The position numbers and the translations under genes are program-made. Positions 1-64,000 of a stretch of DNA of 64,000 nt are shown in pieces (positions within the stretch are counted from its first letter, which is position 1; every line of letters starts with the position of its first letter). A model generated the notes under the pieces. The model was not told the origin of the DNA and searched no databases. It saw only the letters and a list, made by a program, of their open reading frames with translations. The DNA is from an uncultured Bacteroidales bacterium (GTDB taxonomy: Bacteria; Bacteroidota; Bacteroidia; Bacteroidales; P3): NCBI GenBank assembly GCA_900316055.1, contig ONBK01000005.1, positions 115,570 through 179,569 on the forward strand, read 5' to 3'.

Positions 1-1
1 C

Positions 2-286
2 ATCAAGGCCGTCCTCCCCACCGCACATATCATTGGCGAACGCACCTTCGGCGGCACCGGCCCGCTGCAGAACGATGCCGTCGACCTCAACTACGGAGGA
101 CCCTTCGGCAATAGTTCCTCATATAACCACTATGTCTACACCTCCACTTTCGAGGCCCTCATGGGGGGCAAGGTACGTGAAGGCGAGGGCATCGTCCCCG
201 ACGAGGAAGTGCTCCGCATCAACGACCCCGCTCACAGCTTCAAGCCCCAACTCGATGCAGCACTCAACTACATACAGAATCACTAA
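2..286 (+). CDS. S41 family C-terminal processing peptidase, 3' end only
   Basis: Open from the left edge to TAA at 284-286, giving the last 94 residues. The stretch GERTFGGTGPLQND followed by a late EGIVPDEEV segment and a closing LDAALNYI helix is what the end of the Bacteroidota S41 (tail-specific/CtpA-like) serine peptidases looks like. Such enzymes are exported and cut proteins in the periplasm or at the surface. The catalytic Ser/Lys region and any PDZ domain lie outside the window, so activity cannot be judged. A small membrane gene starts 4 nt later and is probably co-transcribed. Confidence 0.75.
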   Translation: MKAVLPTAHIIGERTFGGTGPLQNDAVDLNYGGPFGNSSSYNHYVYTSTFEALMGGKVREGEGIVPDEEVLRINDPAHSFKPQLDAALNYIQNH

Positions 287-289
287 TCA

Positions 290-466
290 ATGAATACAAT
301 TCTTATCGTGTTGGCCATCGCCATCGGAGTCTTCGCCCTAATGATGGCCGGATTGGGCTTCAAGATGCTCCTCCACAAGGAAAAAGAGTTTAAGAAACCC
401 TGCGCCAACGCCGACCCAAAGACCGGCAAATGTGCCCACTGCACATGTGGGAAGGGTAAAGTTTAA
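290..466 (+). CDS. small Cys-rich single-pass membrane protein (NqrM-like?)
   Basis: A 58-residue ORF with ATG four nt after the S41 stop. Residues 3-27 form one hydrophobic helix, followed by a basic stretch and a tail with four cysteines (KPCAN, GKCAHCTCG). Short proteins with one helix and a four-Cys tail resemble NqrM, the maturation factor of Na+-translocating NADH:quinone reductase, and a related Bacteroidota family. No nqr genes are visible here, so that role is only a suggestion. The length and the tight spacing support a real gene. Confidence 0.62.
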   Translation: MNTILIVLAIAIGVFALMMAGLGFKMLLHKEKEFKKPCANADPKTGKCAHCTCGKGKV

Positions 467-467
467 C

Positions 468-529
468 GGTTAACGGTTAAAGAGGGCTGCCGCTTCAAAA
501 GGCTGGCGCAACCACTTTAACCGTTAACC
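468..529. repeat. inverted heptamer repeat / hairpin between convergent genes
   Basis: A perfect 15-bp inverted repeat (arms 468-482 and 515-529, built from TAACGGT units) lies between the small membrane gene and manC, which converge. It can act as a bidirectional terminator-like hairpin. The loop-side sequence 499-522 matches 11174-11197 at 21 of 24 positions (core AAGGCTG-CGCAA--ACTTTAACC), so it belongs to a dispersed intergenic repeat. Confidence 0.6.
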
Positions 530-537
530 ATTAAACG

Positions 538-1566
538 TTACTCCTGGGAAAACTCTTTGATTCGCTGCTCTTCCGAGCGTTTGCAGACGAGGAGGCGGTC
601 GCCTTTGGCGGAGACGATATAGCCGTCCAGTCCCTGCAACACCACCTTCGAGGCCTCTTCGGCATGCACCACACAGTTTGAGCACTCGTAGAGGCGCACC
701 TTGCCCACGGCGCCGTTTCCGGCGCTGTCTTTCTGCAGCTTGTCGTGCAGCGAGGCCCAGTTGCCGAGGTCGCTCCAGCCGAAGTCGGCGGGATGGGTAT
801 ACACCTTGCCGTCGGCAGCGGCGGGCTCCATCACAGCGTAGTCGATCGATATCTTCTCGCACTGCGGGAAAACCTCCTGCACATCGGCATCGGTCTTCAT
901 GCGTTCCATATCACTGGCGATGTTAGGCTTGTAGGTCTTGAGGGCCTCGGTGATGGTGTGGACATTCCAGACAAAAATGCCGGCATTCCACAGATAATTG
1001 CCCGCCCGAAGGTATTGTTCCGCTACCTCCAACCGAGGTTTCTCTTTAAAAGCCTTAACCTTACAGATTTCACCACCAACCACATCACCCGCCTCGACGT
1101 AACCGTAACCTGTTTCCGGTCTGGAGGGTTTGATGCCAATGGTGACAATGGCGTCGCTCTTCTCGGTGAACTGCAGGGCGTTGCCTATCACGCGGCGGAA
1201 CTCCTCGGGGTTCATCACCACAGCGTCGGCGGGAGTCACCACCACATTGACCCCGGGGTCTTCCTGCTTGATGCGCCAGCAGGCCCATGCGATGCAGGGG
1301 GCGGTATTGCGGGCGGCAGGTTCCGCAAGGATATGGTTCACAGGCATCTCTGGGAGCTGCTCGCGAACAATGTCCACGTAGGCGGCGTTAGTCACCACCC
1401 AGAAGTTCTGCATCGGGCAGAGCCCTTTGAAGCGATCCACAGTGAGCTGGATGAGCGTGCGTCCGCAACCCAATATATCGATAAACTGTTTGGGGAATTC
1501 GGGAGTACTCAGCGGCCAGAAACGGCTTCCGATGCCACCGGCCATTATCACGATATGATTATTCAT
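538..1566 (-). CDS. manC: mannose-1-phosphate guanylyltransferase
   Basis: 342 residues from ATG at 1566 (MNNHIVIMAGG); an in-frame ATG 60 nt further upstream would add a tail not expected in the family. The N-terminus has the nucleotidyltransferase signature MAGGIGSRFWPLS followed by PKQF, and later EKP and GWSDLG motifs typical of GDP-mannose pyrophosphorylases. It makes GDP-mannose from mannose-1-phosphate and GTP for fucose, capsule or glycoprotein synthesis. At this length it lacks the C-terminal isomerase domain of bifunctional ManC/AlgA, as is usual in Bacteroidota. It is transcribed alone, convergent with the genes to its left. Confidence 0.93.
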   Translation of the reverse strand: MNNHIVIMAGGIGSRFWPLSTPEFPKQFIDILGCGRTLIQLTVDRFKGLCPMQNFWVVTNAAYVDIVREQLPEMPVNHILAEPAARNTAPCIAWACWRIKQEDPGVNVVVTPADAVVMNPEEFRRVIGNALQFTEKSDAIVTIGIKPSRPETGYGYVEAGDVVGGEICKVKAFKEKPRLEVAEQYLRAGNYLWNAGIFVWNVHTITEALKTYKPNIASDMERMKTDADVQEVFPQCEKISIDYAVMEPAAADGKVYTHPADFGWSDLGNWASLHDKLQKDSAGNGAVGKVRLYECSNCVVHAEEASKVVLQGLDGYIVSAKGDRLLVCKRSEEQRIKEFSQE

Positions 1567-1675
1567 AATCAAATTGTTACGTTGATATATTGATACGTTA
1601 AAAAGTTTTTTTATAACGCCATTCAAAAAGTTTTATTGTGTGCCATTTTTAACAATCTACAACTCACAGACAATC

Positions 1676-1780
1676 AACACCATCTCCCCACCAACTCCTA
1701 CCCAACTCCCTACCATCACCCTACCAACTCCCACCCATCCCCTACCACGGTTGGAGATGATAGGGTGATGGTATTTTTTT
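1676..1780. repeat. CTACC-rich intergenic repeat with 13-bp hairpin and T-run (copy A)
   Basis: Pyrimidine-rich DNA with CTACC/CCAACTCC motifs. A perfect 13-bp inverted repeat (1711-1723 with 1761-1773) is followed by eight T, so on the + strand it looks like an intrinsic terminator, yet no + strand gene precedes it. It shares CCACCAACTCCTACC and CCTACCACGGT with the reverse complement of 34175-34265, and more loosely with 62160-62225. Confidence 0.55.
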
Positions 1781-1810
1781 TGTCATGTTGAAAACCTTTC
1801 ATAAGATTAT

Positions 1811-1841
1811 TTGTCCATATCATGGAAAGTTCGTATTTTTG
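1811..1841 (+). promoter_or_regulatory. Bacteroidota-type promoter of the restriction-modification operon
   Basis: TTG at 1811-1813, a 20-nt spacer, then TATTTTTG at 1834-1841 fits the TTTG/TAnnTTTG consensus of the main Bacteroidota sigma factor. hsdM starts 21 nt downstream. Confidence 0.65.
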
Positions 1842-1862
1842 CACATTGAATTTTTTTGAAAA

Positions 1863-3380
1863 ATGGCAAAGAAAGAAATCATAGAGGAGCCGCTGGAGAA
1901 ACAGCTTTGGAAGGCTGCCGACAAACTGCGTAAGAATATCGACGCGGCAGAATACAAGCACGTGGTGCTGGGACTGATATTCCTGCGCTATATATCTGTG
2001 GAGTTTGAACGACTTTATAATGAGCTGGTGAAGCAGCGGGCCGACGGTGCCGACCCCGAAGACCGCGAGGAGTATCTGGCCGAGAACGTGTTTTATGTGC
2101 CGGAGAGTGCCCGATGGAGCCACTTGGTGGCCAACGCCAAGAACCCACAGATCGGCAAGCTCATCGATGACGCAATGGATGCCATCGAGCGTGAGAACCG
2201 TTCACTGAAGGGTGTGCTGCCTAAGGTCTTCTCGCGTCCCAACCTCGACCCTACGTCGCTGGGCGAACTGATAGACCTCATCGGCAACAGTACACTTGAG
2301 AACACCAGCACTCGCAGCGCCGACCTTTTAGGACACGTGTTTGAGTATTTCCTTGGCGAGTTCGCCTTGGCCGAGGGCAAGAAGGGCGGTCAGTTCTATA
2401 CGCCGCGTAGTGTTGTGGAGTTGCTGGTGACCATGCTCGAGCCCTACCACGGCCGTGTGCTTGACCCCTGTTGCGGCTCGGGCGGTATGTTCGTGCAGAG
2501 CGACAAGTTTGTGCGCCAGCATCAGGGACGTGTCGAGGATATCTCCATCTACGGCCAGGAGAGCAACCAGACCACCTGGCGACTCTGTAAGATGAACCTC
2601 GCCATCCGTGGCATCGATGCCTCGCAGGTAAAGTGGAACACCGAAGGGTCCTTCCTCAACGATGCCCACAAGGACGTGAAGGCCGACTTCGTCATCGCCA
2701 ACCCGCCATTCAACGACAGCGACTGGAGCGGAGACCAGCTGCGTGGCGACGCCCGCTGGCAGTATGGTGTACCGCCTGCCGGCAACGCCAACTTCGCTTG
2801 GATACAGCACTTCGTCTATCACCTTGCACCCAACGGGCAGGCAGGCTTCGTGCTGGCCAAAGGCTCGCTGACATCAAAGACGGGTGGCGAAGGCGACATC
2901 CGCCGTGCGCTTATCGACAAAGGCCTTATCGCTTGCATCGTCAACCTGCCAGCCAAGCTGTTCCTCAATACGCAGATTCCCGCCTGCCTGTGGTTTGTCA
3001 CTCGCAACCGTCAGAAAAGGGCTGGCGAGATACTCTTCATTGATGCCCGCAATATGGGCCGCCTCATCAACCGCCGCACGCGTGAATTGACCGAAGAGGA
3101 CATCCGTACCATCGCCGACACCTACCACCATTGGCGCGACGAAAGCGCCGACTATGCCGATGTGCCGGGTTTCTGTGCTTCGGTGTCCGTCAGCCGTGTG
3201 GCCGAACTGGACTATGTCCTCACCCCCGGCCGCTACGTTGGCCTGCCCGAAGAGGAAGACGACTTCAACTTCGCCGAACGCTTCACCGCCCTCCGTGCCG
3301 AGTTCGAAGAACAGCTCAAAGAAGAAGAACGCCTGAACAAAGTGATATTGGAGAACCTGAGCAGGATAAAGATAGACTGA
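1863..3380 (+). CDS. hsdM: type I restriction-modification system DNA methyltransferase (M subunit)
   Basis: 505 residues. An N-terminal helical HsdM_N domain (about 10-150) is followed by an N6-adenine methyltransferase core with the SAM motif DPCCGSGGMF near residue 200 and the catalytic NPPF motif (ANPPFNDSDW) near 280. With HsdS it methylates adenine in a split recognition site; with HsdR as well it forms the restriction complex. Length is normal and no frame break is seen. It is the first gene of an operon reaching hsdR at 10162; the next reading frame begins 2 nt after its stop. Confidence 0.97.
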   Translation: MAKKEIIEEPLEKQLWKAADKLRKNIDAAEYKHVVLGLIFLRYISVEFERLYNELVKQRADGADPEDREEYLAENVFYVPESARWSHLVANAKNPQIGKLIDDAMDAIERENRSLKGVLPKVFSRPNLDPTSLGELIDLIGNSTLENTSTRSADLLGHVFEYFLGEFALAEGKKGGQFYTPRSVVELLVTMLEPYHGRVLDPCCGSGGMFVQSDKFVRQHQGRVEDISIYGQESNQTTWRLCKMNLAIRGIDASQVKWNTEGSFLNDAHKDVKADFVIANPPFNDSDWSGDQLRGDARWQYGVPPAGNANFAWIQHFVYHLAPNGQAGFVLAKGSLTSKTGGEGDIRRALIDKGLIACIVNLPAKLFLNTQIPACLWFVTRNRQKRAGEILFIDARNMGRLINRRTRELTEEDIRTIADTYHHWRDESADYADVPGFCASVSVSRVAELDYVLTPGRYVGLPEEEDDFNFAERFTALRAEFEEQLKEEERLNKVILENLSRIKID

Positions 3381-3382
3381 TT

Positions 3383-3588
3383 ATGGGACAATATACAATA
3401 AAACAATTAAAGCACCTCAAGGAGTCGGAAGACAAAGTAGAATTCAAAAAGGTTTTTGGGCAAAAGAAGGCATAGGACCAGGAACAACATACTATATCAG
3501 TGATGAATATATTAAGAATTCCGAGATAATGAATAAGGCATTGGGCATTGGATTGGAGGAGTTGAAAAAAAGAGGAGAAATTAAATAA
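3383..3588 (+). pseudogene. remnant of an AlbA_2/divergent-AAA ATP-binding protein gene
   Basis: ATG at 3383 opens a 30-codon frame (MGQYTIKQLKHLKESED, then KVEFKK) that matches the start of AlbA_2-domain (divergent AAA_4) regulators, where ESEDKVEFK leads into the nucleotide-binding domain. It stops at 3473-3475. In the +1 frame, sequence from about 3450 to the stop at 3586-3588 reads as the C-terminal end of such a protein (GPGTTYYIS, then an LEELKKRGEIK helix). The simplest reading is a large internal deletion with a frameshift. Such genes are common inside Bacteroidota type I R-M operons. Inference from motifs only. Confidence 0.6.
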
Positions 3589-3592
3589 CAAT

Positions 3593-3803
3593 CAAAAGGG
3601 CCAAAAAAGGGCCAAAAAAGGAACTAAAAGTTACAGGAATTAAAGTGATAATATGTTCAAGTGATTGAATTATAGCTAAGTGCAAAAGGGCCAAAAAAAG
3701 GCCAAAAAAAGGCCAAAAAGGAACTAAAAGATACAGAAAACAAAGCAATAATATGTTTAAGTGATTGGATTATAGCGATGTGTAAAAAGGCCAAGAAAAG
3801 GCC
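3593..3803 (+). repeat. tandem ~90-100 bp repeat with GGCCAAAAAA units
   Basis: Two imperfect tandem copies (3593-3682 and 3683-3782) and a short third start (3783-3803). Each begins with runs of AAGGGCCAAAAA and continues through GGAACTAAAAG.TACAG to GTGATTG.ATTATAGC. In one frame the units read as KGPKK-like lysine-rich linkers, broken by stops, so they may be decayed linker/winged-helix coding sequence of the neighbouring ATPase remnant. No intact gene is seen in 3589-3820. Confidence 0.6.
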
Positions 3804-3820
3804 CAAATAATAGGAATAGT

Positions 3821-4099
3821 ATGAATACAGAAACAGCAAATCTGATAGTGGCTTGTGCGTCGCTTGTTGTGATGGTGGTGACGCTTGTCGTCGCCTGTGC
3901 GACGTTGGCCTTTATGGTCAAAAACAGCAAGGGCTACCTGCGAAGGAAGTTGCGCGAGAAAGAAAGACGGTATAACTCCTTGGATAATCTTTGTAAGACA
4001 AGTCCGTTCTCACCGTTGGCTGGCTTAGTGAAGAACAAGCATTTTGAGGTGCGTGACAAATTGGAACAAGAGATAGAGGATATCAAAGAAAAACTGTAA
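3821..4099 (+). CDS. small single-pass membrane protein in the R-M operon
   Basis: 92 residues. A strongly hydrophobic helix at about 8-33 (ANLIVACASLVVMVVTLVV region) is followed by a basic stretch (YLRRKLREKERR) and a charged C-terminal helix. The basic patch after the helix suggests that the C-terminus is cytoplasmic. Its stop is 1 nt from the hsdS start, so it is co-translated with the specificity gene. I do not recognise a family; unrelated membrane cargo genes are often found between Bacteroidota hsd genes. Confidence 0.7.
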   Translation: MNTETANLIVACASLVVMVVTLVVACATLAFMVKNSKGYLRRKLREKERRYNSLDNLCKTSPFSPLAGLVKNKHFEVRDKLEQEIEDIKEKL

Positions 4100-4100
4100 T

Positions 4101-5246
4101 ATGAGCGATTGGAAAGAATATAAGTTGGGAGAGGTTTGCTCTTTTGTAAAGGACAAAATCTCCATTAGAGATGTAGGTGCAAAGGTCTACATCTCCACGG
4201 AGAATATGCTGCCAGATAAAGGAGGCATAACGCAATCTTCATCTATTCCTTCAGAAGGAATGGTTACTAGATATTATCCCGAAACCATCTTAATCTCAAA
4301 TATTCGTCCTTATTTTAAGAAGATATGGTTAGCAAAAACAGATGGTGGTTGTTCGAATGATGTGCTATGTTTCAAAGGAAACGACGGATTGGTCAATAGC
4401 AACTTCTTGTATTACCTATTGTCGCAAGATACATTCTTTGAATATGTAATGCTGGGCTCAAAGGGCTGCAAGATGCCAAGAGGAGATAAAGACCACATAA
4501 TGAAGTGGAATGTGCTTTTGCCACCAATTGATGAGCAGAAGCGGATAGCTGGGGTGTTGAGTTCGTTGGATGACAAGATAGATTTGTTGAACCGCGAGAA
4601 CGCGACACTCGAAGCCCTCGCCGAAACCCTCTTCCGCCACTACTTCATCGAAAAACCCGACCCCACCTGGAAAGAAGGAAATATTGCTGATGTTGTTGAT
4701 TTTAATCCTGCGAGGAAATTGGGGAAAGGAGAAAAAGCACCTTATGTGGAAATGGCGAATATAGGAACTAATGGTTACGCTCCTTCGTCATGGCGAATAA
4801 GGTCTTTCGTGAGCGGGACAAAATTCATTAATGGCGACACATTAATGGCTCGAATTTCTCCGTGTTTGGAGAATGGCAAGGCGGCTTTTGTAGACTTTCT
4901 TGAGAAAGAACAAGTGGGATGGGGCTCTACGGAATTTATTGTTATGCGTTCAAAGCTTGGGATACATCCGTTTTTTGCGTATGTTTTATCACGATATGAT
5001 GATTTCCGTGACCATGCTGTATCGTCTCTTGTCGGTTCGTCTGGCAGGCAACGCGTAGACCTTGATAATCTTATAAAGTATCCATTTATTATTCCAGGCA
5101 AGCAAGCAATAGAATTGTTCAATCATGAGTTAAATACAATTTTTCCGAAAATGCAGAACAACCAGAAGCAAATACTTACTCTGACCGCCCAGCGCGACAC
5201 ATTGTTGTCACGGCTGATGAATGGAGAAGTAAATGTAGTTGAATAA
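4101..5246 (+). CDS. hsdS: type I restriction enzyme specificity (S) subunit
   Basis: 381 residues starting MSDWKEYKLGEV, the usual HsdS opening. There are two target-recognition domains (about 1-150 and 190-350), each followed by a conserved helical spacer: PPIDEQKRIAGVLSSLDDKI at about 141-160, and the terminal LTAQRDTLLSRLMNGEV. Each domain reads one half of a bipartite site. There is only one hsdS gene and no inverted partial copies or invertase next to it, so no sign of a shufflon. The recognition domains are richer in A+T than hsdM and hsdR, as expected for exchanged modules. Confidence 0.95.
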   Translation: MSDWKEYKLGEVCSFVKDKISIRDVGAKVYISTENMLPDKGGITQSSSIPSEGMVTRYYPETILISNIRPYFKKIWLAKTDGGCSNDVLCFKGNDGLVNSNFLYYLLSQDTFFEYVMLGSKGCKMPRGDKDHIMKWNVLLPPIDEQKRIAGVLSSLDDKIDLLNRENATLEALAETLFRHYFIEKPDPTWKEGNIADVVDFNPARKLGKGEKAPYVEMANIGTNGYAPSSWRIRSFVSGTKFINGDTLMARISPCLENGKAAFVDFLEKEQVGWGSTEFIVMRSKLGIHPFFAYVLSRYDDFRDHAVSSLVGSSGRQRVDLDNLIKYPFIIPGKQAIELFNHELNTIFPKMQNNQKQILTLTAQRDTLLSRLMNGEVNVVE

Positions 5247-5280
5247 TAAAATGTCATACTATTGAAATAAAAGTGATAAT

Positions 5281-5721
5281 ATGAGACGGGAATTAAAAGA
5301 TAAGGTAAAATATTGGAATGATAAATACTGGCCTGATTTACAAAAGGCAACTGATGATTCTGAGGAAAAGCTTGAAAAGTATTCAACTACCATTAGTATG
5401 GGTGCGATTGCTTTAATCCTTGGCACGATGGGTTTTCAGAATAAACCTGACGGAATTGGTTGGGCAATAGCAGCTTTGTCCGCATTTGTGGTTTCATTTT
5501 TGTTATTTATTATTTACCATATTGTTGCCATCAAAAAACATAATAAACAATTTGATATGATTAGAGCCATTGTGGCAAACCCGGAGACTGATGATGAAAC
5601 TTTACAAAAATCAATAATAAAATCAAATGGAGCACTCGATATTCTTTCTATTGCCGCAGTAGCACTTATTGTTACAGGAATATCTTTTTTTGCTGTCTAT
5701 TTAATTATAAATTTAACATAG
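5281..5721 (+). CDS. multi-pass membrane protein of unknown function
   Basis: 146 residues. A charged N-terminal helical stretch (1-38, KYWNDKYWPDLQKATDDSEE region) precedes three hydrophobic helices at about 39-52, 60-82 and 116-144. The loop between helices two and three is polar and probably cytoplasmic. No family is recognised. Position inside the hsd operon, low G+C and small size suggest accessory cargo. The next small ORF begins 2 nt after its stop. Confidence 0.78.
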   Translation: MRRELKDKVKYWNDKYWPDLQKATDDSEEKLEKYSTTISMGAIALILGTMGFQNKPDGIGWAIAALSAFVVSFLLFIIYHIVAIKKHNKQFDMIRAIVANPETDDETLQKSIIKSNGALDILSIAAVALIVTGISFFAVYLIINLT

Positions 5722-5723
5722 AT

Positions 5724-5837
5724 ATGGACGAAAATATTAAAATTGTTGTTGAAAATGGGGACTATCTTAAAAATAGCAAATCCCCACAGCCTAAACAACA
5801 ACCTACGAGCACAAACGAGCCGAAAAAGAAGAAATAA
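5724..5837 (+). CDS. 37-residue charged peptide, hypothetical
   Basis: ATG at 5724, 2 nt after the preceding stop, encodes a short polar peptide with an acidic start (MDENIKIVVENGDYLKNS) and a Pro/Gln/Lys-rich tail ending in four lysines. It may be a real small gene coupled to the membrane protein, or chance. No motif is recognised. The following 87 nt to 5924 hold nothing obvious. Confidence 0.4.
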   Translation: MDENIKIVVENGDYLKNSKSPQPKQQPTSTNEPKKKK

Positions 5838-5924
5838 TCGTTATTGACTCACCGAACCATCGTCGAAGGATCATAGACCCACATAGAAAAATCGAAGAAG
5901 GGAGACTAATAAAAATCAATCAAG

Positions 5925-6947
5925 ATGAGCAGTAAACCTACTATAATAAAAACAGAACAAGGGCTGATGAATCAGTTTGAGGATGTCGTGACACTGATTC
6001 AGAGGACGCGTAGCGAAGTAATACGTACGGCCAATACCGCTTTGATAGATTTGTATTGGCAAATAGGAGACTATATCTCGCAAAGGATTGCCACGGCAGA
6101 ATGGGGTGACGGTGTGGTGCCTCAACTTGCTGATTATATCGCCAGGAATTATCCAGAAATCAAGGGCTTCTCCGACAAGAACTTGTGGAGAATGAAACAG
6201 TTCTATGAGACCTACCGCGACGCTGATGAAAAACTCTCATCATTGGTGAGAGAAATTAGCTGGACGAATAATCTAATCATTCTAAGTAGGACAAAAACCA
6301 TTGAAGAGAAAGCGTTTTACCTGAAGATGTGCTTGACAGAAAGATTGTCCAGCAGAGAACTTGATCGGCAGATAAACAGCGCGTTATACGAGAGGATGAT
6401 GATTGGCGAGCCAAAACTCTCAGCAGTGCTGAGAGAAATTGCACCAAATGCAGACAAAGTGTTCCGAGACCAGTATGTAATGGAGTTTCTTGACGGTAAA
6501 AGGTATCGGCATGAGAACGATATGAAGGCGGCACTGATTGACCAAATGAAGCAATTTATTCTGGAACTGGGAAAAGATTTTATCTTTATTGACCAAGAAT
6601 ATCGCTTGCAAGTGGGCAACAGCGACTTTAGGATAGACCTGTTGTTCTATCACCGTGAATTGCAATGCTTGGTAGCATTTGAACTGAAAATGGAGAAGTT
6701 CAAGCCAGAACATCTGGGGCAATTGAATTTCTATTTGGAAGCTCTTGACCGCGATGTTAAGAAGCCGAAAGAAAATCCCAGTATAGGTGTTCTGCTTTGC
6801 AAAGATAAAGATGATGAAGTTGTGGAATACGCTTTAAGCCGTAGCCTTTCCCCAACGATGGTTGCGGAATATAGATTGTGCCTTCCCGACAAGAAACTGT
6901 TACAGCAGAAAATGCGGGAAATATGTGAAGAAAATAAGGAGGACTGA
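5925..6947 (+). CDS. DUF1016 / YhcG-type PD-(D/E)xK nuclease
   Basis: 340 residues in two parts. The N-terminal DUF1016 helical domain (about 10-160) includes LYWQIGDYI, a WGDGVV segment and [13 protein letters not shown], all family hallmarks. The C-terminal nuclease fold (about 165-335) has the catalytic pattern FRIDLLFYH followed by AFELK, that is D-x(n)-E-x-K. YhcG-like proteins often lie inside type I R-M operons, and a role linked to DNA cleavage or complex control is assumed rather than proven. It ends 2 nt before hsdR. Confidence 0.92.
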
Positions 6948-6949
6948 CT

Positions 6950-9900
6950 ATGACCAAACTGACGGAATCGGACATTGAGCAGATGACCATCGAGCTGCTG
7001 GAAGACAGAGGGTGGAAGTCTCTATATGGGCCGGAGATTGCGCCGGATGGAACTACGCCGATGCGGACATCGTTGGGCGAGGTGGTGCTGCGCGAGAAAC
7101 TGGAGGCGGCAGTGCGGCGACTCAACCCGTCGCTGCCTGCTGCGGTACTCGACGAGGCCGTCAAGACGGTGCTGCGCATCGGCTCCACCGACCTGCTGGC
7201 CGACAACGAGCAGTTCCACGAACTACTGACACAGGGCGTGACGGTGTCGGTGTATGAGCAGGGCGAGGAGCGCGGCAAGAAGGTGTGGCTGGTGGACTTC
7301 GACGACCCGTGGAACAACGACTTCGCGGTGGTCAACCAGTTCACCGTCATAGAGAACGGTCATAACCTGCGGCCCGACGTGGTGCTGTTTGTCAACGGCC
7401 TGCCACTGGTGGTGATGGAGCTGAAGAATGCCGCCGACGAAGAGGCCACCATCACCGCCGCCTACAACCAGATAGAGACCTACAAATCACAGATACCGTC
7501 ACTGTTCATCTACAACGAACTGATAGTTATCTCCGACGGCCTGGAAGCCCGTGCAGGCTCGCTGTCGGCAGGGCTGAGCCGCTATGCGGCCTGGAAGAGC
7601 GAGGACGGTGAGACCGTGGCCTCGCATCTGGTGGGCGAGCTGGAGGTGCTGCTGCGCGGCATGCTGAACCGAGAGACACTGCTCGACCTGGTGCGCGCCT
7701 TCACCGTCTTCGAGAAAGACAAGCACGAGGACAAGGCCACCGGCCAGCTGACCATCACTACGGTGAAGAAAGTAGCCGCCTACCACCAATACTATGCCGT
7801 CAACAAGGCCGTGGAGTCCACGTTGAGAGCCACGGGCATCAACAGCGCAATGCCCAAAGCGGCAGAGTCGCCACAGAACTTCGGCTTCAAGACCGTCAAG
7901 GAACAGCAGACCGGCGACCATCGTGCCGGTGTGGTGTGGCACACGCAAGGTAGTGGCAAGTCGCTCTCGATGGTGTTCTACACTGGCAAGATAGTACAGC
8001 GGCTGAACAACCCCACCGTGGTGGTCATCACCGACCGCAACGACCTCGACGACCAGCTCTTCGAGACCTTCGTGGCCTCCAAGCAACTATTGCGTCAGAC
8101 ACCCGTACAGGCCGACAGCCGTGAGCACCTGAAACACCTGCTGCAGGTGCAGTCGGGCGGCGTGGTCTTCACCACCATACAGAAATTCCAGCCCGAAGAG
8201 GGCAACCAATACGACAGGCTTACCGAGCGCAACAATGTGGTGGTGATAGCCGACGAGGCTCACCGCACGCAGTATGGCTTCGGCGCCAAGACCAAGGAGG
8301 TGCGCAACGAGGCCGACGAGGTGGTGGGTTCGGAAATCAAGTACGGCTTCGCCAAATATCTGCGCGACGCGCTGCCCAACGCCACCTATATCGGCTTCAC
8401 CGGCACGCCCATCGAGCTGAGCGACAAGAACACCCCTGCCGTCTTCGGCAACTACATCGACGTCTACGACATCGCACAGGCAGTGGAGGACGGCGCCACG
8501 GTGCGCATCTACTATGAGAGCCGTCTGTCCAAAGTGGAACTGAGCGCCGAAGGACGCAAGCTGGTGGAAGACCTCGACAAAGAACTGCAGGTGGACGAGA
8601 TGGACGATGTGCAGAAAGCCAAAGCCAAATGGACACAGCTGGAGGCTCTTATCGGCAGCCCCAACCGTATAAAGAACATAGCAAGAGACATCGTGGAACA
8701 CTTCGAGGCACGCCAGCAGGTGTTCGAAGGCAAAGCCATGGTAGTGGCCATGAGCCGAAGAATTGCTGTGGAACTCTACGACGAGATTGTGAAACTGCGC
8801 CCTGAGTGGCACAGCGACGACCTGCGGAAGGGTGCCCTCAAGGTGGTGATGACCACCTCGGCCAGCGACGGCCCCGCCATCGCCAAGCACCACACCACCA
8901 AGGCCGACCGACGCCTGCTGGCCGACCGTATGAAAGACCCCGACGACGAGCTGAAGCTGGTCATCGTGCGTGATATGTGGCTAACCGGTTTCGACGTGCC
9001 CTGCCTGCACACCCTCTATATCGACAAACCCATGCGGGGACACAACCTGATGCAGGCCATTGCCCGCGTGAACCGCGTATATAAAGACAAGCCCGGTGGC
9101 TTGGTGGTAGACTACCTCGGCATTGCCTCCGACCTGCGCGAGGCGCTGTCGTTCTACTCCGACAGCGGCGGCAAGGGCGACCCCACCCAGCAACAGGAGC
9201 AGGCGGTAGCTCTGATGCAGGAGAAACTGGAGGTGGTGCAGCAGATGCTCCACGGGCTCGATTACAAGCAATACTTTGCATCCAACACTGCTGGCAAGCT
9301 GTCGTGGATACTCAAGACCGAAGACTTTGTGCTGGGACTTGACGACGGTAAGAATCGGTTTGTCAATGAGGTAACCGCCTTGGGCAAAGCCTTTGCCCTT
9401 GCAGTGCCCCACGAGGCAGCCATGGAGGTGAAAGACGAAGTCTCCTTCTTCCAAGCCGTCAAGGCGCGACTCTGCAAGTTCGACGCCAAGTCGGGAGGGC
9501 ACACCAACGAAGAGATAGAGACCACCATCCGACAGGTGATAGACCAAGCCCTGGTGTCGGAGCAGGTGATAGATCTCTTCGATGCCGCCGGCATCAAGAA
9601 ACCCGACATCTCCATCCTCTCCGAGGAGTTCCTGCTGGGACTGAAAGACATGGAGCACAAAAACATTGCCCTCGAGGTGTTACGCAAGCTGCTGAACGAC
9701 GAGATAAAAAGTCGCATGAAGACCAACCTCGTCGAGGGGCGCACGTTGATGGAGATGCTCGACGGCGCTATCACCCGCTACCACAACAAGATAATCTCCG
9801 CTGCGGAAGTTATCGACGAACTTATCAAACTGAGCAAGCATATCGTCGAGAGCGACAATACGGCACAGGAGATGGGTCTAGAACCTTACGAATACGCTTT

Positions 9901-10162
9901 CTACACCGCCGTGGCCGACAATGAGAGTGCCCTGGAACTGATGGGTAAGGAGAAGCTGCGCGAGCTGGCTGTGGTGCTCACCGAGACCATACGCAAAAAC
10001 TCGACCATCGACTGGACCATTAAGACCACAGTGAGAGCCAAGATGAAAGTGGCTGTAAAACGACTGCTACGTAAGTATGGCTATCCGCCCGACATGGAGC
10101 AGTTGGCCACCGACACCGTACTGAAACAGGCTGAGCTGATAGCAAATGAACTAGTAAAATAA
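6950..10162 (+). CDS. hsdR: type I restriction endonuclease/translocase (R subunit)
   Basis: 1070 residues, start preceded by AAGGAGGA at 6936-6943. The N-terminal nuclease has [11 protein letters not shown] then VMELKNA (D and E-x-K residues). The SF2 translocase follows: Walker A TQGSGKS near 330, DEAH box [10 protein letters not shown] near 435, TGTP motif near 485, and the late [13 protein letters not shown] motif near 705. A helical C-terminal domain binds the methylase core. It moves DNA with ATP and cuts unmethylated DNA at a distance. Complete and intact; last gene of the operon. Confidence 0.97.
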
Positions 10163-10163
10163 T

Positions 10164-10196
10164 TTTGGACATATTATAATTGTTTTTGTAATTTTG
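10164..10196 (+). promoter_or_regulatory. promoter of phoH, -7 box almost at the start codon
   Basis: TTTG at 10164-10167, a 21-nt spacer and TAATTTTG at 10189-10196. The ATG of phoH begins only 5 nt after the box, which would put transcription start at or next to the A of ATG. Confidence 0.6.
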
Positions 10197-10200
10197 CAGC

Positions 10201-11157
10201 ATGATAGATACCACTACCGAAAAGATTTTTTCACTTGAAGAGATTGATTATGCGCGTTTTTGGGGCGCTAACGACAAGATGCTGGACTTTGTGCGGATAC
10301 TGTTTCCAAAGTTGAAACTGGTGGCACGCGGCGAGATGCTGAAAGCCATCGGATCGGAGGAAGATATCGCATGGTTCGACGGCAAACTGCAGGCGATGAT
10401 GACCTACTACCAGAAGTTCGGCCGTATCACGGAGAATGCTATCATGGGCATCATGGAAAGTGGCGGCGGAAGTCCCGAGGCAGAGGTGAGCGACGAGGTA
10501 CTGGTACACGGCCGCAACGGTCTGCTTATCAAGGCCCGCACCCCCAACCAACAGCGACTGGTGCGGAGCGTCTACGAGCACGATATGGTCTTCGCTATCG
10601 GCCCCGCAGGTACCGGCAAGACCTATACAGCGGTAGCCATGGCAGTACGCGCGCTGAAGAACAAGGAGATACGCCGCATCATCCTCACACGCCCCGCCGT
10701 AGAAGCCGGAGAGAACTTAGGCTTCCTTCCGGGCGATTTGCGCGACAAGCTAGACCCCTACCTGCAGCCCCTCTACGACGCCCTGCGCGACATGATACCG
10801 CAGCAGAAACTGCTCTCCTACTTAGAAGACAACACCATCGAGATAGCACCGTTAGCCTTCATGCGCGGCCGAACATTAGACAACGCTTTCGTCATCCTCG
10901 ACGAGGCTCAGAACGCCACCTCGGCACAGCTGAAGATGTTCCTCACCCGCATGGGACGCAACGCCAAGTTTGTCATCACCGGCGACCTGACTCAGGTGGA
11001 CCTCCCGCGCCACCAACAGAGCGGCCTGCTGCAAGCCACCCAGATACTGAAAGAGGTGAAAGGCATCGAGATTATTCAACTGGACAATAGCGATGTGATT
11101 CGCCATCGGCTGGTGACGGATATTATTAAGGCATATAATCACTTAGATAACGTTTAA
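10201..11157 (+). CDS. phoH: PhoH family ATPase
   Basis: 318 residues. The N-terminal part (1-110) is the short domain seen in Bacteroidota PhoH proteins; the P-loop ATPase core follows with Walker A GPAGTGKTYTA near 135, RPAVEAGENLGFLPGD after it, and Walker B AFVILDEAQNA near 228. PhoH/YbeZ-type proteins are cytoplasmic NTPases linked to RNA metabolism and, in many bacteria, to the YbeY endoribonuclease; the exact role is unsettled. Length is normal. The start is fixed by the promoter just upstream. Confidence 0.93.
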   Translation: MIDTTTEKIFSLEEIDYARFWGANDKMLDFVRILFPKLKLVARGEMLKAIGSEEDIAWFDGKLQAMMTYYQKFGRITENAIMGIMESGGGSPEAEVSDEVLVHGRNGLLIKARTPNQQRLVRSVYEHDMVFAIGPAGTGKTYTAVAMAVRALKNKEIRRIILTRPAVEAGENLGFLPGDLRDKLDPYLQPLYDALRDMIPQQKLLSYLEDNTIEIAPLAFMRGRTLDNAFVILDEAQNATSAQLKMFLTRMGRNAKFVITGDLTQVDLPRHQQSGLLQATQILKEVKGIEIIQLDNSDVIRHRLVTDIIKAYNHLDNV

Positions 11158-11270
11158 TGTTTAACGTTTAAAGAAGGCTGACGCAAGTACTTTAACCATC
11201 AAGTTTTATGCCTCATAAGAGGCTTTGAACACTTTAGAATTAAATCAAGTGAAAAACCGTTAACCTTTAT
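11158..11270. repeat. intergenic heptamer repeat copy before ispE
   Basis: TTTAACGTTTAA-type units at 11151-11172 are followed by 11174-11197, which matches 499-522 at 21 of 24 positions. A GCCTCATAAGAGGC hairpin follows near 11211. No promoter box is clear, so ispE may be read from the phoH transcript. Confidence 0.5.
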
Positions 11271-12044
11271 ATGATTACCTATCCTAATTGCAAAATAAAC
11301 CTGGGACTTCATGTGGTGGGCAAGCGACCGGACGGGTACCACGACTTGGAGACCATTTTTGTTCCCGTGCACGATTTATCCGACACCCTGGAGATTGTGG
11401 AGAGCGATAACCTGCAGATGGCGCAGGAAGGTATCGTGCTCGACAACGCTCCCGAGGACAACCTATGCACTAAGGCTTGGCGGTTGCTACACGAAGAGTT
11501 TGACATCCCCACGGTGAGCATCCGACTGCAAAAGGGCATCCCCTTCGGTGCCGGCCTCGGAGGAGGCAGCAGCGATGCCGCCTTCACGCTGAAAATGCTC
11601 AACGAGATGTTCGCATTGCGGCTCACCGACAGCCAGCTGGAGCAACGCGCTGCACGACTGGGTGCCGACTGTGCCTTCTTTATCAAGAACCAACCTGCCT
11701 ACGCCACCGGCATCGGAGACAAGCTGGAGCCGATTGAGTGGAATATGAAAAGCGAAAAGTGGAAAGTGATTATCGAGATTCCGGAAGGGGAGCATGTGTC
11801 GACAAAAGAAGCCTACGGAGGACTGAAACGCGACCTTTTCGGCACGGTGCGTCCCAACCTACGGGAGGTCGTGAAGCGACCCATTGAGGAGTGGCGCAGC
11901 CTTATCGTCAACGACTTCGAGGCTTCGGTATTCCCTGCCCATCCTGCCATTGCCGCCCTCAAAGAGGAGATGTACCGCCGCAATGCCCTCTACGCCAGCA
12001 TGACCGGCAGCGGTGCCGCCGTCTTCGGTATCTTCCCTCGATAA
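11271..12044 (+). CDS. ispE: 4-diphosphocytidyl-2-C-methyl-D-erythritol kinase
   Basis: 257 residues. GHMP kinase fold: KINLGLHVVGKRPDGYHDL at the N-terminus and the ATP loop PFGAGLGGGSSDAAF near residues 91-105; the C-terminal MTGSGAAVFGIF motif completes the active site. It phosphorylates CDP-ME in the non-mevalonate isoprenoid pathway in the cytoplasm. Residues around 157-165 (WNMKSEKWK) come from AAAAGCGAAAAGTGGAAAG, the same purine repeat type found between genes in this window, and look like a small repeat-derived loop. Confidence 0.96.
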   Translation: MITYPNCKINLGLHVVGKRPDGYHDLETIFVPVHDLSDTLEIVESDNLQMAQEGIVLDNAPEDNLCTKAWRLLHEEFDIPTVSIRLQKGIPFGAGLGGGSSDAAFTLKMLNEMFALRLTDSQLEQRAARLGADCAFFIKNQPAYATGIGDKLEPIEWNMKSEKWKVIIEIPEGEHVSTKEAYGGLKRDLFGTVRPNLREVVKRPIEEWRSLIVNDFEASVFPAHPAIAALKEEMYRRNALYASMTGSGAAVFGIFPR

Positions 12045-12045
12045 T

Positions 12046-12098
12046 TTTTTTCATTCCAATGTCAGATTTCGGTTTCATGAGGGGTAATGTATAGATGT
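12046..12098 (+). promoter_or_regulatory. upstream motif P1 of sigma-TM gene 1
   Basis: T-run, CATTCC, then GTCAGATTTCGG at 12061-12072 and GGGGTAATGTATAG at 12081-12094, directly before ATG at 12099. The same order of elements occurs at 13256-13311 and 16303-16365. Spacing from GTCA to the G-rich box is 20 nt here, 18 and 17 nt in the others. CATT..CC can pair with the later GG..AATG. Confidence 0.6.
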
Positions 12099-13238
12099 AT
12101 GAACCCACATGAGCCATTCACCGTTTTTCTGCGCAGCCACTCCAATCTCATCTGGAGCATGTGCCGCGATGCCTCACACGGCAACTGGGAGCAGTGCCGA
12201 GATTTGTTCCAGGATGTGTCGTTGCGACTCTGGCAACATTTCGACGAGCTACGTCCTGACGCCCAGCCACACGAAAGAAAGGCCTGGGTGGAATGGCAGA
12301 CGCGCCATGTACTGGAACATGCTGGACGGCGGCAAAGACCCGAACCCCTAAGCGAACTACCGGAACAAGTCGACGGAGACGCTTTGGTCGATGTCGAGAT
12401 CCGCACACTCATCAACGACCTGTTGGTGCAGATGCAGCCCGACGAACGGCAGTTGGTGCAGATGCGTCTGGAGGGGTATTCGGCCAACGAGATTGCCAAA
12501 GAGATGGGGCTCAGTCGCGACGCTGTGTATCAGCGTATGCACAGGGCATTGGCGAAAGCCCGCAAAGTGTTGCTGGTGTTGTTTTTGTTGCTTGTGGCCA
12601 GCACTGTTGCCATCGCTGTGGTGCCACAGTGGCGCCATCGGGTTTTCGGCGGCGGCGAGCCGGCGGTGGAGGATACGCTCCCTGTCAGTGTCCCTGCCGC
12701 CCTCTCCCCTGCCCTTTCTGTTGTCGGCGACAGCATAGGGGACACCGTCGTTACGCGCCGCACATGGATTCCACCGGAGCCCCTTTCCCATCTCGTCACC
12801 GTTGCCGACACGGTGTTGCCTGTCCCCGTGCCGGGCATTGCCGGGCCCTGTGGGTGCTCCGACAGCGCCCGTGGCGGCGGGCAGCGTGCCGACTGCGTTC
12901 CCTTCGACGATACCGACGAGGAGCAGCAGGAAGAGGAAGCCGATGTGACCATCCGTGTGGTGGGGAACAACATCGTGGTGGAAGGCGTCAGGGACGAACG
13001 TGTCGATGTCTTCGATTCTCGAGGGCGCCTGGTGGCCACAGCGCGGTGCAACGACCATTGCATGCTCACCATAGGGATGCAGGACCACTCCTATTCACCA
13101 ACCACTACTTCAGGAACCAACGCCTTCTGGGTACAAGTGGGAGACCGCCCGCGGCAGCAGGTCTTCATCAAGCAACTCCCCCGAGGGAATCCGACACATC
13201 CTATCCCTGCCTCAACCCAGCGGATATACATGTTCTAA
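12099..13238 (+). CDS. membrane-tethered ECF-like sigma factor with periplasmic C-terminal domain (sigma-TM 1)
   Basis: 379 residues from ATG at 12099, chosen because it aligns residue by residue with the start of the paralogue at 16366; an ATG 12 nt earlier is possible. Residues 1-85 resemble sigma region 2 (CRDLFQDVSLRLWQHFDEL). Residues 104-156 are a good sigma region 4 (LQPDERQ-like helix, EGYSANEIAKEMGLSRDAV, MHRALAKARK). One hydrophobic helix follows at once (157-176), then the juxtamembrane VVPQWRHRVFGGG shared with the paralogue, and a Pro/acidic stretch. The C-terminal part (about 283-358) resembles the T9SS-like end of BspA proteins (NNIVVEG, VDVFDSRGRLV, VQVGDRP) with 20 extra residues. 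Basic residues before the helix predict sigma inside, tail outside. No anti-sigma gene is adjacent. Function is inferred. Confidence 0.85.
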   Translation: MNPHEPFTVFLRSHSNLIWSMCRDASHGNWEQCRDLFQDVSLRLWQHFDELRPDAQPHERKAWVEWQTRHVLEHAGRRQRPEPLSELPEQVDGDALVDVEIRTLINDLLVQMQPDERQLVQMRLEGYSANEIAKEMGLSRDAVYQRMHRALAKARKVLLVLFLLLVASTVAIAVVPQWRHRVFGGGEPAVEDTLPVSVPAALSPALSVVGDSIGDTVVTRRTWIPPEPLSHLVTVADTVLPVPVPGIAGPCGCSDSARGGGQRADCVPFDDTDEEQQEEEADVTIRVVGNNIVVEGVRDERVDVFDSRGRLVATARCNDHCMLTIGMQDHSYSPTTTSGTNAFWVQVGDRPRQQVFIKQLPRGNPTHPIPASTQRIYMF

Positions 13239-13255
13239 TCCATATCATCTAAATC

Positions 13256-13311
13256 TTTTTTTTCATCCAATGTCAAATTTTGGGTGTTAGGGGTGTATTA
13301 TATTTGTAGAA
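13256..13311 (+). promoter_or_regulatory. upstream motif P2 of the BspA-like gene
   Basis: T-run, CATCC, GTCAAATTTTGG at 13272-13283, GGGGTGTATTATATTTGTAG at 13290-13309. TATATTTG at 13299-13306 fits a TAnnTTTG box, but TTTG lies only 16 nt before it, shorter than usual. The leader to ATG at 13345 is about 35 nt. Confidence 0.65.
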
Positions 13312-13344
13312 GAACATGAAAACATCAATTAAAACCCACAAACA

Positions 13345-15144
13345 ATGAAACACCACATTATCAAATCCCTCGCTGCCCTTTTGGTGGCGGCAAGCCAGCC
13401 AGCCGTTGCTTCCGCTCAGTATTTCGAATCGGACGGCATCGTCTATGGCATCACATCTGGGCAGACCGTCGAAGTGTTGTCGAACTATTATTTGCACAAC
13501 ACCCCCTACAGCGGCTCCATTGTCATTCCACAGACGGTGGAATATGACGGCAACACCTACACAGTGACGGCACTGGCTGAAACTGCTTTCGAGAGTTGCA
13601 CCACCATGACCAGCCTCACCCTGCCGCCGACCATCCGCAGTATCGGGTCGCATTGTTTCTACAACTGTTCTTTCACGACGCTGCAGCTGCCCGACTCGTT
13701 GCGCCGCATCGACGACTGCGCTTTCCTCTACTCCAGCATCTCGTCGCTGCACCTGCCTGCCTGTTTTGAAGAGTATGACGAGTGCTCTTTCTGGGCAAGG
13801 AACCTGATGAGTATCACGGTGGACGAGGCCAATCCCCGCTACCGTTCCATCGACGGCTGGCTCTACAGCAAGGACAGCCTGACGCTCTGCATTGTGCCCA
13901 GCGGGGAGACGGGAACCGTCGCGGTGCCACAATTCGTACAGCATCTCGGCAAGATGGCTTTCGGCTTCTGCAGCCACATCACCTCGGTCACACTGCCCGA
14001 AGGATTGGTTTCCATCGGCGACTTCGCCTTCAACTGCTGCGCGACGGTCGACGGTATTGTCGTCCCCTCGACGGTGACACACATCGGTGTCAACCCCTTC
14101 TCCTACTGCCCGCAGATGAACAACCTCTCCATCGCCAGCGGCAACACACATTATGTGATGGACGGCCTGATGGTATACAGCAGCGACTACGACACGCTGG
14201 TCTCGTGCCACAAGTCGGGTACCACCGTGACGCTGAACCCCAACGTGAAAGTCCTCGGCGGCTTCGAGAACAACACCTGGGTGAGGAACATCGACATCCC
14301 GGCGGGGGTGACCGACATCCTCGACAACTGCTTCAACGGCTGCGCCATCACCACCATCGCGCTGCCGGCGCACATGAATTCGATAGGCCGTTTGGCCCTT
14401 GCCACCAACGACAAGCTCACCCACGTCACCATGCCGCAGACGCTGCGCTCGATGGGCGAGAAGGCCTTCGAGTGGTGCATGGGGCTCACCTCCATCGTTA
14501 TCCCCGACTCGCTCCGCGTCATCCCCAAGGAGGCTTTCAACTCCTGCCCACGCCTCACCTCCGTCACCTGGGGCAACGCCGTCGAGGAGATAGGATATGC
14601 GGCCTTCTGGGCGATGTCGGCCATGGCCACCTCGGCTGTGCACCTCGACCTGCCGCCGACGCTGAGGAAACTCGACGACTATGCCTTTGCTGCTTGCGAG
14701 AACAACCTGCGGTCGGTCACCGTGCGTAGCCAGCTCGACACGATGGGCGAAGCCGTGTTCCGACACGCCAACCTCAACCGCATACGTTTCTCCGCCGCCG
14801 TCCCCCCTGTCGTCACAGGTGAAGGACCGCTCTACGATATTGGCCGCCTCGACAGCATCGTCGTCCCCTGCGGAAGCCTCAGCGCATGGCTGGCCGACAG
14901 CTATTGGGGGCAGTTCGCCGACCAAATTGTCGAGGACTGCAATATGGGCATCGGCGACCCCAACGCTAACGCCGTCAACATCTACACGCTCGGCGACCGC
15001 ATCATCGTCGAGGGAGCCGAGGGCGAGACCGTCCGCATCTTTGACATCACCGGTCGCAGCGTCCGCAATGAGGCACTGCACACAGGTGTCTATATAGTGA
15101 AGGTCGGCGACCGTCCAGCCCGCAAAGTGGTGGTGACAGAATAG
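13345..15144 (+). CDS. BspA-like leucine-rich repeat surface protein with T9SS-like C-terminus
   Basis: 599 residues. Signal peptide 1-24 (MKHHIIKSLAALLVAASQ, then AVASAQ). From about 50 to 510 there are repeated BspA/LRR_5 units of the form IP-x-x-V/L-x-x-IG-x-x-AF-x-x-C. The last 65 residues (DRIIVEGAEGETV, IFDITGRSV, GVYIVKVGDRP, KVVVTE) form a short T9SS-type sorting domain without the usual YPNP start. BspA-family proteins are secreted or cell-surface adhesins that bind host or matrix proteins. It lies directly downstream of sigma-TM gene 1 and shares its upstream motif. Its N-terminal region matches the fused domain of the protein at 16366-18759. Confidence 0.9.
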   Translation: MKHHIIKSLAALLVAASQPAVASAQYFESDGIVYGITSGQTVEVLSNYYLHNTPYSGSIVIPQTVEYDGNTYTVTALAETAFESCTTMTSLTLPPTIRSIGSHCFYNCSFTTLQLPDSLRRIDDCAFLYSSISSLHLPACFEEYDECSFWARNLMSITVDEANPRYRSIDGWLYSKDSLTLCIVPSGETGTVAVPQFVQHLGKMAFGFCSHITSVTLPEGLVSIGDFAFNCCATVDGIVVPSTVTHIGVNPFSYCPQMNNLSIASGNTHYVMDGLMVYSSDYDTLVSCHKSGTTVTLNPNVKVLGGFENNTWVRNIDIPAGVTDILDNCFNGCAITTIALPAHMNSIGRLALATNDKLTHVTMPQTLRSMGEKAFEWCMGLTSIVIPDSLRVIPKEAFNSCPRLTSVTWGNAVEEIGYAAFWAMSAMATSAVHLDLPPTLRKLDDYAFAACENNLRSVTVRSQLDTMGEAVFRHANLNRIRFSAAVPPVVTGEGPLYDIGRLDSIVVPCGSLSAWLADSYWGQFADQIVEDCNMGIGDPNANAVNIYTLGDRIIVEGAEGETVRIFDITGRSVRNEALHTGVYIVKVGDRPARKVVVTE

Positions 15145-15157
15145 CCCGTTTGTAACG

Positions 15158-15245
15158 CTGAGAGCTTTACATTGAATCACTGAGAGCTTTACAACGAATC
15201 ACTGAGAGCTTTACAATGAATCACTGAGAGCTTTACAAACTGATA
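15158..15245 (+). repeat. four tandem 22-bp repeats downstream of the BspA-like gene
   Basis: Copies start at 15158, 15180, 15202 and 15224, consensus CTGAGAGCTTTACANTGAATCA; the fourth diverges at its end. They begin 13 nt after the stop codon. A further small palindrome (AAAGGGTG/CACCCTTT) lies near 15299-15316. No ORF is seen in 15145-15382; the region carries these repeats and the leader of the next gene. Confidence 0.8.
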
Positions 15246-15382
15246 CGGAAACAGCACTGAAAACCAGCACGATAAAAACACCCCCAACAAAACTACTAAA
15301 AAGGGTGCCACCCTTTGCCTCGCTTTTGTTGCCACCCTTTACCTCGTACAAGTTTTGAATCATTTTTAAACCCTTATTCAAT

Positions 15383-16297
15383 ATGACAACACACAACATC
15401 ATCAAATCCCTCGCCGCCATTGCCCTGGGCGCAATGCTGCTGACGGGCTGCGAGAAAGACAAAAACATCGATGAGCCGGCCCAGACAGAGACGACAGACC
15501 CCTTCGATGCCAACGGTGCCAGCAAGGCGCTCTTCTCGGTGGCGGCGAACAGGCAGGTGCGCATCTCGCGGGGCAACCTGCAGTATCAGGCCTCGACCGA
15601 CACCTGGCGTTTCGCCGCGAAGCAGTATGAGGTGATGGGAGCGGCCAACACCCAAATCTCTCCAAGCAACGAAGGCTGGATTGACTGTTTCGGCTGGGGT
15701 ACCAGCGGATGGGAGAGTGGCGCCAACGCCTATCAGCCGTGGTCCATCAGCGTGGACGGTGCCGACTATCAACCCGGTGGCAACTGGCAGAACGGGCTTT
15801 TCGGCAATTATGCCAATGCCGACTGGGGAGTGTACAACCCTATCTCGAACGGCGGCAACCAGACAGGCATGTGGCGCACATTGAAAAATACGGAGTGGGC
15901 TTACCTCTTTGGCGGCGGGAAACGAGTCAACAGGTGGGGACGGGCCTCTATTGAAGGTCGTTACAACGGCATCATCCTCCTGCCCGACGAGTGGACGGCT
16001 CCCGAGGGTATCGACTTCTCACCCGCTCTTGTCGGTTTTGTTTCCAATGCCTACACTCTGGAACAATGGGAGCGTATGGAGGCGGCAGGTGCCATCTTCC
16101 TGCCTGCCGCGGGATACAGGGAAGGGACTGCTTACGGCACACAAAATGAATTTGGAGCCTACTGGTCCGTCTCTCCCCTCAACGCCGATTATCCTGATTG
16201 CGCTCTCAGTCTCATCTTCAACGAAAACGAGCTCCATTGCAATGCCGGCGTCAGCCGCAGCTACGCTTTTTCGGTGCGATTGGTGCAGGACATATAA
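15383..16297 (+). CDS. lipoprotein with DUF1566/FISUMP-like domain
   Basis: 304 residues. Lipoprotein signal peptide with LTGC (Cys23), whose start (THNIIKSLAA) resembles that of the BspA-like protein upstream (HHIIKSLAA). The mature part has FSV...VRISRGNLQYQASTDTWRFA, a WIDCFGWGTSGW segment, WGVYNPISNGGN and WRTLKNTEWAYLF, a pattern common in Bacteroidales surface lipoproteins related to the FISUMP/Lcl_C fold; biochemical role unknown. It lies between the BspA-like gene and the second sigma-TM gene on the same strand and probably belongs to the same locus. Confidence 0.82.
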   Translation: MTTHNIIKSLAAIALGAMLLTGCEKDKNIDEPAQTETTDPFDANGASKALFSVAANRQVRISRGNLQYQASTDTWRFAAKQYEVMGAANTQISPSNEGWIDCFGWGTSGWESGANAYQPWSISVDGADYQPGGNWQNGLFGNYANADWGVYNPISNGGNQTGMWRTLKNTEWAYLFGGGKRVNRWGRASIEGRYNGIILLPDEWTAPEGIDFSPALVGFVSNAYTLEQWERMEAAGAIFLPAAGYREGTAYGTQNEFGAYWSVSPLNADYPDCALSLIFNENELHCNAGVSRSYAFSVRLVQDI

Positions 16298-16302
16298 AAT
16301 TT

Positions 16303-16365
16303 TTTTTTCATATTTTTGCACCTCCGATGTCAGATTTTGGTGTCGGAGGTGTATTATATTAGTAG
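16303..16365 (+). promoter_or_regulatory. upstream motif P3 of the sigma-TM/BspA fusion gene
   Basis: T-run, TATTTTTG at 16311-16318, then a perfect 9-bp inverted repeat CACCTCCGA/TCGGAGGTG (16319-16327 and 16343-16351) enclosing GTCAGATTTTGG at 16329-16340, then GTGTATTATATTAGTAG up to ATG at 16366. The stem arms differ from those of P1 and P2 while the enclosed block is conserved. Confidence 0.65.
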
Positions 16366-18759
16366 ATGAGCCGTCATAGTGCATACACGGAATTGCTGCA
16401 GCGCCACCGGAAGATGGTGTGGCGTCTGTGCTGGAAGTATGCCCGTGGCCATTATGACCGCTGTTGCGACCTGGTGCAGGAGGTTTCCATTGCTTTGTGG
16501 ATTCATTTCGACGACCTACGACCTGACACGTTACCCGAAGAGGAACGTGCTTGGGTCCACTGGTGGGCCCGTTCCGTGCTCGACCTGCAGCGACGCAAGG
16601 AGCGTCCGTCGCTGCTCCCGTTGACCACCGTGGCCGACACTATGGCTGCCGACAACCCTCTGGCGCAGCAGGAAGAGATGGAGCACCTGATGGCGGCCCT
16701 CAGTCCTGAGGAACAGCGTTTGGTGAAATTGCACATCGAGGGTTACCGTTCCCGAGAGATTGCCGAGATGATGGGCCTCGGCCGCGATGTCGCCTACCAG
16801 CGTATCCACCGTGCACTGGTGAAAGCCCGCAAGGCGATGCTGGTGGCATTTCTGTTGCTTGTGGCCACCTCCATCGCCATTGCCGTGGTGCCGTCGTGGC
16901 GGCAACGGGTCTTCGGCGGTGGCGCGGCTGAGGAGGAAGGTGCAATCCCCGTCAGTGCCCCGAAGCTGCGCTCCTCCACCCTGCCTACGCTTGTCGACAG
17001 TGTCTGTGCGACAACTCCCGTGTCCAAGAGAGAGGTCAACTGGGAGTATGTGGGTGTAGGACTGGAGGGATGGTCCGTCACTTGGTGCCGCAACGACAGT
17101 TCCATCAGCTATACCCGCACCCCCGGTGGCCTTATCGCCACAGTGCCACGGGCTTTCGTGGAGAACGACACCTTAAAAATCGACAGTATGAATATTTCAT
17201 TGAAACGGACCGCTACGACGGCGGCCTTGATGGCTTTGACCACCGCCCCCCAGGCGCAGGTGGCGTACGATTTCCAGTCGGTCACCCCGCAGGGCGACAC
17301 CCTCTTCTGCACCGTCACCGACTCGGCGCAGCACCATGTCAGCGTGCGCGGCGACGAGAGCGTGTGGAATGCACCCTACATCCACTACAACGACACGCTG
17401 GTCATTCCCTCCTCGGTGGAGCACAACGGCGTGCAGTTCACCGTCAGCGCGCTGGGCGACAGTGCCTTCTACAACCACGGCGAAATTACGGCGGCGGTCA
17501 TACCAGTCTCCGTCACCGCCATCGGAGGGATGGCCTTTGCCAGTACCGGAATCAACGAACTTGTGGTACCCGACAGTGTGAACACCATAGGCGCCAAGGC
17601 ATTCGGTCTCGTTCCCAATGTCATCTACCACGGCGCTGCCACCGGTGCCCCGTGGGGAGCCTTGACGGTGAACGGATTTGAAGAGGACGGCCTCTTTTAT
17701 CTGGACAGCAGCCGTACCGCCGTCACCGCCTGCCGGCCATGGGTGACGCAGGCGGTGCTGCCAGCCTCGATACGCTCCATCGGTCGCTACGCCTTCAGCC
17801 TTAGTCAGCTGGAAAGCATCACCCTGCCGGAAGGGTTGGAAACGATAGGCAACTCGGCTTTCCAGAGTTGCAGCCGGCTGGGCTCGGTGGTCATTCCCTC
17901 GACGGTGACGGAAATCGGCCGCTATGCCTTCTACAACGCCTTCCGTACCAGCAGCGAAGCCACGGTGACCATCGCCGACGCCGAATGCAGTATCGGGCAG
18001 GGAGCGTTTTGCTATAGCAACATGAGTGCCATCGACCTCGGCAGCCGCGTCACCTCCATCGGGCAAGATGCCTTCGCCTCGCTGGGCCGCACCGACTCCA
18101 TCATTGTGCCCAACAGCTGCACCTACCTCGCCGCCCGTGCCTTCTGTTACAACTACTCTGGTTGCCTGAGGAAGGTACATCTGCCCGACAATCTCGACAC
18201 TATCCGCGACGAGCTGCTGCACGGCTGCACTGGGCTGGAGGAGGTGAACATCCCGCAGTCGGTGGTCTATATCGGCGAGATGGCCTTGGCCGAGTTGTTC
18301 AGTGTAATGGAGCTCACGCTCCCCGCCGGTCTCACCTATATCGGGCCGTGGGCTCTTGGCTCCTGCACGAACATCAGTGAGATGACGAGCCTCGCCGTAG
18401 TGCCACCGCAAGCTTGTGACAATTCGTTCGAAGACCTGAACGCCAACCTTATGCTCACCGTGCCGTGCGGCAGTGTGGAGGGCTACCGCACCGCCCCCTA
18501 CTGGGGGGATTTCCAGAATATCTACGACGACTGCGAGGCTGTGCCCGAAGTGGAGCCTTCCGAGGTAATCATCAAGGCCAGTTGGCGCCGCATCATCGTC
18601 GAAGGTGCCGAGGGCGAGGTGGTGACGGTCTATGACGCCGAAGGCCGCCAAGTGACCGACGCCATCGGACGAGCCCAATGTATCCTGCGGGTACCCGATG
18701 CGGGCCTCTATCTGGTGAAGGTCGGCAAGAGGCCCGCCGTGAAGGTCGTCAGCCGGTAA
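16366..18759 (+). CDS. sigma-TM 2: ECF-like sigma factor, membrane helix and BspA-like domain in one protein
   Basis: 797 residues in one open frame. Residues 1-156 match sigma-TM 1 throughout: region 2 (CCDLVQEVSIALWIHFDDL) and region 4 (LSPEEQRLVKLHIEGY, REIAEMMGLGRDVAYQRIHRA). The membrane helix lies at the same place (157-175), followed by VVPSWRQRVFGGG. After a linker (185-274), residues 275-298 (MNISLKRTATTAALMALTTA, then PQAQ) look like a complete signal peptide. BspA LRR_5 repeats follow (about 340-700), then a T9SS-like end (IIVEGAEGEVVTVYDAEGRQV, LVKVGKRPAVKVV). The gene therefore looks like a sigma-TM gene fused to a following BspA gene, the order still separate at 12099-15144. An internal start at 17188 could also give a secreted BspA protein. 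Assembly error is not excluded but there is no frame break. Confidence 0.85.
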   Translation: MSRHSAYTELLQRHRKMVWRLCWKYARGHYDRCCDLVQEVSIALWIHFDDLRPDTLPEEERAWVHWWARSVLDLQRRKERPSLLPLTTVADTMAADNPLAQQEEMEHLMAALSPEEQRLVKLHIEGYRSREIAEMMGLGRDVAYQRIHRALVKARKAMLVAFLLLVATSIAIAVVPSWRQRVFGGGAAEEEGAIPVSAPKLRSSTLPTLVDSVCATTPVSKREVNWEYVGVGLEGWSVTWCRNDSSISYTRTPGGLIATVPRAFVENDTLKIDSMNISLKRTATTAALMALTTAPQAQVAYDFQSVTPQGDTLFCTVTDSAQHHVSVRGDESVWNAPYIHYNDTLVIPSSVEHNGVQFTVSALGDSAFYNHGEITAAVIPVSVTAIGGMAFASTGINELVVPDSVNTIGAKAFGLVPNVIYHGAATGAPWGALTVNGFEEDGLFYLDSSRTAVTACRPWVTQAVLPASIRSIGRYAFSLSQLESITLPEGLETIGNSAFQSCSRLGSVVIPSTVTEIGRYAFYNAFRTSSEATVTIADAECSIGQGAFCYSNMSAIDLGSRVTSIGQDAFASLGRTDSIIVPNSCTYLAARAFCYNYSGCLRKVHLPDNLDTIRDELLHGCTGLEEVNIPQSVVYIGEMALAELFSVMELTLPAGLTYIGPWALGSCTNISEMTSLAVVPPQACDNSFEDLNANLMLTVPCGSVEGYRTAPYWGDFQNIYDDCEAVPEVEPSEVIIKASWRRIIVEGAEGEVVTVYDAEGRQVTDAIGRAQCILRVPDAGLYLVKVGKRPAVKVVSR

Positions 18760-18771
18760 ATGGAAAAAAAA

Positions 18772-18803
18772 TTTGGCCATGTGAAATATTGTTTGTAATT
18801 TTG
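18772..18803 (+). promoter_or_regulatory. promoter of the aldolase gene
   Basis: TTTG at 18772-18775, a 20-nt spacer and TAATTTTG at 18796-18803; leader of about 40 nt to the start at 18849. Confidence 0.7.
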
Positions 18804-18848
18804 CAGTTTCAAATCAGACAATTAAACAATCATTCAAACAATATCACT

Positions 18849-19847
18849 ATGGTAGATTACAAGAAAATCGGTCTCGTGAATACTCGCGAGATGTTCAAGA
18901 AAGCCGTGAATGGCGGCTACGCCATCCCCGCCTTCAACTTCAACAATATGGAGCAGATGCAGGCCATCATCCAGGCTGCTGTCGAGACCAAGAGTCCCGT
19001 CATCCTGCAGGTGAGCAAGGGGGCCCGCGACTACGCCAACCCGACCCTCCTGCGCTACATGGCCGAAGGTGCTGTCGAGTATGCCAAGGAACTTGGCTGC
19101 CCCAATCCTCAGATTGTGCTGCACCTCGACCACGGCGACAGCTTCGAGACCTGCAAGAGCTGCATCGACATGGGCTTCAGCAGTGTGATGTACGACGGCA
19201 GCGCTCTGCCCTATGAGGAGAACATCAAGATTTCTCGCCAGGTGGTGGAATATGCCCACAAATACGACGTCACTGTCGAGTGCGAACTCGGCGTGCTGGC
19301 CGGCGTGGAAGACGAGGTGGCCTCTGAGGTGAGCCACTACACCAAACCCGAGGAGGTGATTGACTTCGCCACCCGCACCGGTTGCGACTCGCTGGCCATC
19401 TCGATTGGCACCTCGCACGGCGCCTATAAGTTCAAACCCGAGCAGTGCACCGTCGACCCCCAGACCGGCCGTCTCGTGCCTCCTCCCCTGGCCTTCGACG
19501 TCCTCGAGGCCGTCGAGAAGAAACTCCCCGGCTTCCCCATTGTGCTGCACGGCTCCAGCTCGGTGCCTCAGGACGAGGTGGACACCATCAACGCCAACGG
19601 TGGCGCGCTGAAAGCCGCCGTGGGTATCCCCGAGGAACAACTGCGCAAGGCTGCCAAGAGCGCTGTCTGCAAGATTAACATCGACAGCGACAGCCGTCTG
19701 GCCATGACCGCCGCCATACGCAAACACATGGCCGAGCATCCCGACCACTTCGATCCTCGCCAGTACCTGAAACCTGCCCGTGAGAGCATGAAGAAGATGT
19801 ACATCCACAAGATTGTGAATGTCCTCGGCTCGAACGACAAACTCTGA
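18849..19847 (+). CDS. fba: class II fructose-1,6-bisphosphate aldolase
   Basis: 332 residues from ATG at 18849, placed after the promoter; the longer upstream frame overlaps the previous gene and is not family-like. Key features are PAFNFNNMEQMQAI near the start, the metal-binding LHLDHGD, the MYDGSALPYEENI segment, ECELGVLAGVEDE, IGTSHGAYK and LHGSSSVP. It splits fructose-1,6-bisphosphate with a divalent metal in glycolysis and gluconeogenesis. Complete, single gene, with a terminator hairpin after it. Confidence 0.95.
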   Translation: MVDYKKIGLVNTREMFKKAVNGGYAIPAFNFNNMEQMQAIIQAAVETKSPVILQVSKGARDYANPTLLRYMAEGAVEYAKELGCPNPQIVLHLDHGDSFETCKSCIDMGFSSVMYDGSALPYEENIKISRQVVEYAHKYDVTVECELGVLAGVEDEVASEVSHYTKPEEVIDFATRTGCDSLAISIGTSHGAYKFKPEQCTVDPQTGRLVPPPLAFDVLEAVEKKLPGFPIVLHGSSSVPQDEVDTINANGGALKAAVGIPEEQLRKAAKSAVCKINIDSDSRLAMTAAIRKHMAEHPDHFDPRQYLKPARESMKKMYIHKIVNVLGSNDKL

Positions 19848-19868
19848 GAGCAGACTAATTAACAAGCA

Positions 19869-19900
19869 AAGTGGCCACCCGATGGGCGGCCACTTCTTTT
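19869..19900. terminator. hairpin between fba and tex
   Basis: AAGTGGCCACCC and GGGCGGCCACTT pair with one mismatch around a GAT loop, followed by CTTTTATT. It can serve both converging genes. Confidence 0.75.
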
Positions 19901-22010
19901 ATTCTATCCCCTTCAGTGTAAGGCTGATTCTGTGACGTCGCTGATCAACCTCCAGCACTTTCACTTTTAGGTGCTGATGGAGATGAACCACCTCGGAGGG
20001 ATCGTTGACACGGCGATTGGCCATCTGACTGACGTGGATGAGGCCATCTTGATGCACGCCGATATCCACAAAGGCACCGAAGGCGGTGATGTTGGTGACA
20101 ATGCCCGGAAGCACCATGCCCTCCTGCACATCCTCGAAACGGGTGACGTTCTTGTCGAACTCGAACACCTCAAACTTGGCACGGGGATCAAGACCTGGCT
20201 TCTCCAACTCTTTCATGATGTCCTGCAGGGTCGGAAGGCCGCAATCACCACTAATGAAATCAGCGAGTACAATGCGGGAACGCAACTCTTTGTCTTTCAT
20301 CAGTGTCTCCACATCGCTTCCCACCGAGGCCGCCATCTTCTCCACCAACGCATAGCGTTCGGGGTGGACAGCACTTCTATCCAACGGATTCGCGCTCTCT
20401 CGCACACGCAGGAAACCTGCACACTGCTCGAAAGCCTTGTCTCCAAGACCCTTGACGTCGTGCAATGCTGCACGGTCGGCGAAAGCGCCGTTCTTGTTTC
20501 GGTGAGCCACTATCTTGTCGGCCAACGCGGGGCCGATGCCGCTGACATAGCTTAGTAGTTCGCGGCTAGCGGTGTTGAGCTCCACGCCCACGCTGTTGAC
20601 GCAACTCTCCACGGTGTCGCCCAAACTCTCGGCCAGCATCTTCTGGTCCACATCGTGCTGATACTGACCCACGCCGATGCTCTTGGGGTCGATCTTCACC
20701 AACTCGCTGAGGGGATCCATCAAGCGGCGGCCAATGCTGACGGCGCCACGCACGGTGACATCATAGTCGGGGAACTCGCGCCGGGCCACGTCGCTGGCGC
20801 TATAGACGCTAGCGCCCGCCTCGCTGACGCTGACAGCGATGACCTTGCGGTTGAAATGGCAGCGCTGTACCACCTCTTCGGTCTCGCGGCCGGCGGTGCC
20901 GTTGCCGATAGCGATAGCCTCTATCTGGAAGGCTTCCACCAATGCCTCGAGTTTGTTGATGGCGGCACGTTCCTCGCGCACCGAGGTGAAAGGATATATG
21001 GTCTCGTTGTGAAGCAGTTGTCCTTGTGCATCGAGGCACACCACCTTGCAGCCGGTGCGGAAGCCTGGGTCGATGGCCAGAGTGCGCTTCTGACCCATGG
21101 GGGCCGCCAATAACAGCTGCCGCAGGTTCTCCGCGAAGACGCGGATAGCCTCACGGTCGGCCTTCTCCTTGAGGAGATTACGGAATTCCGTCTCAATGCT
21201 CGGCATGATGAGCCGCTTGTAACTGTCGGCAATGGCCAGTTGGAGCTGCTCGGCGGAATCTCTGGAGATTCCAGCTTTTCCGGATAATCCGGAGCAGGCC
21301 GCAATGCAATCCTCGTCATCGTCTGGCCGTACATGCACCTTGAGCACTCCGGCATCCTCTCCTCGGAAAAGCGCCAGGATACGGTGTGATGGAGCTTTGG
21401 AGATGGGCTCTTTCCAGTCAATCCAACTCTCAAACTTACCCACCTTCTCGTCGTTCTCATCCACCCCACGCGCCAAGGTAGAGGTAAGCATTGCCTTACG
21501 GCGGAAAACATTACGCACACGGTTGCGTACCACAGCGTCCTCGCTGATGCGCTCGGCGATGATATCGCGGGCATACTGTAGGTCTTCTTCTGTCGTCTTC
21601 CCACTTTCATTTTTCCACTTTCCACTCATAATGGCATCGGCCAACGGCTCATAACCTTTCTCGATGGCAATGGTGGCACGGGTGCGACGTTTGGGACGGT
21701 AAGGCAGGTAAAGGTCTTCGAGGTCGGTCATACTCTCCGTCGCTTCAATCTGCTGACGCAGTTCGGGAGTGAGTTTCCCCTGTTCCTCAATGGAAGCAAG
21801 GATAGCCTCGCGGCGCTTGTCGAGTTCTTTGAGACGCAGCAGAAGGTCGCGAATGGCGGCAATCTGCACCTCGTTGAGGCCACCGGTGGCCTCTTTGCGG
21901 TAACGGGCGATGAAAGGCACCGTGGCACCCTGCTCAAGGAGTTCTATGGTCTTTTCAACCTGACGCTGGTTGACATTCAGCCGGTTGGCAATAACAGTGG
22001 CGTAATTCAT
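19899..22010 (-). CDS. tex: Tex family S1 RNA-binding transcription accessory protein
   Basis: 703 residues from ATG at 22010 (MNYATVIANRLNVNQRQVE). Domains in order: Tex N-terminal helices with VPFIARYRKE, a YqgF/RNase H-like fold (TLAIDPGFRTGCK), helix-hairpin-helix (LLSYVSGIGPALA, VKGLGDKAFEQCAGFLR) and a C-terminal S1 domain (GIVTNITAFGAFVDIGVHQD). Tex binds nucleic acid and affects transcription and stress responses. Residues near 137-145 (KWKNESGKT) are encoded by a TTTCCACTTT-type purine/pyrimidine repeat like those between genes, so this loop may be repeat-derived; another palindromic patch with CCGGATAATCCGG lies at 21280-21293. Confidence 0.95.
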   Translation of the reverse strand: MNYATVIANRLNVNQRQVEKTIELLEQGATVPFIARYRKEATGGLNEVQIAAIRDLLLRLKELDKRREAILASIEEQGKLTPELRQQIEATESMTDLEDLYLPYRPKRRTRATIAIEKGYEPLADAIMSGKWKNESGKTTEEDLQYARDIIAERISEDAVVRNRVRNVFRRKAMLTSTLARGVDENDEKVGKFESWIDWKEPISKAPSHRILALFRGEDAGVLKVHVRPDDDEDCIAACSGLSGKAGISRDSAEQLQLAIADSYKRLIMPSIETEFRNLLKEKADREAIRVFAENLRQLLLAAPMGQKRTLAIDPGFRTGCKVVCLDAQGQLLHNETIYPFTSVREERAAINKLEALVEAFQIEAIAIGNGTAGRETEEVVQRCHFNRKVIAVSVSEAGASVYSASDVARREFPDYDVTVRGAVSIGRRLMDPLSELVKIDPKSIGVGQYQHDVDQKMLAESLGDTVESCVNSVGVELNTASRELLSYVSGIGPALADKIVAHRNKNGAFADRAALHDVKGLGDKAFEQCAGFLRVRESANPLDRSAVHPERYALVEKMAASVGSDVETLMKDKELRSRIVLADFISGDCGLPTLQDIMKELEKPGLDPRAKFEVFEFDKNVTRFEDVQEGMVLPGIVTNITAFGAFVDIGVHQDGLIHVSQMANRRVNDPSEVVHLHQHLKVKVLEVDQRRHRISLTLKGIE

Positions 22011-22077
22011 AATTGCAAATTTACGCAAAAAACCTCATATGTTCAGTTAAAAAAATGCGATTATTGAAAAAAAATCC

Positions 22078-22106
22078 TTGTATTTCAAAAAATATACGTA
22101 CTTTTG
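22078..22106 (+). promoter_or_regulatory. promoter of the Omp28-like gene
   Basis: TTG at 22078-22080, an 18-nt spacer and TACTTTTG at 22099-22106; start codon 35 nt downstream. It is divergent from tex. Confidence 0.65.
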
Positions 22107-22140
22107 CATTTTGTAAAAACATTATTAAACACATCTCAAT

Positions 22141-24030
22141 ATGAAGAAAACATTATTATTTCTTGCTGCCGCGCTGAACTTCTGCATGGCTGCAAATGCA
22201 CAGGTCGCCCTGTCGGAGAATTTCGACAACTGCGCTGATGGTTCCGTGCCTACAGGTTGGACAACCTATGGTGACGGCTTGACCAACCATTACACCAGTC
22301 CTTCCACCTTGAACGACAGCTGGAGTGCTCTCCAGCAGGCTATGGTCTGCATCACTTGGACCCAAGAGTCCTCGGCCGTCGACCGTTGGCTCGTCACCCC
22401 GCAGGTCACCGTGCCCACCACGAACCCCATGCTTGTTTTCGACATTATGGGTGTCAACTACGGTCCCGAATCGCCCTATGCCGAGAGCCTGAAAGTCATG
22501 GTCTCCACCACCGACAACCAGAAAGCCAGTTTCTCGGTGCTCGAAGACCTTGGAAATCTTTTAGTAGGCAATAACACCTATGGTATCAACCTCAGCAGTT
22601 ATGCCGGACAGAGCATCTACCTGGCTTTCGCCTGCTACACCGCCGACGGTGTGTACTTCTTCCTTGACAATGTCGAGGTTAAAACCGTACCCGCCAACTG
22701 TATTTCCGCCGTCTCCGCCACGGCTCCTGCCTACAGTCCCCAGAATGGCAACTGCAATGTCAACCTTACCGTGCGCAACGAAGGTTTCTCCTCACTGGCC
22801 GCTTTCGATGTGACCTACTCCGTCAACGGTGGCGACGATCAGACCCTCAACGTGACGGGTGTCGATGTGGCTCCCTTCGCATACTACACCTACACCTTCC
22901 CCGTCCAGATGCTGGACCTCGGTGTAGCTCTTATCAACATCACCGTGAGCAACCCCAACAACGACACTGATGCCGACGAAAGCGACAACAGCACCAGCTG
23001 CGAGACTAATGTCTATGACCCCGCTTCTGTCACCGACCGCAACACCGTGCTTGAGCACTTCACCACCGCCCGTTGCGTCAACTGCCCCGCTGCTCACGAA
23101 CGTCTCGAGACCGCCGTTCAGGGCCGTGAGAACCGCGTCATCTGGATTGCCCACCACGTGGGTTACTACACCGATGACATGACCATCAACGAATCTAACC
23201 AGATGATAACCTTCTACAACGATGGTGGCAGCACCTATGCCCCCGCCGTCATGCTCGACCGTGACAATGGCAACGCCACCTCCGAGGACCCGGGTCCCGT
23301 CTTCTTCCCCGACAATGATGTTGCCGACCACATCACCAACGCCATTGCCGCCCCCGCTTTAGTGGCTGTGAACATCACCGATGTGAACTACGACGCCCAG
23401 AGCCGTCAGCTGAGCCTCACCGTCAGCGGTAACTTCGTTGGCGACATGACCTTCGACAGCCCCCGTCTCTCTGTCTACATCATGCAGGACGACATCTGGG
23501 GTAGCCAGACAGGCGCCACTGGAAAATATCAGCACAACCACGTCATCCGTGGCTGCATCACCGATGTCTGGGGCGATGCCACTGCCATCACCAACACCAC
23601 TGCTGGCAGCACCTTCAGCAAGACCTACACCTACACTCTGCCCACCAAATTCAACGCCAAGAATTGCTGGCTGGCTGCTTTCGTGAGCAACTATTCCTCC
23701 GATGTCAACAACTGCCGCATTGCCAATGGCGCTAAGACCGGCTACATCCTGAACGGCGAAGATCCCACCACCGGTATCGGTGATGTGCAGGCCAACATGA
23801 AGGTCGTCACCTACCCCAACCCCACCACCGAGATGGCTTATGTCTCCACCGAGGGCACCATCCGCAGCTACGAGATGGTCGACGCTATGGGCCGCAAAGT
23901 CATGGCTCAGGAGAATGTCAATGCCGACATCCTGGAACTCAACGTCAGCAACCTCTCTGCCGGCATCTACTTTATCACTGTGACCACCGACAAGGGTGTC
24001 GCCACCCAGCGCCTCAACGTGACGAAGTAA
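22141..24030 (+). CDS. secreted Omp28-related protein with choice-of-anchor domain and T9SS C-terminus
   Basis: 629 residues. Signal peptide 1-20 (ending ANAQ). Residues about 21-185 form a MAM-like cleaved-adhesin/choice-of-anchor J domain (SENFDN, WTTYG, DRWLVTPQV, FFLDNVEV). A CARDB-like beta domain follows (NLTVRNEG region). The Omp28-like thioredoxin-fold part has VLEHFTTARCVNCPAAHE at about 304-321, with a CVNC pair. The end (VVTYPNPTTEMAYVS, MVDAMGRKV, LSAGIYFITV) is a full type A T9SS sorting domain. It is therefore exported and anchored or released at the surface. Substrate unknown. Confidence 0.9.
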   Translation: MKKTLLFLAAALNFCMAANAQVALSENFDNCADGSVPTGWTTYGDGLTNHYTSPSTLNDSWSALQQAMVCITWTQESSAVDRWLVTPQVTVPTTNPMLVFDIMGVNYGPESPYAESLKVMVSTTDNQKASFSVLEDLGNLLVGNNTYGINLSSYAGQSIYLAFACYTADGVYFFLDNVEVKTVPANCISAVSATAPAYSPQNGNCNVNLTVRNEGFSSLAAFDVTYSVNGGDDQTLNVTGVDVAPFAYYTYTFPVQMLDLGVALINITVSNPNNDTDADESDNSTSCETNVYDPASVTDRNTVLEHFTTARCVNCPAAHERLETAVQGRENRVIWIAHHVGYYTDDMTINESNQMITFYNDGGSTYAPAVMLDRDNGNATSEDPGPVFFPDNDVADHITNAIAAPALVAVNITDVNYDAQSRQLSLTVSGNFVGDMTFDSPRLSVYIMQDDIWGSQTGATGKYQHNHVIRGCITDVWGDATAITNTTAGSTFSKTYTYTLPTKFNAKNCWLAAFVSNYSSDVNNCRIANGAKTGYILNGEDPTTGIGDVQANMKVVTYPNPTTEMAYVSTEGTIRSYEMVDAMGRKVMAQENVNADILELNVSNLSAGIYFITVTTDKGVATQRLNVTK

Positions 24031-24073
24031 AAAGACTCACATCCTATTCAATTATAGAATAGTATAAAAAAAG

Positions 24074-24110
24074 TAACGCGGGATGCAATAAATCGTTGCA
24101 TCCCGCGTTA
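24074..24110 (+). terminator. 15-bp perfect hairpin after the Omp28-like gene
   Basis: TAACGCGGGATGCAA (24074-24088) and its exact complement (24096-24110) enclose a 7-nt loop. A-rich sequence precedes and AT-rich sequence follows it, so it may stop transcription in either direction. The next gene starts 25 nt downstream. Confidence 0.75.
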
Positions 24111-24134
24111 TCATATAAATTTTCTTATAAAAAG

Positions 24135-24731
24135 ATGAAACGAATACTGACCTTTGCAGCCTTGGTGCTGTGTACCTCAATAGCCTTCTCCCAGCAGGTC
24201 GCTTCGCGTGCCAAAGCCATGCGGATGATGAACTTCAGCCGTCCCGAATACCAAATCAAGGACATCAAGGTGTATGCCGACACCATGACCGTCTACTCGC
24301 TGTCGAGTCAAATCATCTATCCTTTTGGCCAATGGGATTCCATTGAATATTTCATGACCGACAATCAGCTGCATTGGTACCGTGAGAGCGACTACCGTCG
24401 CTACCTCGACTCCATGGAGGTGAGCGTCAACCGCATCAAGCGTCTCGACGACAGCTATCTCGACCTCTTCTACTCCATCTGGACCCGCAAAGTGGAACTC
24501 CTCGGCGGCCGCATCAACGACTCCGAGGTGGTGCTGTCCAACGGCTTGCATGTGGGCATGTCGAAAGACGATGTCTTCAAGGTGTTCTTCAAGAAATATC
24601 CTAAATCGTACACCGCCGACGTGCAGGTGCTGAAGGTCATCTCCGGTGCCAACGAGGTGGCCGAAATCTACACCTTCAAAGGCCAGAAGCTCCGTCATAT
24701 CAAGATTGAGACGGCGTACAAGTACTATTGA
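24135..24731 (+). CDS. secreted protein of unknown function
   Basis: 198 residues from ATG at 24135; the upstream extension runs through the terminator hairpin. Signal peptide 1-20 (MKRILTFAALVLCTSIAFSQ). The mature protein is polar, with VLSNGLHVGMSKDDVFKVFF near 136-155, a pattern seen in Bacteroidales proteins that respond to small changes in a cystatin- or BamE-like fold, but I cannot name a family. Its TGA overlaps the nadD ATG by one base (TGATG), so the two are translationally coupled. Confidence 0.75.
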   Translation: MKRILTFAALVLCTSIAFSQQVASRAKAMRMMNFSRPEYQIKDIKVYADTMTVYSLSSQIIYPFGQWDSIEYFMTDNQLHWYRESDYRRYLDSMEVSVNRIKRLDDSYLDLFYSIWTRKVELLGGRINDSEVVLSNGLHVGMSKDDVFKVFFKKYPKSYTADVQVLKVISGANEVAEIYTFKGQKLRHIKIETAYKYY

Positions 24732-25306
24732 TGAAACGCACCGCTCTTTTTTTCGGATCCTTCAATCCGATTCACGTCGGGCATCTCATCATTGCTAATA
24801 CCATCCTGCAACAAGAGGACATCGACGAAGTGTGGCTTGTCGTCTCACCGCAGAACCCACTGAAAGAGCGCGCCTCCCTCCTTCCCGACCATCACCGCCT
24901 GCAGATGGTGCAACGTGCCATCGACGACAACTACCGACTGAAGGTCTGCGACATCGAGATGCACCTCCCCATTCCCAGCTACACCGTCGTCACCCTCGCG
25001 GCTCTACAAGAGAAATACCCCGACCGCGAGTTCTGCCTTGTCATGGGCAGCGACAACCTCGACTCTTTCCACCGCTGGCGCAACTACCAGTATCTCCTCG
25101 ACAACTACCGCCTCCTCGTCTATCCCCGCCCGGGAACAGAGCACTGCAAACTCTCCTCGCATCCCAACGTAACCATGGTCGACGTACCCATGATGGACAT
25201 CTCCTCCAGCTATATCCGCCAGCAGATTGCAGCACATAAAGATGTGAGGTACCTGCTCACCGAACCGGTGTACAAGTACCTCACAGAGATGCACTTCTAC
25301 GAATAA
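24731..25306 (+). CDS. nadD: nicotinate-nucleotide adenylyltransferase
   Basis: 191 residues; ATG at 24731 overlaps the previous stop. The nucleotidyltransferase motif GSFNPIHVGHL at the start, the VVSPQNPLK segment, MGSDNLDSFHRW and the late ISSSYIRQQI signature identify NadD, which makes NaAD from NaMN and ATP in NAD synthesis. Length is typical. The gene converges with a lipoprotein gene, with a 3-nt gap. Confidence 0.95.
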   Translation: MKRTALFFGSFNPIHVGHLIIANTILQQEDIDEVWLVVSPQNPLKERASLLPDHHRLQMVQRAIDDNYRLKVCDIEMHLPIPSYTVVTLAALQEKYPDREFCLVMGSDNLDSFHRWRNYQYLLDNYRLLVYPRPGTEHCKLSSHPNVTMVDVPMMDISSSYIRQQIAAHKDVRYLLTEPVYKYLTEMHFYE

Positions 25307-25309
25307 GAA

Positions 25310-25747
25310 TTATTGCTGCGGCACCTGGTTTTTATCCCTCTTGTATAATCCACTCAAATCACCCTCCATATAGACGCTGTCGCCTATGGCTGCGATATAT
25401 CTCCCTGTGAGAAGCAGCGTGGTGTCAGTAAAGCTGTTGATGGTGTAGCGCAGCACCTCCAGATGACGGTTCGGGCCTTCCCCATAGTAGTTGGTCAGTG
25501 TCAACTGATCACCCTCAATTTTCCAGTTGTTGAAATACAGTCTGCTAAACGAAGCAGTATGATTCTGGTTCAGTATCAAATTTTTGCCTGCGAAATCATT
25601 CATTGCCTCATCACCTATAGTGAGTGGCGCTTTCCATACGGCAATCAATTTGATTTCAGGAACCAAAGGCTCCACTGCTTTTTCGCACGACACCGCCAAC
25701 ACCATGGCAGCAATAAGGATGATGACACTTGCACTTATCTTTTTCAT
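25310..25747 (-). CDS. small lipoprotein, lipocalin-like
   Basis: 145 residues if started at ATG 25747 (MKKISASVIILIAAMVLAVSC); an ATG at 25771 would add eight residues. Lipobox AVSC gives Cys21. The mature part (LIAVWKAPLTIGDEAMND, NQNHTASFSRLYFNNWKIEGD, LTNYYG) follows the small Bacteroidales lipoprotein/lipocalin-like pattern in which beta strands report on residual model values. Probably anchored in the membrane facing the periplasm. Function unknown. Confidence 0.75.
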   Translation of the reverse strand: MKKISASVIILIAAMVLAVSCEKAVEPLVPEIKLIAVWKAPLTIGDEAMNDFAGKNLILNQNHTASFSRLYFNNWKIEGDQLTLTNYYGEGPNRHLEVLRYTINSFTDTTLLLTGRYIAAIGDSVYMEGDLSGLYKRDKNQVPQQ

Positions 25748-25885
25748 CGTTAATCTCATTTTTTTCTTCATTAACGCCAGCAAAAGAAAATTATTGTACA
25801 ATCTCCCAAGAAAGTTTTTTTATAAAAACACAAAAGACGACACAATAAAGGCACCCCCTTGCCGTTGTCTGTAATATTTAAATAT

Positions 25886-27865
25886 ATGAAACGTTCTTGG
25901 AAAATAGTCCTGTGGGTCATAGGTATCCTGCTCGGAGTCATCATACTGGCGACCATACTCGTATCGCCCATTGCCAAAAGCTATATCAATAGCCACGGAA
26001 AAGAGTTGGTGGGTCGCGAGGTGCATGTCGATGGTGTCACCGTCAATGTCTACACCGGTCACGTCGCAGTCACCGGTCTCACACTCTATGAAGACAATGG
26101 CAAGGACATCTTCGCCAGTTTTGACACCCTTGATACAAAAATCAGCCTCTTCAAACTCCTGGGTCACACTGTCGAGTTGAAGCATATCACCCTCGCCGGT
26201 CTCAACGTCAACATCCTCAAACAGGGCGAAGCCTTCAATTTCGAGAGCATGCTCGACCACTTTGCCTCAGACAGTACAGAAGTACAGGACACCACCCCAA
26301 GCGATTGGCTCATCAAACTTCACAACATACACCTCAGCCACGCCCAGATACGCTACAACGATATCTCCGAAAACAAACAGTGGCACTTGCCCGACATCAA
26401 CCTCATAGTACCCAATCTCGAGCTGGGCGGTACCCAAGCCAGCGAGGGTGGTCTCAACATCGCCTTTACCGAAGGCGGTCAGCTGAACATCAACGGCCAC
26501 TACCACGAGCATCAAGGCACCTACGACCTCGCCATCAACCTAAAGAAATTCAACTTCAAGAACCTCGAGCCCCTTTTCACCGACCTGCTCAACTACAAAG
26601 ACCTCCACGGAACCCTCGAGGTGAATATCAACGCTCAGGGCAATGTCAGCGAGATTACCAAGAGCCGTATTGGTGGAGCCGTGGTAATGACGGATGTCGC
26701 CCTACAGGACAACAATGGACAGGTGGCCGGATGGAAACGACTCGATGTCGCCGTCAACAACATCAACCTCGATGCCAACGACTACAACATTCAGAGCCTC
26801 AAACTCGATGGCTTCACTGCCCGCTACGACCAGTGGGCCGACCACAGCAATATCGATGGCTTGATGAAACCGGGGAGACCTGACAATCCAGAAACTCCGG
26901 ATAATCCGGAATCCGCCTCTTCTCCCCTTTCCCTCACCCTCCACACCCTTGCCATCACCAACGCCTCCCTCACCTACAACGACCATACGCTGCCGGATCT
27001 CTTCACCTTCCCCATTACCAACCTCAATATCGAGGCCACCAACCTCTCCCTCAAGGGGAGCAACAATGCCAAACTCCACGCCACTCTACCCGGTGGCGGC
27101 CACCTTCTGATGAAATGGACCGGCGACATCACGCACTGGAAGCAGCACCAAGACCTCTTCATCGCCGTCAAGGGTCTCGACATGAAACAACTCTCCCCCT
27201 GGGTGGTCTACTTCACCGGCCAGCCCATCGAAGACGGCATCTTCAGCTTCACCTCGCACAACACTATCAACAACAGTATCCTCAACGGCAAAAACAAAAT
27301 CGACATCTACAAAGCCCAGGTCGGCAGCCGCCGCAAGGATGTCGAACCCCAGCAGAAACTTCCCCTCAAGACTGCCCTCTACATCCTCAAGGACAAAGAC
27401 GACAAGATACTCTTCGACATCCCCGTCAAGGGCAATATTGACAATCCCGAATTCAGCTACATGAAGATTGTGTGGCAAACCCTTGGCAACCTAATTGTCA
27501 AGGTAGCCACTTCACCCATTCGTGCCTTAGGCAATGCCCTGGGATTTGGCAACGACAACCTCGAATTCATCGAGATTGAGGCTCATCAACGCGGACTCAC
27601 CTCCGAGCAATACCATATCCTGGGCGACCTCGCTACTATCGCCAAGTCCGACACCCTCGTCTTCTTCACCCTCGAGCAGCACATGCCTGCTCCTGCCAAC
27701 GACACCGTGGCACGCGGCTACGAATTCCGCAACGACATCGTGCGCCGCTACCTCATCGAACAAGGGGTCAACGAACGCCAGATCTCCGTCACCACCGGCG
27801 AACCCGTCACCGACGGCGAGAAGACAGGCTACACCATCACCAGCGAAATAAAAATAGAAGAATAA
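25886..27865 (+). CDS. AsmA-like (DUF748) membrane-associated protein
   Basis: 659 residues from ATG at 25886; upstream in-frame residues are not family-like. One N-terminal membrane helix (about 5-28, VLWVIGILLGVIILATILV) anchors a long beta-rich periplasmic region with DUF748/AsmA features (VHVDGVTVNVYTGHVAVTGL, ELKHITLAGLNVNIL) and a C-terminal OmpA-like tail (EQGVNERQISVTTGEPV). AsmA-like proteins are thought to bridge membranes and move phospholipid. The proline-rich PDNPETPDNPES (about 332-343) comes from CCGGATAATCCGG-type repeat DNA and may be a repeat insertion in a loop. Confidence 0.85.
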   Translation: MKRSWKIVLWVIGILLGVIILATILVSPIAKSYINSHGKELVGREVHVDGVTVNVYTGHVAVTGLTLYEDNGKDIFASFDTLDTKISLFKLLGHTVELKHITLAGLNVNILKQGEAFNFESMLDHFASDSTEVQDTTPSDWLIKLHNIHLSHAQIRYNDISENKQWHLPDINLIVPNLELGGTQASEGGLNIAFTEGGQLNINGHYHEHQGTYDLAINLKKFNFKNLEPLFTDLLNYKDLHGTLEVNINAQGNVSEITKSRIGGAVVMTDVALQDNNGQVAGWKRLDVAVNNINLDANDYNIQSLKLDGFTARYDQWADHSNIDGLMKPGRPDNPETPDNPESASSPLSLTLHTLAITNASLTYNDHTLPDLFTFPITNLNIEATNLSLKGSNNAKLHATLPGGGHLLMKWTGDITHWKQHQDLFIAVKGLDMKQLSPWVVYFTGQPIEDGIFSFTSHNTINNSILNGKNKIDIYKAQVGSRRKDVEPQQKLPLKTALYILKDKDDKILFDIPVKGNIDNPEFSYMKIVWQTLGNLIVKVATSPIRALGNALGFGNDNLEFIEIEAHQRGLTSEQYHILGDLATIAKSDTLVFFTLEQHMPAPANDTVARGYEFRNDIVRRYLIEQGVNERQISVTTGEPVTDGEKTGYTITSEIKIEE

Positions 27866-27871
27866 TCCCTT

Positions 27872-27909
27872 AAACTCTTTAAACGTTAAACATTAAACGT
27901 TAAACGTTA
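27872..27909 (+). repeat. TTAAACG heptamer array
   Basis: TTAAACG/TTAAACA units in tandem fill the gap between the AsmA-like gene and parE, ending 3 nt before the parE start. The array stands where a ribosome-binding region would be. Confidence 0.7.
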
Positions 27910-27911
27910 CC

Positions 27912-29813
27912 ATGGAACAACCCGACATCCTCTCCCCCATCGAATACAACGACGACTCCATTGTCCACCTCGAAGACATGGAACATATCCGCCTGCGTCC
28001 CGGTATGTACATCGGCAAACTTGGCGACGGCTCCTCGCACGATGACGGCATCTACGTCCTCATCAAAGAGGTCATCGACAACTGCATCGACGAGTTCACC
28101 TCCGGTTTCGGCAAGAAAATCGAGGTAAAAATCAACTTCGCCGAACGCAAGGTGAGCATCCGTGACTACGGTCGCGGCATCCCGCTCCTCAAGATGGTCG
28201 AAGCCGTCAGCAAACTCAATACTGGTGCCAAATACGACAGCAAAGTATTCCAGAAATCTGTGGGACTCAACGGCGTAGGTACCAAAGCCGTCAACGCTCT
28301 CAGTAGCTGGTTCCGCGTGCAGTCCATCCGCGACGGCAAGACCCGAATCGCCGAATTCGCCGAGGGCAAACTAACCAAAGACACCGATATCATAGCGGTC
28401 GACGGCACAGCTGTCGACACAGGTACCCTTGTGGAATTCATCCCCGACAGCAAACTCTTCGGCAACTACCATTTCATCAGCGAATATGTCGAGCGCCGCA
28501 TCTGGAACTACTGCTACCTCAACCGCGGCCTCACGATGTACTACAACGACAAACGCTACTACTCCAAGAACGGCCTCCTCGACCTGCTGGAGAACAATCT
28601 CCAGTCCGACCCGCTCTACCCCATCATCCATATTAAGGAGGGTGACTTCGAGGCCGCCTTCACCCATGTCAACGGCCAATCCAACGACTACTACTACTCC
28701 TTCGTCAACGGACAGCACACCACCGAGGGTGGCACCCACCAGAGTGCCTTCCGCGAGGCCTATGCCCGCGTGGTGAAAGACTTCATCAAGAAAGACTTCT
28801 CCCCCGAGGTCATCCGCGGTGGCCTCGTCTGTGCCCTCTGTGTACGCATCCAGGAACCCGTCTTCGAAGCCCAGACCAAGACCAAACTCGGCTCCACCCA
28901 CCTCGAGCCCAACAAGGTCGACGGCACCAACGACTCGCCACTCCTCAAGACCTATGTCCTCGACATCCTCAAACGAAACCTCGACAACTACCTCCACATG
29001 CATGCTGAGACCGCCGACGCTCTGCTGGCCAAAATCACTGCCAATGAGAAAGAGCGCAAGGATATCGCCGGCATCAAGAAGGTAGCCCGCGAGGCAGGCA
29101 AGAAGGCCAGCCTCAACAATCGCAAGCTCCGCGACTGCCACGTGCACTATAACACCAACCACGACCGTCGGCTCGAGAGCACCATCTTCATCACCGAGGG
29201 TGACTCCGCCTCGGGCTCCATCACCAAGAGCCGCGATGTCGACACACAAGCGGTATTCTCGCTGCGCGGCAAACCCAAGAACACCTACTCTATCTCCAAG
29301 GTCGATGTCTACAAGAACGAAGAGCTCAATCTCCTCCACAACGCCCTCGACATTGACGACGGCATCGAAAACCTGCGCTACAACAATGTCGTCATCGCCA
29401 CCGATGCCGATGTCGACGGCATGCACATACGCCTCCTCCTCCTCACCTTCTTCCTCCGCTTCTACCCCGAGCTCATCCAAACCGGCCACGTCTACATCCT
29501 CCAGACGCCCCTCTTCCGCGTACGCAACAAGCAGAAGACCACCTACTGCTACACCGACGACGAGCGCATCGCAGCCATCCACGACACCCCCAAGGCCGAG
29601 ATTACACGATTCAAAGGTCTCGGCGAAATCTCTCCCGAAGAATTCAAAAATTTCATTGGCAAAGACATGCGCCTCGACCCCGTGCTACTCCACAAAGACT
29701 TCGATACCAAGAGTGTCCTCTCCTTCTATATGGGAGAAAACACCCTCGAGCGTCGCGAATTCATTATGAGTAACCTACGCATCGAGGACGACGAATCCAT
29801 CGTAGTAGCGTAA
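27912..29813 (+). CDS. parE: DNA topoisomerase IV subunit B
   Basis: 633 residues. GHKL ATPase motifs: [19 protein letters not shown] and [14 protein letters not shown]; transducer domain in the middle; TOPRIM motifs [10 protein letters not shown] near 430 and [11 protein letters not shown] near 497. It fits the shorter ParE-like B subunit that Bacteroidota carry beside GyrB. With subunit A it unlinks daughter chromosomes. Subunit A is not next to it; the following gene is an acidic protein. Gyrase B cannot be fully excluded from motifs, but length and the [10 protein letters not shown] region favour ParE. Confidence 0.9.
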
Positions 29814-29820
29814 AAAAAAT

Positions 29821-29851
29821 TTGGCTATATAAAAATAACTTCCTAATATTG
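29821..29851 (+). promoter_or_regulatory. probable promoter of the acidic protein gene
   Basis: TTG at 29821-29823, a 20-nt spacer and TAATATTG at 29844-29851 (one mismatch to TAnnTTTG), 18 nt before the start. Confidence 0.5.
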
Positions 29852-29869
29852 CATCAAATTCCAACAACT

Positions 29870-30553
29870 ATGGCAACTACCAAAAAACGCAAAAACAACC
29901 TGATAGTCAGTTACAAGAACCTTTCCGAAGAACTAAAGGAAAAGTTCAAAGAAGCCTATCCCGACGGCTATAACGACCACCTGCAACGCTTCACCAAGCC
30001 CAACGGCGATGTCATTTTTGTCGTTCCCTTCGAAACCCCCGAGACGAACTACATGGTCAAGTTCGAAGTGATTATCGACACCCTCGGCGAAGACCTTGAC
30101 AAAGCCCTCTTCGACGACGATGACGACAGCGGCAAGGAAGACGAATTCGCCCCCATCAGCGAGGCCCTCGAGAAAGAGGAGCTCGACCCCTCCCACAAGG
30201 AGCGGGTCCTTCGCCACGGCGACTTCGAGACCAACCTCGAGGAAGACGAGAAGCGCAAGAAGAAACTCTCCCTCGGCATCAACAAAGAGGAAATTCGAGC
30301 CGCCTTTGGTGACGACGATGTTGAGGAACTTGACAGTTACGAGAAAATCGGCGAGGACGACGACGAGCCCTCCGACGACGATTTCGAGCCCTCCGACGAG
30401 GAAATCCGTGGCATCGAAGAGGAATACTTCGACGCCGAAAACCCGCCACTCGACGCCACCATTCCCGAAGAGGAAATGGTCAAGCCTGCGAAATCCAAAA
30501 AGAAGGCTGATGAGCCCAAGAAACGCGGCCGCAAGAAAAAAACAGAAAAATAA
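29870..30553 (+). CDS. conserved acidic protein with basic tail
   Basis: 227 residues from ATG at 29870, after the promoter. The N-terminal third (VSYKNLSEELKEKFKEAYPDG and the IFVVPFETPETNYMVKFEV strands) is a conserved Bacteroidota domain of unknown role. A long Asp/Glu-rich stretch (about 80-205) follows, and the protein ends in a Lys/Arg tail (KKKADEPKKRGRKKK), like a nucleic-acid-binding tail. Cytoplasmic, no signal peptide. A role in chromatin or RNA contact is only a guess from charge. Confidence 0.8.
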   Translation: MATTKKRKNNLIVSYKNLSEELKEKFKEAYPDGYNDHLQRFTKPNGDVIFVVPFETPETNYMVKFEVIIDTLGEDLDKALFDDDDDSGKEDEFAPISEALEKEELDPSHKERVLRHGDFETNLEEDEKRKKKLSLGINKEEIRAAFGDDDVEELDSYEKIGEDDDEPSDDDFEPSDEEIRGIEEEYFDAENPPLDATIPEEEMVKPAKSKKKADEPKKRGRKKKTEK

Positions 30554-30571
30554 ATCAACAAATACACAATC

Positions 30572-31300
30572 ATGAAGAAAATAGTAAAAGTTCTCTGCCT
30601 CGGTGCTATGCTTATCGGCATGGGCACCTCAGCACAAGCCCAGTTCCGCCAGGGTATTTTCATCAACGGTAACATTCCCACCGGCGATTTCGCTTCCACT
30701 GCCAGCAACGGTCCTGTTCTGATTGCCGCCTACAACACCGGCGTACCTCTGACTTATGAACAGATTGGCAAAGACGCCACCCTTGGCTTCGGATTCGGTT
30801 ATCGTGCCAGCTACCGCTTCGACGTGGGAGTCGGCCTTGTGTCACCCTACGCCAACATCGACTTCCTCTGGAACACTATCTCCAGCAAATGGAGCGAGAA
30901 ATACAGCGACGCCTACATGAGCTCTCCCACCTACTTCAACATTCCCCTCTTGGTTGGTGTAACCTACATCTACGATGAGATGCCCTGGAACGACATCTCG
31001 CTCTTCGGCGAGTTCGGTATCGGCACCGACTTCTTCTGGATCACCTCCGAGGGTTCCAGCGACAACATCAAGCTCGCCTACAAATCCACCTTCGCCTTTG
31101 CCTGGCAACTAGGTGTCGGTGCCTTCTTCGGCGAACATGTCAGTGTCGGCCTTCACTACTATGGCCTCGGTATCCACAACATCGACTACACCTCGGGCAC
31201 CCGCGAAGATGTCCCCGCCGCCGCCGCCCAACAGGATGCCGGTGGCCGTCAGCGCCGCTCCGTCGGCAGCCTCATGCTCCGTATCGGATTCCACTTCTAA
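30572..31300 (+). CDS. outer-membrane beta-barrel protein
   Basis: 242 residues. Signal peptide 1-24 (ending TSAQAQ). Alternating hydrophobic strands, glycine/aromatic-rich turns (GFGFGYRASYRFDVGVGLVSPYAN region) and a final SLMLRIGFHF with C-terminal Phe fit a BAM-inserted barrel. About eight to ten strands are likely. No specific porin family is recognised. It starts 18 nt after the acidic protein gene and may be co-transcribed with it. A strong terminator follows. Confidence 0.82.
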   Translation: MKKIVKVLCLGAMLIGMGTSAQAQFRQGIFINGNIPTGDFASTASNGPVLIAAYNTGVPLTYEQIGKDATLGFGFGYRASYRFDVGVGLVSPYANIDFLWNTISSKWSEKYSDAYMSSPTYFNIPLLVGVTYIYDEMPWNDISLFGEFGIGTDFFWITSEGSSDNIKLAYKSTFAFAWQLGVGAFFGEHVSVGLHYYGLGIHNIDYTSGTREDVPAAAAQQDAGGRQRRSVGSLMLRIGFHF

Positions 31301-31317
31301 TCCCCATAGATAATGCT

Positions 31318-31353
31318 AAAAGAAATCCCCGCCGGCTGGCGGGGATTTCTTTT
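31318..31353. terminator. bidirectional terminator between the barrel gene and serS
   Basis: Perfect 16-bp stem AAAAGAAATCCCCGCC (31318-31333) with its complement (31338-31353), GGCT loop, A-run on one side and T-run on the other. It overlaps the serS stop codon. Confidence 0.92.
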
Positions 31354-32627
31354 TAGTTTATCTTATCGAAACCTAGATACGGTCGCAAGCACTCGGGCAT
31401 CACGATGCCGTCAGGCGTCTGATTGTTCTCCAAGAGGGCAGCCACGATGCGCGGAAGGGCGAGGGCGGAGCCGTTGAGGGTATGGCAGAGCTGCATCTTG
31501 CCGTTCTCGTCTTTGAAGCGCAACTTCATACGGTTGGCCTGGAAGGTCTCGAAGTTGCTCACCGAGCTCACCTCTAACCAGCGCTTCTGTGCAGCGCTCC
31601 ACACTTCGAAATCGAAGGTCATGGCACTGGTGAAACTGATGTCACCACCGCAGAGTTTGAGGATATGATAAGGCAGACCGAGCTTGTCGAGCAGGCCTCC
31701 CACATGCTTCTTCATCTCTTCCAGCATCTCGTAGCTGTGGTCGGGGTGCTCGATAACGACGATTTCGACTTTCGAGAACTCATGCAGACGGTTCAATCCG
31801 CGCACATCCTTGCCGTAGCTACCGGCCTCACGACGGAAGCACTCGCTGTAACCCACACGTTTGATGGGCAACTGCTTGGGGTCGACCACCTCACCGCGGA
31901 AGATATTGGTGATGGGCACCTCAGCGGTGGGAATCATATAGAAGCCGTCCAGCGGGATGGCGTACATCTGACCTTCCTTGTCAGGCAGCTGACCGGTACC
32001 GAGACCCGAAGCCTCGTTGACCATCAGCGGCGGCTGTATCTCCAAGAATCCGGCATCGGCAGCCTCATTGAGGAAGAAATTGATGAGGGCGCGCTGCAAA
32101 CGGGCACCTTTGCCTTTGTAGAACGGGAAGCCGGCTCCCGTCACCTTGTTGCCCAACTCAAAATCGATGATGTCGTATTTGGCACAGAGATCCCAGTGGG
32201 GCAGTGCGTCAGCAGAAAGCTCGGGTTTGTGGCCGAACTCTGCGACCACCACATTATCGGCCTCGCTCTTGCCACAAGGTACAGTGATATGCGGTGTGTT
32301 GGGCAGCGAGATAAGTTTCTCGTTGAGGTTCTTTTCCGTGGCGGCCTGCTGCTCTCCGAGGGTTTTCTCCTCGGCCTTCAGTTCGGCGGTACGGGCTTTG
32401 GCAGCCTCTGCCTCGTCACGTTTTCCAGCCTTCATCAAGGCGCCAATCTCTTTGGCGATGCGGTTCGATTCGGCCTTCACGCCGTCGGCCTTCACCTGCA
32501 GGGCGCGACGCTCGGCGTCGAGGGCTATGATTTCGTCGATGCGTGCCTCCACATCGGCGACATTCTTGATTTTCAAACGGGAGATGCACTCCTCACGATG
32601 ATCTTTAATATATTGCAGTTGTAGCAT
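31353..32627 (-). CDS. serS: seryl-tRNA synthetase
   Basis: 424 residues from ATG at 32627 (MLQLQYIKDHREECIS); a start 21 nt upstream is less family-like. The N-terminal coiled coil (about 30-105) grips the tRNA-Ser long arm. Class II motifs follow: EVPITNIFRGEV, motif 2 FRREAGSYGKDVRGLNRLHEF and motif 3 HTLNGSALALPRIVAALLEN. It charges tRNA-Ser. A tRNA-Ser gene ends only 44 nt upstream on the same strand, so both may lie on one transcript. Confidence 0.97.
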   Translation of the reverse strand: MLQLQYIKDHREECISRLKIKNVADVEARIDEIIALDAERRALQVKADGVKAESNRIAKEIGALMKAGKRDEAEAAKARTAELKAEEKTLGEQQAATEKNLNEKLISLPNTPHITVPCGKSEADNVVVAEFGHKPELSADALPHWDLCAKYDIIDFELGNKVTGAGFPFYKGKGARLQRALINFFLNEAADAGFLEIQPPLMVNEASGLGTGQLPDKEGQMYAIPLDGFYMIPTAEVPITNIFRGEVVDPKQLPIKRVGYSECFRREAGSYGKDVRGLNRLHEFSKVEIVVIEHPDHSYEMLEEMKKHVGGLLDKLGLPYHILKLCGGDISFTSAMTFDFEVWSAAQKRWLEVSSVSNFETFQANRMKLRFKDENGKMQLCHTLNGSALALPRIVAALLENNQTPDGIVMPECLRPYLGFDKIN

Positions 32628-32671
32628 CTTGTGTAATAAAATGGACATACCACTGTATGTCCTTGTTTAAC

Positions 32672-32759
<88 letters not shown>

Positions 32760-32843
32760 GATTCGTAAAAACGGGTGCAAAAATACAACTTTTCGCCGAC
32801 ATGGCAAAATCTTTTTCTCATCACACACACATTCAACCATTAA

Positions 32844-32870
32844 CGCATTGACGCATTAACGCATTGAAAG
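32844..32870. repeat. octamer array CATTAACG/CATTGACG
   Basis: Four tandem eight-base units at the 3' end of the next lipoprotein gene, another member of the short tandem repeats seen throughout the window. Confidence 0.6.
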
Positions 32871-33281
32871 TCATTTTTTCGTAAAACTAAACTCAATAAG
32901 CTGTGTTCCATTGGATGTGGTCGACAAATGCGAGAGAATCATCTTCTTGTCGTCGAGCTTCTCGATATGATTCGACTCGAAGTCCGGAAGACTCATTTTC
33001 AGTTCCTCATCATCAATGCTGTAATCGAACTCCGTGGCTGTCAACTCAGTTGAGTAGTCAATGGGATTGATACGTGGAGATGTCAAAACACCCTTGCCGC
33101 CTTTTTGGAAGGTAAATATCCAATTCTCGACAGCATCCCCATTCGTGCCGCTTTCGCTATATACTATCCAATAATCCAGTTTCCAAGAGCCTATGATCTT
33201 TTCGTCGTAGTCCTTTCCACAGCCTACCAGCATCAGCGTCGCACAGCACAGCGTCGCCAGTAATATCATTGTTCTTTTCAT
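32871..33281 (-). CDS. small lipoprotein, lipocalin-like
   Basis: 136 residues from ATG at 33281; an adjacent ATG at 33284 is equally possible. Signal peptide with LVGC lipobox (MKRTMILLATLCCATLML, then VGCGKD). The mature part (IIGSWKLDYWIVYSE, IFTFQKGGKGVL, FDYSIDDEELKM) follows the lipocalin-like strand order of many Bacteroidales lipoproteins. A TATTTTTG box on the minus strand (33317-33310) gives it its own promoter, which lies inside the reading frame of the next upstream gene. Confidence 0.8.
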   Translation of the reverse strand: MKRTMILLATLCCATLMLVGCGKDYDEKIIGSWKLDYWIVYSESGTNGDAVENWIFTFQKGGKGVLTSPRINPIDYSTELTATEFDYSIDDEELKMSLPDFESNHIEKLDDKKMILSHLSTTSNGTQLIEFSFTKK

Positions 33282-34008
33282 CATATCTTGTCTTTGTCGA
33301 TTCAGGTTGCAAAAATACACAATCCTTGTCATACGACAAAATATTATTTACAACGCCATAATTATCAACATCATCATCCACCATCTTGCAGCCCAGATAG
33401 ACACTGTGGGAGGCACGGCCGGCATAGTTGGCCACAAAGCCGTAGAGGTGTACCTCTCGCCCCTGCCACTCGTCGGGCAGCACCATGCTGATGCTCTTCG
33501 AATGCCGATATACTGGAGCCGACAAGAGTCTGGCATCCAACGATGGACAGAGGGCGACGAGGTATACCTCGTCCTCCGATTCCGCCCGCATGTGCAGCGG
33601 ATTCTTCTCGAACGGAATGGTGACGACACCATCCTCCTCTTGCACCTCGCCGAATCCCACAGGTGCCACGGGCCCCTCGCTGACAATCAGCCGCTCGTAA
33701 TCCACCTCCAGACCGCCTTCACCATTGGTAAAACAGTCGCTATTAAGACGGAAGAAATAGTTACATTCCGTCATGTGTGCTTCCATAGCCCTGTCATGCA
33801 GTCCAATACGGAGTACCTGTTTGATATTGGCGGCATAACACACCACCTCCCTGAAGAGGGCACGGTTATGCTGCTGTCGCTCGGTGCGGGGATTGCGCAC
33901 GAAACGCGGACGCGCGCGCATGCACCACTTACCGCGCCATTGATAGCCGATAACGGTTCCCACCGTACCACGGAAACCGTCGTTGATTCCAAAACGTTGC
34001 TTTGCCAT
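33157..34008 (-). CDS. DUF6266 family protein with extended C-terminus
   Basis: 283 residues. The start MAKQRFGINDGFRGTVGTVI followed by RARPRF and NPRTERQQ is typical of DUF6266 proteins, which are found widely in Bacteroidota with no known function. The domain should end near residue 220 (HSVYLGCKMV). Here the frame runs about 60 residues further through the promoter and signal-peptide region of the downstream lipoprotein gene, overlapping it by about 125 nt in another frame. The tail is probably a read-on after loss of the original stop. It is uncertain whether the whole tail is made. Confidence 0.8.
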   Translation of the reverse strand: MAKQRFGINDGFRGTVGTVIGYQWRGKWCMRARPRFVRNPRTERQQHNRALFREVVCYAANIKQVLRIGLHDRAMEAHMTECNYFFRLNSDCFTNGEGGLEVDYERLIVSEGPVAPVGFGEVQEEDGVVTIPFEKNPLHMRAESEDEVYLVALCPSLDARLLSAPVYRHSKSISMVLPDEWQGREVHLYGFVANYAGRASHSVYLGCKMVDDDVDNYGVVNNILSYDKDCVFLQPESTKTRYDEKNNDITGDAVLCDADAGRLWKGLRRKDHRLLETGLLDSI

Positions 34009-34174
34009 AATATTAGATTTAAGAGATGAGGAGACTGGAGATAAAGAGGTGGGAACTTACCCCTTACACACCAGTCTCTTTAATCATTAAACTTTAAACG
34101 TAGAACTTTACCTATATATAATATAAGGGCAAAGGCTGTTACCTCATGTTAAAAAAACATAAAACAACGCAGCC

Positions 34175-34265
34175 TCCTTCTTCCAACACCTACCGTGGTA
34201 GGCGATGGAAGGGAGAAGGGAAGATGATGGGAAGGTTTTTGGTAGGAGTTGGTGGCAGCAGGATA
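34175..34265. repeat. CTACC-rich intergenic repeat (copy B, reversed)
   Basis: Contains CCTACCGTGGTAGG at 34189-34202 and GGTAGGAGTTGGTGG at 34240-34254. Its reverse complement shares both end blocks with 1676-1780. It lies downstream of the rpmE2 terminator; no gene is seen in 34009-34533. Confidence 0.55.
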
Positions 34266-34279
34266 CTGAGAAAGAGGCA

Positions 34280-34313
34280 AAAAGAGAACCCCGCAGGAGA
34301 CCTGCGGGGTTTC
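34280..34313 (-). terminator. terminator downstream of rpmE2
   Basis: 11-bp stem AACCCCGCAGG/CCTGCGGGGTT with a short loop (34287-34312); on the minus strand it is followed by a T-run (complement of CAAAAAGAG). Confidence 0.82.
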
Positions 34314-34362
34314 TAGATCCAAAATCTAAAACAAATTACTTTTTCTTCCTAAAGTCTTTACT

Positions 34363-34555
34363 CGGCCTTCTTGGCGTGGCAAGCACTTCAAAGAGTTCCG
34401 ATTACTCGGCCTTCTTGGCGTGGCAAGCACTTCAAAGAGTTCCGATTACTCGGCCTTCTTGGCGTGGCAAGCACTTCAAGGAGTTCCGATTACTCGGCCT
34501 TCTTGGCGTGGCAAGCACTTCAAGGAGTTCCGATTACTCGGCCTTCTTGGCGTAC
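34363..34555 (-). repeat. 44-bp tandem repeats copied from the 3' end of rpmE2
   Basis: Copies start at 34363, 34407, 34451 and 34495, with a fifth partial copy at 34539 that is the rpmE2 3' end itself. Each unit carries the last codons (AKKAE and TAA) followed by 26 nt of downstream sequence. Copies differ only at one A/G position, so the array is recent or kept uniform. Confidence 0.95.
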
Positions 34556-34797
34556 TTTTTGTACTTGTTCATGAACTTGTCGACGCGTCCGGCGGTGTCA
34601 ACGAGTTTCAGCTTACCGGTGAAGAAGGGGTGCGAAGTGTTCGAGATTTCGAGCTTCACAACGGGATACTCATTACCATCGGTATAGGTGACGGTCTCTT
34701 TGGTGTTGGCACAGCTCTTGGTGAGAATCATGTGGTCGTTGGACATGTCTTTGAACACCACGAGGCGGTAGTTGTCGGGATGAATTCCTTTTTTCAT
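34534..34797 (-). CDS. rpmE2: 50S ribosomal protein L31 type B
   Basis: 87 residues: [20 protein letters not shown], then FLT-type [14 protein letters not shown] and [26 protein letters not shown]. There is no CxxC zinc pair, which marks the zinc-free type B form. It sits in the large subunit near the central protuberance. The last codons form the source unit of the tandem array downstream. A leader hairpin and a good promoter lie upstream. Confidence 0.96.
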
Positions 34798-34812
34798 TTC
34801 TTTACTTTTTGC

Positions 34813-34837
34813 CGTCTAACCCGTTAATTGTTAGACG
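34813..34837 (-). promoter_or_regulatory. leader hairpin before rpmE2
   Basis: Perfect 8-bp stem CGTCTAAC/GTTAGACG with a 9-nt loop, 15 nt upstream of the start codon. It could hide or present the start and may be a ribosomal-protein leader. Confidence 0.5.
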
Positions 34838-34870
34838 ATTGTTTATAAATATGTTACTTTTTTCGTGCTG

Positions 34871-34901
34871 CAAAGATACGAACTTTTCCCGAACTGCCAA
34901 A
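34871..34901 (-). promoter_or_regulatory. promoter of rpmE2
   Basis: Minus-strand TTTG (34901-34898), a 19-nt spacer and TATCTTTG (34878-34871). It gives a leader of about 70 nt containing the hairpin. Confidence 0.7.
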
Positions 34902-35071
34902 ATATTTTTTTATACTAATGGCGAAATTTTCTTCTTCATCAGCATATTATGTTATCACATTTTTACGAAACGTGTGCTATTCCAAAGACATATCCATCGG
35001 GCGATTCCAGCGTGAGGTAGGCCTCCACATCCCAACCCGTGAGATAGCTATAACCTATAATCCATAACCCT

Positions 35072-35563
35072 TCACTGCACCTTGGTGTAAACGTAGGTAT
35101 CAGTGCCCATCACGCGCTCCATATCGGGGTTATCCGTATCGTGAGTGATGGTCTGGGTGGCGGCATCATAGATAAATTCGGCAGTTTCAACATATTCTTC
35201 TCCCGACCCAGCATCTGTCCGAATGATGGTAACCAGAATTTTGTTGTCTTGAGTGGTATAGGTGAAGTCGAACGTCCGCTCCCTCTCCTGATTGGCGGAG
35301 GGATGTTCAGGTACTTCAGCGACGATCATCTCGAAATACTCTCCATTCACTGTATCCTTGAAATCGAGTATGCTCTCAAGGTTGATGTAAATGGTGACAC
35401 CTTGTTGCACAAACGAGTTCTCCATCGTGCAGCGCCACGAGGTGCCCGCCAGACCCTCTACCGTTAAGGGGACAGGCTCGTTGTCTTTCTCGCAAGCGGA
35501 AAACATGGGGGTGAGGACTGATGCCACCAGCAGCATCGCAAAAAGTCTGAATGCTTTTTTCAT
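35072..35563 (-). CDS. lipoprotein, lipocalin-like
   Basis: 163 residues. Lipoprotein signal with FSAC (MKKAFRLFAMLLVASVLTPM, FSACEKD). The mature region (LAGTSWRCTMENSF, ILDFKDTVNGEYFEMIV, FIYDAATQTIT) shows the lipocalin-like strand pattern common in this order. A minus-strand TATCTTTG at 35704-35697 may drive it from about 135 nt upstream. Role unknown. Confidence 0.8.
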   Translation of the reverse strand: MKKAFRLFAMLLVASVLTPMFSACEKDNEPVPLTVEGLAGTSWRCTMENSFVQQGVTIYINLESILDFKDTVNGEYFEMIVAEVPEHPSANQERERTFDFTYTTQDNKILVTIIRTDAGSGEEYVETAEFIYDAATQTITHDTDNPDMERVMGTDTYVYTKVQ

Positions 35564-35771
35564 TTTTTGTTTTTTTTATTGTTAAACAAAAGTTTCTATA
35601 ATACAATACACATTTTTAGGGTGAAATATGACAGGTGGGGAGATTTTTTAATAACGGTATATTCTGCCATATTGTTTTTGTTCATTTTTCAATTTGCAAA
35701 GATACGAAGCATTTTTGGATTGGCAAAATATTTTTTATACAATAATCTGTTGCAGGAAGCGTTATGGGGGT

Positions 35772-36317
35772 ATGACAAAGACGATTTTTCTGGCCGGCGG
35801 GTGCTTCTGGGGCACACAGCACTACTTAGACCAAATCAACGGCATCATTGAGACCCAGACCGGTTTTGCCAACGGCAACGAAGAATACAAGGATCGTGTG
35901 GCGGCAGGCGACGGACCGAGCTACGAGGAGGTGTATACCGACACCACAGGCTTCGCCGAGACGGTGCGTGTGGTGTATGACGACGAGGTGCTGCCGCTGA
36001 AGAAACTCCTGGAACTCTATTTCCTCTGCATCGAGCCCACGTCAGTGAACCGTCAAGGGGAAGACGAAGGAACTCGCTACCGCACAGGCATCTATTATAT
36101 TGATGCCGAAGACCTCCCGACCATCATGGAGGTATACCGCCAGGTGGGACACGGCTATTCGAGTCCGCTGGCAGTGGAAGTGGAGCCGCTGCGGGTATTC
36201 CAGCCCGCCTCGGAGTACCATCAGGACTACCTGACAAAACATCCCGACGGCTACTGCCATCTACCTGAGGCTCTGTTCGAAATGGCAAGAAGGGCGAACA
36301 AGAAAGGTGAAAGGTGA
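35772..36317 (+). CDS. msrA: peptide-methionine (S)-S-oxide reductase
   Basis: 181 residues from ATG at 35772 (MTKTIFLAGGCFWG). The active-site Cys is in GGCFWG; GFANGNEEYKDRVAAGDGPSYEEV is a variant of the family's GY-x-GG region, and FQPASEYHQDYL closes the fold. It repairs oxidised methionine, with no signal peptide. The last codons (ANKKGER) run into a GGTGAAA heptamer array, so the C-terminus is repeat-derived. A tRNA-Leu follows. Confidence 0.93.
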   Translation: MTKTIFLAGGCFWGTQHYLDQINGIIETQTGFANGNEEYKDRVAAGDGPSYEEVYTDTTGFAETVRVVYDDEVLPLKKLLELYFLCIEPTSVNRQGEDEGTRYRTGIYYIDAEDLPTIMEVYRQVGHGYSSPLAVEVEPLRVFQPASEYHQDYLTKHPDGYCHLPEALFEMARRANKKGER

Positions 36318-36334
36318 AAGGTGTAAGGTGAAAG
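36303..36334 (+). repeat. GGTGAAA heptamer array after msrA
   Basis: Four GGTGAAA-type units in tandem, overlapping the msrA stop. Confidence 0.85.
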
Positions 36335-36362
36335 TTTTTTCTGCTATGTAAAAAAAAGTGCG

Positions 36363-36370
36363 TATCTTTG
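36363..36370 (+). promoter_or_regulatory. -7 box before tRNA-Leu
   Basis: TATCTTTG 30 nt upstream of the tRNA; no clear TTTG partner is seen. Confidence 0.5.
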
Positions 36371-36400
36371 CACGATTTTTCTGCCCGAAAAAAAAGCCAT

Positions 36401-36482
36401 GCGGATATGGCGTAATTGGTAGCCGCGCAAGACTTAGGATCTTGTTCCGAGAGGAGTGGGGGTTCGAGCCCCCCTATCCGCA
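36401..36482 (+). tRNA. tRNA-Leu (anticodon TAG)
   Basis: Acceptor GCGGATA/TATCCGC, discriminator A, anticodon TAG within CTTAGGA, and a long variable arm as in type II tRNAs. CCA is not encoded. Confidence 0.94.
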
Positions 36483-36485
36483 CAT

Positions 36486-36606
36486 CAGGTGAGAGGTGAA
36501 AGGTGAGAGGTGAAAGGTATAAAAGAACAGAAATGAAAACATATCGCAACAAAGAAGGTTTATGTGGAAGGCATTTCACCTTTCACCTTTCACCTTTCAC
36601 CTTGCT
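36486..36606 (+). repeat. inverted GGTGAAA / TTTCACC arrays around a start codon
   Basis: GGTGAGA/GGTGAAA units at about 36487-36516 and TTTCACC units at about 36577-36606 face each other. The start codon at 36533 lies in the loop between the two arms, and the second array is inside the signal-peptide coding region. Confidence 0.85.
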
Positions 36607-37849
36607 GTGCTTTCTTTTTTTGTTCGCGCACGCGCAGGCGAGTTATATTTTATTGCCGATGGACGACGTGCAGAAGAACCACCTGAAGGCCTACGGTGTA
36701 GCCTATTGGGCGCTGGAGCGTGAGGTGGAGGTAACCTGGCTGCTGAACTATCGCGGCGGCACTTTCATGATGAAGCATGCCGACGCCATCGAGCGTGAAT
36801 GCAAGTTGCGCGGCGTGACCTGCGAGGTGATTGCCGACGGGCAGAGCAGCGCCATCCTGAGCCATATCGCCGACCCGAGCGTGAATATGGATGCCGTGAA
36901 GCTGCAGAAAGCGCCGAAAATTGCAGTCTACTCACCGAAGAACAAGCTGCCGTGGGACGATGCGGTAACGCTGGTGCTCACCTATGCCGAGATACCCTAC
37001 GATGTGGTGTATGACGAAGAGGTGATGAGTGGCGTACTGCCCACCTACGACTGGCTGCACCTGCACCACGAGGACTTCACTGGACAGTACGGCAAATTCT
37101 GGGCCAACTACCGCAACCAGCAATGGTACATCGAGGATGTGCGCTTACAGGAAGCCACGGCACACAAACTGGGCTACAGCAAGGTGAGCCACCTGAAGCT
37201 GGCGGTGGCCAAGAAGATACGCGACTTCGTGATGGGCGGAGGGTTTCTCTTCGCCATGTGCTCGGCCCCCGACAGCTACGATGTAGCGCTGGCAGCCGAG
37301 GGTGTGGATATCTGCGCCGAGATGTTCGACGGCGACCCCATACAGCCCAACGCCCAGTCGGCTTTGGACTACAGCAAGTGTTTTGCCTTCAAAGATTTCC
37401 GCATCAGCACCAACCCTTCGGAGTATGAAATCTCGACCATCGACATCGACGACCGCACCCGCCAACAACGGGTGAACGAGAAGAACGACTTCTTCGTTCT
37501 CTTCGACTTCTCGGCAAAGTGGGACTGGGTACCGACGATGCTGACACAGAACCACACGCGCGTGGTTCACGGCTTCATGGGACAGACAACGGCTTTCCAT
37601 AGCGAAATGGTGAAGACGAGCTGCGTGATTCTGGGAGACAACAAAGAGCTGGGCGAGGTGCGCTACCTGCATGGCGACTACGGGAAAGGCACCTGGACTT
37701 TCCTCGGCGGACACGACCCCGAAGACTATCGCCACTTCATCGGCGACCCGCCGACCGACCTGTCCCTCTATCCCAACTCACCCGGATACCGATTAATTCT
37801 GAACAACATACTGTTTCCAGCAGCAAAGAAAGAAAAACATAAAACTTGA
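36533..37849 (+). CDS. conserved secreted Bacteroidota protein (often labelled asparagine synthetase B)
   Basis: 438 residues from ATG at 36533. An unusual signal peptide (MKTYRNKEGLCGRH, then FTFHLSPFTLLCFLFLFAHA) has a hydrophobic core partly encoded by TTTCACC repeats. The mature start SYILLPMDDVQKNHLKAYG, with WLLNYRGGTFMM, the HHEDFTGQYGKF segment and GGHDPEDYRHFIGDPPTDL, matches a conserved Bacteroidota family that databases often call asparagine synthetase B without support. No glutaminase or synthetase motif is visible. Function unknown; probably periplasmic. Confidence 0.85.
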   Translation: MKTYRNKEGLCGRHFTFHLSPFTLLCFLFLFAHAQASYILLPMDDVQKNHLKAYGVAYWALEREVEVTWLLNYRGGTFMMKHADAIERECKLRGVTCEVIADGQSSAILSHIADPSVNMDAVKLQKAPKIAVYSPKNKLPWDDAVTLVLTYAEIPYDVVYDEEVMSGVLPTYDWLHLHHEDFTGQYGKFWANYRNQQWYIEDVRLQEATAHKLGYSKVSHLKLAVAKKIRDFVMGGGFLFAMCSAPDSYDVALAAEGVDICAEMFDGDPIQPNAQSALDYSKCFAFKDFRISTNPSEYEISTIDIDDRTRQQRVNEKNDFFVLFDFSAKWDWVPTMLTQNHTRVVHGFMGQTTAFHSEMVKTSCVILGDNKELGEVRYLHGDYGKGTWTFLGGHDPEDYRHFIGDPPTDLSLYPNSPGYRLILNNILFPAAKKEKHKT

Positions 37850-37850
37850 C

Positions 37851-37880
37851 AAGGTGAAAGGTGAAAGGTGAGAGGTGATA
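37851..37880 (+). repeat. GGTGAAA heptamer array before the four-helix gene
   Basis: About four units just after the preceding stop. Inverted TTTCACC units at 38321-38351 lie on the other side of the four-helix gene. Confidence 0.8.
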
Positions 37881-37920
37881 ACACATTTAAAACAATAATA
37901 CAAAAACGACAAAAGCATTC

Positions 37921-38274
37921 ATGAGCAGAAGCCTATTACAGGACAAGAGTCTATTGTTTGCTGTACGCTGTGTAAATATGTATCGTTATTTGACAAACGA
38001 AAAAAAAGAGTATGTGCTAAGTAAACAAATGCTAAGAAGTGGTACCAGTATTGGTGCAAATATTACCGAAAGCCGAAATGCTCAAAGCGATGCTGATTTT
38101 ATAAGTAAATTATCGATTGCCTTAAAAGAGGCTGACGAAACTGCTTATTGGTTTGAACTGATGAAAATGACAGAGTATATTTCAGAAGAAGAATATGTTT
38201 CGGTTAATAACGATTTAGGAGAAATTGTTGCAATGCTTGTAACAACATTGAAAACTAAAAAAAATCAACTATGA
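37921..38274 (+). CDS. four-helix bundle protein (S23-like)
   Basis: 117 residues. LLFAVRCVNMYRYLTNEKKEY, then LSKQMLRSGTSIGANITESRNAQS and SKLSIALKEADETAYWFELM match the four-helix bundle family first noted in intervening sequences of 23S rRNA genes. Its function is unknown. The gene is much richer in A+T than its neighbours and is bracketed by inverted GGTGAAA arrays, which hints at insertion. Its TGA overlaps the next ATG (ATGA), so it is now coupled to the propeller gene. Confidence 0.9.
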   Translation: MSRSLLQDKSLLFAVRCVNMYRYLTNEKKEYVLSKQMLRSGTSIGANITESRNAQSDADFISKLSIALKEADETAYWFELMKMTEYISEEEYVSVNNDLGEIVAMLVTTLKTKKNQL

Positions 38275-39554
38275 AAATAATGCCTGTTCTATCGAGAGCA
38301 GTGATTGCGTTAGCAATACCTTTCACCTTTCACCTTTCACCTCTCACCTTGAATGCCCAAAATGGCATCTGGACGGTGTACGACACCCGTACGAGCGACA
38401 TCTGCGGCAACAATATCTCGGCCATCACGGCCGACGACAACCTGTTGTGGGCCGGTTCCTATCAGGGGCTCTGTCGTCTGAAAGGCAACACCTGGACCGA
38501 CTACGCCATGTTCAACGAGAAGTTGAAAGGGCAGTCGGTGAACTGCCTGATGGTGGACAAACGCGGCATTCTCTGGATTGGCACCGACGACTACGGTGTC
38601 ATTGAGTGGGACGGCACCACCTGGCAGGAGCACAGCGAGGAGACGCGCCGTCTGAAGATGAAGTTCGTCAAGGAGATTGTCATCGACCAGGACGAAGTGG
38701 TGTGGATTGGTGTGACGTTGGGCGGCGTGGTGCGCTACGACGGCCGCAGTTGGGAGAAGTTCACCCCCGACGACAGCGAGTTGCTGAGCGACTTCGTGCT
38801 CGACCTCGCCGTGGATCGTTCCAACCGCAAATGGATCACCACCAATGCCGGCATCAGTGTCTATGACGGCACACGCTGGAGCAGCTATACCCCATTCAAT
38901 TCGAACCTCCCCGACGCCATCGTACCCGCTATCGCCATCGACGCAAACGACGTGAAATGGTTCGGTACCCTCAGCGGACTGGCGCGCTTCGACGGCCGTA
39001 CATGGAAGGTGTGGAACACCAAGAACAGCCCCCTGCCCAACAACCAGGTGAACGATATCGCCATCGATGGCGACGGCCTGCTGTGGTTGGCCACCAACGA
39101 CGGTGTCGCCGTGTTCGACGGCGAGGACAACTGGGTGGTCTTCACCTCGAAAAACTGCAAGCTTCCCGCTGGCAACACCTACAAAGTGTGTCACGACAAC
39201 CGTGGAAACCACTGGTTCGGCAACGACAGCAAAGGGCTTTCGAAGCTCAGCGGTTTCACCATGCCCGCCAAGAGCACCCAAAGCGGTAGCCTTTCGTCAA
39301 CGTCTTACAACGACGGCCCCAGCGACGAGAACGTGCGCATCCAGCCCAATCTGGAGGAAGGCTACATCACCCTCACCATCGAGAGTCCTTCGGCACTCGT
39401 CACCTTTATCAACAAGGACGGCAAGACGGTGAAGACCGTCGACGGATACGTCAGCGGCAAGAAAATCAAAATCAACAAGATGCCCAAAGGCATGTACACC
39501 GTATCCGTGAAGACCATCCGTGGAGAGAAGAGAATTAAGTTTAATTTGAAATGA
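38271..39554 (+). CDS. secreted beta-propeller (Reg_prop-like) protein
   Basis: 427 residues. The signal peptide core (IPFTFHLSPLTLNAQ) is partly encoded by TTTCACC heptamers. Repeats of about 40-45 residues (DKRGILWIGTDDYGVIEWDG, then DANDVKWFGTLSGLARFDGR) are two-component-regulator propeller blades, about seven in all (30-320). The C-terminal part (TLTIESPSALVTFINKDGK, KINKMPKGMYTVSV) resembles a short T9SS-type tail. In Bacteroidota such propellers act as periplasmic sensor parts; here there is no kinase attached, so it is a free secreted propeller. Confidence 0.85.
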   Translation: MKIMPVLSRAVIALAIPFTFHLSPLTLNAQNGIWTVYDTRTSDICGNNISAITADDNLLWAGSYQGLCRLKGNTWTDYAMFNEKLKGQSVNCLMVDKRGILWIGTDDYGVIEWDGTTWQEHSEETRRLKMKFVKEIVIDQDEVVWIGVTLGGVVRYDGRSWEKFTPDDSELLSDFVLDLAVDRSNRKWITTNAGISVYDGTRWSSYTPFNSNLPDAIVPAIAIDANDVKWFGTLSGLARFDGRTWKVWNTKNSPLPNNQVNDIAIDGDGLLWLATNDGVAVFDGEDNWVVFTSKNCKLPAGNTYKVCHDNRGNHWFGNDSKGLSKLSGFTMPAKSTQSGSLSSTSYNDGPSDENVRIQPNLEEGYITLTIESPSALVTFINKDGKTVKTVDGYVSGKKIKINKMPKGMYTVSVKTIRGEKRIKFNLK

Positions 39555-39600
39555 GGAGTAAGGAGTAAAGAGAAAAGGAGTAGAGGAGTTAACAGTTGAA
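39552..39600 (+). repeat. AGGAGTA-type purine repeat
   Basis: Repeated GGAGTA/AGAG units between the propeller gene and dsbD. A similar AGATAAGAG array fills 41658-41697 before the C10 peptidase gene. Confidence 0.55.
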
Positions 39601-39618
39601 ATTGAACAAATCAGTTAT

Positions 39619-41661
39619 ATGAAGAAGCTTTCGTTATTCGTGTTGATGATGGCCGCGATGTTTGTGGCCAGCGCCCAGATGTTGGACCCCGCCAAGGTGT
39701 CGTGCAGCGTGAAAGAGACTTCGGCCACAGAGGCCGAGTTGGTCGTCACCGTGAAACTCGATGCCGGCTGGCACATGTATTCGCAGCACACCGACCCCAA
39801 CGGCCCGCTGCCCACGGAGTTCTCGTTCGAGAAGAGCAACGACTACGGCCTTGTAGGCAAAGTGATAGAGCCCAAGCCCCATGAGGAGAACGACCCCCTG
39901 TTCGGCTGCGTGGTGAAGTCGTTCAGCGGCAACGTGGTGTTCCGTCAGAAAATCAAGAAACTTTCGACGAAAGACTTCACCGTGAAAGGCACCATCAGCT
40001 ACCAACTCTGCAACAACGGTAGCTGCATCGCCCCCGAGGATCACGATATCTCCTTCAAGGTGAAGGGCGCCACAGAGGAAGTGGTCGTTGTGGAAGAACC
40101 TGTCGAGGACACGACCGCCTTGATTTCTGAGAACTCTGAGAATACTGAGTCTTCAGAAAATTCCGAAATCTCCGAAAGCACCCAAACCACCGAGAACACC
40201 GAGGCGCCCGAAGAGAAACAGAGCCTGCTGATGATATTCCTTATCGCCCTGGGTGGCGGCATCCTCACCATGTTCACCCCCTGCGTCTTCCCGATGATAC
40301 CGATGACGGTGAACTTCTTCATGCGTGGTGCTGAGAACAAGCGCAAGGGTCGCCGTCAGGCATGGGTCTTCGGCCTCTCCATCGTGCTTCTCTTTGCCGT
40401 GCTGGGTGCCATCCTGGCGCTCATCCTCGGACCCGAATCGCTCTACACCCTCGGAACCCACTGGATTCCCAACCTCATCTTCTTCGTCATCTTCTTCATC
40501 TTCGCCCTGAGTTTCTTCGGCCTCTTCGAAATCAAGATGCCCGAGAAATGGGTCAACTCCAGCGACGAACAAGCCGATAAAGGCGGATTCCTCGCCCCCT
40601 TCTTCATCGCCCTCACCACCGTGCTGGTCTCCTTCAGCTGCACAGGTCCCATCCTCGGTGCCGCTTTGGTGGGTCTCACCACCAGCACCACCGACCGCTG
40701 GGTGTCGCTCATCACCATGCTGGGCTTCGGTATCGGCTTCGCCGCCCCCTTCACCCTGCTGGCCATGTTCCCCCAGTTCCTCAAGAATATGAAGAGTGGC
40801 GGCTGGCTCAACACCGTCAAGGTGGTCTTCGCCTTCCTCGAGCTGGCTTTCGGATTGAAATTCCTCCAGCAGGCCGACCTCTACTGCGACTGGGGTCTAC
40901 TGCCGCGCGACATCTATCTGGCGCTGTGGATCGTCATCTTCGGCATGCTGGGCTTCTACCTGCTTGGCAAGCTGCGCTTCAAAGGCGACGACCCCGTGGA
41001 GCGTATCGGCACCGGCCGTCTGATGGTCGCCATCATCGACTTAGCCTTCGTGGTTTACATGATTCCCGGCCTCTGGGGTGCCGACCTCAAGGGACTCTCG
41101 GGCTTCCTACCCCCGATGTCGAGCCAGAGCTTCTCCATCCAGAAAGTGGTCAGCGAATTCAGCGGCAACGACGAGACGGGCCTTCCCAAAGACCGCAAAT
41201 ATGTCGAACTCGCCGAGCATACCCCGCTGGGCTTCGAGACCTTCTTCGACCTCAACGAAGCCAAGGCCTACGCCCGTCAGGTAGGCAAACCCATCTTTAT
41301 CGACTTCACCGGCAAGACCTGCGCCAACTGCCGTGAGATGGAGCACTATGTGTGGCCCGATGCCGAAGTGAAGCGCATCCTCAACGAAGACTACGTGATG
41401 GTCTCGCTCTACTGCGACGCCAACACCATCGAACTGCCCGAAAGCGAATGGGTCACCAACGACAAGGGACGCACCCTCACCTCGCTCGGACAAAAGAATC
41501 TCAACTACCAGAAGACCGCCTTCAACATGAACGCGCAACCCTACTATGTCGTCATCGATGCCGACGGCACCATCCTCACCAAGGAGAACTACAAGTACGA
41601 CCGCGACGTGCAGAAATTCGTCAACTGGCTCAACGAAGGAAAGAGCAACTTCAAGAGATAA
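39619..41661 (+). CDS. dsbD: thiol:disulfide interchange protein DsbD-like
   Basis: 680 residues. Signal peptide 1-19; an N-terminal DsbD-alpha/DsbC-like domain (about 20-150, AGWHMYSQHTDPNGPLP); an acidic Ser/Glu/Asn linker (about 172-200, made by TCTGAGAA-type repeats); an eight-helix membrane domain with the redox cysteines in FTPCVFPM and FSCTGPILG; and a C-terminal thioredoxin domain with CANC (FTGKTCANCREME). It carries electrons from cytoplasmic thioredoxin to periplasmic proteins. Complete and of usual length for Bacteroidota. Confidence 0.93.
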   Translation: MKKLSLFVLMMAAMFVASAQMLDPAKVSCSVKETSATEAELVVTVKLDAGWHMYSQHTDPNGPLPTEFSFEKSNDYGLVGKVIEPKPHEENDPLFGCVVKSFSGNVVFRQKIKKLSTKDFTVKGTISYQLCNNGSCIAPEDHDISFKVKGATEEVVVVEEPVEDTTALISENSENTESSENSEISESTQTTENTEAPEEKQSLLMIFLIALGGGILTMFTPCVFPMIPMTVNFFMRGAENKRKGRRQAWVFGLSIVLLFAVLGAILALILGPESLYTLGTHWIPNLIFFVIFFIFALSFFGLFEIKMPEKWVNSSDEQADKGGFLAPFFIALTTVLVSFSCTGPILGAALVGLTTSTTDRWVSLITMLGFGIGFAAPFTLLAMFPQFLKNMKSGGWLNTVKVVFAFLELAFGLKFLQQADLYCDWGLLPRDIYLALWIVIFGMLGFYLLGKLRFKGDDPVERIGTGRLMVAIIDLAFVVYMIPGLWGADLKGLSGFLPPMSSQSFSIQKVVSEFSGNDETGLPKDRKYVELAEHTPLGFETFFDLNEAKAYARQVGKPIFIDFTGKTCANCREMEHYVWPDAEVKRILNEDYVMVSLYCDANTIELPESEWVTNDKGRTLTSLGQKNLNYQKTAFNMNAQPYYVVIDADGTILTKENYKYDRDVQKFVNWLNEGKSNFKR

Positions 41662-41700
41662 AAGATAAGAGATAATAGTTAAGAGTTTAGAGTTACCATA

Positions 41701-43521
41701 ATGAAAAAGACCATCCTGCTGATAGCCGCCTTCTTTACCTTTGCGGCAACTGCCATTGCTCAAACGGTGAGCACGGAACTGGCACAAACTGTGGCCACCC
41801 GATTCTGGAACAGCTACCGCCCCGCCGATGTCAAACCCGCCACCTCAGTGACCGCCCTACCCTTCTCCGAGTTGCAGCATCTCCACATCTTCGATGTGAA
41901 TAACGGAGAAGGCTTCGTCATCGTCTCCGGCGACCAGCGTGTGCGCCCCATCCTTGCCTACTCGTTTTCCACCCCCGCCTCAGAAAACCTCAACTCCGAG
42001 GTGGGCTATTGGCTGCACGGCTATGAGGCACAGATTGCCGAAGTGGCCAAAAGCGATATGCCGCTACAAGAGAGTTCGTTGCAACAATGGGAAGGACTGA
42101 TACTCTCCTGCAACGACGAACCTGTGGGTTCATTGCAGGCCATCCCCGCCTTGATGACCACCCGTTGGAATCAGAGCAATCCCTACAACACCCTCTGTCC
42201 CTACGATTCGGCGAACCACCTCCGCACTGTCGTGGGCTGCGTGGCCACCGCGATGGCTCAGATTATGCGCTACTGGAGCTATCCCGCCTATGGTCAAGGT
42301 AGCCACACCTACCACAGTCGTCTCGGCGAAATCAGCGCCGACTTCGAGAGCACCTCCTATCTGTGGCATATCATGCCTAATGTCTGCAACGAATTCTCGC
42401 AGGAAGCGCAAATCACCGCCACCGCCACCATCTCGTCCCATTGCGGTGTCGCCGTCGACATGATGTACGGTCCCAGCAGCGGTGCCTATTCTAAATGCGG
42501 TCCTTGGTCCGACCGCTGCGCCGTCTCCGCCTTCGTAGACAACTTCAAATACGACTCCACAATCGCCTTCAACAATCGCGATGATATCGACGATGCCTCC
42601 TGGATAGCAATCCTCGACAACGAACTCGATCACCGTCGCCCGGTCTACTACCACGGTTCCGACTCCACCGGCGGACACGCCTTCGTACTCGACGGCTCCG
42701 ACCTCGAAGGACGCTACCACTTCAACTGGGGCTGGGGCGGTTCCTATGACGGCTTCTACACCGTCGATAACCTGGCCCCCGGCAGCGGCGGTGCCGGCGG
42801 CAACGCCACCTACACCTTCAACCAGGGACAGGGCATCATCTACAACATCAAGCCCGCCTTTGTCGAAGTGTTCGACACCGTCGACTACCAAGACTCCATC
42901 TGCGAGAACACCCAGTATGTCCAATTCAGAGACTACAACCTGCTGGTATACAACGTAGCCAACCGCGACACCCTGCTGCACCACCTCGACACCGTGTTCC
43001 GCTACCACCTGAAAGTCATCCAGAAGAAAAAACTCTACCTCAACCCCAACAACGGAGAAGAAGCTTTGATGAAGACCTATTGTCCCGCCGATGGCTACAC
43101 CTTCCCCGAATGTACGTTCAGCAAGAGGAACTGCATGTTCACCGGCTGGTGCCGCAACCGCGAAGGCAACAACATCATCTACCAGCCCGGCGAGACGGCC
43201 TACTTCAACAACAGCCCCACCTTCTACGCCCTCTGGATAGACACCACAGCCTCCCAAGTCATCGACGACAACGAAATGACCGAAGGCATCCGTCTCTGGC
43301 CCAACCCCACTTCCGGCGAGTTGTACATCACCCTTGAGATGGGACATGATGCACAGGTATTCGTCATCGACGCTGCGGGACGCATCGTGATACGAGAGAA
43401 CTACCCCAACCTGATGAGCGGGCACACCAAAATCTCGCTGCAGCAGCTTCCTGCCGGCAGCTATACGGTGCAGGTGAAGACCGAGATGGGCATTTATAAC
43501 CGACGTATAATCAAACAGTAG
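41701..43521 (+). CDS. C10 family (streptopain-like) cysteine peptidase with T9SS C-terminus
   Basis: 606 residues. Signal peptide 1-20; an N-terminal Spi-like propeptide (about 25-130, FSELQHLHIFDVNNGEGFVIVSGD); a C10 catalytic domain with the active Cys in TVVGCVATAMAQIMRYW near 180 and the His in GGHAFVLDGS near 323; then GWGGSYDGFY. An InlB B-repeat-like segment (about 440-515, CMFTGWCRNREGN) follows. The end (LWPNPTSGELYITLEM, VIDAAGRIV, LPAGSYTVQV) is a type A T9SS sorting domain. It is a secreted protease related to periodontain, interpain and SpeB. Confidence 0.93.
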   Translation: MKKTILLIAAFFTFAATAIAQTVSTELAQTVATRFWNSYRPADVKPATSVTALPFSELQHLHIFDVNNGEGFVIVSGDQRVRPILAYSFSTPASENLNSEVGYWLHGYEAQIAEVAKSDMPLQESSLQQWEGLILSCNDEPVGSLQAIPALMTTRWNQSNPYNTLCPYDSANHLRTVVGCVATAMAQIMRYWSYPAYGQGSHTYHSRLGEISADFESTSYLWHIMPNVCNEFSQEAQITATATISSHCGVAVDMMYGPSSGAYSKCGPWSDRCAVSAFVDNFKYDSTIAFNNRDDIDDASWIAILDNELDHRRPVYYHGSDSTGGHAFVLDGSDLEGRYHFNWGWGGSYDGFYTVDNLAPGSGGAGGNATYTFNQGQGIIYNIKPAFVEVFDTVDYQDSICENTQYVQFRDYNLLVYNVANRDTLLHHLDTVFRYHLKVIQKKKLYLNPNNGEEALMKTYCPADGYTFPECTFSKRNCMFTGWCRNREGNNIIYQPGETAYFNNSPTFYALWIDTTASQVIDDNEMTEGIRLWPNPTSGELYITLEMGHDAQVFVIDAAGRIVIRENYPNLMSGHTKISLQQLPAGSYTVQVKTEMGIYNRRIIKQ

Positions 43522-43541
43522 AAAAATAATTAAAAGAAAAA

Positions 43542-43573
43542 TTTGGCCGATTCGGAAAATGTTCGTACTTTTG
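43542..43573 (+). promoter_or_regulatory. promoter upstream of the initiator tRNA
   Basis: TTTG at 43542-43545, a 20-nt spacer, TACTTTTG at 43566-43573. The region from there to the tRNA (about 105 nt) carries GGTTATGGGTTA repeats and no ORF. Confidence 0.65.
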
Positions 43574-43679
43574 CACCCGATTTCCATGAGAGGTTATGGG
43601 TTAGAAGTTATGGGTTATTGACGGCTGTCGCACCCATTATCATAACCAACAAACAACACCTTTCAAAGAAATAAGAGAG

Positions 43680-45268
<1,589 letters not shown>

Positions 45269-45285
<17 letters not shown>

Positions 45286-45430
45286 AATATTTTTCCTCCT
45301 TATATTTCTCTGTTATTATCTGTTGTTCCGCCATAATCTCCAATGTTCTCAAAATCTCTTTGACCTGTTCATCGTCGTAGGCTCGTTTTCCTTTGTTTAA
45401 TATTTTCTTCGCTTTAGTTAAACTAATCAT
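45269..45430 (-). CDS. small protein coupled to the serine recombinase
   Basis: 53 residues starting at 45430 (MISLTKAKKILNKGKRAYDD), followed by EQVKEILRTLEIMAEQQI. Its stop lies 17 nt inside the recombinase gene. Short proteins of this LTKAKKILNK / DEQVKEI type sit before recombinases in Bacteroidota elements and could be a directionality or control factor; that role is inferred. One amphipathic helical unit, no membrane segment. Confidence 0.72.
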
Positions 45431-45568
45431 AGCACACTCAGTGCTAATGTCCGCATTGCTGCGGTTATTCGCTTTTCCACCTCTCTCGACGGTTGGTCGC
45501 CAGTCGAGAGACTTCTAGTCGGTGTAGGCAAGCATCAGCCTGTTCTTCTTTGCCCTTATGCTACGGGC
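45431..45568 (-). promoter_or_regulatory. structured RNA leader before the recombinase operon
   Basis: Five consecutive hairpins on the minus strand: GCCC/GGGC (45568-45552), AGGC/GCCT (45541-45526), TCTCTCGAC/GTCGAGAGA (45511-45482), CCGCA-GCAA-TGCGG with a GNRA loop (45464-45451) and AGCAC/GTGCT (45445-45431), the last abutting the ATG at 45430. The loops of the first two contain ATGCT-complementary AGCAT, allowing a kissing contact. No ORF of note lies in 45431-45626. Confidence 0.55.
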
Positions 45569-45626
45569 TATTGTTCAAAACTTTCATACTAGTAATATAC
45601 AGAATAATTTGGAATACATAAAAAAA

Positions 45627-46244
45627 TCACAAAAAAACTTGCAATTTTCGCAAAGTATTGATGCTTGTGCCTGTCAATTTCTGGACATTTCGTAGGCTGT
45701 ACGATTTCTTCAACAACTTGATTTCTTCGGAATATTGGGCTTTCATGTCCTCGTCACTTTTGCGGTAGCCAGCTTTTCGTCCTACTTTGCCGCCCTCACT
45801 GCGGTAGTGCAAATATCCGCTTTCCATACGTGCACGAATCAGATTACGCTCCACCGAATTGAACTGCGCCATGATACCCAACACCAATTGCGCGATGGGA
45901 TTGACCGTGCCTTCGGGCTGTAGGGTCTCTAAACCGTTTTGATGGATATACAGACTAACTTTCAGTTCGTTCAGTTGCTCGACGATGGAAAGAAAGTCCA
46001 CAATACGGCGAGAAAGACGGCTGCACTCGTAGATAAGCACCTTGTCAACTTTGTGCGTCTGTACGTAGTCCATCAACTCGCTCAACTGTTCACGTTCGGC
46101 TACTTTCTTGGCCCCGCTGACCTTTTCGCTGAACTCCTTGACCACCTCATAGCCCATTCTGTTGGCATACTCCCGAAGGTCGGAGATTTGACGTTCATAG
46201 TCCTGTGTGTTGGTGCTGACCCTTGCATAGATGATTGTTTTCAT
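45627..46244 (-). CDS. resolvase/invertase-type serine recombinase
   Basis: 205 residues from ATG at 46244 (MKTIIYARVSTNTQDYERQI); the upstream in-frame stretch covers promoter DNA. The catalytic Ser is in YARVSTNTQ; the YECSRLSRR motif supplies the Arg residues; the C-terminal part (SYSLRNVQKLTGTSINTLRK) is a short helix-turn-helix. It resembles Bacteroidota master DNA invertases and plasmid resolvases. No flanking invertible promoter or gene cassette is evident, so resolution of element dimers is the more likely role. Confidence 0.92.
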   Translation of the reverse strand: MKTIIYARVSTNTQDYERQISDLREYANRMGYEVVKEFSEKVSGAKKVAEREQLSELMDYVQTHKVDKVLIYECSRLSRRIVDFLSIVEQLNELKVSLYIHQNGLETLQPEGTVNPIAQLVLGIMAQFNSVERNLIRARMESGYLHYRSEGGKVGRKAGYRKSDEDMKAQYSEEIKLLKKSYSLRNVQKLTGTSINTLRKLQVFL

Positions 46245-46268
46245 ACAAATAACTTTTAATATCAATTG

Positions 46269-46367
46269 CAAAATTACGAAATGATATCGGAATGGCAAAA
46301 TAAAAATGACAACTTTAGTCATTTTTAACTATAGTCGATGCTATTTTAAATCAATTTCATATATTTG
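46269..46367. promoter_or_regulatory. divergent promoters with central palindrome
   Basis: Minus strand: TTTG (46299-46296), 19 nt, TAATTTTG (46276-46269) for the resolvase. Plus strand: TATATTTG (46360-46367) for the XRE gene. Between them a 10-bp perfect inverted repeat TAAAAATGAC/GTCATTTTTA (46301-46310 and 46318-46327) forms a likely operator. Confidence 0.65.
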
Positions 46368-46386
46368 CATTTTAAACCGCAACATT

Positions 46387-46674
46387 ATGAGTAACAATAT
46401 TAGCCTAAAAGTGAAAGAGTTATGCCGTAAAAAAGACATGACAATTAAGCAAATTGCCGAAAAGATGGGTATCGCCCCCGAAAGCCTGTCGAGAGCCATC
46501 AATGGCAACCCAAAACTATCCACCATCCGCAAAATTTCTGAAGTTTTGGGCGTTTCCATCACGGATTTGTTCGACAGAAACGAGGATGAGCTGCTGGCAA
46601 TAGTCGTTTGTGCTGGCAAAACACAAACCGCAACTACCAAAGCCGAACTGAAAAAGATTGTCGATGCACTATAA
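46387..46674 (+). CDS. XRE family transcriptional regulator
   Basis: 95 residues from ATG at 46387 (MSNNISLKVKELCRKKDMTI). The helix-turn-helix spans about 20-70 (IKQIAEKMGIAPESLSRAIN, STIRKISEVLGV), followed by a short C-terminal domain (ELLAIVVCAGKTQTA). Cro/CI-like proteins of this size control mobile-element genes. It is divergent from the resolvase and faces the palindrome at 46301-46327, which it may bind. Confidence 0.9.
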   Translation: MSNNISLKVKELCRKKDMTIKQIAEKMGIAPESLSRAINGNPKLSTIRKISEVLGVSITDLFDRNEDELLAIVVCAGKTQTATTKAELKKIVDAL

Positions 46675-46889
46675 TCTTTTAGGTTAGATTGATACAAAAA
46701 CAAGTGTGTCAAACCACCCCTACAAAGATTAAAATGACACATGAGTCAAAATGATACACCACCGAGGGGTAGCCCCATGTATTGTGGGTGAGGGCCAGGC
46801 GTATCCCCGCTTATCGTAGTAGGGGTGGTATTGAAATGTAATGGGCTATCCATTGCCCGTGTGAGTACCTGTCCCCCACAAAAAAAATT
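46675..46889. other. non-coding region with long-range inverted repeat (possible origin or oriT)
   Basis: An exact 11-bp inverted repeat ACCACCCCTAC/GTAGGGGTGGT (46713-46723 and 46819-46829) encloses about 95 nt containing TGATACA/TGACACA repeats and GGGGTAGCCCC. No ORF is seen. It lies between the XRE gene and the Rep-like gene, both pointing into it. Confidence 0.45.
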
Positions 46890-48176
46890 TCATGTCCTAT
46901 CGCGATATTTAACAATGCCGTGTCTCTTTCTCCAGCGTTTCAACGTAGAGACGCTGACCTTCACCCCATATTCAGCCATCGCTTTGACGTTCTCCTTGTC
47001 GGTCAGTTGCAAGTCGTAGAGTTCGCCTATCCGCTCGTCGTTCCACACGCCTTTTGCCTTTGCCACCGCAGCCTTGGTTGATATACCTTGGCGCTTCCAG
47101 TATGCCACATCCACCTTGTACTTGCGTTTGTCGTGTCCCTTAATGGTTATCTCGTCGAGGGGCTTTTCCAATGCTACTTTCGCCACTCGCAGGATGAGTG
47201 ACTTATTGAGTACACCATCAATGTTGTTGTAATAGTGTACCACTTCGTATGCGAGACAGTAGATAAGATGCTCGGCGGTGATGTCGGGTTTAATCTTGCG
47301 GATGATGAGTGCAACGGTGGCGAGTTTCTTTCTGCGTCCCTCGCCGTCCTGCCATTTATGTATGCGTCGTGCGCTCACATCCCATTGGCGATAGATACGT
47401 AGATAATTCTCGTCGATGGGTGCGTAGCCGTTGCGGTAGGTCAGTTCGCTCTCCTCGATGACTGGGTACTCGCTGCTGTAGGTCGAGACAAACCGCCTCA
47501 AAGACATACCCTCAAAGTCTTGTCTGAAAGTGTCATTGCATATAATATCGCTCTCTTCCTTTTTTATTTTTATCTGCTTTGACACTTTTTCTTTCTTCTT
47601 CGTTGTCGTGCTGGCTGCGGTAGGTAGGTGATAGACGTAGTGGGTACACACCATCCGACAAGTGGGCAAGGCGTTACCGAAGAAAGCCTGTGCTGGGCTG
47701 TGTGTGCAGTTGTCAAGTTCACCAATGCCACTCTCAACTTTCAACGTATCATACAATGTCTGATACCCACCAACACCCTTTATCTTGCTATCAAAACAAT
47801 ATATCAATCTGTATCGGTTGCCCTTGATGCCGTCGCTTGTGGTAGTGTAGGCGATTGTCGGCTGATAGGTCAGCGTGGTCAAGTATTCTTCCATCCGCAA
47901 GGTGTTGTCGTCGATGTCGTAGGGAATGAACGAGGTGTAGCGGAAGTTGTTGTTGTCCTTGGTGGTGTTGGTGAACGTATCATCATCATCGTCAAAACAA
48001 TGGCAGAACGAGTGCCCATCCTTAATAAGTCTACAGAGAGTGTCGATGTCCGCTGATTGTTTCCGATACTCCAACCTGTTAGAAACTGCCTCGAAGTCCG
48101 CTTTGTCCTTGTGTGTGGTCGTTGATACGCTCACGTTGAAAGTGTAATCACTTGGTGCTATGCTGTATGTTATCAT
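46890..48176 (-). CDS. primase/replication-initiation-like protein
   Basis: 428 residues from ATG at 48176 (MITYSIAPSDYTFNVSVSTT). The N-terminal half has SFIPYDIDD near 88-96 (a D-x-D pair as in archaeo-eukaryotic primases), then YRLIYCFDSKIKG and THSPAQAFFGN with a conserved His, as in the BT4734/VirE-N-type primase-like family of Bacteroidota elements. The C-terminal end (LYDLQLTDKENVKAMAEYG, STLKRWRKRHG) is a helix-turn-helix. It probably starts replication of the element at the repeats just upstream. Family assignment from motif reading only. Confidence 0.65.
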   Translation of the reverse strand: MITYSIAPSDYTFNVSVSTTTHKDKADFEAVSNRLEYRKQSADIDTLCRLIKDGHSFCHCFDDDDDTFTNTTKDNNNFRYTSFIPYDIDDNTLRMEEYLTTLTYQPTIAYTTTSDGIKGNRYRLIYCFDSKIKGVGGYQTLYDTLKVESGIGELDNCTHSPAQAFFGNALPTCRMVCTHYVYHLPTAASTTTKKKEKVSKQIKIKKEESDIICNDTFRQDFEGMSLRRFVSTYSSEYPVIEESELTYRNGYAPIDENYLRIYRQWDVSARRIHKWQDGEGRRKKLATVALIIRKIKPDITAEHLIYCLAYEVVHYYNNIDGVLNKSLILRVAKVALEKPLDEITIKGHDKRKYKVDVAYWKRQGISTKAAVAKAKGVWNDERIGELYDLQLTDKENVKAMAEYGVKVSVSTLKRWRKRHGIVKYRDRT

Positions 48177-48244
48177 GTCGATTCGTCTTTTTCTACTAAT
48201 ATACAACTTTTTTCCGAATATATTAAAAGTTTCGACTATTTATT

Positions 48245-48305
48245 AATAAATATCAATATACTTCAATAAGTATCAATAAACAAACAACAACACAATAAGT
48301 ATCAA
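48245..48305. repeat. iteron-like AATAAGTATCAA repeats
   Basis: AATAAATATCAA at 48245-48256, and AATAAGTATCAA at 48265-48276 and 48294-48305, in AT-rich DNA between the divergent Rep-like and NUMOD3-like genes. Position and spacing suggest an origin or autoregulatory site. Confidence 0.55.
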
Positions 48306-48317
48306 AAATCAAACACG

Positions 48318-48485
48318 ATGGCAAAGAGAGTAACACGCAAGGTGTCCGACGAGACAAAACGCAAGATGTCAGCCGCCCACAAGGGACGCAAAAACGGAAT
48401 GTGGAAACGCAAACACAGCGTAACCACCAAACTAATGATAAGCGAGGCATTGAGACGCTACTGGCAGCATCTGCCAAAGATATAA
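48318..48485 (+). CDS. 55-residue NUMOD3-like DNA-binding peptide
   Basis: ATG at 48318, MAKRVTRKVSDETKRKMSAA, then HKGRKNGMWKRKHS. The SDETKRKMSAAHKGRKN pattern is the NUMOD3 module normally found in homing endonucleases, where it touches DNA. Here it is free-standing and highly basic. It is divergent from the Rep-like gene across the iterons and might bind the origin. Confidence 0.65.
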   Translation: MAKRVTRKVSDETKRKMSAAHKGRKNGMWKRKHSVTTKLMISEALRRYWQHLPKI

Positions 48486-48497
48486 CACAACCTATGT

Positions 48498-48701
48498 ATG
48501 ATGAACACTTTAAGTAGCAATCTCGGCTGCAGTTTCACTCGCTTAATTGACTGTAAACATAGATATAAGAGCATCAAGCCGACGCGTAAACCAGTAGAAA
48601 TTAGCAGGAATAAAAGGTTACAGGCATTGATGGGCAAGATGTTTCGCCGAGTCTACAAACTCCGAACAAAACGAAAGGGCGACATGTTGCGGTCGCCCTA
48701 A
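48498..48701 (+). CDS. small basic ORF, hypothetical
   Basis: 67 residues with a very basic second half (KPTRKPVEISRNKRLQALMG, FRRVYKLRTKRKG). It follows the NUMOD3-like gene by 12 nt and could be the second gene of a pair, or chance. No family recognised; its stop overlaps the end of the zinc-ribbon gene on the other strand. Confidence 0.3.
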   Translation: MMNTLSSNLGCSFTRLIDCKHRYKSIKPTRKPVEISRNKRLQALMGKMFRRVYKLRTKRKGDMLRSP

Positions 48702-49264
48702 AAATGTTCACGCCTACAGATATAGAAAATATAGAGAATCACAATTATGACTGCTAAGACAATACCAATGAAGGTATTTTTTTTGAACTTTTCAGCAGCA
48801 TTAATGGAATCTTGCGCATAATTCTCCTTTGTTGTATTGCAAGCGCTCAACCCACCCATTCTATTGATAGACAACATTATTTGCTCGGTTTGCCCTACTT
48901 TAACAGCATGTCTTGTTGAGCGAACACCATTTCTGAAATCACTACGATTGAAATCAATAATGCAGTCATGGTCTATTTCTACAACAAGGGTTCCTCCCCT
49001 TTCAATGGTTCCAACGTGGCGGCCTTCAATGGAAACCTTCACAGGGGCTTTCCCTACCTTTTCATTGTAACCGTGGATTACTATTTTGGTTGTACAATGT
49101 GTTATAAAACCACATTGGGGGCAATTTGCCAATTCAGAACTATACTGGTTTCCACATTCAGGACAGACAATAGTTTGTACATTGGGGTTATACCCGCAAT
49201 GAGGACAGATTGGAGCCTTGTCACTTACGTCCTTCCCGCATTCGGGACATTTAATCAGTGCCAT
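48698..49264 (-). CDS. zinc-ribbon protein with C-terminal membrane helix (first of three)
   Basis: 188 residues. Two zinc ribbons: MALIKCPECGKDVSDKAPIC with PHCGY, and IVCPECGNQYSSELANCPQC. A beta domain (KVSIEGRHVGTIERGGTLVVEIDHD) follows, then one hydrophobic helix near the C-terminus (about 164-182). It is probably tail-anchored with ribbons in the cytoplasm. It shares its start (MALIKCP-CGK) with the gene at 49800-50051, so the two are relatives by duplication. Function unknown. Confidence 0.82.
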   Translation of the reverse strand: MALIKCPECGKDVSDKAPICPHCGYNPNVQTIVCPECGNQYSSELANCPQCGFITHCTTKIVIHGYNEKVGKAPVKVSIEGRHVGTIERGGTLVVEIDHDCIIDFNRSDFRNGVRSTRHAVKVGQTEQIMLSINRMGGLSACNTTKENYAQDSINAAEKFKKNTFIGIVLAVIIVILYIFYICRREHF

Positions 49265-49274
49265 ATAAAAATTA

Positions 49275-49772
49275 TTAGTATCGTATTTTAGTTGAATTCA
49301 CATAATCTCTAAGCATACGCCTGTTGAATTCGTCCGTCTTGATTCGTTGTTTCATCCTCATATTATTCAGTTCTATGGATTCCCTCCATTCTCGTTTTTC
49401 TTCCTGTTTACGAATAAACTTATATATTCCCACTCCACATAGCAAAATAGCAACAATTACCACTACGACGATTAAGGGAACATAACTAGTTTTTTTTGCA
49501 GAATGGGTTGAGGTTGAGGAATTGCTTTCGGAATAGCTGTTATTTCGATTGGGTTTGTTTTGTTCCAATGGGCAACCACAATTCGGACAGACTTTTTCTG
49601 ACGGTGGGACTTCTTGCCCACATTCAGGACATTTTACGTTTTTATTTGAGAAACTGGGGCATGGGCTATCATCGAATTGCGGTTTTCGTCCATAAAACGA
49701 ACATTTGATTTCACCAGCGTAGCCCCCTTGTTTTGCTCTCTTGCATTTTGAGCATTCTTCTTGCTTTGCCAT
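49275..49772 (-). CDS. zinc-ribbon protein with membrane helix (second of three)
   Basis: 165 residues. An N-terminal Cys cluster (CSKCKRAKQGG, IKCSFYGRKP, PCPSF) precedes a zinc ribbon (VKCPECGQEVPPSEKVCPNC), a Ser/Asn-rich linker, one membrane helix (about 97-118, VPLIVVVVIVAILLCGVGIY) and a charged C-terminal helix. No family name. It lies 10 nt upstream of the first zinc-ribbon gene on the same strand, so the group is probably one transcript. Confidence 0.8.
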   Translation of the reverse strand: MAKQEECSKCKRAKQGGYAGEIKCSFYGRKPQFDDSPCPSFSNKNVKCPECGQEVPPSEKVCPNCGCPLEQNKPNRNNSYSESNSSTSTHSAKKTSYVPLIVVVVIVAILLCGVGIYKFIRKQEEKREWRESIELNNMRMKQRIKTDEFNRRMLRDYVNSTKIRY

Positions 49773-49799
49773 AACGATTACGGTTTGACTTTGTTATAC

Positions 49800-50051
49800 T
49801 TAAAATTTGAAATGCTGTAGGAATCCGTCCAATTCAGTGGTATAGAATAGTTCCCCGTCGATGTAAATGTCAACTCGTTTCTTTGTTGTCGTTAGTTGAC
49901 TTAATGGGATTTGACTGGTTTCGCGAGCATCATTGAGGGCTGTTTCCTGCATTGCTGCCTTTATTTCTTCCATTGTTATACCACAATGAGGACAACTTGC
50001 AGCCCTGTCGCTCATTTCCTTTCCGCATTTGGGACATTTTATCAGTGCCAT
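49800..50051 (-). CDS. short zinc-ribbon protein (third of three)
   Basis: 83 residues from ATG at 50051 (MALIKCPKCGKEMSDRAASC, PHCG). The frame is open for 177 nt further upstream, but those residues are not like a protein start. After the ribbon there is a helix and a short domain (KKRVDIYIDGELFYTTELDG) that resembles part of the beta domain of the 48698-49264 protein. No membrane helix. It is the first gene of the zinc-ribbon group. Confidence 0.75.
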   Translation of the reverse strand: MALIKCPKCGKEMSDRAASCPHCGITMEEIKAAMQETALNDARETSQIPLSQLTTTKKRVDIYIDGELFYTTELDGFLQHFKF

Positions 50052-50370
50052 TTCTTTTTTGTTTGTCCTCGGCTCGGCGGGGTTTGACCATAACGAAGAA
50101 AGTGGAGCCATCCATCTTAACCCTATTCCAATAGTAGGGCTTAGGCTCCCCGTAGTAAAAATAAAGGTTTTAATGAATTGCCCCACAGATGTTGTATTGC
50201 TAAGAATACAAACCATGGAAGCAATCATTTCCCCATTATCCCCATTTACTACTTTTGTGAATTGCCTAAGTTCACTATTGTTGGAATAACGCGAAAATGC
50301 GCTTTCTCTCGGTAAACCTAACTATTGGTTTACGACTGCAAATATACAAACTTTCCCCCATGTGACAAAA
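50052..50370 (-). promoter_or_regulatory. promoter and long leader of the zinc-ribbon genes
   Basis: Minus-strand TTTG (50369-50366), a 19-nt spacer and TATATTTG (50346-50339). The transcript would have a leader of about 285 nt. The leader has open frames on the minus strand that shift and stop; it may be a decayed gene. From 50371 to 50538 nothing certain is seen apart from a minus-strand ORF tail ending at 50423. Confidence 0.55.
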
Positions 50371-50556
50371 TAATTTTTTATTTGATTTTTTTGAGCAACC
50401 ATAATATATTGACCTATAGACGTTAGTCTTGGATTCGAATGGGCGGTATCGGCTTTGTCGGGTCGGGAATCCACTCACGCATCGCCCACAACTTCTCCAA
50501 ATCTTCAAGGAATTGGTGAGAAAAGATAACGGTCGAGCCTACCAAAATCAAAAGTG

Positions 50557-50582
50557 AGCAGGACGCAAGTCCTGCTTTTTTA
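50557..50582 (+). terminator. terminator at the right end of the element (original tRNA terminator?)
   Basis: AGCAGGAC-GCAA-GTCCTGCT stem-loop followed by six T. It lies 14 nt after CTACC at 50539-50543, the distance expected for a tRNA terminator. Confidence 0.88.
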
Positions 50583-50681
50583 TTATGGTAAGAATCCTTT
50601 CGAGATTTCATAAAGCATATACCTATATAATAATATGGTGTAAAATGCGTTATAGGGCTGTAGTAATATTTTATTCTTGGT

Positions 50682-51497
50682 ATGCAGAAGTTACTTCTCA
50701 ATGAGCGGTTTATGCTGGGCGCTGTGACGCTCAACGTGATTATTATCTTTCTGCAGGGATGCGGCTTAGAGAATGGGGTGATGGGGGCTGTGGATATCCT
50801 CTGCACTGTGCTTTTCATCTGCGAGATGGTGTTGAAACACCGTCTCTACGGGGTGCGAGGCTACTGGAAGGACGGCTGGAATATCCTCGACGGCACGGTG
50901 ACCCTGCTGTCGCTGCCCTCTCTGCTGGTCTATTTCCTCCCCACCACCGGCGGCATGAAGATTCTCGTCACACTGCGAGCGCTGCGTGTCTTCAAGTCGT
51001 TCCGCACGGTGCGCCATTTCCCCAATATCAAAGAGATATGGAAGGGCTTCCGCCTGGCCATGCGGCAGTCGGCAGGATTCCTGATAGGCTATTTCGTCAT
51101 CATCGTGGTGATAGCGATGTTCAACAGTGCGCTGTTCAGCGAGAGCGCCCCGCAGTATTTCAAGACACCGCTGGATGCTATCTACACGGTGTTCCAACTC
51201 TTCACAGTGGAGGGCTGGTACGATATTCCCAACGCAGTGGCGGGCGATATGGCGCCCATCTGGGTACATATCGTGCGCTTCTACTTCTGTGTGCTCCTTA
51301 TCGGCGGCGGCATCATAGGGATGTCGCTCATCAACTCGATATTCGTCGATGCGCTGGCGGAAGACAACAACGACGACGTGAAGGCCAAGCTCGACGCTAT
51401 GGAGCAGCAGATGGCCGAGAATCAGCGGCAGATGGAGCAGAAAATCGACGACCTGCAGCAGACGATAGAACGGCTCACGGGGTCGTGGAAATGTTAA
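50682..51497 (+). CDS. voltage-gated cation channel (Ion_trans, NaChBac-like)
   Basis: 271 residues, six membrane helices. S1-S3 cover about 8-95; S4 (LVTLRALRVFKSFRTVRHF, about 100-118) has R/K at every third position (five charges). S5 is about 134-155, the pore helix and filter FTVEGWYD near 183-190, and S6 about 205-228 with LINSIFVDAL. The C-terminal 35 residues (DAMEQQMAENQRQMEQKIDD) form a coiled coil for tetramer assembly. The filter has Glu followed by Gly-Trp where NaChBac has LESW. Inner-membrane Na+ or Ca2+ channel. Single gene outside the element. Confidence 0.92.
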   Translation: MQKLLLNERFMLGAVTLNVIIIFLQGCGLENGVMGAVDILCTVLFICEMVLKHRLYGVRGYWKDGWNILDGTVTLLSLPSLLVYFLPTTGGMKILVTLRALRVFKSFRTVRHFPNIKEIWKGFRLAMRQSAGFLIGYFVIIVVIAMFNSALFSESAPQYFKTPLDAIYTVFQLFTVEGWYDIPNAVAGDMAPIWVHIVRFYFCVLLIGGGIIGMSLINSIFVDALAEDNNDDVKAKLDAMEQQMAENQRQMEQKIDDLQQTIERLTGSWKC

Positions 51498-51535
51498 TTT
51501 TTTAACTTTTTTTCACATAATTGAAAGATTATATG

Positions 51536-51543
51536 TATCTTTG
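51536..51543 (+). promoter_or_regulatory. -7 box of the small barrel gene
   Basis: TATCTTTG, followed by a leader of about 60 nt to ATG at 51607. The upstream TTTG partner is unclear. Confidence 0.5.
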
Positions 51544-51606
51544 CGAATCGAACAAGGAAACGATTTTTTGAAAACTAATTAATAACACTTTAAAAACCAA
51601 CACAAA

Positions 51607-52026
51607 ATGAAGAAAATCTTATTAACTGTTGTGGCTATTTTTGCCATGAGCACGATGGCTAACGCCCAGATTAAGGATCTCGGTGTCCGCATCGGATACG
51701 GTGGAGAGGTTTCTGCCATGTGGGGCATGGGCGGCAACCGCTTGGAGACCGACCTGGGTTGGAATTCCAAGTATCTGGGATTCACTGCCACCTACCAGTG
51801 GACCTGGGAACTGGGCAGCGGCTTCAGCTGGTTCGCCGGTGTCGGCGGCCGTCTCGCTGTCTATGATGACAAATTCTCGCTGGCTGTTGCCGGACAGATT
51901 GGTCTGGAGTACAACTTCAGCTTCCCCCTGCAGCTCACCCTCGACTGGCGTCCCGGCTTCATGCTGATACCTAACACAGAATTCGTCGGCAGCGACGTCT
52001 GCCTCGGCATCCGCTACCGCTTCTAA
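51607..52026 (+). CDS. small outer-membrane beta-barrel protein
   Basis: 139 residues. Signal peptide 1-20 (ending ANAQ). Alternating strands (IKDLGVRIGYGGEVSAMWGM, YLGFTATYQWTWELG, LQLTLDWRPGFMLIP) and a final CLGIRYRF with C-terminal Phe fit an eight-stranded barrel for BAM insertion. Function unknown. A strong terminator follows. Confidence 0.82.
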   Translation: MKKILLTVVAIFAMSTMANAQIKDLGVRIGYGGEVSAMWGMGGNRLETDLGWNSKYLGFTATYQWTWELGSGFSWFAGVGGRLAVYDDKFSLAVAGQIGLEYNFSFPLQLTLDWRPGFMLIPNTEFVGSDVCLGIRYRF

Positions 52027-52061
52027 TAACGGTTAAAGGTTAAAGTTTAACGATTAAAGAG

Positions 52062-52090
52062 AAAAAACCTCCCAATTGGGAGGTTTTTTT
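52062..52090. terminator. bidirectional terminator
   Basis: AAAAAACCTCCC-AATT-GGGAGGTTTTTT, a perfect palindrome between converging genes. It is preceded by a GGTTAAA heptamer array at 52028-52058. Confidence 0.93.
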
Positions 52091-52105
52091 TCGGTTATAT
52101 AACCA

Positions 52106-53563
52106 TTATTTCAGTTTCTTCAGGATTTCGACGGTCTGGTTCCAGAACATCTCGACGGTCTTAATCTCGATGCGCTCGTCGGGGCTGTGGACTCCGCGGA
52201 GGGTGGGGCCATAGGAAATCATATCCATCTTGGGATATTTCTCGCCGATGAGGCCGCATTCGAGTCCTGCATGGATGGCGCGGACGATGGGTTCGCGACC
52301 GTACATCTGCTTGTAGACTTCGACACCGATTTTCAGCACGTGGCTGTCGGGATTGGGGGTCCATCCGGGATAGCCATCGGAATGCTTCACGCGGCAGCCG
52401 GCCAGACGGAAGGTGCTTTCAATTTTGGCGGCGGCGGCCATCTTGGCGCTCTCGACAGAGCTGCGCTGGCTGGTGGTGATGAGGATGGAGGTCTCGCCCA
52501 TCTTGACGCTGGCAAGGTTGGTGGAGGTCTCGACGAAGTTCTCAATTTCACGGCTCATAGCCAGCACACCGTGGGCGCAGGCATAGAGGACGTTGACGAG
52601 GCGTTCCTGGGAATCCTTATCGACGACTTTCTTTGGCATATCGACGGTGCGGAGTTCGAATTTGAGGTCGGGTTCGGTGGTGCGGAACTCGAACTGCATG
52701 GCCCTGCCCATCTTGGTGACCATTGTCTTGAAGGTGCGGACGAGGTCTTCGGGGACAGTGATGACGGCCACTGCCTCGCGGGCGATAGCGTTGCGCAGGT
52801 TGCCTCCGTCGATGGAAGCCAGCCGCATGCCGAACTTGAAGGTACCCTCCCAGAGGATACGATTGATGAGCTTGTTGGCGTTGCCAAGTCCTTTGTTGAT
52901 GTCGTCGCCGCTGTGGCCACCTTTGAGGCCACTGACGTGCAGACGGAAGGCCTTATGGCCTTTGACAGCAGGCACATATTTATAGTCCATCTCAGCGACG
53001 GTGTCGACACCGCCAGCACAGCCGATGCAGTATTCGCCTTCGTCTTCGTCGTCGAAGTTGAGGAGTATTTCGCTCTTGAGCCATTGCTTGCTGAGGCCGT
53101 TGGCACCGGTGAGGCCGGTTTCCTCGTCGACGGTGATGAGTGCTTCGAGTGCGGGATGGGCCATTTTCTTGTCCTCGAGGATAGCGAGGATGGTGGCCAC
53201 GCCGATGCCGTCGTCGGCGCCGAGGGTGGTGCCGTCGGCGGTGAGCCAGTCACCGTCGAGGACAGGCTGGATGGGGTCGGACATAAAGTCGAACTGCTTG
53301 TCGGAGTTCTTCTCGCAGACCATATCCATGTGTGCCTGAAGGCAGACGCGAGGCGATTTCTCATAGCCCTTGGTGGCAGGCTTGCGGATAAGCACGTTGC
53401 CCAGTTTGTCGCTCATGGTTTCGAGGCCGTGGTCCTTACCCCACTGCACGAGATAGGCGGAGATGAGCTCTTCGTGTTTGGAAGGGCGCGGAATCTGCAT
53501 TATTTCCCCAAACCAATGCCACACGCGGGCGGGCTTAAGGTTCTTCAGCATGTCTTGTTTCAT
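52106..53563 (-). CDS. pepD: aminoacyl-histidine dipeptidase
   Basis: 485 residues from ATG at 53563 (MKQDMLKNLKPARVWHWF); the longer frame upstream is made by TGATTGCT repeats. M20 metallopeptidase motifs: LQAHMDMVCEKN, LGADDGIGVA, VDEETGLTGA, FDDEDEGEYCIGCAGG and the late AIHAGLECGL His. PepD cleaves Xaa-His and other dipeptides in the cytoplasm with two zinc ions. Length is normal and the active-site residues are present. Confidence 0.95.
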   Translation of the reverse strand: MKQDMLKNLKPARVWHWFGEIMQIPRPSKHEELISAYLVQWGKDHGLETMSDKLGNVLIRKPATKGYEKSPRVCLQAHMDMVCEKNSDKQFDFMSDPIQPVLDGDWLTADGTTLGADDGIGVATILAILEDKKMAHPALEALITVDEETGLTGANGLSKQWLKSEILLNFDDEDEGEYCIGCAGGVDTVAEMDYKYVPAVKGHKAFRLHVSGLKGGHSGDDINKGLGNANKLINRILWEGTFKFGMRLASIDGGNLRNAIAREAVAVITVPEDLVRTFKTMVTKMGRAMQFEFRTTEPDLKFELRTVDMPKKVVDKDSQERLVNVLYACAHGVLAMSREIENFVETSTNLASVKMGETSILITTSQRSSVESAKMAAAAKIESTFRLAGCRVKHSDGYPGWTPNPDSHVLKIGVEVYKQMYGREPIVRAIHAGLECGLIGEKYPKMDMISYGPTLRGVHSPDERIEIKTVEMFWNQTVEILKKLK

Positions 53564-53567
53564 AGGT

Positions 53568-53607
53568 ATCGTGTTTGATTGCTTGATTGCTTGATTGTTT
53601 GATTGCT
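53568..53607. repeat. TGATTGCT octamer/heptamer array
   Basis: GATTGCTTGATTGTT-type units in tandem fill the gap between pepD and the DUF3298 gene. The same unit type fills 61473-61508. Confidence 0.8.
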
Positions 53608-54483
53608 TTATTCCTTGATGAAGCTGTCGGATCCGAAGAGTTGTTTGGCGTAGGGAGTGAGCTTGAGGTGCTTGGAGAGCCAGAAGATGGGGAGGGTGAT
53701 GGTCTGGACACCGCAGCAATAGGGGGTGATATGGTAAAGGTCGTAGATGACGTTGATGGTGCTGCGAGTACTATCGATAAAGAAATTCTCGGTCATAGGC
53801 ATCTCGTCGGCATTCTGGTATTCGTCGAAGAGGCAGTCGCGGGTCTCGCTGTTGACATCGAGGTCTTGGATGGCGCGGGCGATAGCGTATCCGAGGCGTG
53901 TGGTGTCGAGGAGGTCGGAGAGGTGGACAATCTCGCCGGTTTCGACATCGACGGTGACGTAACACTCGGCATACATGCCATGAATGGCACCAATTTCATA
54001 GTTGCCATAAGTGATGAAGAAGGTGGCGAGGTTACCGTCCTGACGGCAATCGCTGTGCAGTTCATGATAGCTATAGGGCAAATCCTCGTTGACCTCCTTG
54101 ACCATTTTGCCACCATACTGGTTCTTGACATTTTCGCGCCATCTGCTGACGGCCTTCTTGATGTCGGCTGGTGCCTCGGGGCCGAAATAATAATTCATAA
54201 GCTCGCGCATGGCTTTCTCCGTCATCATGCCCTCCTCGGGCCATTCCACGGAGAAACGTTCGCGCACTCCATAGTTCTCGAATTCAGGAGCAAACGGCTC
54301 CTCGTCGTGAATCATAAAGCAGAGCTTGTCGCTCACGGTGAAGGTCTTGAATTCCTTCATCGGCACTGCCGAGTCGAGAGCCGAGTCTTGAATCTGGAAA
54401 TCCGATTCTGTTTTAGCAGATTCTCCTCCACAGGCTGCCAACAAGGTGGCGGCAAGGGCGAGGGTGAGTATCAACTGTTTCAT
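53608..54483 (-). CDS. lipoprotein with DUF3298/RsiV-like domain
   Basis: 291 residues. Lipoprotein signal with LAAC (MKQLILTLALAATLLAAC). The mature part has strand-helix units typical of PdaC/DUF4163 plus DUF3298: ITYGNYEIGAIHGMYAECYV, TVDVETGEIVHLSDLLDT. These domains, known from RsiV and YdcP-like proteins, bind lysozyme-like or cell-wall ligands in some cases; that is not shown here. Probably anchored in a membrane, facing the periplasm. It has its own promoter. Confidence 0.85.
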   Translation of the reverse strand: MKQLILTLALAATLLAACGGESAKTESDFQIQDSALDSAVPMKEFKTFTVSDKLCFMIHDEEPFAPEFENYGVRERFSVEWPEEGMMTEKAMRELMNYYFGPEAPADIKKAVSRWRENVKNQYGGKMVKEVNEDLPYSYHELHSDCRQDGNLATFFITYGNYEIGAIHGMYAECYVTVDVETGEIVHLSDLLDTTRLGYAIARAIQDLDVNSETRDCLFDEYQNADEMPMTENFFIDSTRSTINVIYDLYHITPYCCGVQTITLPIFWLSKHLKLTPYAKQLFGSDSFIKE

Positions 54484-54512
54484 CGTATCAGATTATCTTG
54501 GATAATGAAGTG

Positions 54513-54544
54513 CAAAAATACAACTTTTTTGCGATGTGTGCAAA
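54513..54544 (-). promoter_or_regulatory. promoter of the DUF3298 lipoprotein gene
   Basis: Minus-strand TTTG (54544-54541), a 20-nt spacer and TATTTTTG (54520-54513). A plus-strand TATTTTTG at 54574-54581 serves the divergent PCMD gene. Confidence 0.65.
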
Positions 54545-54604
54545 AAAGATTTCACTATGTCGGAAAAAATAATTATTTTTGCATTCTCAAACAAATAAAG
54601 ACAT

Positions 54605-55741
54605 ATGTATAAACCAAAGCATTTCTTTATACTTTTGGCAATCCTACTCTTTGTCTCGTGCATCAAGGAAGAACCACAGAACAGCGAGTGCGACATTGAG
54701 AGCGCATGGGTAGAGGGCGAAGAATATGAAGGCTATTTCTACCAGAAAGCGCAGATGCGGATGGAGAATGTGCCGTCGAACAGCAGCACGGTGGTCTTCA
54801 CGGTACGCTCGGTCGACGACCTCCCCCCGATGCCAGTCTATTTCATGCTCAGCGAAGGTGCCACCATCACACCGGCGAGTGGTTCGCTACAGGACTTCTC
54901 GCAGGGGCCCGTGACCTACACGGTAACCTCTGAGGATGGAGAATGGAGTCGCACCTACCGCGTCTATTTCCAAAAAGTGAATGCCGAATCGTCCTACCTT
55001 TTCAGCTTCGAGCATGTGGACGAGGAGGTAGCGAATAACGGCAGCAGCTATCATGTTTTCTATGAGGAGAGTGCCGACGGAGAGCGCTACGACTGGTGGG
55101 CTTCGGGCAATGCCGGCGTAGCCATCCTCCATCAGGGATGGACTCCCGAGCAGTTCCCCACCTATTCGACGACGGAGGGCCTTATAGGACGTGGGGTGTG
55201 TCTGAACACCCAGTATACCGGTGATCTGGGAGAAGCGATGGGCAAGCCCATCGCCGCCGGCAACTTCTTCCTGGGGCGCTTCAACGTGGATGCCGTGCTC
55301 ACCAATGCGCTGGCGGCCACTCAATTCGGCATCCCCACCGACCGGCAACCCACAAAGGTCAGCGGCTGGTATAAATATCATCCCGGCGAGGTGTTCACCA
55401 ATGTCAATATGGAGGAGATTCCCGACCGCACCGATCAGGCCCATATCTACGCCGTCTTCTACCGCAACCAAGATGCAGTAGGCAACGCGGTAGTGCTCGA
55501 CGGGAGCAATGTGCTCACAAGCGAATATATCGTTAGCAAGGCGACGTTCACAGTGACATCGGCCGTCGACGAGTGGACCCACTTCGAGCTGGAGCTTGAG
55601 GGAGACAGCGCCGACCCCCAGATTCTTGCCGCCATGGGCTACAACTTCACGGTGGTCTTTTCGTCAAGTAAGGGAGGCGACCTCTTCGAGGGGGCCATAG
55701 GCAGTACGCTGATGGTGGACGAGGTGAGGGTGGAGTTTTGA
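54605..55741 (+). CDS. lipoprotein with PCMD (putative carbohydrate metabolism) domain
   Basis: 378 residues. Lipoprotein signal with VSC (MYKPKHFFILLAILLFVSC). A short beta domain (about 25-125: DLPPMPVYFMLSEGATITPA, then YTVTSEDGEWSRTYRVYF) is followed by the PCMD domain (about 135-378) with YDWWASGNAGVAILHQG, then GWYKYHPGEVF, AIGSTLMVDEVRVEF. Such proteins often accompany glycan-related surface proteins in Bacteroidales. The role of the domain is not established. Surface or periplasmic lipoprotein. Confidence 0.88.
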   Translation: MYKPKHFFILLAILLFVSCIKEEPQNSECDIESAWVEGEEYEGYFYQKAQMRMENVPSNSSTVVFTVRSVDDLPPMPVYFMLSEGATITPASGSLQDFSQGPVTYTVTSEDGEWSRTYRVYFQKVNAESSYLFSFEHVDEEVANNGSSYHVFYEESADGERYDWWASGNAGVAILHQGWTPEQFPTYSTTEGLIGRGVCLNTQYTGDLGEAMGKPIAAGNFFLGRFNVDAVLTNALAATQFGIPTDRQPTKVSGWYKYHPGEVFTNVNMEEIPDRTDQAHIYAVFYRNQDAVGNAVVLDGSNVLTSEYIVSKATFTVTSAVDEWTHFELELEGDSADPQILAAMGYNFTVVFSSSKGGDLFEGAIGSTLMVDEVRVEF

Positions 55742-55800
55742 TAACGGTTAAAGATATGAGTTATTAGATTAGAGATTAGAGTTAAGAGATTAGAGATAAG
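55742..55800 (+). repeat. AGATTAGAG heptamer/octamer array
   Basis: GGTTAAAG, GAGATTAGAGATTAGAG and similar units fill the gap between the PCMD and barrel genes, ending just before ATG at 55805. Confidence 0.7.
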
Positions 55801-55804
55801 AGTT

Positions 55805-56572
55805 ATGTTTAATATAAGACAATCATCATTGCGTTTCGTTGCAATTCTTGCACTTATCGCTGTTTTTGCTGTTCCTTGTCAGGCGGGGATAACAGATAGT
55901 TTGGATGTGAAGTTGCGTGCCGGGTATCATCTGGGAGGCACCTCTCCCCTACCCTTGCCGGCCACAATACGGAGCATCGATGCTTTCCGTCCGACGGTCT
56001 CTGTGCGCATCGGTGCCGATGCCACCCTGATGCTGGCTAACAGTTGGGGACTGACGGCAGGTCTGTTTTTCGAGGGGAAAGGGATGGATGGCGAAGTCAC
56101 CGTCAAAGGCTATAACATGGAGATGAAGAAAGGGAACTCGCAGATTAGCGGTCTCTTTACGGGTCATGTGAAGCAGGAGGTGAGCCAGTGGATGCTGACG
56201 CTGCCTGTGAAGGTCTGCTGGCAGTTGAGCGAGAAGGTGGCGCTAAAAGGAGGTCCTTATGTATCGCTGCTGGTCTCGAAAGGATTCAACGGCACCGCCT
56301 TCGACGGCTACCTGCGGCAGGGAAGCCCCACTGGCCCCAAAATCAAGATTGGAAACAAAGAGGGCGAATGGGCTACCTACGACTTCAGCGACAACATGCG
56401 AAGCCTGCAATGGGGCGTGAGTGTGGGAGTCGATTGGCAAATCAGCGGACACGTGGGACTCTCCGCCGACCTCGATTGGGGACTCTCCGGACTCTTCCAG
56501 AGCGACTTCAAGACCGTGGAGCAAACACTCTACCCCATCTTCGGATGTGTGGGAGTGTTCTATAATTTATAG
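55805..56572 (+). CDS. PorT-like outer-membrane beta-barrel protein
   Basis: 255 residues. Signal peptide about 1-28 (FVAILALIAVFAVPCQAG). Strands such as VKLRAGYHLGGTSPLPLPA, WGLTAGLFFEGKGMD, LTLPVKVCWQLSEKVALKGG, and the sequence around LQWGVSVGVDWQISGHVGLS, match the PorT family of outer-membrane barrels (outer-membrane beta-barrel protein family). The final residues IFGCVGVFYNL form the last strand. It is followed 2 nt later by the S66 gene, probably co-transcribed. Confidence 0.85.
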   Translation: MFNIRQSSLRFVAILALIAVFAVPCQAGITDSLDVKLRAGYHLGGTSPLPLPATIRSIDAFRPTVSVRIGADATLMLANSWGLTAGLFFEGKGMDGEVTVKGYNMEMKKGNSQISGLFTGHVKQEVSQWMLTLPVKVCWQLSEKVALKGGPYVSLLVSKGFNGTAFDGYLRQGSPTGPKIKIGNKEGEWATYDFSDNMRSLQWGVSVGVDWQISGHVGLSADLDWGLSGLFQSDFKTVEQTLYPIFGCVGVFYNL

Positions 56573-56574
56573 GT

Positions 56575-57624
56575 ATGAAAAGAATACTAACCATTTTGCT
56601 TATGATTGCATCAGCCTCTACAATGAATATTTCCGGTCAAAATGCCGATAATAAATCGATGAGACTTCACTGCGAGAAGCCTCCTTACCTGAAAGCGGGC
56701 GACCGTGTGGCGCTCCTCTCACCGGCCTATGCCAGCACAATGGGAGAGGTTGATTCGGCCGCCGACGTGCTGCGCGGCTGGGGTTTCGAGCCCGTCATCG
56801 GTCCCCATGTAGGGCGTGTGTTCGCTGGAAAATATGCCGGTACTGACGAGGAGCGAGTGAGCGACCTGCGGTGGGCACTGAGTGACACGAGCATCAAGGC
56901 CATCCTCTGTAATCGCGGCGGATATGGAACCATCCATTATATCGACCAGATTCCGCTCGAAGAATGGGGAGCACACCCCAAATGGTTGGTGGGATTCAGC
57001 GACATCAGCACGCTGCACGGGCTGCTGACACGTGCGGGTGTGATGAGCATTCACGGAACGATGAGCATGTTTCTGGCCAAAGGTGGTGAAGATTCGACGA
57101 GTACACTGATGCGCGACCTGCTGATGGGTATTGTGCCACGCTATGAGGTACCGGCTCATCCGAAAAACATCGAGGGAAAAGCCAATGGAATACTGGTGGG
57201 GGGCAACCTCTGCACTTTCGTCCCCAACCTCGGTACCCAAGCCGACGCCACCCTCGGTGACAACCTCATCCTCTTCATCGAGGAGATTGAAGAGACAATG
57301 CACAATATCGACCGGCAGCTTCAAATTCTCGCCATGCACGGGGTTCTTGACCGCTGCAAAGGTGTGGTGCTGGGCGATTTTACCGACTGCGGCGATGAAT
57401 TCACCTACTCTTGTATTGAGGAGATGCTGCGTCCTTATTTTGAGAAATACAACATTCCTTTACTCTGCGGCTTCCCCGGTGGACACGATACGGTGAACCT
57501 GCCGATAGTGATGGGTGCGCCGGTAACGATAGATGTCCGTCCCGACGGTTCCACTCTCCAGTTCGACATAGAAGGTCGTCAACAGAAAGTCACTTGCGCC
57601 GACACTGAGGTTCGACACAAGTGA
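56575..57624 (+). CDS. S66 family LD-carboxypeptidase
   Basis: 349 residues. N-terminal hydrophobic stretch (MKRILTILLMIASASTMNIS) suggests export. LD-carboxypeptidase features: YLKAGDRVALLSPAY, ILCNRGGYGTIHYID, the nucleophile region VGFSDISTLHGLLTRAG, VGGNLCTFVPNLGT with the acidic FIEEIEE, and the catalytic His in GFPGGHD. It trims D-Ala from tetrapeptide stems during wall recycling or from microcin-like substrates. A signal peptide suggests a periplasmic form. Confidence 0.9.
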   Translation: MKRILTILLMIASASTMNISGQNADNKSMRLHCEKPPYLKAGDRVALLSPAYASTMGEVDSAADVLRGWGFEPVIGPHVGRVFAGKYAGTDEERVSDLRWALSDTSIKAILCNRGGYGTIHYIDQIPLEEWGAHPKWLVGFSDISTLHGLLTRAGVMSIHGTMSMFLAKGGEDSTSTLMRDLLMGIVPRYEVPAHPKNIEGKANGILVGGNLCTFVPNLGTQADATLGDNLILFIEEIEETMHNIDRQLQILAMHGVLDRCKGVVLGDFTDCGDEFTYSCIEEMLRPYFEKYNIPLLCGFPGGHDTVNLPIVMGAPVTIDVRPDGSTLQFDIEGRQQKVTCADTEVRHK

Positions 57625-57662
57625 CCTTTACTATAGAGAGGCCATCGCCTCCGATTCCATGA

Positions 57663-60600
57663 TTACTTGAAGTATTCGACACCCGACTCGAAGATGTGCT
57701 GATCGTCACGGAAGTCGATGTTCTGTGCGCTCCATTCGGTGCGACGCTCGCTGTGACCCATCTTGCCAAAGACGCGGCCGTCGGGGCTGGTGATGCCCTC
57801 GATGGCCATATAGGAGCCGTTCATGTTGTACTCCTCGTCCATAGTGGGAACGCCCTCAAGGTTGCAGTACTGGGTAGCCACCTGCCCATTCTTGAAGAGG
57901 CGGTCGATCCACTCCTGCGGCGCCACGAAACGGCCCTCGCCATGCGAGATGGGAATGGCGTAGACACCACCGAGTTCGGCCTGACGGAGCCAGGGGCTGA
58001 GGTTAGAGGTGACGCGGGTGTAGGCTATCTTGCTCTGGTGGCGACCGATGGTATTGAAGGTCAGCGTAGGAGCATCCTCGGCTTGAGGACGGATCTCGCC
58101 ATAGGGTACGAGGCCGAGTTTGACGAGTGCTTGGAAGCCATTGCAGATACCCAGCATGAGACCGTCGCGTTTGTTGAGGAGCTCCATCACAGCATCGGCG
58201 ATGCGCGGGTTGCGGAAGACGCTGGTGATGAACTTGGCGGAGCCCTCGGGCTCATCGCCGGCACTGAAGCCGCCGGGAATCATCACTATCTGGCTGTTGT
58301 TGATGGCGCGGACATAGGCATCGACGCTCTCGCGAATCTGCTGGCCGTTCTGATTGCGGAAGACGATGATTTCGCTCTCGGCACCGGCGCGGTTGAAAGC
58401 GCGGGCAGAGTCGTATTCGCAGTTGGTACCCGGGAAGGCGGGGATGAAGACTCTCGGCTTTGCCGAAGTTGAAAGCTGGAAGTTGAAAGTTGAAAGTTTT
58501 TCCTTGGGTGCATCATAGAGGTCACATTCCACTTTGCTCTTTTCGCTTTCCACTTGCATAGTGCGGGTCGGGAAGACACCTTCGAGGGTTTTCTGCCAGG
58601 CAGCGAGTGCTTCCTCAAGGTCGATGCGCTCGATGCTGTTTTCGGGGTTGCTCCCTTCGGTCGCGACCTCGAAAACAGGTTCGTCGATGACGCGGCCAAC
58701 CTCTGTGCAACGGAACGGCAGTTGATCGACGGTGACGTTTTCTTCCACCTCGACGACGATATTGCCGTAATGGCGCGCCACCAATTCTTCATTCTTAGTT
58801 CTTAGTTCTTCATTCAAACGCACACCGCGTTTGTTGCCGAAGGCCATCTTGCTGACAGCCTCGATGAGGCCACCGAAGCCGACGACGAAGGAACTCTTCA
58901 CCTGGTCGGCCAGAATGGCTTTGCGCAGAGCGGCATACTGAGCCATCACGTCGTCGTAGACAGGCATGCCGTATTGGTCCTCCTTGACATCGAGGATCAT
59001 CAGACGACCGTTACGGCTCTTGAGTTCAGTGCTGACCACATGGTGCACGTCGCCCGTACCCACAGCGAAGGAGCAGAGCGTCGGAGGCACGTCGATATCG
59101 TTGAAGGTGCCGGACATCGAGTCCTTACCACCGATGGCGGGCAGTTTGAGACCCATCTGGGCGTTATAGGCTCCCAGCAGGGCGGCGAAAGGCTCACCCC
59201 AGCGGTAGGGGTCGTTGCCGAGTTTCTTAAAATATTCCTGGAAGGTGAGTCGCACACGGCTGGCGTCACCACCAGCAGCAGCAATCTTGGCCACGCTGTT
59301 CACCACGTTCCAAGCGGCACCATGGAAGGGGCTCCACGACATGAGGTAGGGATCGAGGCCGTAGGACATGAAGGTCACGAGGTCGCAGTGGCCGTCGAGC
59401 AGCGGCAGTGTGGCAGCCATCACCTGTGTGGGCGACAGCTGGTATTTTCCGCCGTAGGGCATGAAGACGCTGCGGGCGCCGATGCTACTGTCGAACATTT
59501 CGACCAATCCCTTTTGGGAACAGACGTTGAGGTCAGCGAGAGTGGAAAGCCAGAGATCCTTGATGGATTTCGGAGTATTCTGATTATTCCGAGTATTCTG
59601 AGTGGGCATTGCCACGCTGACGGTAGTCTCTTGGTGGGCGCCGTTGGTGTCGATGAAGCGGCGGCTGAGGTTGACGATTTCCTTACCGCGCCAGTTGATG
59701 ACCATGCGGGGCTCCTTGGTGACGGTGGCCACCACGGTAGCTTCGAGGTTTTCCTCATCGGCGAACTTCAGCATCAGGTCGACATCCTTGGGGTCGACGA
59801 CCACAGCCATACGCTCCTGACTCTCGCTGATGGCCAGTTCAGTGCCGTCGAGGCCGGCGTACTTCTTGGGCACGCGGTCGAGGTTGATCTGCAGGCCGTC
59901 GGCCAACTCGCCGATGGCGACGCTCACGCCACCGGCGCCGAAGTCGTTGCATTTCTTGATAATATGAGAAACCTCCTCGCGGCGGAACAGACGCTGAATC
60001 TTGCGCTCGGTGGGAGCGTTGCCCTTCTGTACCTCGGCGCCGCAGGTGGTCAGCGACTTGGTGGTGTGCGATTTGGAAGCACCCGTAGCACCGCCGATGC
60101 CGTCACGTCCGGTACGGCCACCCAGCAGGATGATGATGTCGCCGGGGTCGGAAGTGAGGCGTTGCACGGCGCGACGAGGAGCGGCGGCGATGACGGCACC
60201 AATTTCCATACGTTTGGCCACATAGTTGGGGTGGTAGACCTCGTTCACCAGGCCCGTTGCCAGACCTATCTGGTTGCCATAGGAGCTATAACCATGAGCA
60301 GCGGTAGTGACAATCTTGCGCTGCGGGAGTTTGCCGGCGAGGGTCTCGTTGAGAGGCTTCGTGGGGTCGGCAGCACCGGTGACACGCATAGCCTGATAGA
60401 CGTAGGTGCGTCCCGAAAGTGGGTCGCGGATGCAGCCACCGAGGCAGGTGGCTGCGCCACCAAAGGGCTCAATCTCCGTCGGGTGGTTGTGGGTCTCATT
60501 CTTGAAGTTGATGAGCCACTCCTCCTTGTTACCGTCGATAACGACGGGCACCACGATGGAGCAGGCGTTGATTTCGTCGCTAGGCTCTTGGTCGTCGAGG

Positions 60601-61469
60601 ATGCCGGCCTTCTTGAGTCGTTTGGCGGCAAGGGTGCCGATGTCCATCAGGCAGACGAACTTGTCGGTACGGCCAGTATACTGCTCCTTGTGGTCGGCGA
60701 GGTACTGCTTGAAGGCGCCCTCGATAAGGGGACGATAGAAGCCGTCGTCGAACTTCACATCCTTCAACTCAGTGGCGAAGGTGGTGTGGCGACAGTGGTC
60801 GCTCCAGTAGGTGTCAAGCACACGAATCTCCGTCATCGTGGGGTCGCGATGCTCGTCATCGTGGAAGTAGCGCTGGATATGCTTAAAGTCGGCGAAGGTC
60901 ATGGCGAGACCGAGACCGTCGTAGAGTTCCTTCAGCTGAGGCTCAGCCATATTCGCAAAACCATCGAAAGTGATGACATCAGCGGGTTCGTCGAAATGGT
61001 CCTCGAGGGTCTCGGGCTTAGGCTCATCCGTCACACGGCTGTCCACAGGGTTGACGCAGTGCTTGATGATTTTCTCTCTAGATTCACTAGACAATCTAGA
61101 GCTGCTAGAAATCACATAGGTCGTGGCGCTCTTGATGATAGGTTCCTCGGCATCGTTCAGCAGTTTGACGCACTGCTCAGCGCTGTCGGCACGTTGGTCA
61201 AACTGACCAGGGAGATATTCCACCGTGAAGCAGAAATCGTCAGCCTTATGCGGGAACTCCTCATCGTAGATGTCATCCACCGGAGGCTCACTGAACACCG
61301 TCTGCTTGGCCTGTGCGAAGGTGGCGTCCGAGACATTCTCCACGTCGTAGCGGATCAGCACGCGCACCTCCTCGGCCTCAATGCCGAGGTATTCGCTCAT
61401 TTCATTCTTCAACTCCTTGGCCTTCACGGCAAAGGGAGCCTTCTTCTCAACAAAAATTCTTCTAACCAT
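57663..61469 (-). CDS. purL: phosphoribosylformylglycinamidine synthase (large, fused form)
   Basis: 1268 residues. N-terminal linker domain; FGAM synthase domain (HCRHTTFATEL, NHPTEIEPFGGAATCLGGCIRD, GGKDSMSGTF); C-terminal class I glutaminase (PGTNCEYDSARAF with the nucleophile Cys, then GGFSAGDEPEGSAKF and the late SHGEGRF). It makes FGAM in purine synthesis. Repeat-like segments are built into the frame: residues at 58470-58560 (KLSTFNFQLSTS, from TTGAAAG units), 58795-58815 (EELRTKNEEL), 59570-59605 (TQNTRNNQNT) and 61078-61112 (SSSRLSSESRE, from CTAGA palindromes). All keep the frame and sit in expected loops or domain joints. Confidence 0.96.
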   Translation of the reverse strand: MVRRIFVEKKAPFAVKAKELKNEMSEYLGIEAEEVRVLIRYDVENVSDATFAQAKQTVFSEPPVDDIYDEEFPHKADDFCFTVEYLPGQFDQRADSAEQCVKLLNDAEEPIIKSATTYVISSSSRLSSESREKIIKHCVNPVDSRVTDEPKPETLEDHFDEPADVITFDGFANMAEPQLKELYDGLGLAMTFADFKHIQRYFHDDEHRDPTMTEIRVLDTYWSDHCRHTTFATELKDVKFDDGFYRPLIEGAFKQYLADHKEQYTGRTDKFVCLMDIGTLAAKRLKKAGILDDQEPSDEINACSIVVPVVIDGNKEEWLINFKNETHNHPTEIEPFGGAATCLGGCIRDPLSGRTYVYQAMRVTGAADPTKPLNETLAGKLPQRKIVTTAAHGYSSYGNQIGLATGLVNEVYHPNYVAKRMEIGAVIAAAPRRAVQRLTSDPGDIIILLGGRTGRDGIGGATGASKSHTTKSLTTCGAEVQKGNAPTERKIQRLFRREEVSHIIKKCNDFGAGGVSVAIGELADGLQINLDRVPKKYAGLDGTELAISESQERMAVVVDPKDVDLMLKFADEENLEATVVATVTKEPRMVINWRGKEIVNLSRRFIDTNGAHQETTVSVAMPTQNTRNNQNTPKSIKDLWLSTLADLNVCSQKGLVEMFDSSIGARSVFMPYGGKYQLSPTQVMAATLPLLDGHCDLVTFMSYGLDPYLMSWSPFHGAAWNVVNSVAKIAAAGGDASRVRLTFQEYFKKLGNDPYRWGEPFAALLGAYNAQMGLKLPAIGGKDSMSGTFNDIDVPPTLCSFAVGTGDVHHVVSTELKSRNGRLMILDVKEDQYGMPVYDDVMAQYAALRKAILADQVKSSFVVGFGGLIEAVSKMAFGNKRGVRLNEELRTKNEELVARHYGNIVVEVEENVTVDQLPFRCTEVGRVIDEPVFEVATEGSNPENSIERIDLEEALAAWQKTLEGVFPTRTMQVESEKSKVECDLYDAPKEKLSTFNFQLSTSAKPRVFIPAFPGTNCEYDSARAFNRAGAESEIIVFRNQNGQQIRESVDAYVRAINNSQIVMIPGGFSAGDEPEGSAKFITSVFRNPRIADAVMELLNKRDGLMLGICNGFQALVKLGLVPYGEIRPQAEDAPTLTFNTIGRHQSKIAYTRVTSNLSPWLRQAELGGVYAIPISHGEGRFVAPQEWIDRLFKNGQVATQYCNLEGVPTMDEEYNMNGSYMAIEGITSPDGRVFGKMGHSERRTEWSAQNIDFRDDQHIFESGVEYFK

Positions 61470-61470
61470 A

Positions 61471-62097
61471 TTATTGATTGCTTGATTGCTTGATTGTTTG
61501 ATTGTTTTCTACTTCGTCCTGTGGAGCAGCCTTCTGGTCGCTCACCTCCACGAAGTTCTCGGGATGCTTGGCCATTTCTTTCTTGAAGAGGCTGCGAATC
61601 TTGAGAATATCGGCCTCTTGGTCGTCGGTGGTCCATATTGCTTCGCCGAGGTAGATTTCTTTTCTGCTGAAATCCAAAAATGCCGGCACGATAGGCACAC
61701 CTGCCTGATGGGCTATCTCCCAGAAACCACGTTTCCAACGCTTTGTAGGCTTACGGGTCCCTTCGGGCGTGATGGCGATGGAGAGAGACCCGCCTTTGGC
61801 GAACTCATGTACCGCGGTACCCACCATATCGTTTTTGCGGTTGCCACGGTCTATCGAGATGCATCCCAAATGACGCAGAATAGGAGCCAGAGGGCCCTTG
61901 AAATATTCTTTTTTGATGAAAATCTTTCCGTTTTTACTGACTTGCCAAAGATAAGCCGTACCCACCATATAATCAGCCGATGACGTATGTGGAGCGACGG
62001 CAAAAACACATCTGTCCACCTCAGGACGGGAGCCTTTATCCGGCAGGATAAACTTCCATCCACCGAGTTTCGCTATTGCTATCCAAATCTTTTTCAT
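61471..62097 (-). CDS. 1-acyl-sn-glycerol-3-phosphate acyltransferase-like protein
   Basis: 208 residues from ATG at 62097 (MKKIWIAIAKLGGWKFI); upstream residues run through intergenic repeats. PlsC-type motifs: APHTSSADY (H-x4-D), FIKKEYFKGPLAPILRHLG, GCISIDRG and ITPEGTR. Members transfer acyl groups to glycerol-phosphate or related acceptors at the inner membrane. The last ten residues (NNQTIKQSSNQ) are encoded by the TGATTGCT array, so the stop has moved into the repeat. Its stop lies 2 nt before the purL start. Confidence 0.88.
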   Translation of the reverse strand: MKKIWIAIAKLGGWKFILPDKGSRPEVDRCVFAVAPHTSSADYMVGTAYLWQVSKNGKIFIKKEYFKGPLAPILRHLGCISIDRGNRKNDMVGTAVHEFAKGGSLSIAITPEGTRKPTKRWKRGFWEIAHQAGVPIVPAFLDFSRKEIYLGEAIWTTDDQEADILKIRSLFKKEMAKHPENFVEVSDQKAAPQDEVENNQTIKQSSNQ

Positions 62098-62159
62098 ATC
62101 GGCTGCAAAAATACACTTTTTTTCGCGAATATAATAAATATTTTTTTCACCACCTGTTG

Positions 62160-62225
62160 AAACGGGGTTTAAAACGTCCCCTACCCCACCCCAACGACCT
62201 AGCAACACCCTATCACCCACTAACA
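62160..62225. repeat. CTACC-rich intergenic repeat (copy C, diverged)
   Basis: CCCCTACCCCACCCCAACGA and CACCCTATCACCCAC blocks resemble copy A at 1676-1780 in composition and in CTACC/ACCCTA words, without long identity. Confidence 0.4.
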
Positions 62226-62229
62226 AGGA

Positions 62230-62263
62230 AGCCGCCCTTGCGCGTTTCGGCGCAAGGGCGGCT
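62230..62263 (-). terminator. hairpin after the glutathione peroxidase gene
   Basis: Perfect 14-bp stem AGCCGCCCTTGCGC/GCGCAAGGGCGGCT with a 6-nt loop. No T-run follows, so it is a strong hairpin, probably a terminator. Confidence 0.8.
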
Positions 62264-62295
62264 ATATATTGATTTATAATTCCTTACAACAAATA

Positions 62296-62856
62296 CTACA
62301 ATTGAGCCCGGATAGCCCTCTCGACGGTCGTCATGGAGGAAGTCTGGGCATCGTAACGGCCCACCACGTTACCCTTGCGGTCGATGAGGAACTTGGTGAA
62401 GTTCCAGGGGATGTCGCCGGGCTTCTTGCTCTTGAGCCACACATAGAGGGGCGAGGCGTTGGCGCCGTTGACGTTGATTTTGGCGAACTGGGGGAAGGTG
62501 ATATTATAGGTGCTGGTACAGAAATTGTGGATGTCCTCGTAGGAGCCAGGAGCCTGGCCGCCGAACTGGTTGCAGGGGAAGTCGAGGATGGTGAATCCCT
62601 GGTCGCGATAGGTCTCGTAGATGCGCTCGAGGTCCTCGTACTGAGGCGTGTAGCCGCATTGCGTGGCGGTGTTGACCACCAGGAGCACCTGGCCTTCGTA
62701 GGTGGCGAGGGAGACGCTGTCGCCCTGACCGTCGAGGACTTTGAACTGGTAGATGTTGTCTCTGTTTTCAGTCTTTTCGTCATTCTTGCCACAGGCGGCG
62801 ACCAGCATCGTGGCGACCAGCATCAGCACTAAGATTTTTACTTGTTTCATTTCCAT
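62296..62856 (-). CDS. glutathione peroxidase family lipoprotein
   Basis: 186 residues from ATG at 62856 (MEMKQVKILVLMLVATMLVA); a second ATG at 62850 is possible. Lipobox VAAC follows. The peroxidase domain has VVNTATQCGYTPQYEDL with Cys (not selenocysteine) as the peroxidatic residue, LDFPCNQFGGQAPG, and WNFTKFLIDRKGNVV. It reduces peroxides, in bacteria usually with thioredoxin. The lipoprotein signal places it outside the cytoplasm. Confidence 0.92.
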   Translation of the reverse strand: MEMKQVKILVLMLVATMLVAACGKNDEKTENRDNIYQFKVLDGQGDSVSLATYEGQVLLVVNTATQCGYTPQYEDLERIYETYRDQGFTILDFPCNQFGGQAPGSYEDIHNFCTSTYNITFPQFAKINVNGANASPLYVWLKSKKPGDIPWNFTKFLIDRKGNVVGRYDAQTSSMTTVERAIRAQL

Positions 62857-62868
62857 GGTTTTTGTGTG

Positions 62869-62936
62869 TTTCGCGGTGCAAAAGTACATATTATTTCCAA
62901 TATATCAGAAATTAATTGTATTTTTGCACCGCGAAA
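62869..62936. promoter_or_regulatory. divergent promoters ending in a 15-bp inverted repeat
   Basis: TTTCGCGGTGCAAAA (62869-62883) and its exact complement (62922-62936) flank a 38-bp AT-rich core. Each arm carries the end of a -7 box (TACTTTTG on minus, TATTTTTG at 62919-62926 on plus) plus the first transcribed bases, so both transcripts start with the same sequence. Confidence 0.7.
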
Positions 62937-62954
62937 TAATAAATCATTTATAAT

Positions 62955-64000
62955 ATGAAGGTAAGACTCATTGCTTTAGCCATCGCTTCACTGCTGATTT
63001 TCGGCACAGCGACGGCACAGAAAAAGAAACAACAGGAGCAGTACAACGGCGGCATCACCACCGAGATGATGCAGCAGATGAAGAAGGGCTTCGGCGGCTC
63101 GGCCAGCGACAAGGCGCTGCGCAACATCATGGTCAACAACGCCCCTAACAAGCTGGCCATGAACTACGAGAACGCCACCAAGTTCGACTCTCACTTCTCG
63201 AACCGCGTGGAGAGCAGGGCCGTCACCGACCAGAAGTCCAGCGGCCGCTGCTGGATGTTCACCGGCATGAACGTGCTGCGTAACCAAGCCATCCGCAAGC
63301 ACCACCTGCCCGACAACTTCCAGTTCTCGCAGGCCTACCTCTTCTTCTACGACCAATTGGAGAAGAGTAATCTCTTCCTGCAGGCCATGATTGACACATG
63401 GCAGAAGCCCATCGACGACCAGGAGGTGCAGTGGCTGTTCAAGAACCCCATCGGCGACGGTGGCCAGTTCACCGGTGTGGCCAACCTCATCGACAAGTAC
63501 GGCCTCGTGCCCAGCGATGTGATGCCCGAGACCTACAATACCAACAACACCTCCAGCATCAGCAACCTGCTGTCCCTCAAGCTCCGCGAGGATGGACTCC
63601 AGCTGCGTGAGATGGCCGCCCAGAAGGGCATGACCCCCGCCAAGCTGCAGGCCAAGAAGACTGAGATGCTCGGCACCATCTACCGCATGCTGGCCCTCAC
63701 TTTCGGCGAGCCCCCGGCACAGTTCACTTGGCAGCAGAAGAACGCCAAGGGCGAGATCGTGGAGACCGCCACCTACACCCCCATGGAGTTCTACGAGAAA
63801 TTCGCCAAGACCGACTTCTCGAAGTACTACATGGTGATGAACGACCCCACCCGCGAGTACTACAAGGTGTATGAGATCCAGTACGACCGCCACGTCTACG
63901 ACGGCCAGAACTGGCGCTACCTCAACCTGCCCATGGAGGACATCGCCCCCATGTGCATCGCCTCCATCAAGGACAGCACCATGATGTACTTCAGCTGCGA
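62955..64000 (+). CDS. C1B aminopeptidase (bleomycin hydrolase-like), 5' part
   Basis: 348 residues to the right edge, open. Signal peptide 1-21 (MKVRLIALAIASLLIFGTAT, AQ). The active-site Cys lies in QKSSGRCWMFTGMNVLR near residue 99; FQFSQAYLFFYDQLEKSN and NPIGDGGQFTGVANLIDKYG are typical of the PepC/bleomycin hydrolase family. The His and Asn of the triad lie beyond the window. With a signal peptide it would act in the periplasm or outside, unlike the cytoplasmic family founders, as is common in Bacteroidota. Confidence 0.93.
   Translation, partial: MKVRLIALAIASLLIFGTATAQKKKQQEQYNGGITTEMMQQMKKGFGGSASDKALRNIMVNNAPNKLAMNYENATKFDSHFSNRVESRAVTDQKSSGRCWMFTGMNVLRNQAIRKHHLPDNFQFSQAYLFFYDQLEKSNLFLQAMIDTWQKPIDDQEVQWLFKNPIGDGGQFTGVANLIDKYGLVPSDVMPETYNTNNTSSISNLLSLKLREDGLQLREMAAQKGMTPAKLQAKKTEMLGTIYRMLALTFGEPPAQFTWQQKNAKGEIVETATYTPMEFYEKFAKTDFSKYYMVMNDPTREYYKVYEIQYDRHVYDGQNWRYLNLPMEDIAPMCIASIKDSTMMYFSC

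Follow-up and report, generated by a model that had tools for sequence, protein, structure and literature searches.

Membrane-tethered ECF-like sigma factors of uncultured Bacteroidales: probable origin by gene fusion and a putative link to BspA-like surface proteins

How does a sigma factor come to share one polypeptide with a membrane helix and an exported domain, and how would it then act on its promoters? The question is raised by a locus of an uncultured Bacteroidales bacterium at positions 12099 to 18759 of the window, i.e. the whole 64,000-nucleotide stretch of DNA that was analyzed, in which all the features of the locus lie on the forward strand. Two open reading frames, backed by profile matches and structural models, encode tethered ECF sigma factors. 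In protein 1 (379 aa; 12099..13238), sigma regions 2 and 4 are followed by a membrane helix and then by an exported part, and protein 2 (797 aa; 16366..18759) has in addition an LRR_5 region and ends in a tail that resembles the C-terminal domain (CTD) of type IX cargo. The start of protein 1 was placed at 12099, an in-frame ATG at 12087 falling within a -10-like element. As an earlier note on this DNA had described, the two genes enclose a BspA-like protein (599 aa; 13345..15144; LRR_5 3e-70), with a signal peptide recognized by eye, and a lipoprotein-like protein (304 aa; 15383..16297), with a lipobox recognized by eye, and no anti-sigma gene was seen next to the sigma genes in the list of open reading frames. 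The lipoprotein-like protein had no match in Pfam or NCBIfam and its kin recur adjoining tethered sigma genes. A third tethered sigma factor is encoded elsewhere in the same genome, outside the pair of the window.

Profile searches found sigma domains in both proteins, and regions 2 and 4 only, as in ECF sigma factors. Protein 1 was matched by the TIGR02937 sigma70-ECF model (5e-24) and by Sigma70_r4_2 (3e-11), while its region 2 was marginal, Sigma70_r2 being below the Pfam cut-off in hmmscan (1.6e-4) but reaching 25.4 bits, against a cut-off of 24, when the genome was searched. The corresponding values for protein 2 were 1.9e-16 (TIGR02937), 9e-8 (r4_2) and 5e-7 (r2). In the same way, the membrane helix was located where it had been proposed, with the hydrophobic maximum starting at residue 157 in both proteins (Kyte-Doolittle 3.1 in protein 1, numbered from 12099, and 2.8 in protein 2) and the helix covering approximately residues 157-176 (12567..12626 and 16834..16893, respectively). 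AlphaFold2 models, with a pTM of just 0.32 for protein 1 and 0.45 for protein 2, contain the sigma helices, and ECF sigma factors were among the Foldseek matches to both. In these models one continuous helix leads from the region-4 recognition helix to the membrane segment (residues 140-174 in protein 1; 140-183 in protein 2, with low pLDDT there). The distance from the YQR to the PxW motif was 32 residues in 39 of 41 tethered proteins, and 38 of the 41 displayed an excess of K/R on the sigma side of the single membrane helix. This positive-inside bias agrees with the earlier claim that the sigma domain is tethered within one polypeptide with its N-terminus inside. The juxtamembrane motif VVP-x-WR-x-RVFGGG is common to both proteins, as had been noticed, and is mostly kept in their kin. 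No FecR or other anti-sigma model and no zinc-finger anti-sigma-like domain was found among the Pfam/NCBIfam matches listed for the tethered proteins, and there is no linker between region 4 and the membrane helix. In 13 chosen pairs, dN/dS ranged from 0.09 to 0.50 for the sigma part and from 0.16 to 0.63 for the exported part. As part of the overall explanation favored below, it is reasonably probable from these sequence features that both proteins are working ECF sigma factors with a type II membrane topology.

According to the models, the last domain of the exported part is folded like type IX sorting domains. The beta domain of protein 1 (residues 284-357; 12948..13169) was matched by Foldseek to the RgpB CTD 7pq4 (E 6e-4, but with an rmsd of 11.4 over 104 columns), to 5hfs (E 1.6e-3, rmsd 2.9 over 68 columns) and to 8gl6, which also has the CTD fold, and the tail of protein 2 (18568..18756) to 7pq4 with an rmsd of 2.7 over 73 columns (E 0.015). 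Comparison of the tail profiles by hhalign pointed to the same fold (94.7% and 80.3%), although Ig-like DUF3244 folds also match the domain. The resemblance of the outside domain to the tail of the neighboring BspA protein, already suspected, was borne out when a profile of the short sigma tails was compared with LRR-type tails, among them the BspA one (99.3%, E 3.6e-20). The two sigma tails and the BspA tail of the window were absent from the 64 TIGR04183 (Por_Secre_tail) matches in their own genome at E 0.01, and protein 2 matched just DUF6383, under the cut-off (3.5e-4). At the N-terminus, the sigma domain and the membrane helix stand in place of a cleavable signal peptide. Protein 2 carries an entire LRR_5 region (2.8e-51) that the earlier note had missed and whose model matches solved Bacteroides LRR proteins such as 4fs7 by Foldseek; an LRR_5 match was not found for protein 1 in the Pfam scan. 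A signal-peptide-like stretch lies 5' of this region (17194..17256), weak here and stronger in kin, and an internal start may yield a free BspA protein from the same gene; no promoter element was found at this stretch.

The earlier note had suggested looking for such proteins in other Bacteroidales genomes, and scanning about 85,000 species returned 62 loci, 38 of them tethered, with 60 of the 62 titled uncultured Bacteroidales or Bacteroidetes. The hosts of tethered sigma factors are uncultured gut bacteria, many of them from ruminants. A single tethered clade was borderline in the AU test with 62 rows (p 0.044), and p reached 0.471 after dropping seven rows, each of them on a long terminal or internal branch (tethered L108, L120 and L122; soluble L141, L132, L133 and L138). 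In the full tree, L108 groups with sigma factors that have small partners.

The origin of the tether is suggested by five loci in which a separate sigma gene is followed by a membrane-partner gene, with an ATGA overlap in four of them. A profile of the LRR-type fused proteins downstream of region 4 matched all five partners (E 2e-196 for L115), but not one of 16 further membrane genes lying downstream in that set. The match begins at partner residue 43 in four cases and at residue 61 in L116, so that the fused protein corresponds to the sigma factor joined to a partner that starts near residue 43 and lacks its cytoplasmic N-terminus. In parallel, GNAT-like and SDR genes flank four of the five split loci and 16 tethered loci, which by this gene order occupy one and the same chromosomal place. 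On sequence grounds, the tether is thus the remainder of a membrane-partner gene that is still separate in five loci, and a sigma gene would have been fused to this neighbor with deletion of the first ~43 residues of its product. The lost segment was presumably the anti-sigma segment, given its position, the gene overlap and the topology; in the split partners L115 and L113, Pfam detects nothing but LRR_5. Since region 4 runs directly into the membrane helix, the fused form has no room for such a cytoplasmic segment. The juxtamembrane motif, which had been read as a possible mark of cleavage, occurs in separate partners as well (SVVPQWRPAFFSGG in L113). It therefore predates the fusion, its conservation alone marks no cleavage site, and a fusion-specific site at this motif was rejected. 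Because both arrangements, split and fused, occupy one place on the chromosome, the step from two genes to one is directly open to study.

What links the tethered sigma factors to BspA proteins is a shared promoter-like element, TGTCARATTT-N13/14-GTAWTRTA, found upstream of three sigma genes, two BspA genes, one lipoprotein-like gene and one CarboxypepD_reg gene of the genome. In the window it takes the form TGTCAGATTT-N14-GTAATGTA before the gene of protein 1 (12060..12091; two mismatches to the general form, against 0.04 matches per window in shuffles), TGTCAAATTT-N14-GTATTATA before the BspA gene (13271..13302; no mismatch) and TGTCAGATTT-N13-GTATTATA before the gene of protein 2 (16328..16358). 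A copy with two mismatches (35602..35633, reverse strand) lies 38 bases upstream of the ATG that starts a second lipoprotein-like gene (35072..35563, reverse strand), a candidate regulon member. None was found 5' of the 304-aa lipoprotein-like gene, while a relative of the latter at another locus carries one. A looser pattern, TGTCARATTTN{12,15}GTAW, turned out to be unspecific (32 matches in 24 other-family genomes versus 17 in the reversed control), hence the strict pattern was used for statistics. Including its TGTAAR variant, the latter gave 50 sites in 57 genomes of the genus and none in 23 genomes of other families, with a single match in 80 genomes for the reversed control. All 43 strict TGTCAR sites precede a sigma gene or a gene judged exported by homology or appearance, and a -10 variant, GTAWTG, was present in all five strict sites before sigma genes of the protein 1 clade. 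With the patterns used, 35 of 41 tethered genes have the element in the 250 bases that precede them and six lack it there, compared with 0 of 17 other soluble kin; L142, among the latter, is a cut gene that allows no verdict. Eight of 24 genus genomes read as having tethered genes had no strict site. A TGTAAG version precedes five soluble sister sigma genes, so the element also occurs outside the tethered group. The link to BspA proteins is thus supported at the level of shared sequence, and the tethered sigma factor seems to regulate its own gene along with a few genes for surface or envelope proteins.

While domains, fusion, element and target genes can be read from the DNA, we infer how the tether would act, and we give reasonably good odds to the fusion origin and a tether-and-release mechanism taken together. 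In an uninduced cell, the tether would prevent the sigma domain from forming a productive holoenzyme. Trimming would follow when the exported part senses a signal related to the surface or to secretion, and a cut by an RseP-type site-2 protease would then free the sigma domain to transcribe its own gene together with the BspA, lipoprotein-like and CarboxypepD_reg genes. Release by intramembrane proteolysis is likely by analogy with IutY of Pseudomonas putida, which has a similar layout and is freed by Prc and RseP (PMC5411451, PMC9249621). A 469-aa RseP homologue is encoded in the genome, but such homologues occur almost everywhere (all 14 control genomes matched, nine of them over the cut-off) and its presence therefore says little.

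ToxR and CadC act at the membrane without cleavage, and a tethered sigma factor might do likewise, its outer domain repositioning the rod formed by recognition and membrane helices so as to allow or block holoenzyme. In line with this, no cytoplasmic partner segment is left that needs removal, and sigma and membrane helices are continuous in the models with the fixed spacing noted above, although fixed length may merely reflect a fixed membrane span. However, the near absence of a linker would force region 4 to contact DNA and RNA polymerase directly at the bilayer, and truncated IutY forms that retain the membrane segment still require RseP for activity (PMC5411451, PMC9249621); we regard uncut action as unlikely. 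The loss of the partner segment could instead mean the loss of control, leaving a constitutive sigma factor with a remnant tether. All 41 tethered proteins that were examined have region 4 abutting the membrane helix, and one member (L118) is shortened to 260 aa, which would fit, but the exported parts are under purifying selection and the juxtamembrane region is conserved, and such an outcome seems improbable. Still less credit is given to inhibition in trans by a small partner encoded elsewhere. The genome does contain separate sigma genes with MTEGLxEW-type membrane partners (L012, L013), many such sigmas occur in the genus and small partners are found in 10 tree rows; yet these partners adjoin their own sigma, and the element seen before that kind of sigma is TGTAAG and not TGTCAG. 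Finally, the tethered members found all come from assemblies of uncultured organisms and four of the 38 frames end at a contig edge, as dead genes or assembly errors might, but the 38 frames span 36 accession prefixes, are mostly under purifying selection and keep a conserved element, so that this explanation is highly implausible.

Within the favored tether-and-release reading, a more speculative and rather doubtful extension is that the exported CTD-like tail serves as a bait for the type IX machinery, which when not occupied by cargo would engage or pull it, leading to the cut and to renewal of surface proteins. It would draw on the kinship of this tail with that of BspA, whose gene carries the element of the tethered sigma. 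If true, the sigma factor would imitate the sorting tail of its own product and in this way adjust output to the capacity for secretion.

The one-protein route from surface to transcription that the earlier note had put forward is supported as regards the sigma domain, the tether and the BspA link, but the tether is a leftover partner and sigma factors fused to a membrane segment were already known, experimentally for IutY and by prediction for ECF52, ECF48 and ECF53 (PMC8999054, PMC5411451, PMC9249621). What is new is the lineage, the sensor and the regulon. One-protein sigma signaling would thereby extend to a second lineage that is unrelated to that of IutY. For uncultured gut Bacteroidales, the analysis provides a promoter element along with a small set of candidate target genes for adhesin-like and other envelope proteins, and sigma control may be connected with type IX secretion. 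In the actinobacterial ECF52 (SCO4117), ECF48 and ECF53, as described in the source, a sigma factor likewise bears a C-terminal membrane helix (one or two) and an outside part, with proteolytic activation proposed, but a zinc-finger domain, likely anti-sigma, is present there (PMC8999054), whereas region 4 of the tethered sigmas meets the membrane helix directly. SigP of Porphyromonas gingivalis, which works with the response regulator PorX of PorXY and controls por genes (PMC5445135), is also an ECF sigma of Bacteroidales tied to type IX secretion, a link limited here to the CTD-like tail and the likely exported targets. As for BspA-like LRR_5 proteins, the region shared with protein 2 follows a signal peptide in the former, and in the latter a membrane helix connects it to a sigma factor. 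The closest likeness is with IutY, a sigma/anti-sigma hybrid of an ECF243 subset in which sigma2, sigma4 beside the membrane, one membrane segment and a periplasmic part are joined in one polypeptide. Its cytoplasmic part is predicted to hold sigma2 (8-84) and sigma4 (100-164) only (PMC9249621), and no cytoplasmic anti-sigma tail is evident in IutY as published or in the tethered sigmas; the missing anti-sigma domain was accordingly dropped as a novelty. The periplasmic part of IutY is, in these accounts, FecR-like and responsive to the TonB-dependent receptor IutA. No FecR-like periplasmic domain was among the Pfam/NCBIfam matches listed for the tethered sigmas and no TonB-dependent receptor was noticed among the adjoining genes; their outside part consists of a CTD-like domain, which BspA LRRs may or may not accompany. 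They also differ from IutY in lineage and targets, and have split counterparts that persist at the same locus.

In the window, which spans G000:C31:115570-179569, the two tethered ECF sigma factors, sigma-TM 1 (protein 1, 379 aa, 12099-13238) and sigma-TM 2 (protein 2, 797 aa, 16366-18759), enclose a BspA-like LRR_5 protein (13345-15144) and a lipoprotein-like protein (15383-16297), and the cluster is flanked by ispE-like and fructose-bisphosphate-aldolase-like genes. The earlier note had credited both proteins with good sigma regions 2 and 4; both are ECF sigma factors by profile and fold, and protein 1 also matches the solved SigL by sequence (9.4e-10), although its region 2 fell below the Pfam cut-off in one search. 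A third tethered sigma factor of the same genome (323 aa, C24:63091) adjoins another BspA gene, on the opposite strand. A protein of 1070 aa (6950-10162), identified by eye from its sequence as type I restriction HsdR-like, is encoded immediately before the phoH-ispE-sigma locus.

Geometry, charge and promoter element were counted on 41 tethered proteins, namely 38 named loci and three proteins of the window's own genome. The spacing from YQR in the recognition helix to PxW at the outer membrane face was 32 residues in 39 of them, the exceptions being L102 (33) and L120 (31). In 38 of the 41, the sigma side was richer in lysine and arginine than the other, a sequence bias that argues for a sigma domain lying inside in the predicted topology. 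Modelled with AlphaFold2 from 24 sequences (mean pLDDT 73.7, pTM 0.32), protein 1 shows one helix spanning 140-174 and, beyond a low-confidence linker, a beta domain at the C-terminus whose pLDDT is 90-96 in blocks 281 to 320. The model of protein 2 (pTM 0.45) is poor at 166-306.

A survey of Bacteroidales genomes for such proteins had been suggested. Scanning genome_contigs by pattern and tblastn yielded 62 loci, 38 of them tethered as judged by open frame and hydrophobicity; of these 38, 4 run off the end of a contig and 11 exceed 700 aa. Sixty loci are titled uncultured Bacteroidales or Bacteroidetes, and the other two Sphingobacteriales bacterium (L143) and Belliella (L144). Where titles give a source, it is a ruminant (sheep, yak, deer, goat, water buffalo), and the abbreviation RUG stands for rumen uncultured genome. 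In a profile search at E 1e-40 across 295 genomes of the order (184 genera), the window's own genome was the sole match. At E 1e-30, a relative, tethered or soluble, was present in 43 of 59 genus genomes, and a tethered one in 24 of the 59 (as read from the rows, a match extending beyond model position 180 in a frame of at least 239 aa). Named loci and these genomes overlap in part and their counts are not summed.

Origin of the tethered sigma factors by fusion, in one or more events, is shown at the level of gene sequence by five split loci (L110, L113, L115, L116, L123) in which a soluble sigma of 155-163 aa is followed by a partner gene. The two genes overlap by ATGA (offset -4) in four of the five, the offset in L116 being -71 from the start codon as taken. 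A profile of the part following region 4 in LRR-type fused proteins matches the split partners, starting at their residue 43, or at 61 in L116; its E-value is 2e-196 in L115 and ranges from 1e-52 to 2e-68 in the other four. A 50-residue membrane and juxtamembrane profile matches them as well (L113 3e-12, L115 8e-10, L116 4e-9, L110 6e-7, L123 7e-5). These values were computed on a file of 21 proteins, of which the 16 other downstream membrane proteins matched neither profile. Fused proteins are devoid of the partner's initial stretch (e.g. MKxxxIDNLIxRLQGFDxxELQRxMTDGLDEWCQRR), the MTDGLxEW part of which is also present in the small membrane proteins that accompany sister sigmas. On either side, 16 tethered loci and four of the five split ones have GNAT-like and SDR genes in common; the SDR gene of L123 runs opposite to its neighbours. 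A second locus lies after phoH-ispE. Because sigma and partner are separate in the sister groups, they were probably separate originally. The partner would act as an anti-sigma factor.

The sister soluble sigmas (L012, L013, L126-L139) are followed by an overlapping membrane gene of 78-168 aa with an MTEGLxEW motif. Elsewhere in the window's genome (G000:C17:19467-22957), the RseP homologue and a further ECF sigma gene are roughly 1.6 kb apart, and this sigma gene is followed by a gene for a small membrane protein.

The outside domain had been likened to the tail of the neighbouring BspA protein, and alignment comparison bears this out: the short tails (A6) form one family (99.3%, 3.6e-20) with the LRR-type tails, the window BspA tail and two split partners (A7). 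Against seven type IX sorting domains of the same genome (A8), A6 and A7 reached probabilities of 80.3% and 94.7%, with pairwise rather than database E-values. The beta domain of protein 1 matched the C-terminal sorting domains (CTDs) of RgpB (7pq4, E 6e-4, rmsd 11.4), a cargo protein (5hfs, 1.6e-3, rmsd 2.9) and RemA (8gl6, 2.9e-3, rmsd 3.9), and Ig-like DUF3244 folds match it too; protein 2 matched 7pq4 with rmsd 2.7 and E 0.015. Since the window tails are absent from 64 TIGR04183 matches and do not have the PNP start present in A8, they are termed CTD-like only and are putative as sorting signals. SprA is present in the organism (2390 bits).

Most LRR-type members carry a signal-peptide-like stretch before the LRR (in L091 the scan maximum falls elsewhere), a pattern that would fit the addition of a secreted BspA gene; the separate partner L115 carries one too. 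This stretch, seen at 17194-17256 in the window and in L112, L115 and L119, could represent a relic, an additional site of cleavage or an internal start. At L118:6001-6783, a tethered sigma ends at 260 aa, just short of the LRR region present in close kin. For 13 chosen pairs, dN/dS was 0.09-0.50 in the sigma part, 0.16-0.63 in the exported part and 0.07-0.61 in the membrane part, except for L095/L099 (1.32). The dS of L097/L100 was 0.05 in the sigma part versus 0.90 in the exported part, and L117/L129 gave the opposite pattern (0.68 versus 0.28), which hints that exported domains have been recombined or exchanged in such pairs.

Tethered genes share an upstream promoter-like element, TGTCAGATTT, 13 or 14 bases, then GTATTATA. 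By strict (TGTMARATTTN{13,14}GTAWTRTA) or loose (TGTCARATTTN{12,15}GTAW) pattern, it was found within 250 bases upstream of 35 of the 41, two of them with the TGTAAG form (L107, L122); the remaining six had none by these patterns within that distance, nor did any of 17 other soluble relatives, one of which, L142, is truncated and therefore uninformative. In the window's genome, the loose pattern gave 7 sites versus none in the reversed control, preceding three tethered sigma genes, two BspA genes, one CarbopepD_reg_2 gene and one lipoprotein-like gene related to that of the window. Across the genus it gave 74 sites in 34 of 59 genomes (reversed control, 6) and was unspecific outside it (32 sites in 24 other-family genomes). 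Script labels for 72 distinct sites were sigma 27, BspA 16, CarboxypepD 6, lipoprotein 2 and other 21. With the strict pattern, 50 sites were found across 21 of 57 genus genomes and 0 in 23 other-family genomes, with one reversed match among all 80. The 43 strict TGTCAR sites were labelled sigma (20), BspA (14), CarboxypepD (4), lipoprotein (2) and other (3). On reading the rows, the BspA label of L065 proved to stand for a fused sigma-LRR gene and one sigma label (L200) for a soluble form. The three sites labelled other precede two genes with a lipobox by eye and, in L189, a CarboxypepD_reg-like gene at the head of a split sigma operon. The BspA labels of L201 and L217 are based on 26-30% identity, L192 is cut at 40 aa and signal peptides were judged by eye.

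Among split loci, the element stands before genes leading to sigma and partner in L110 and L113, in its TGTAAG version in L123, and directly before sigma in L116; none was found upstream in L115. The -10 part reads GTAWTG at all five strict sites before sigma genes of the win1 clade of the sigma gene tree versus 1 of 38 others, which may be explained by descent at one locus. Of the seven TGTAAG strict sites, six are located about 20-30 bases ahead of the start matched in a sigma gene, which is tethered in one case (in genome G078) and a soluble sister in five, including one of the window's genome whose element lies at G000:C12:31247-31278. The version before these five is TGTAAGATTT, which was not seen at the named soluble sister loci (L012, L013, L126-L139). 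In the window, a near-match (35602-35633) upstream of a second lipoprotein-like gene (163 aa, region 35072-35633) suggests that this gene may belong to the same regulon; no element was found for the lipoprotein-like gene at 15383-16297.

Mechanistically, the tether would silence the sigma domain and RseP would release it, upon a surface or secretion-related signal. The tethered factors are taken to work like IutY, the sigma/anti-sigma hybrid of Pseudomonas putida, but without its FecR-like feature. IutY is cut by Prc and RseP, and IutY-168, without the membrane segment, is active, longer truncations being RseP-dependent (PMC5411451). A review of sigma factors with regulatory extensions (PMC8999054) covers membrane types thought to be released by proteolysis, gives IutY as the sole such sigma characterised experimentally and contains no word starting with 'bacteroid'. 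A search of open-access literature returned no title concerning these tethered proteins, and 'membrane-bound sigma factor' in PMC3621798 refers to HasS. Because the cytoplasmic part of IutY is predicted to consist of sigma2 and sigma4 only (PMC9249621), a bare sigma-membrane layout has precedent; the novelty, as far as we know, lies in the lineage, the CTD/LRR sensor, the regulon and the survival of split forms.
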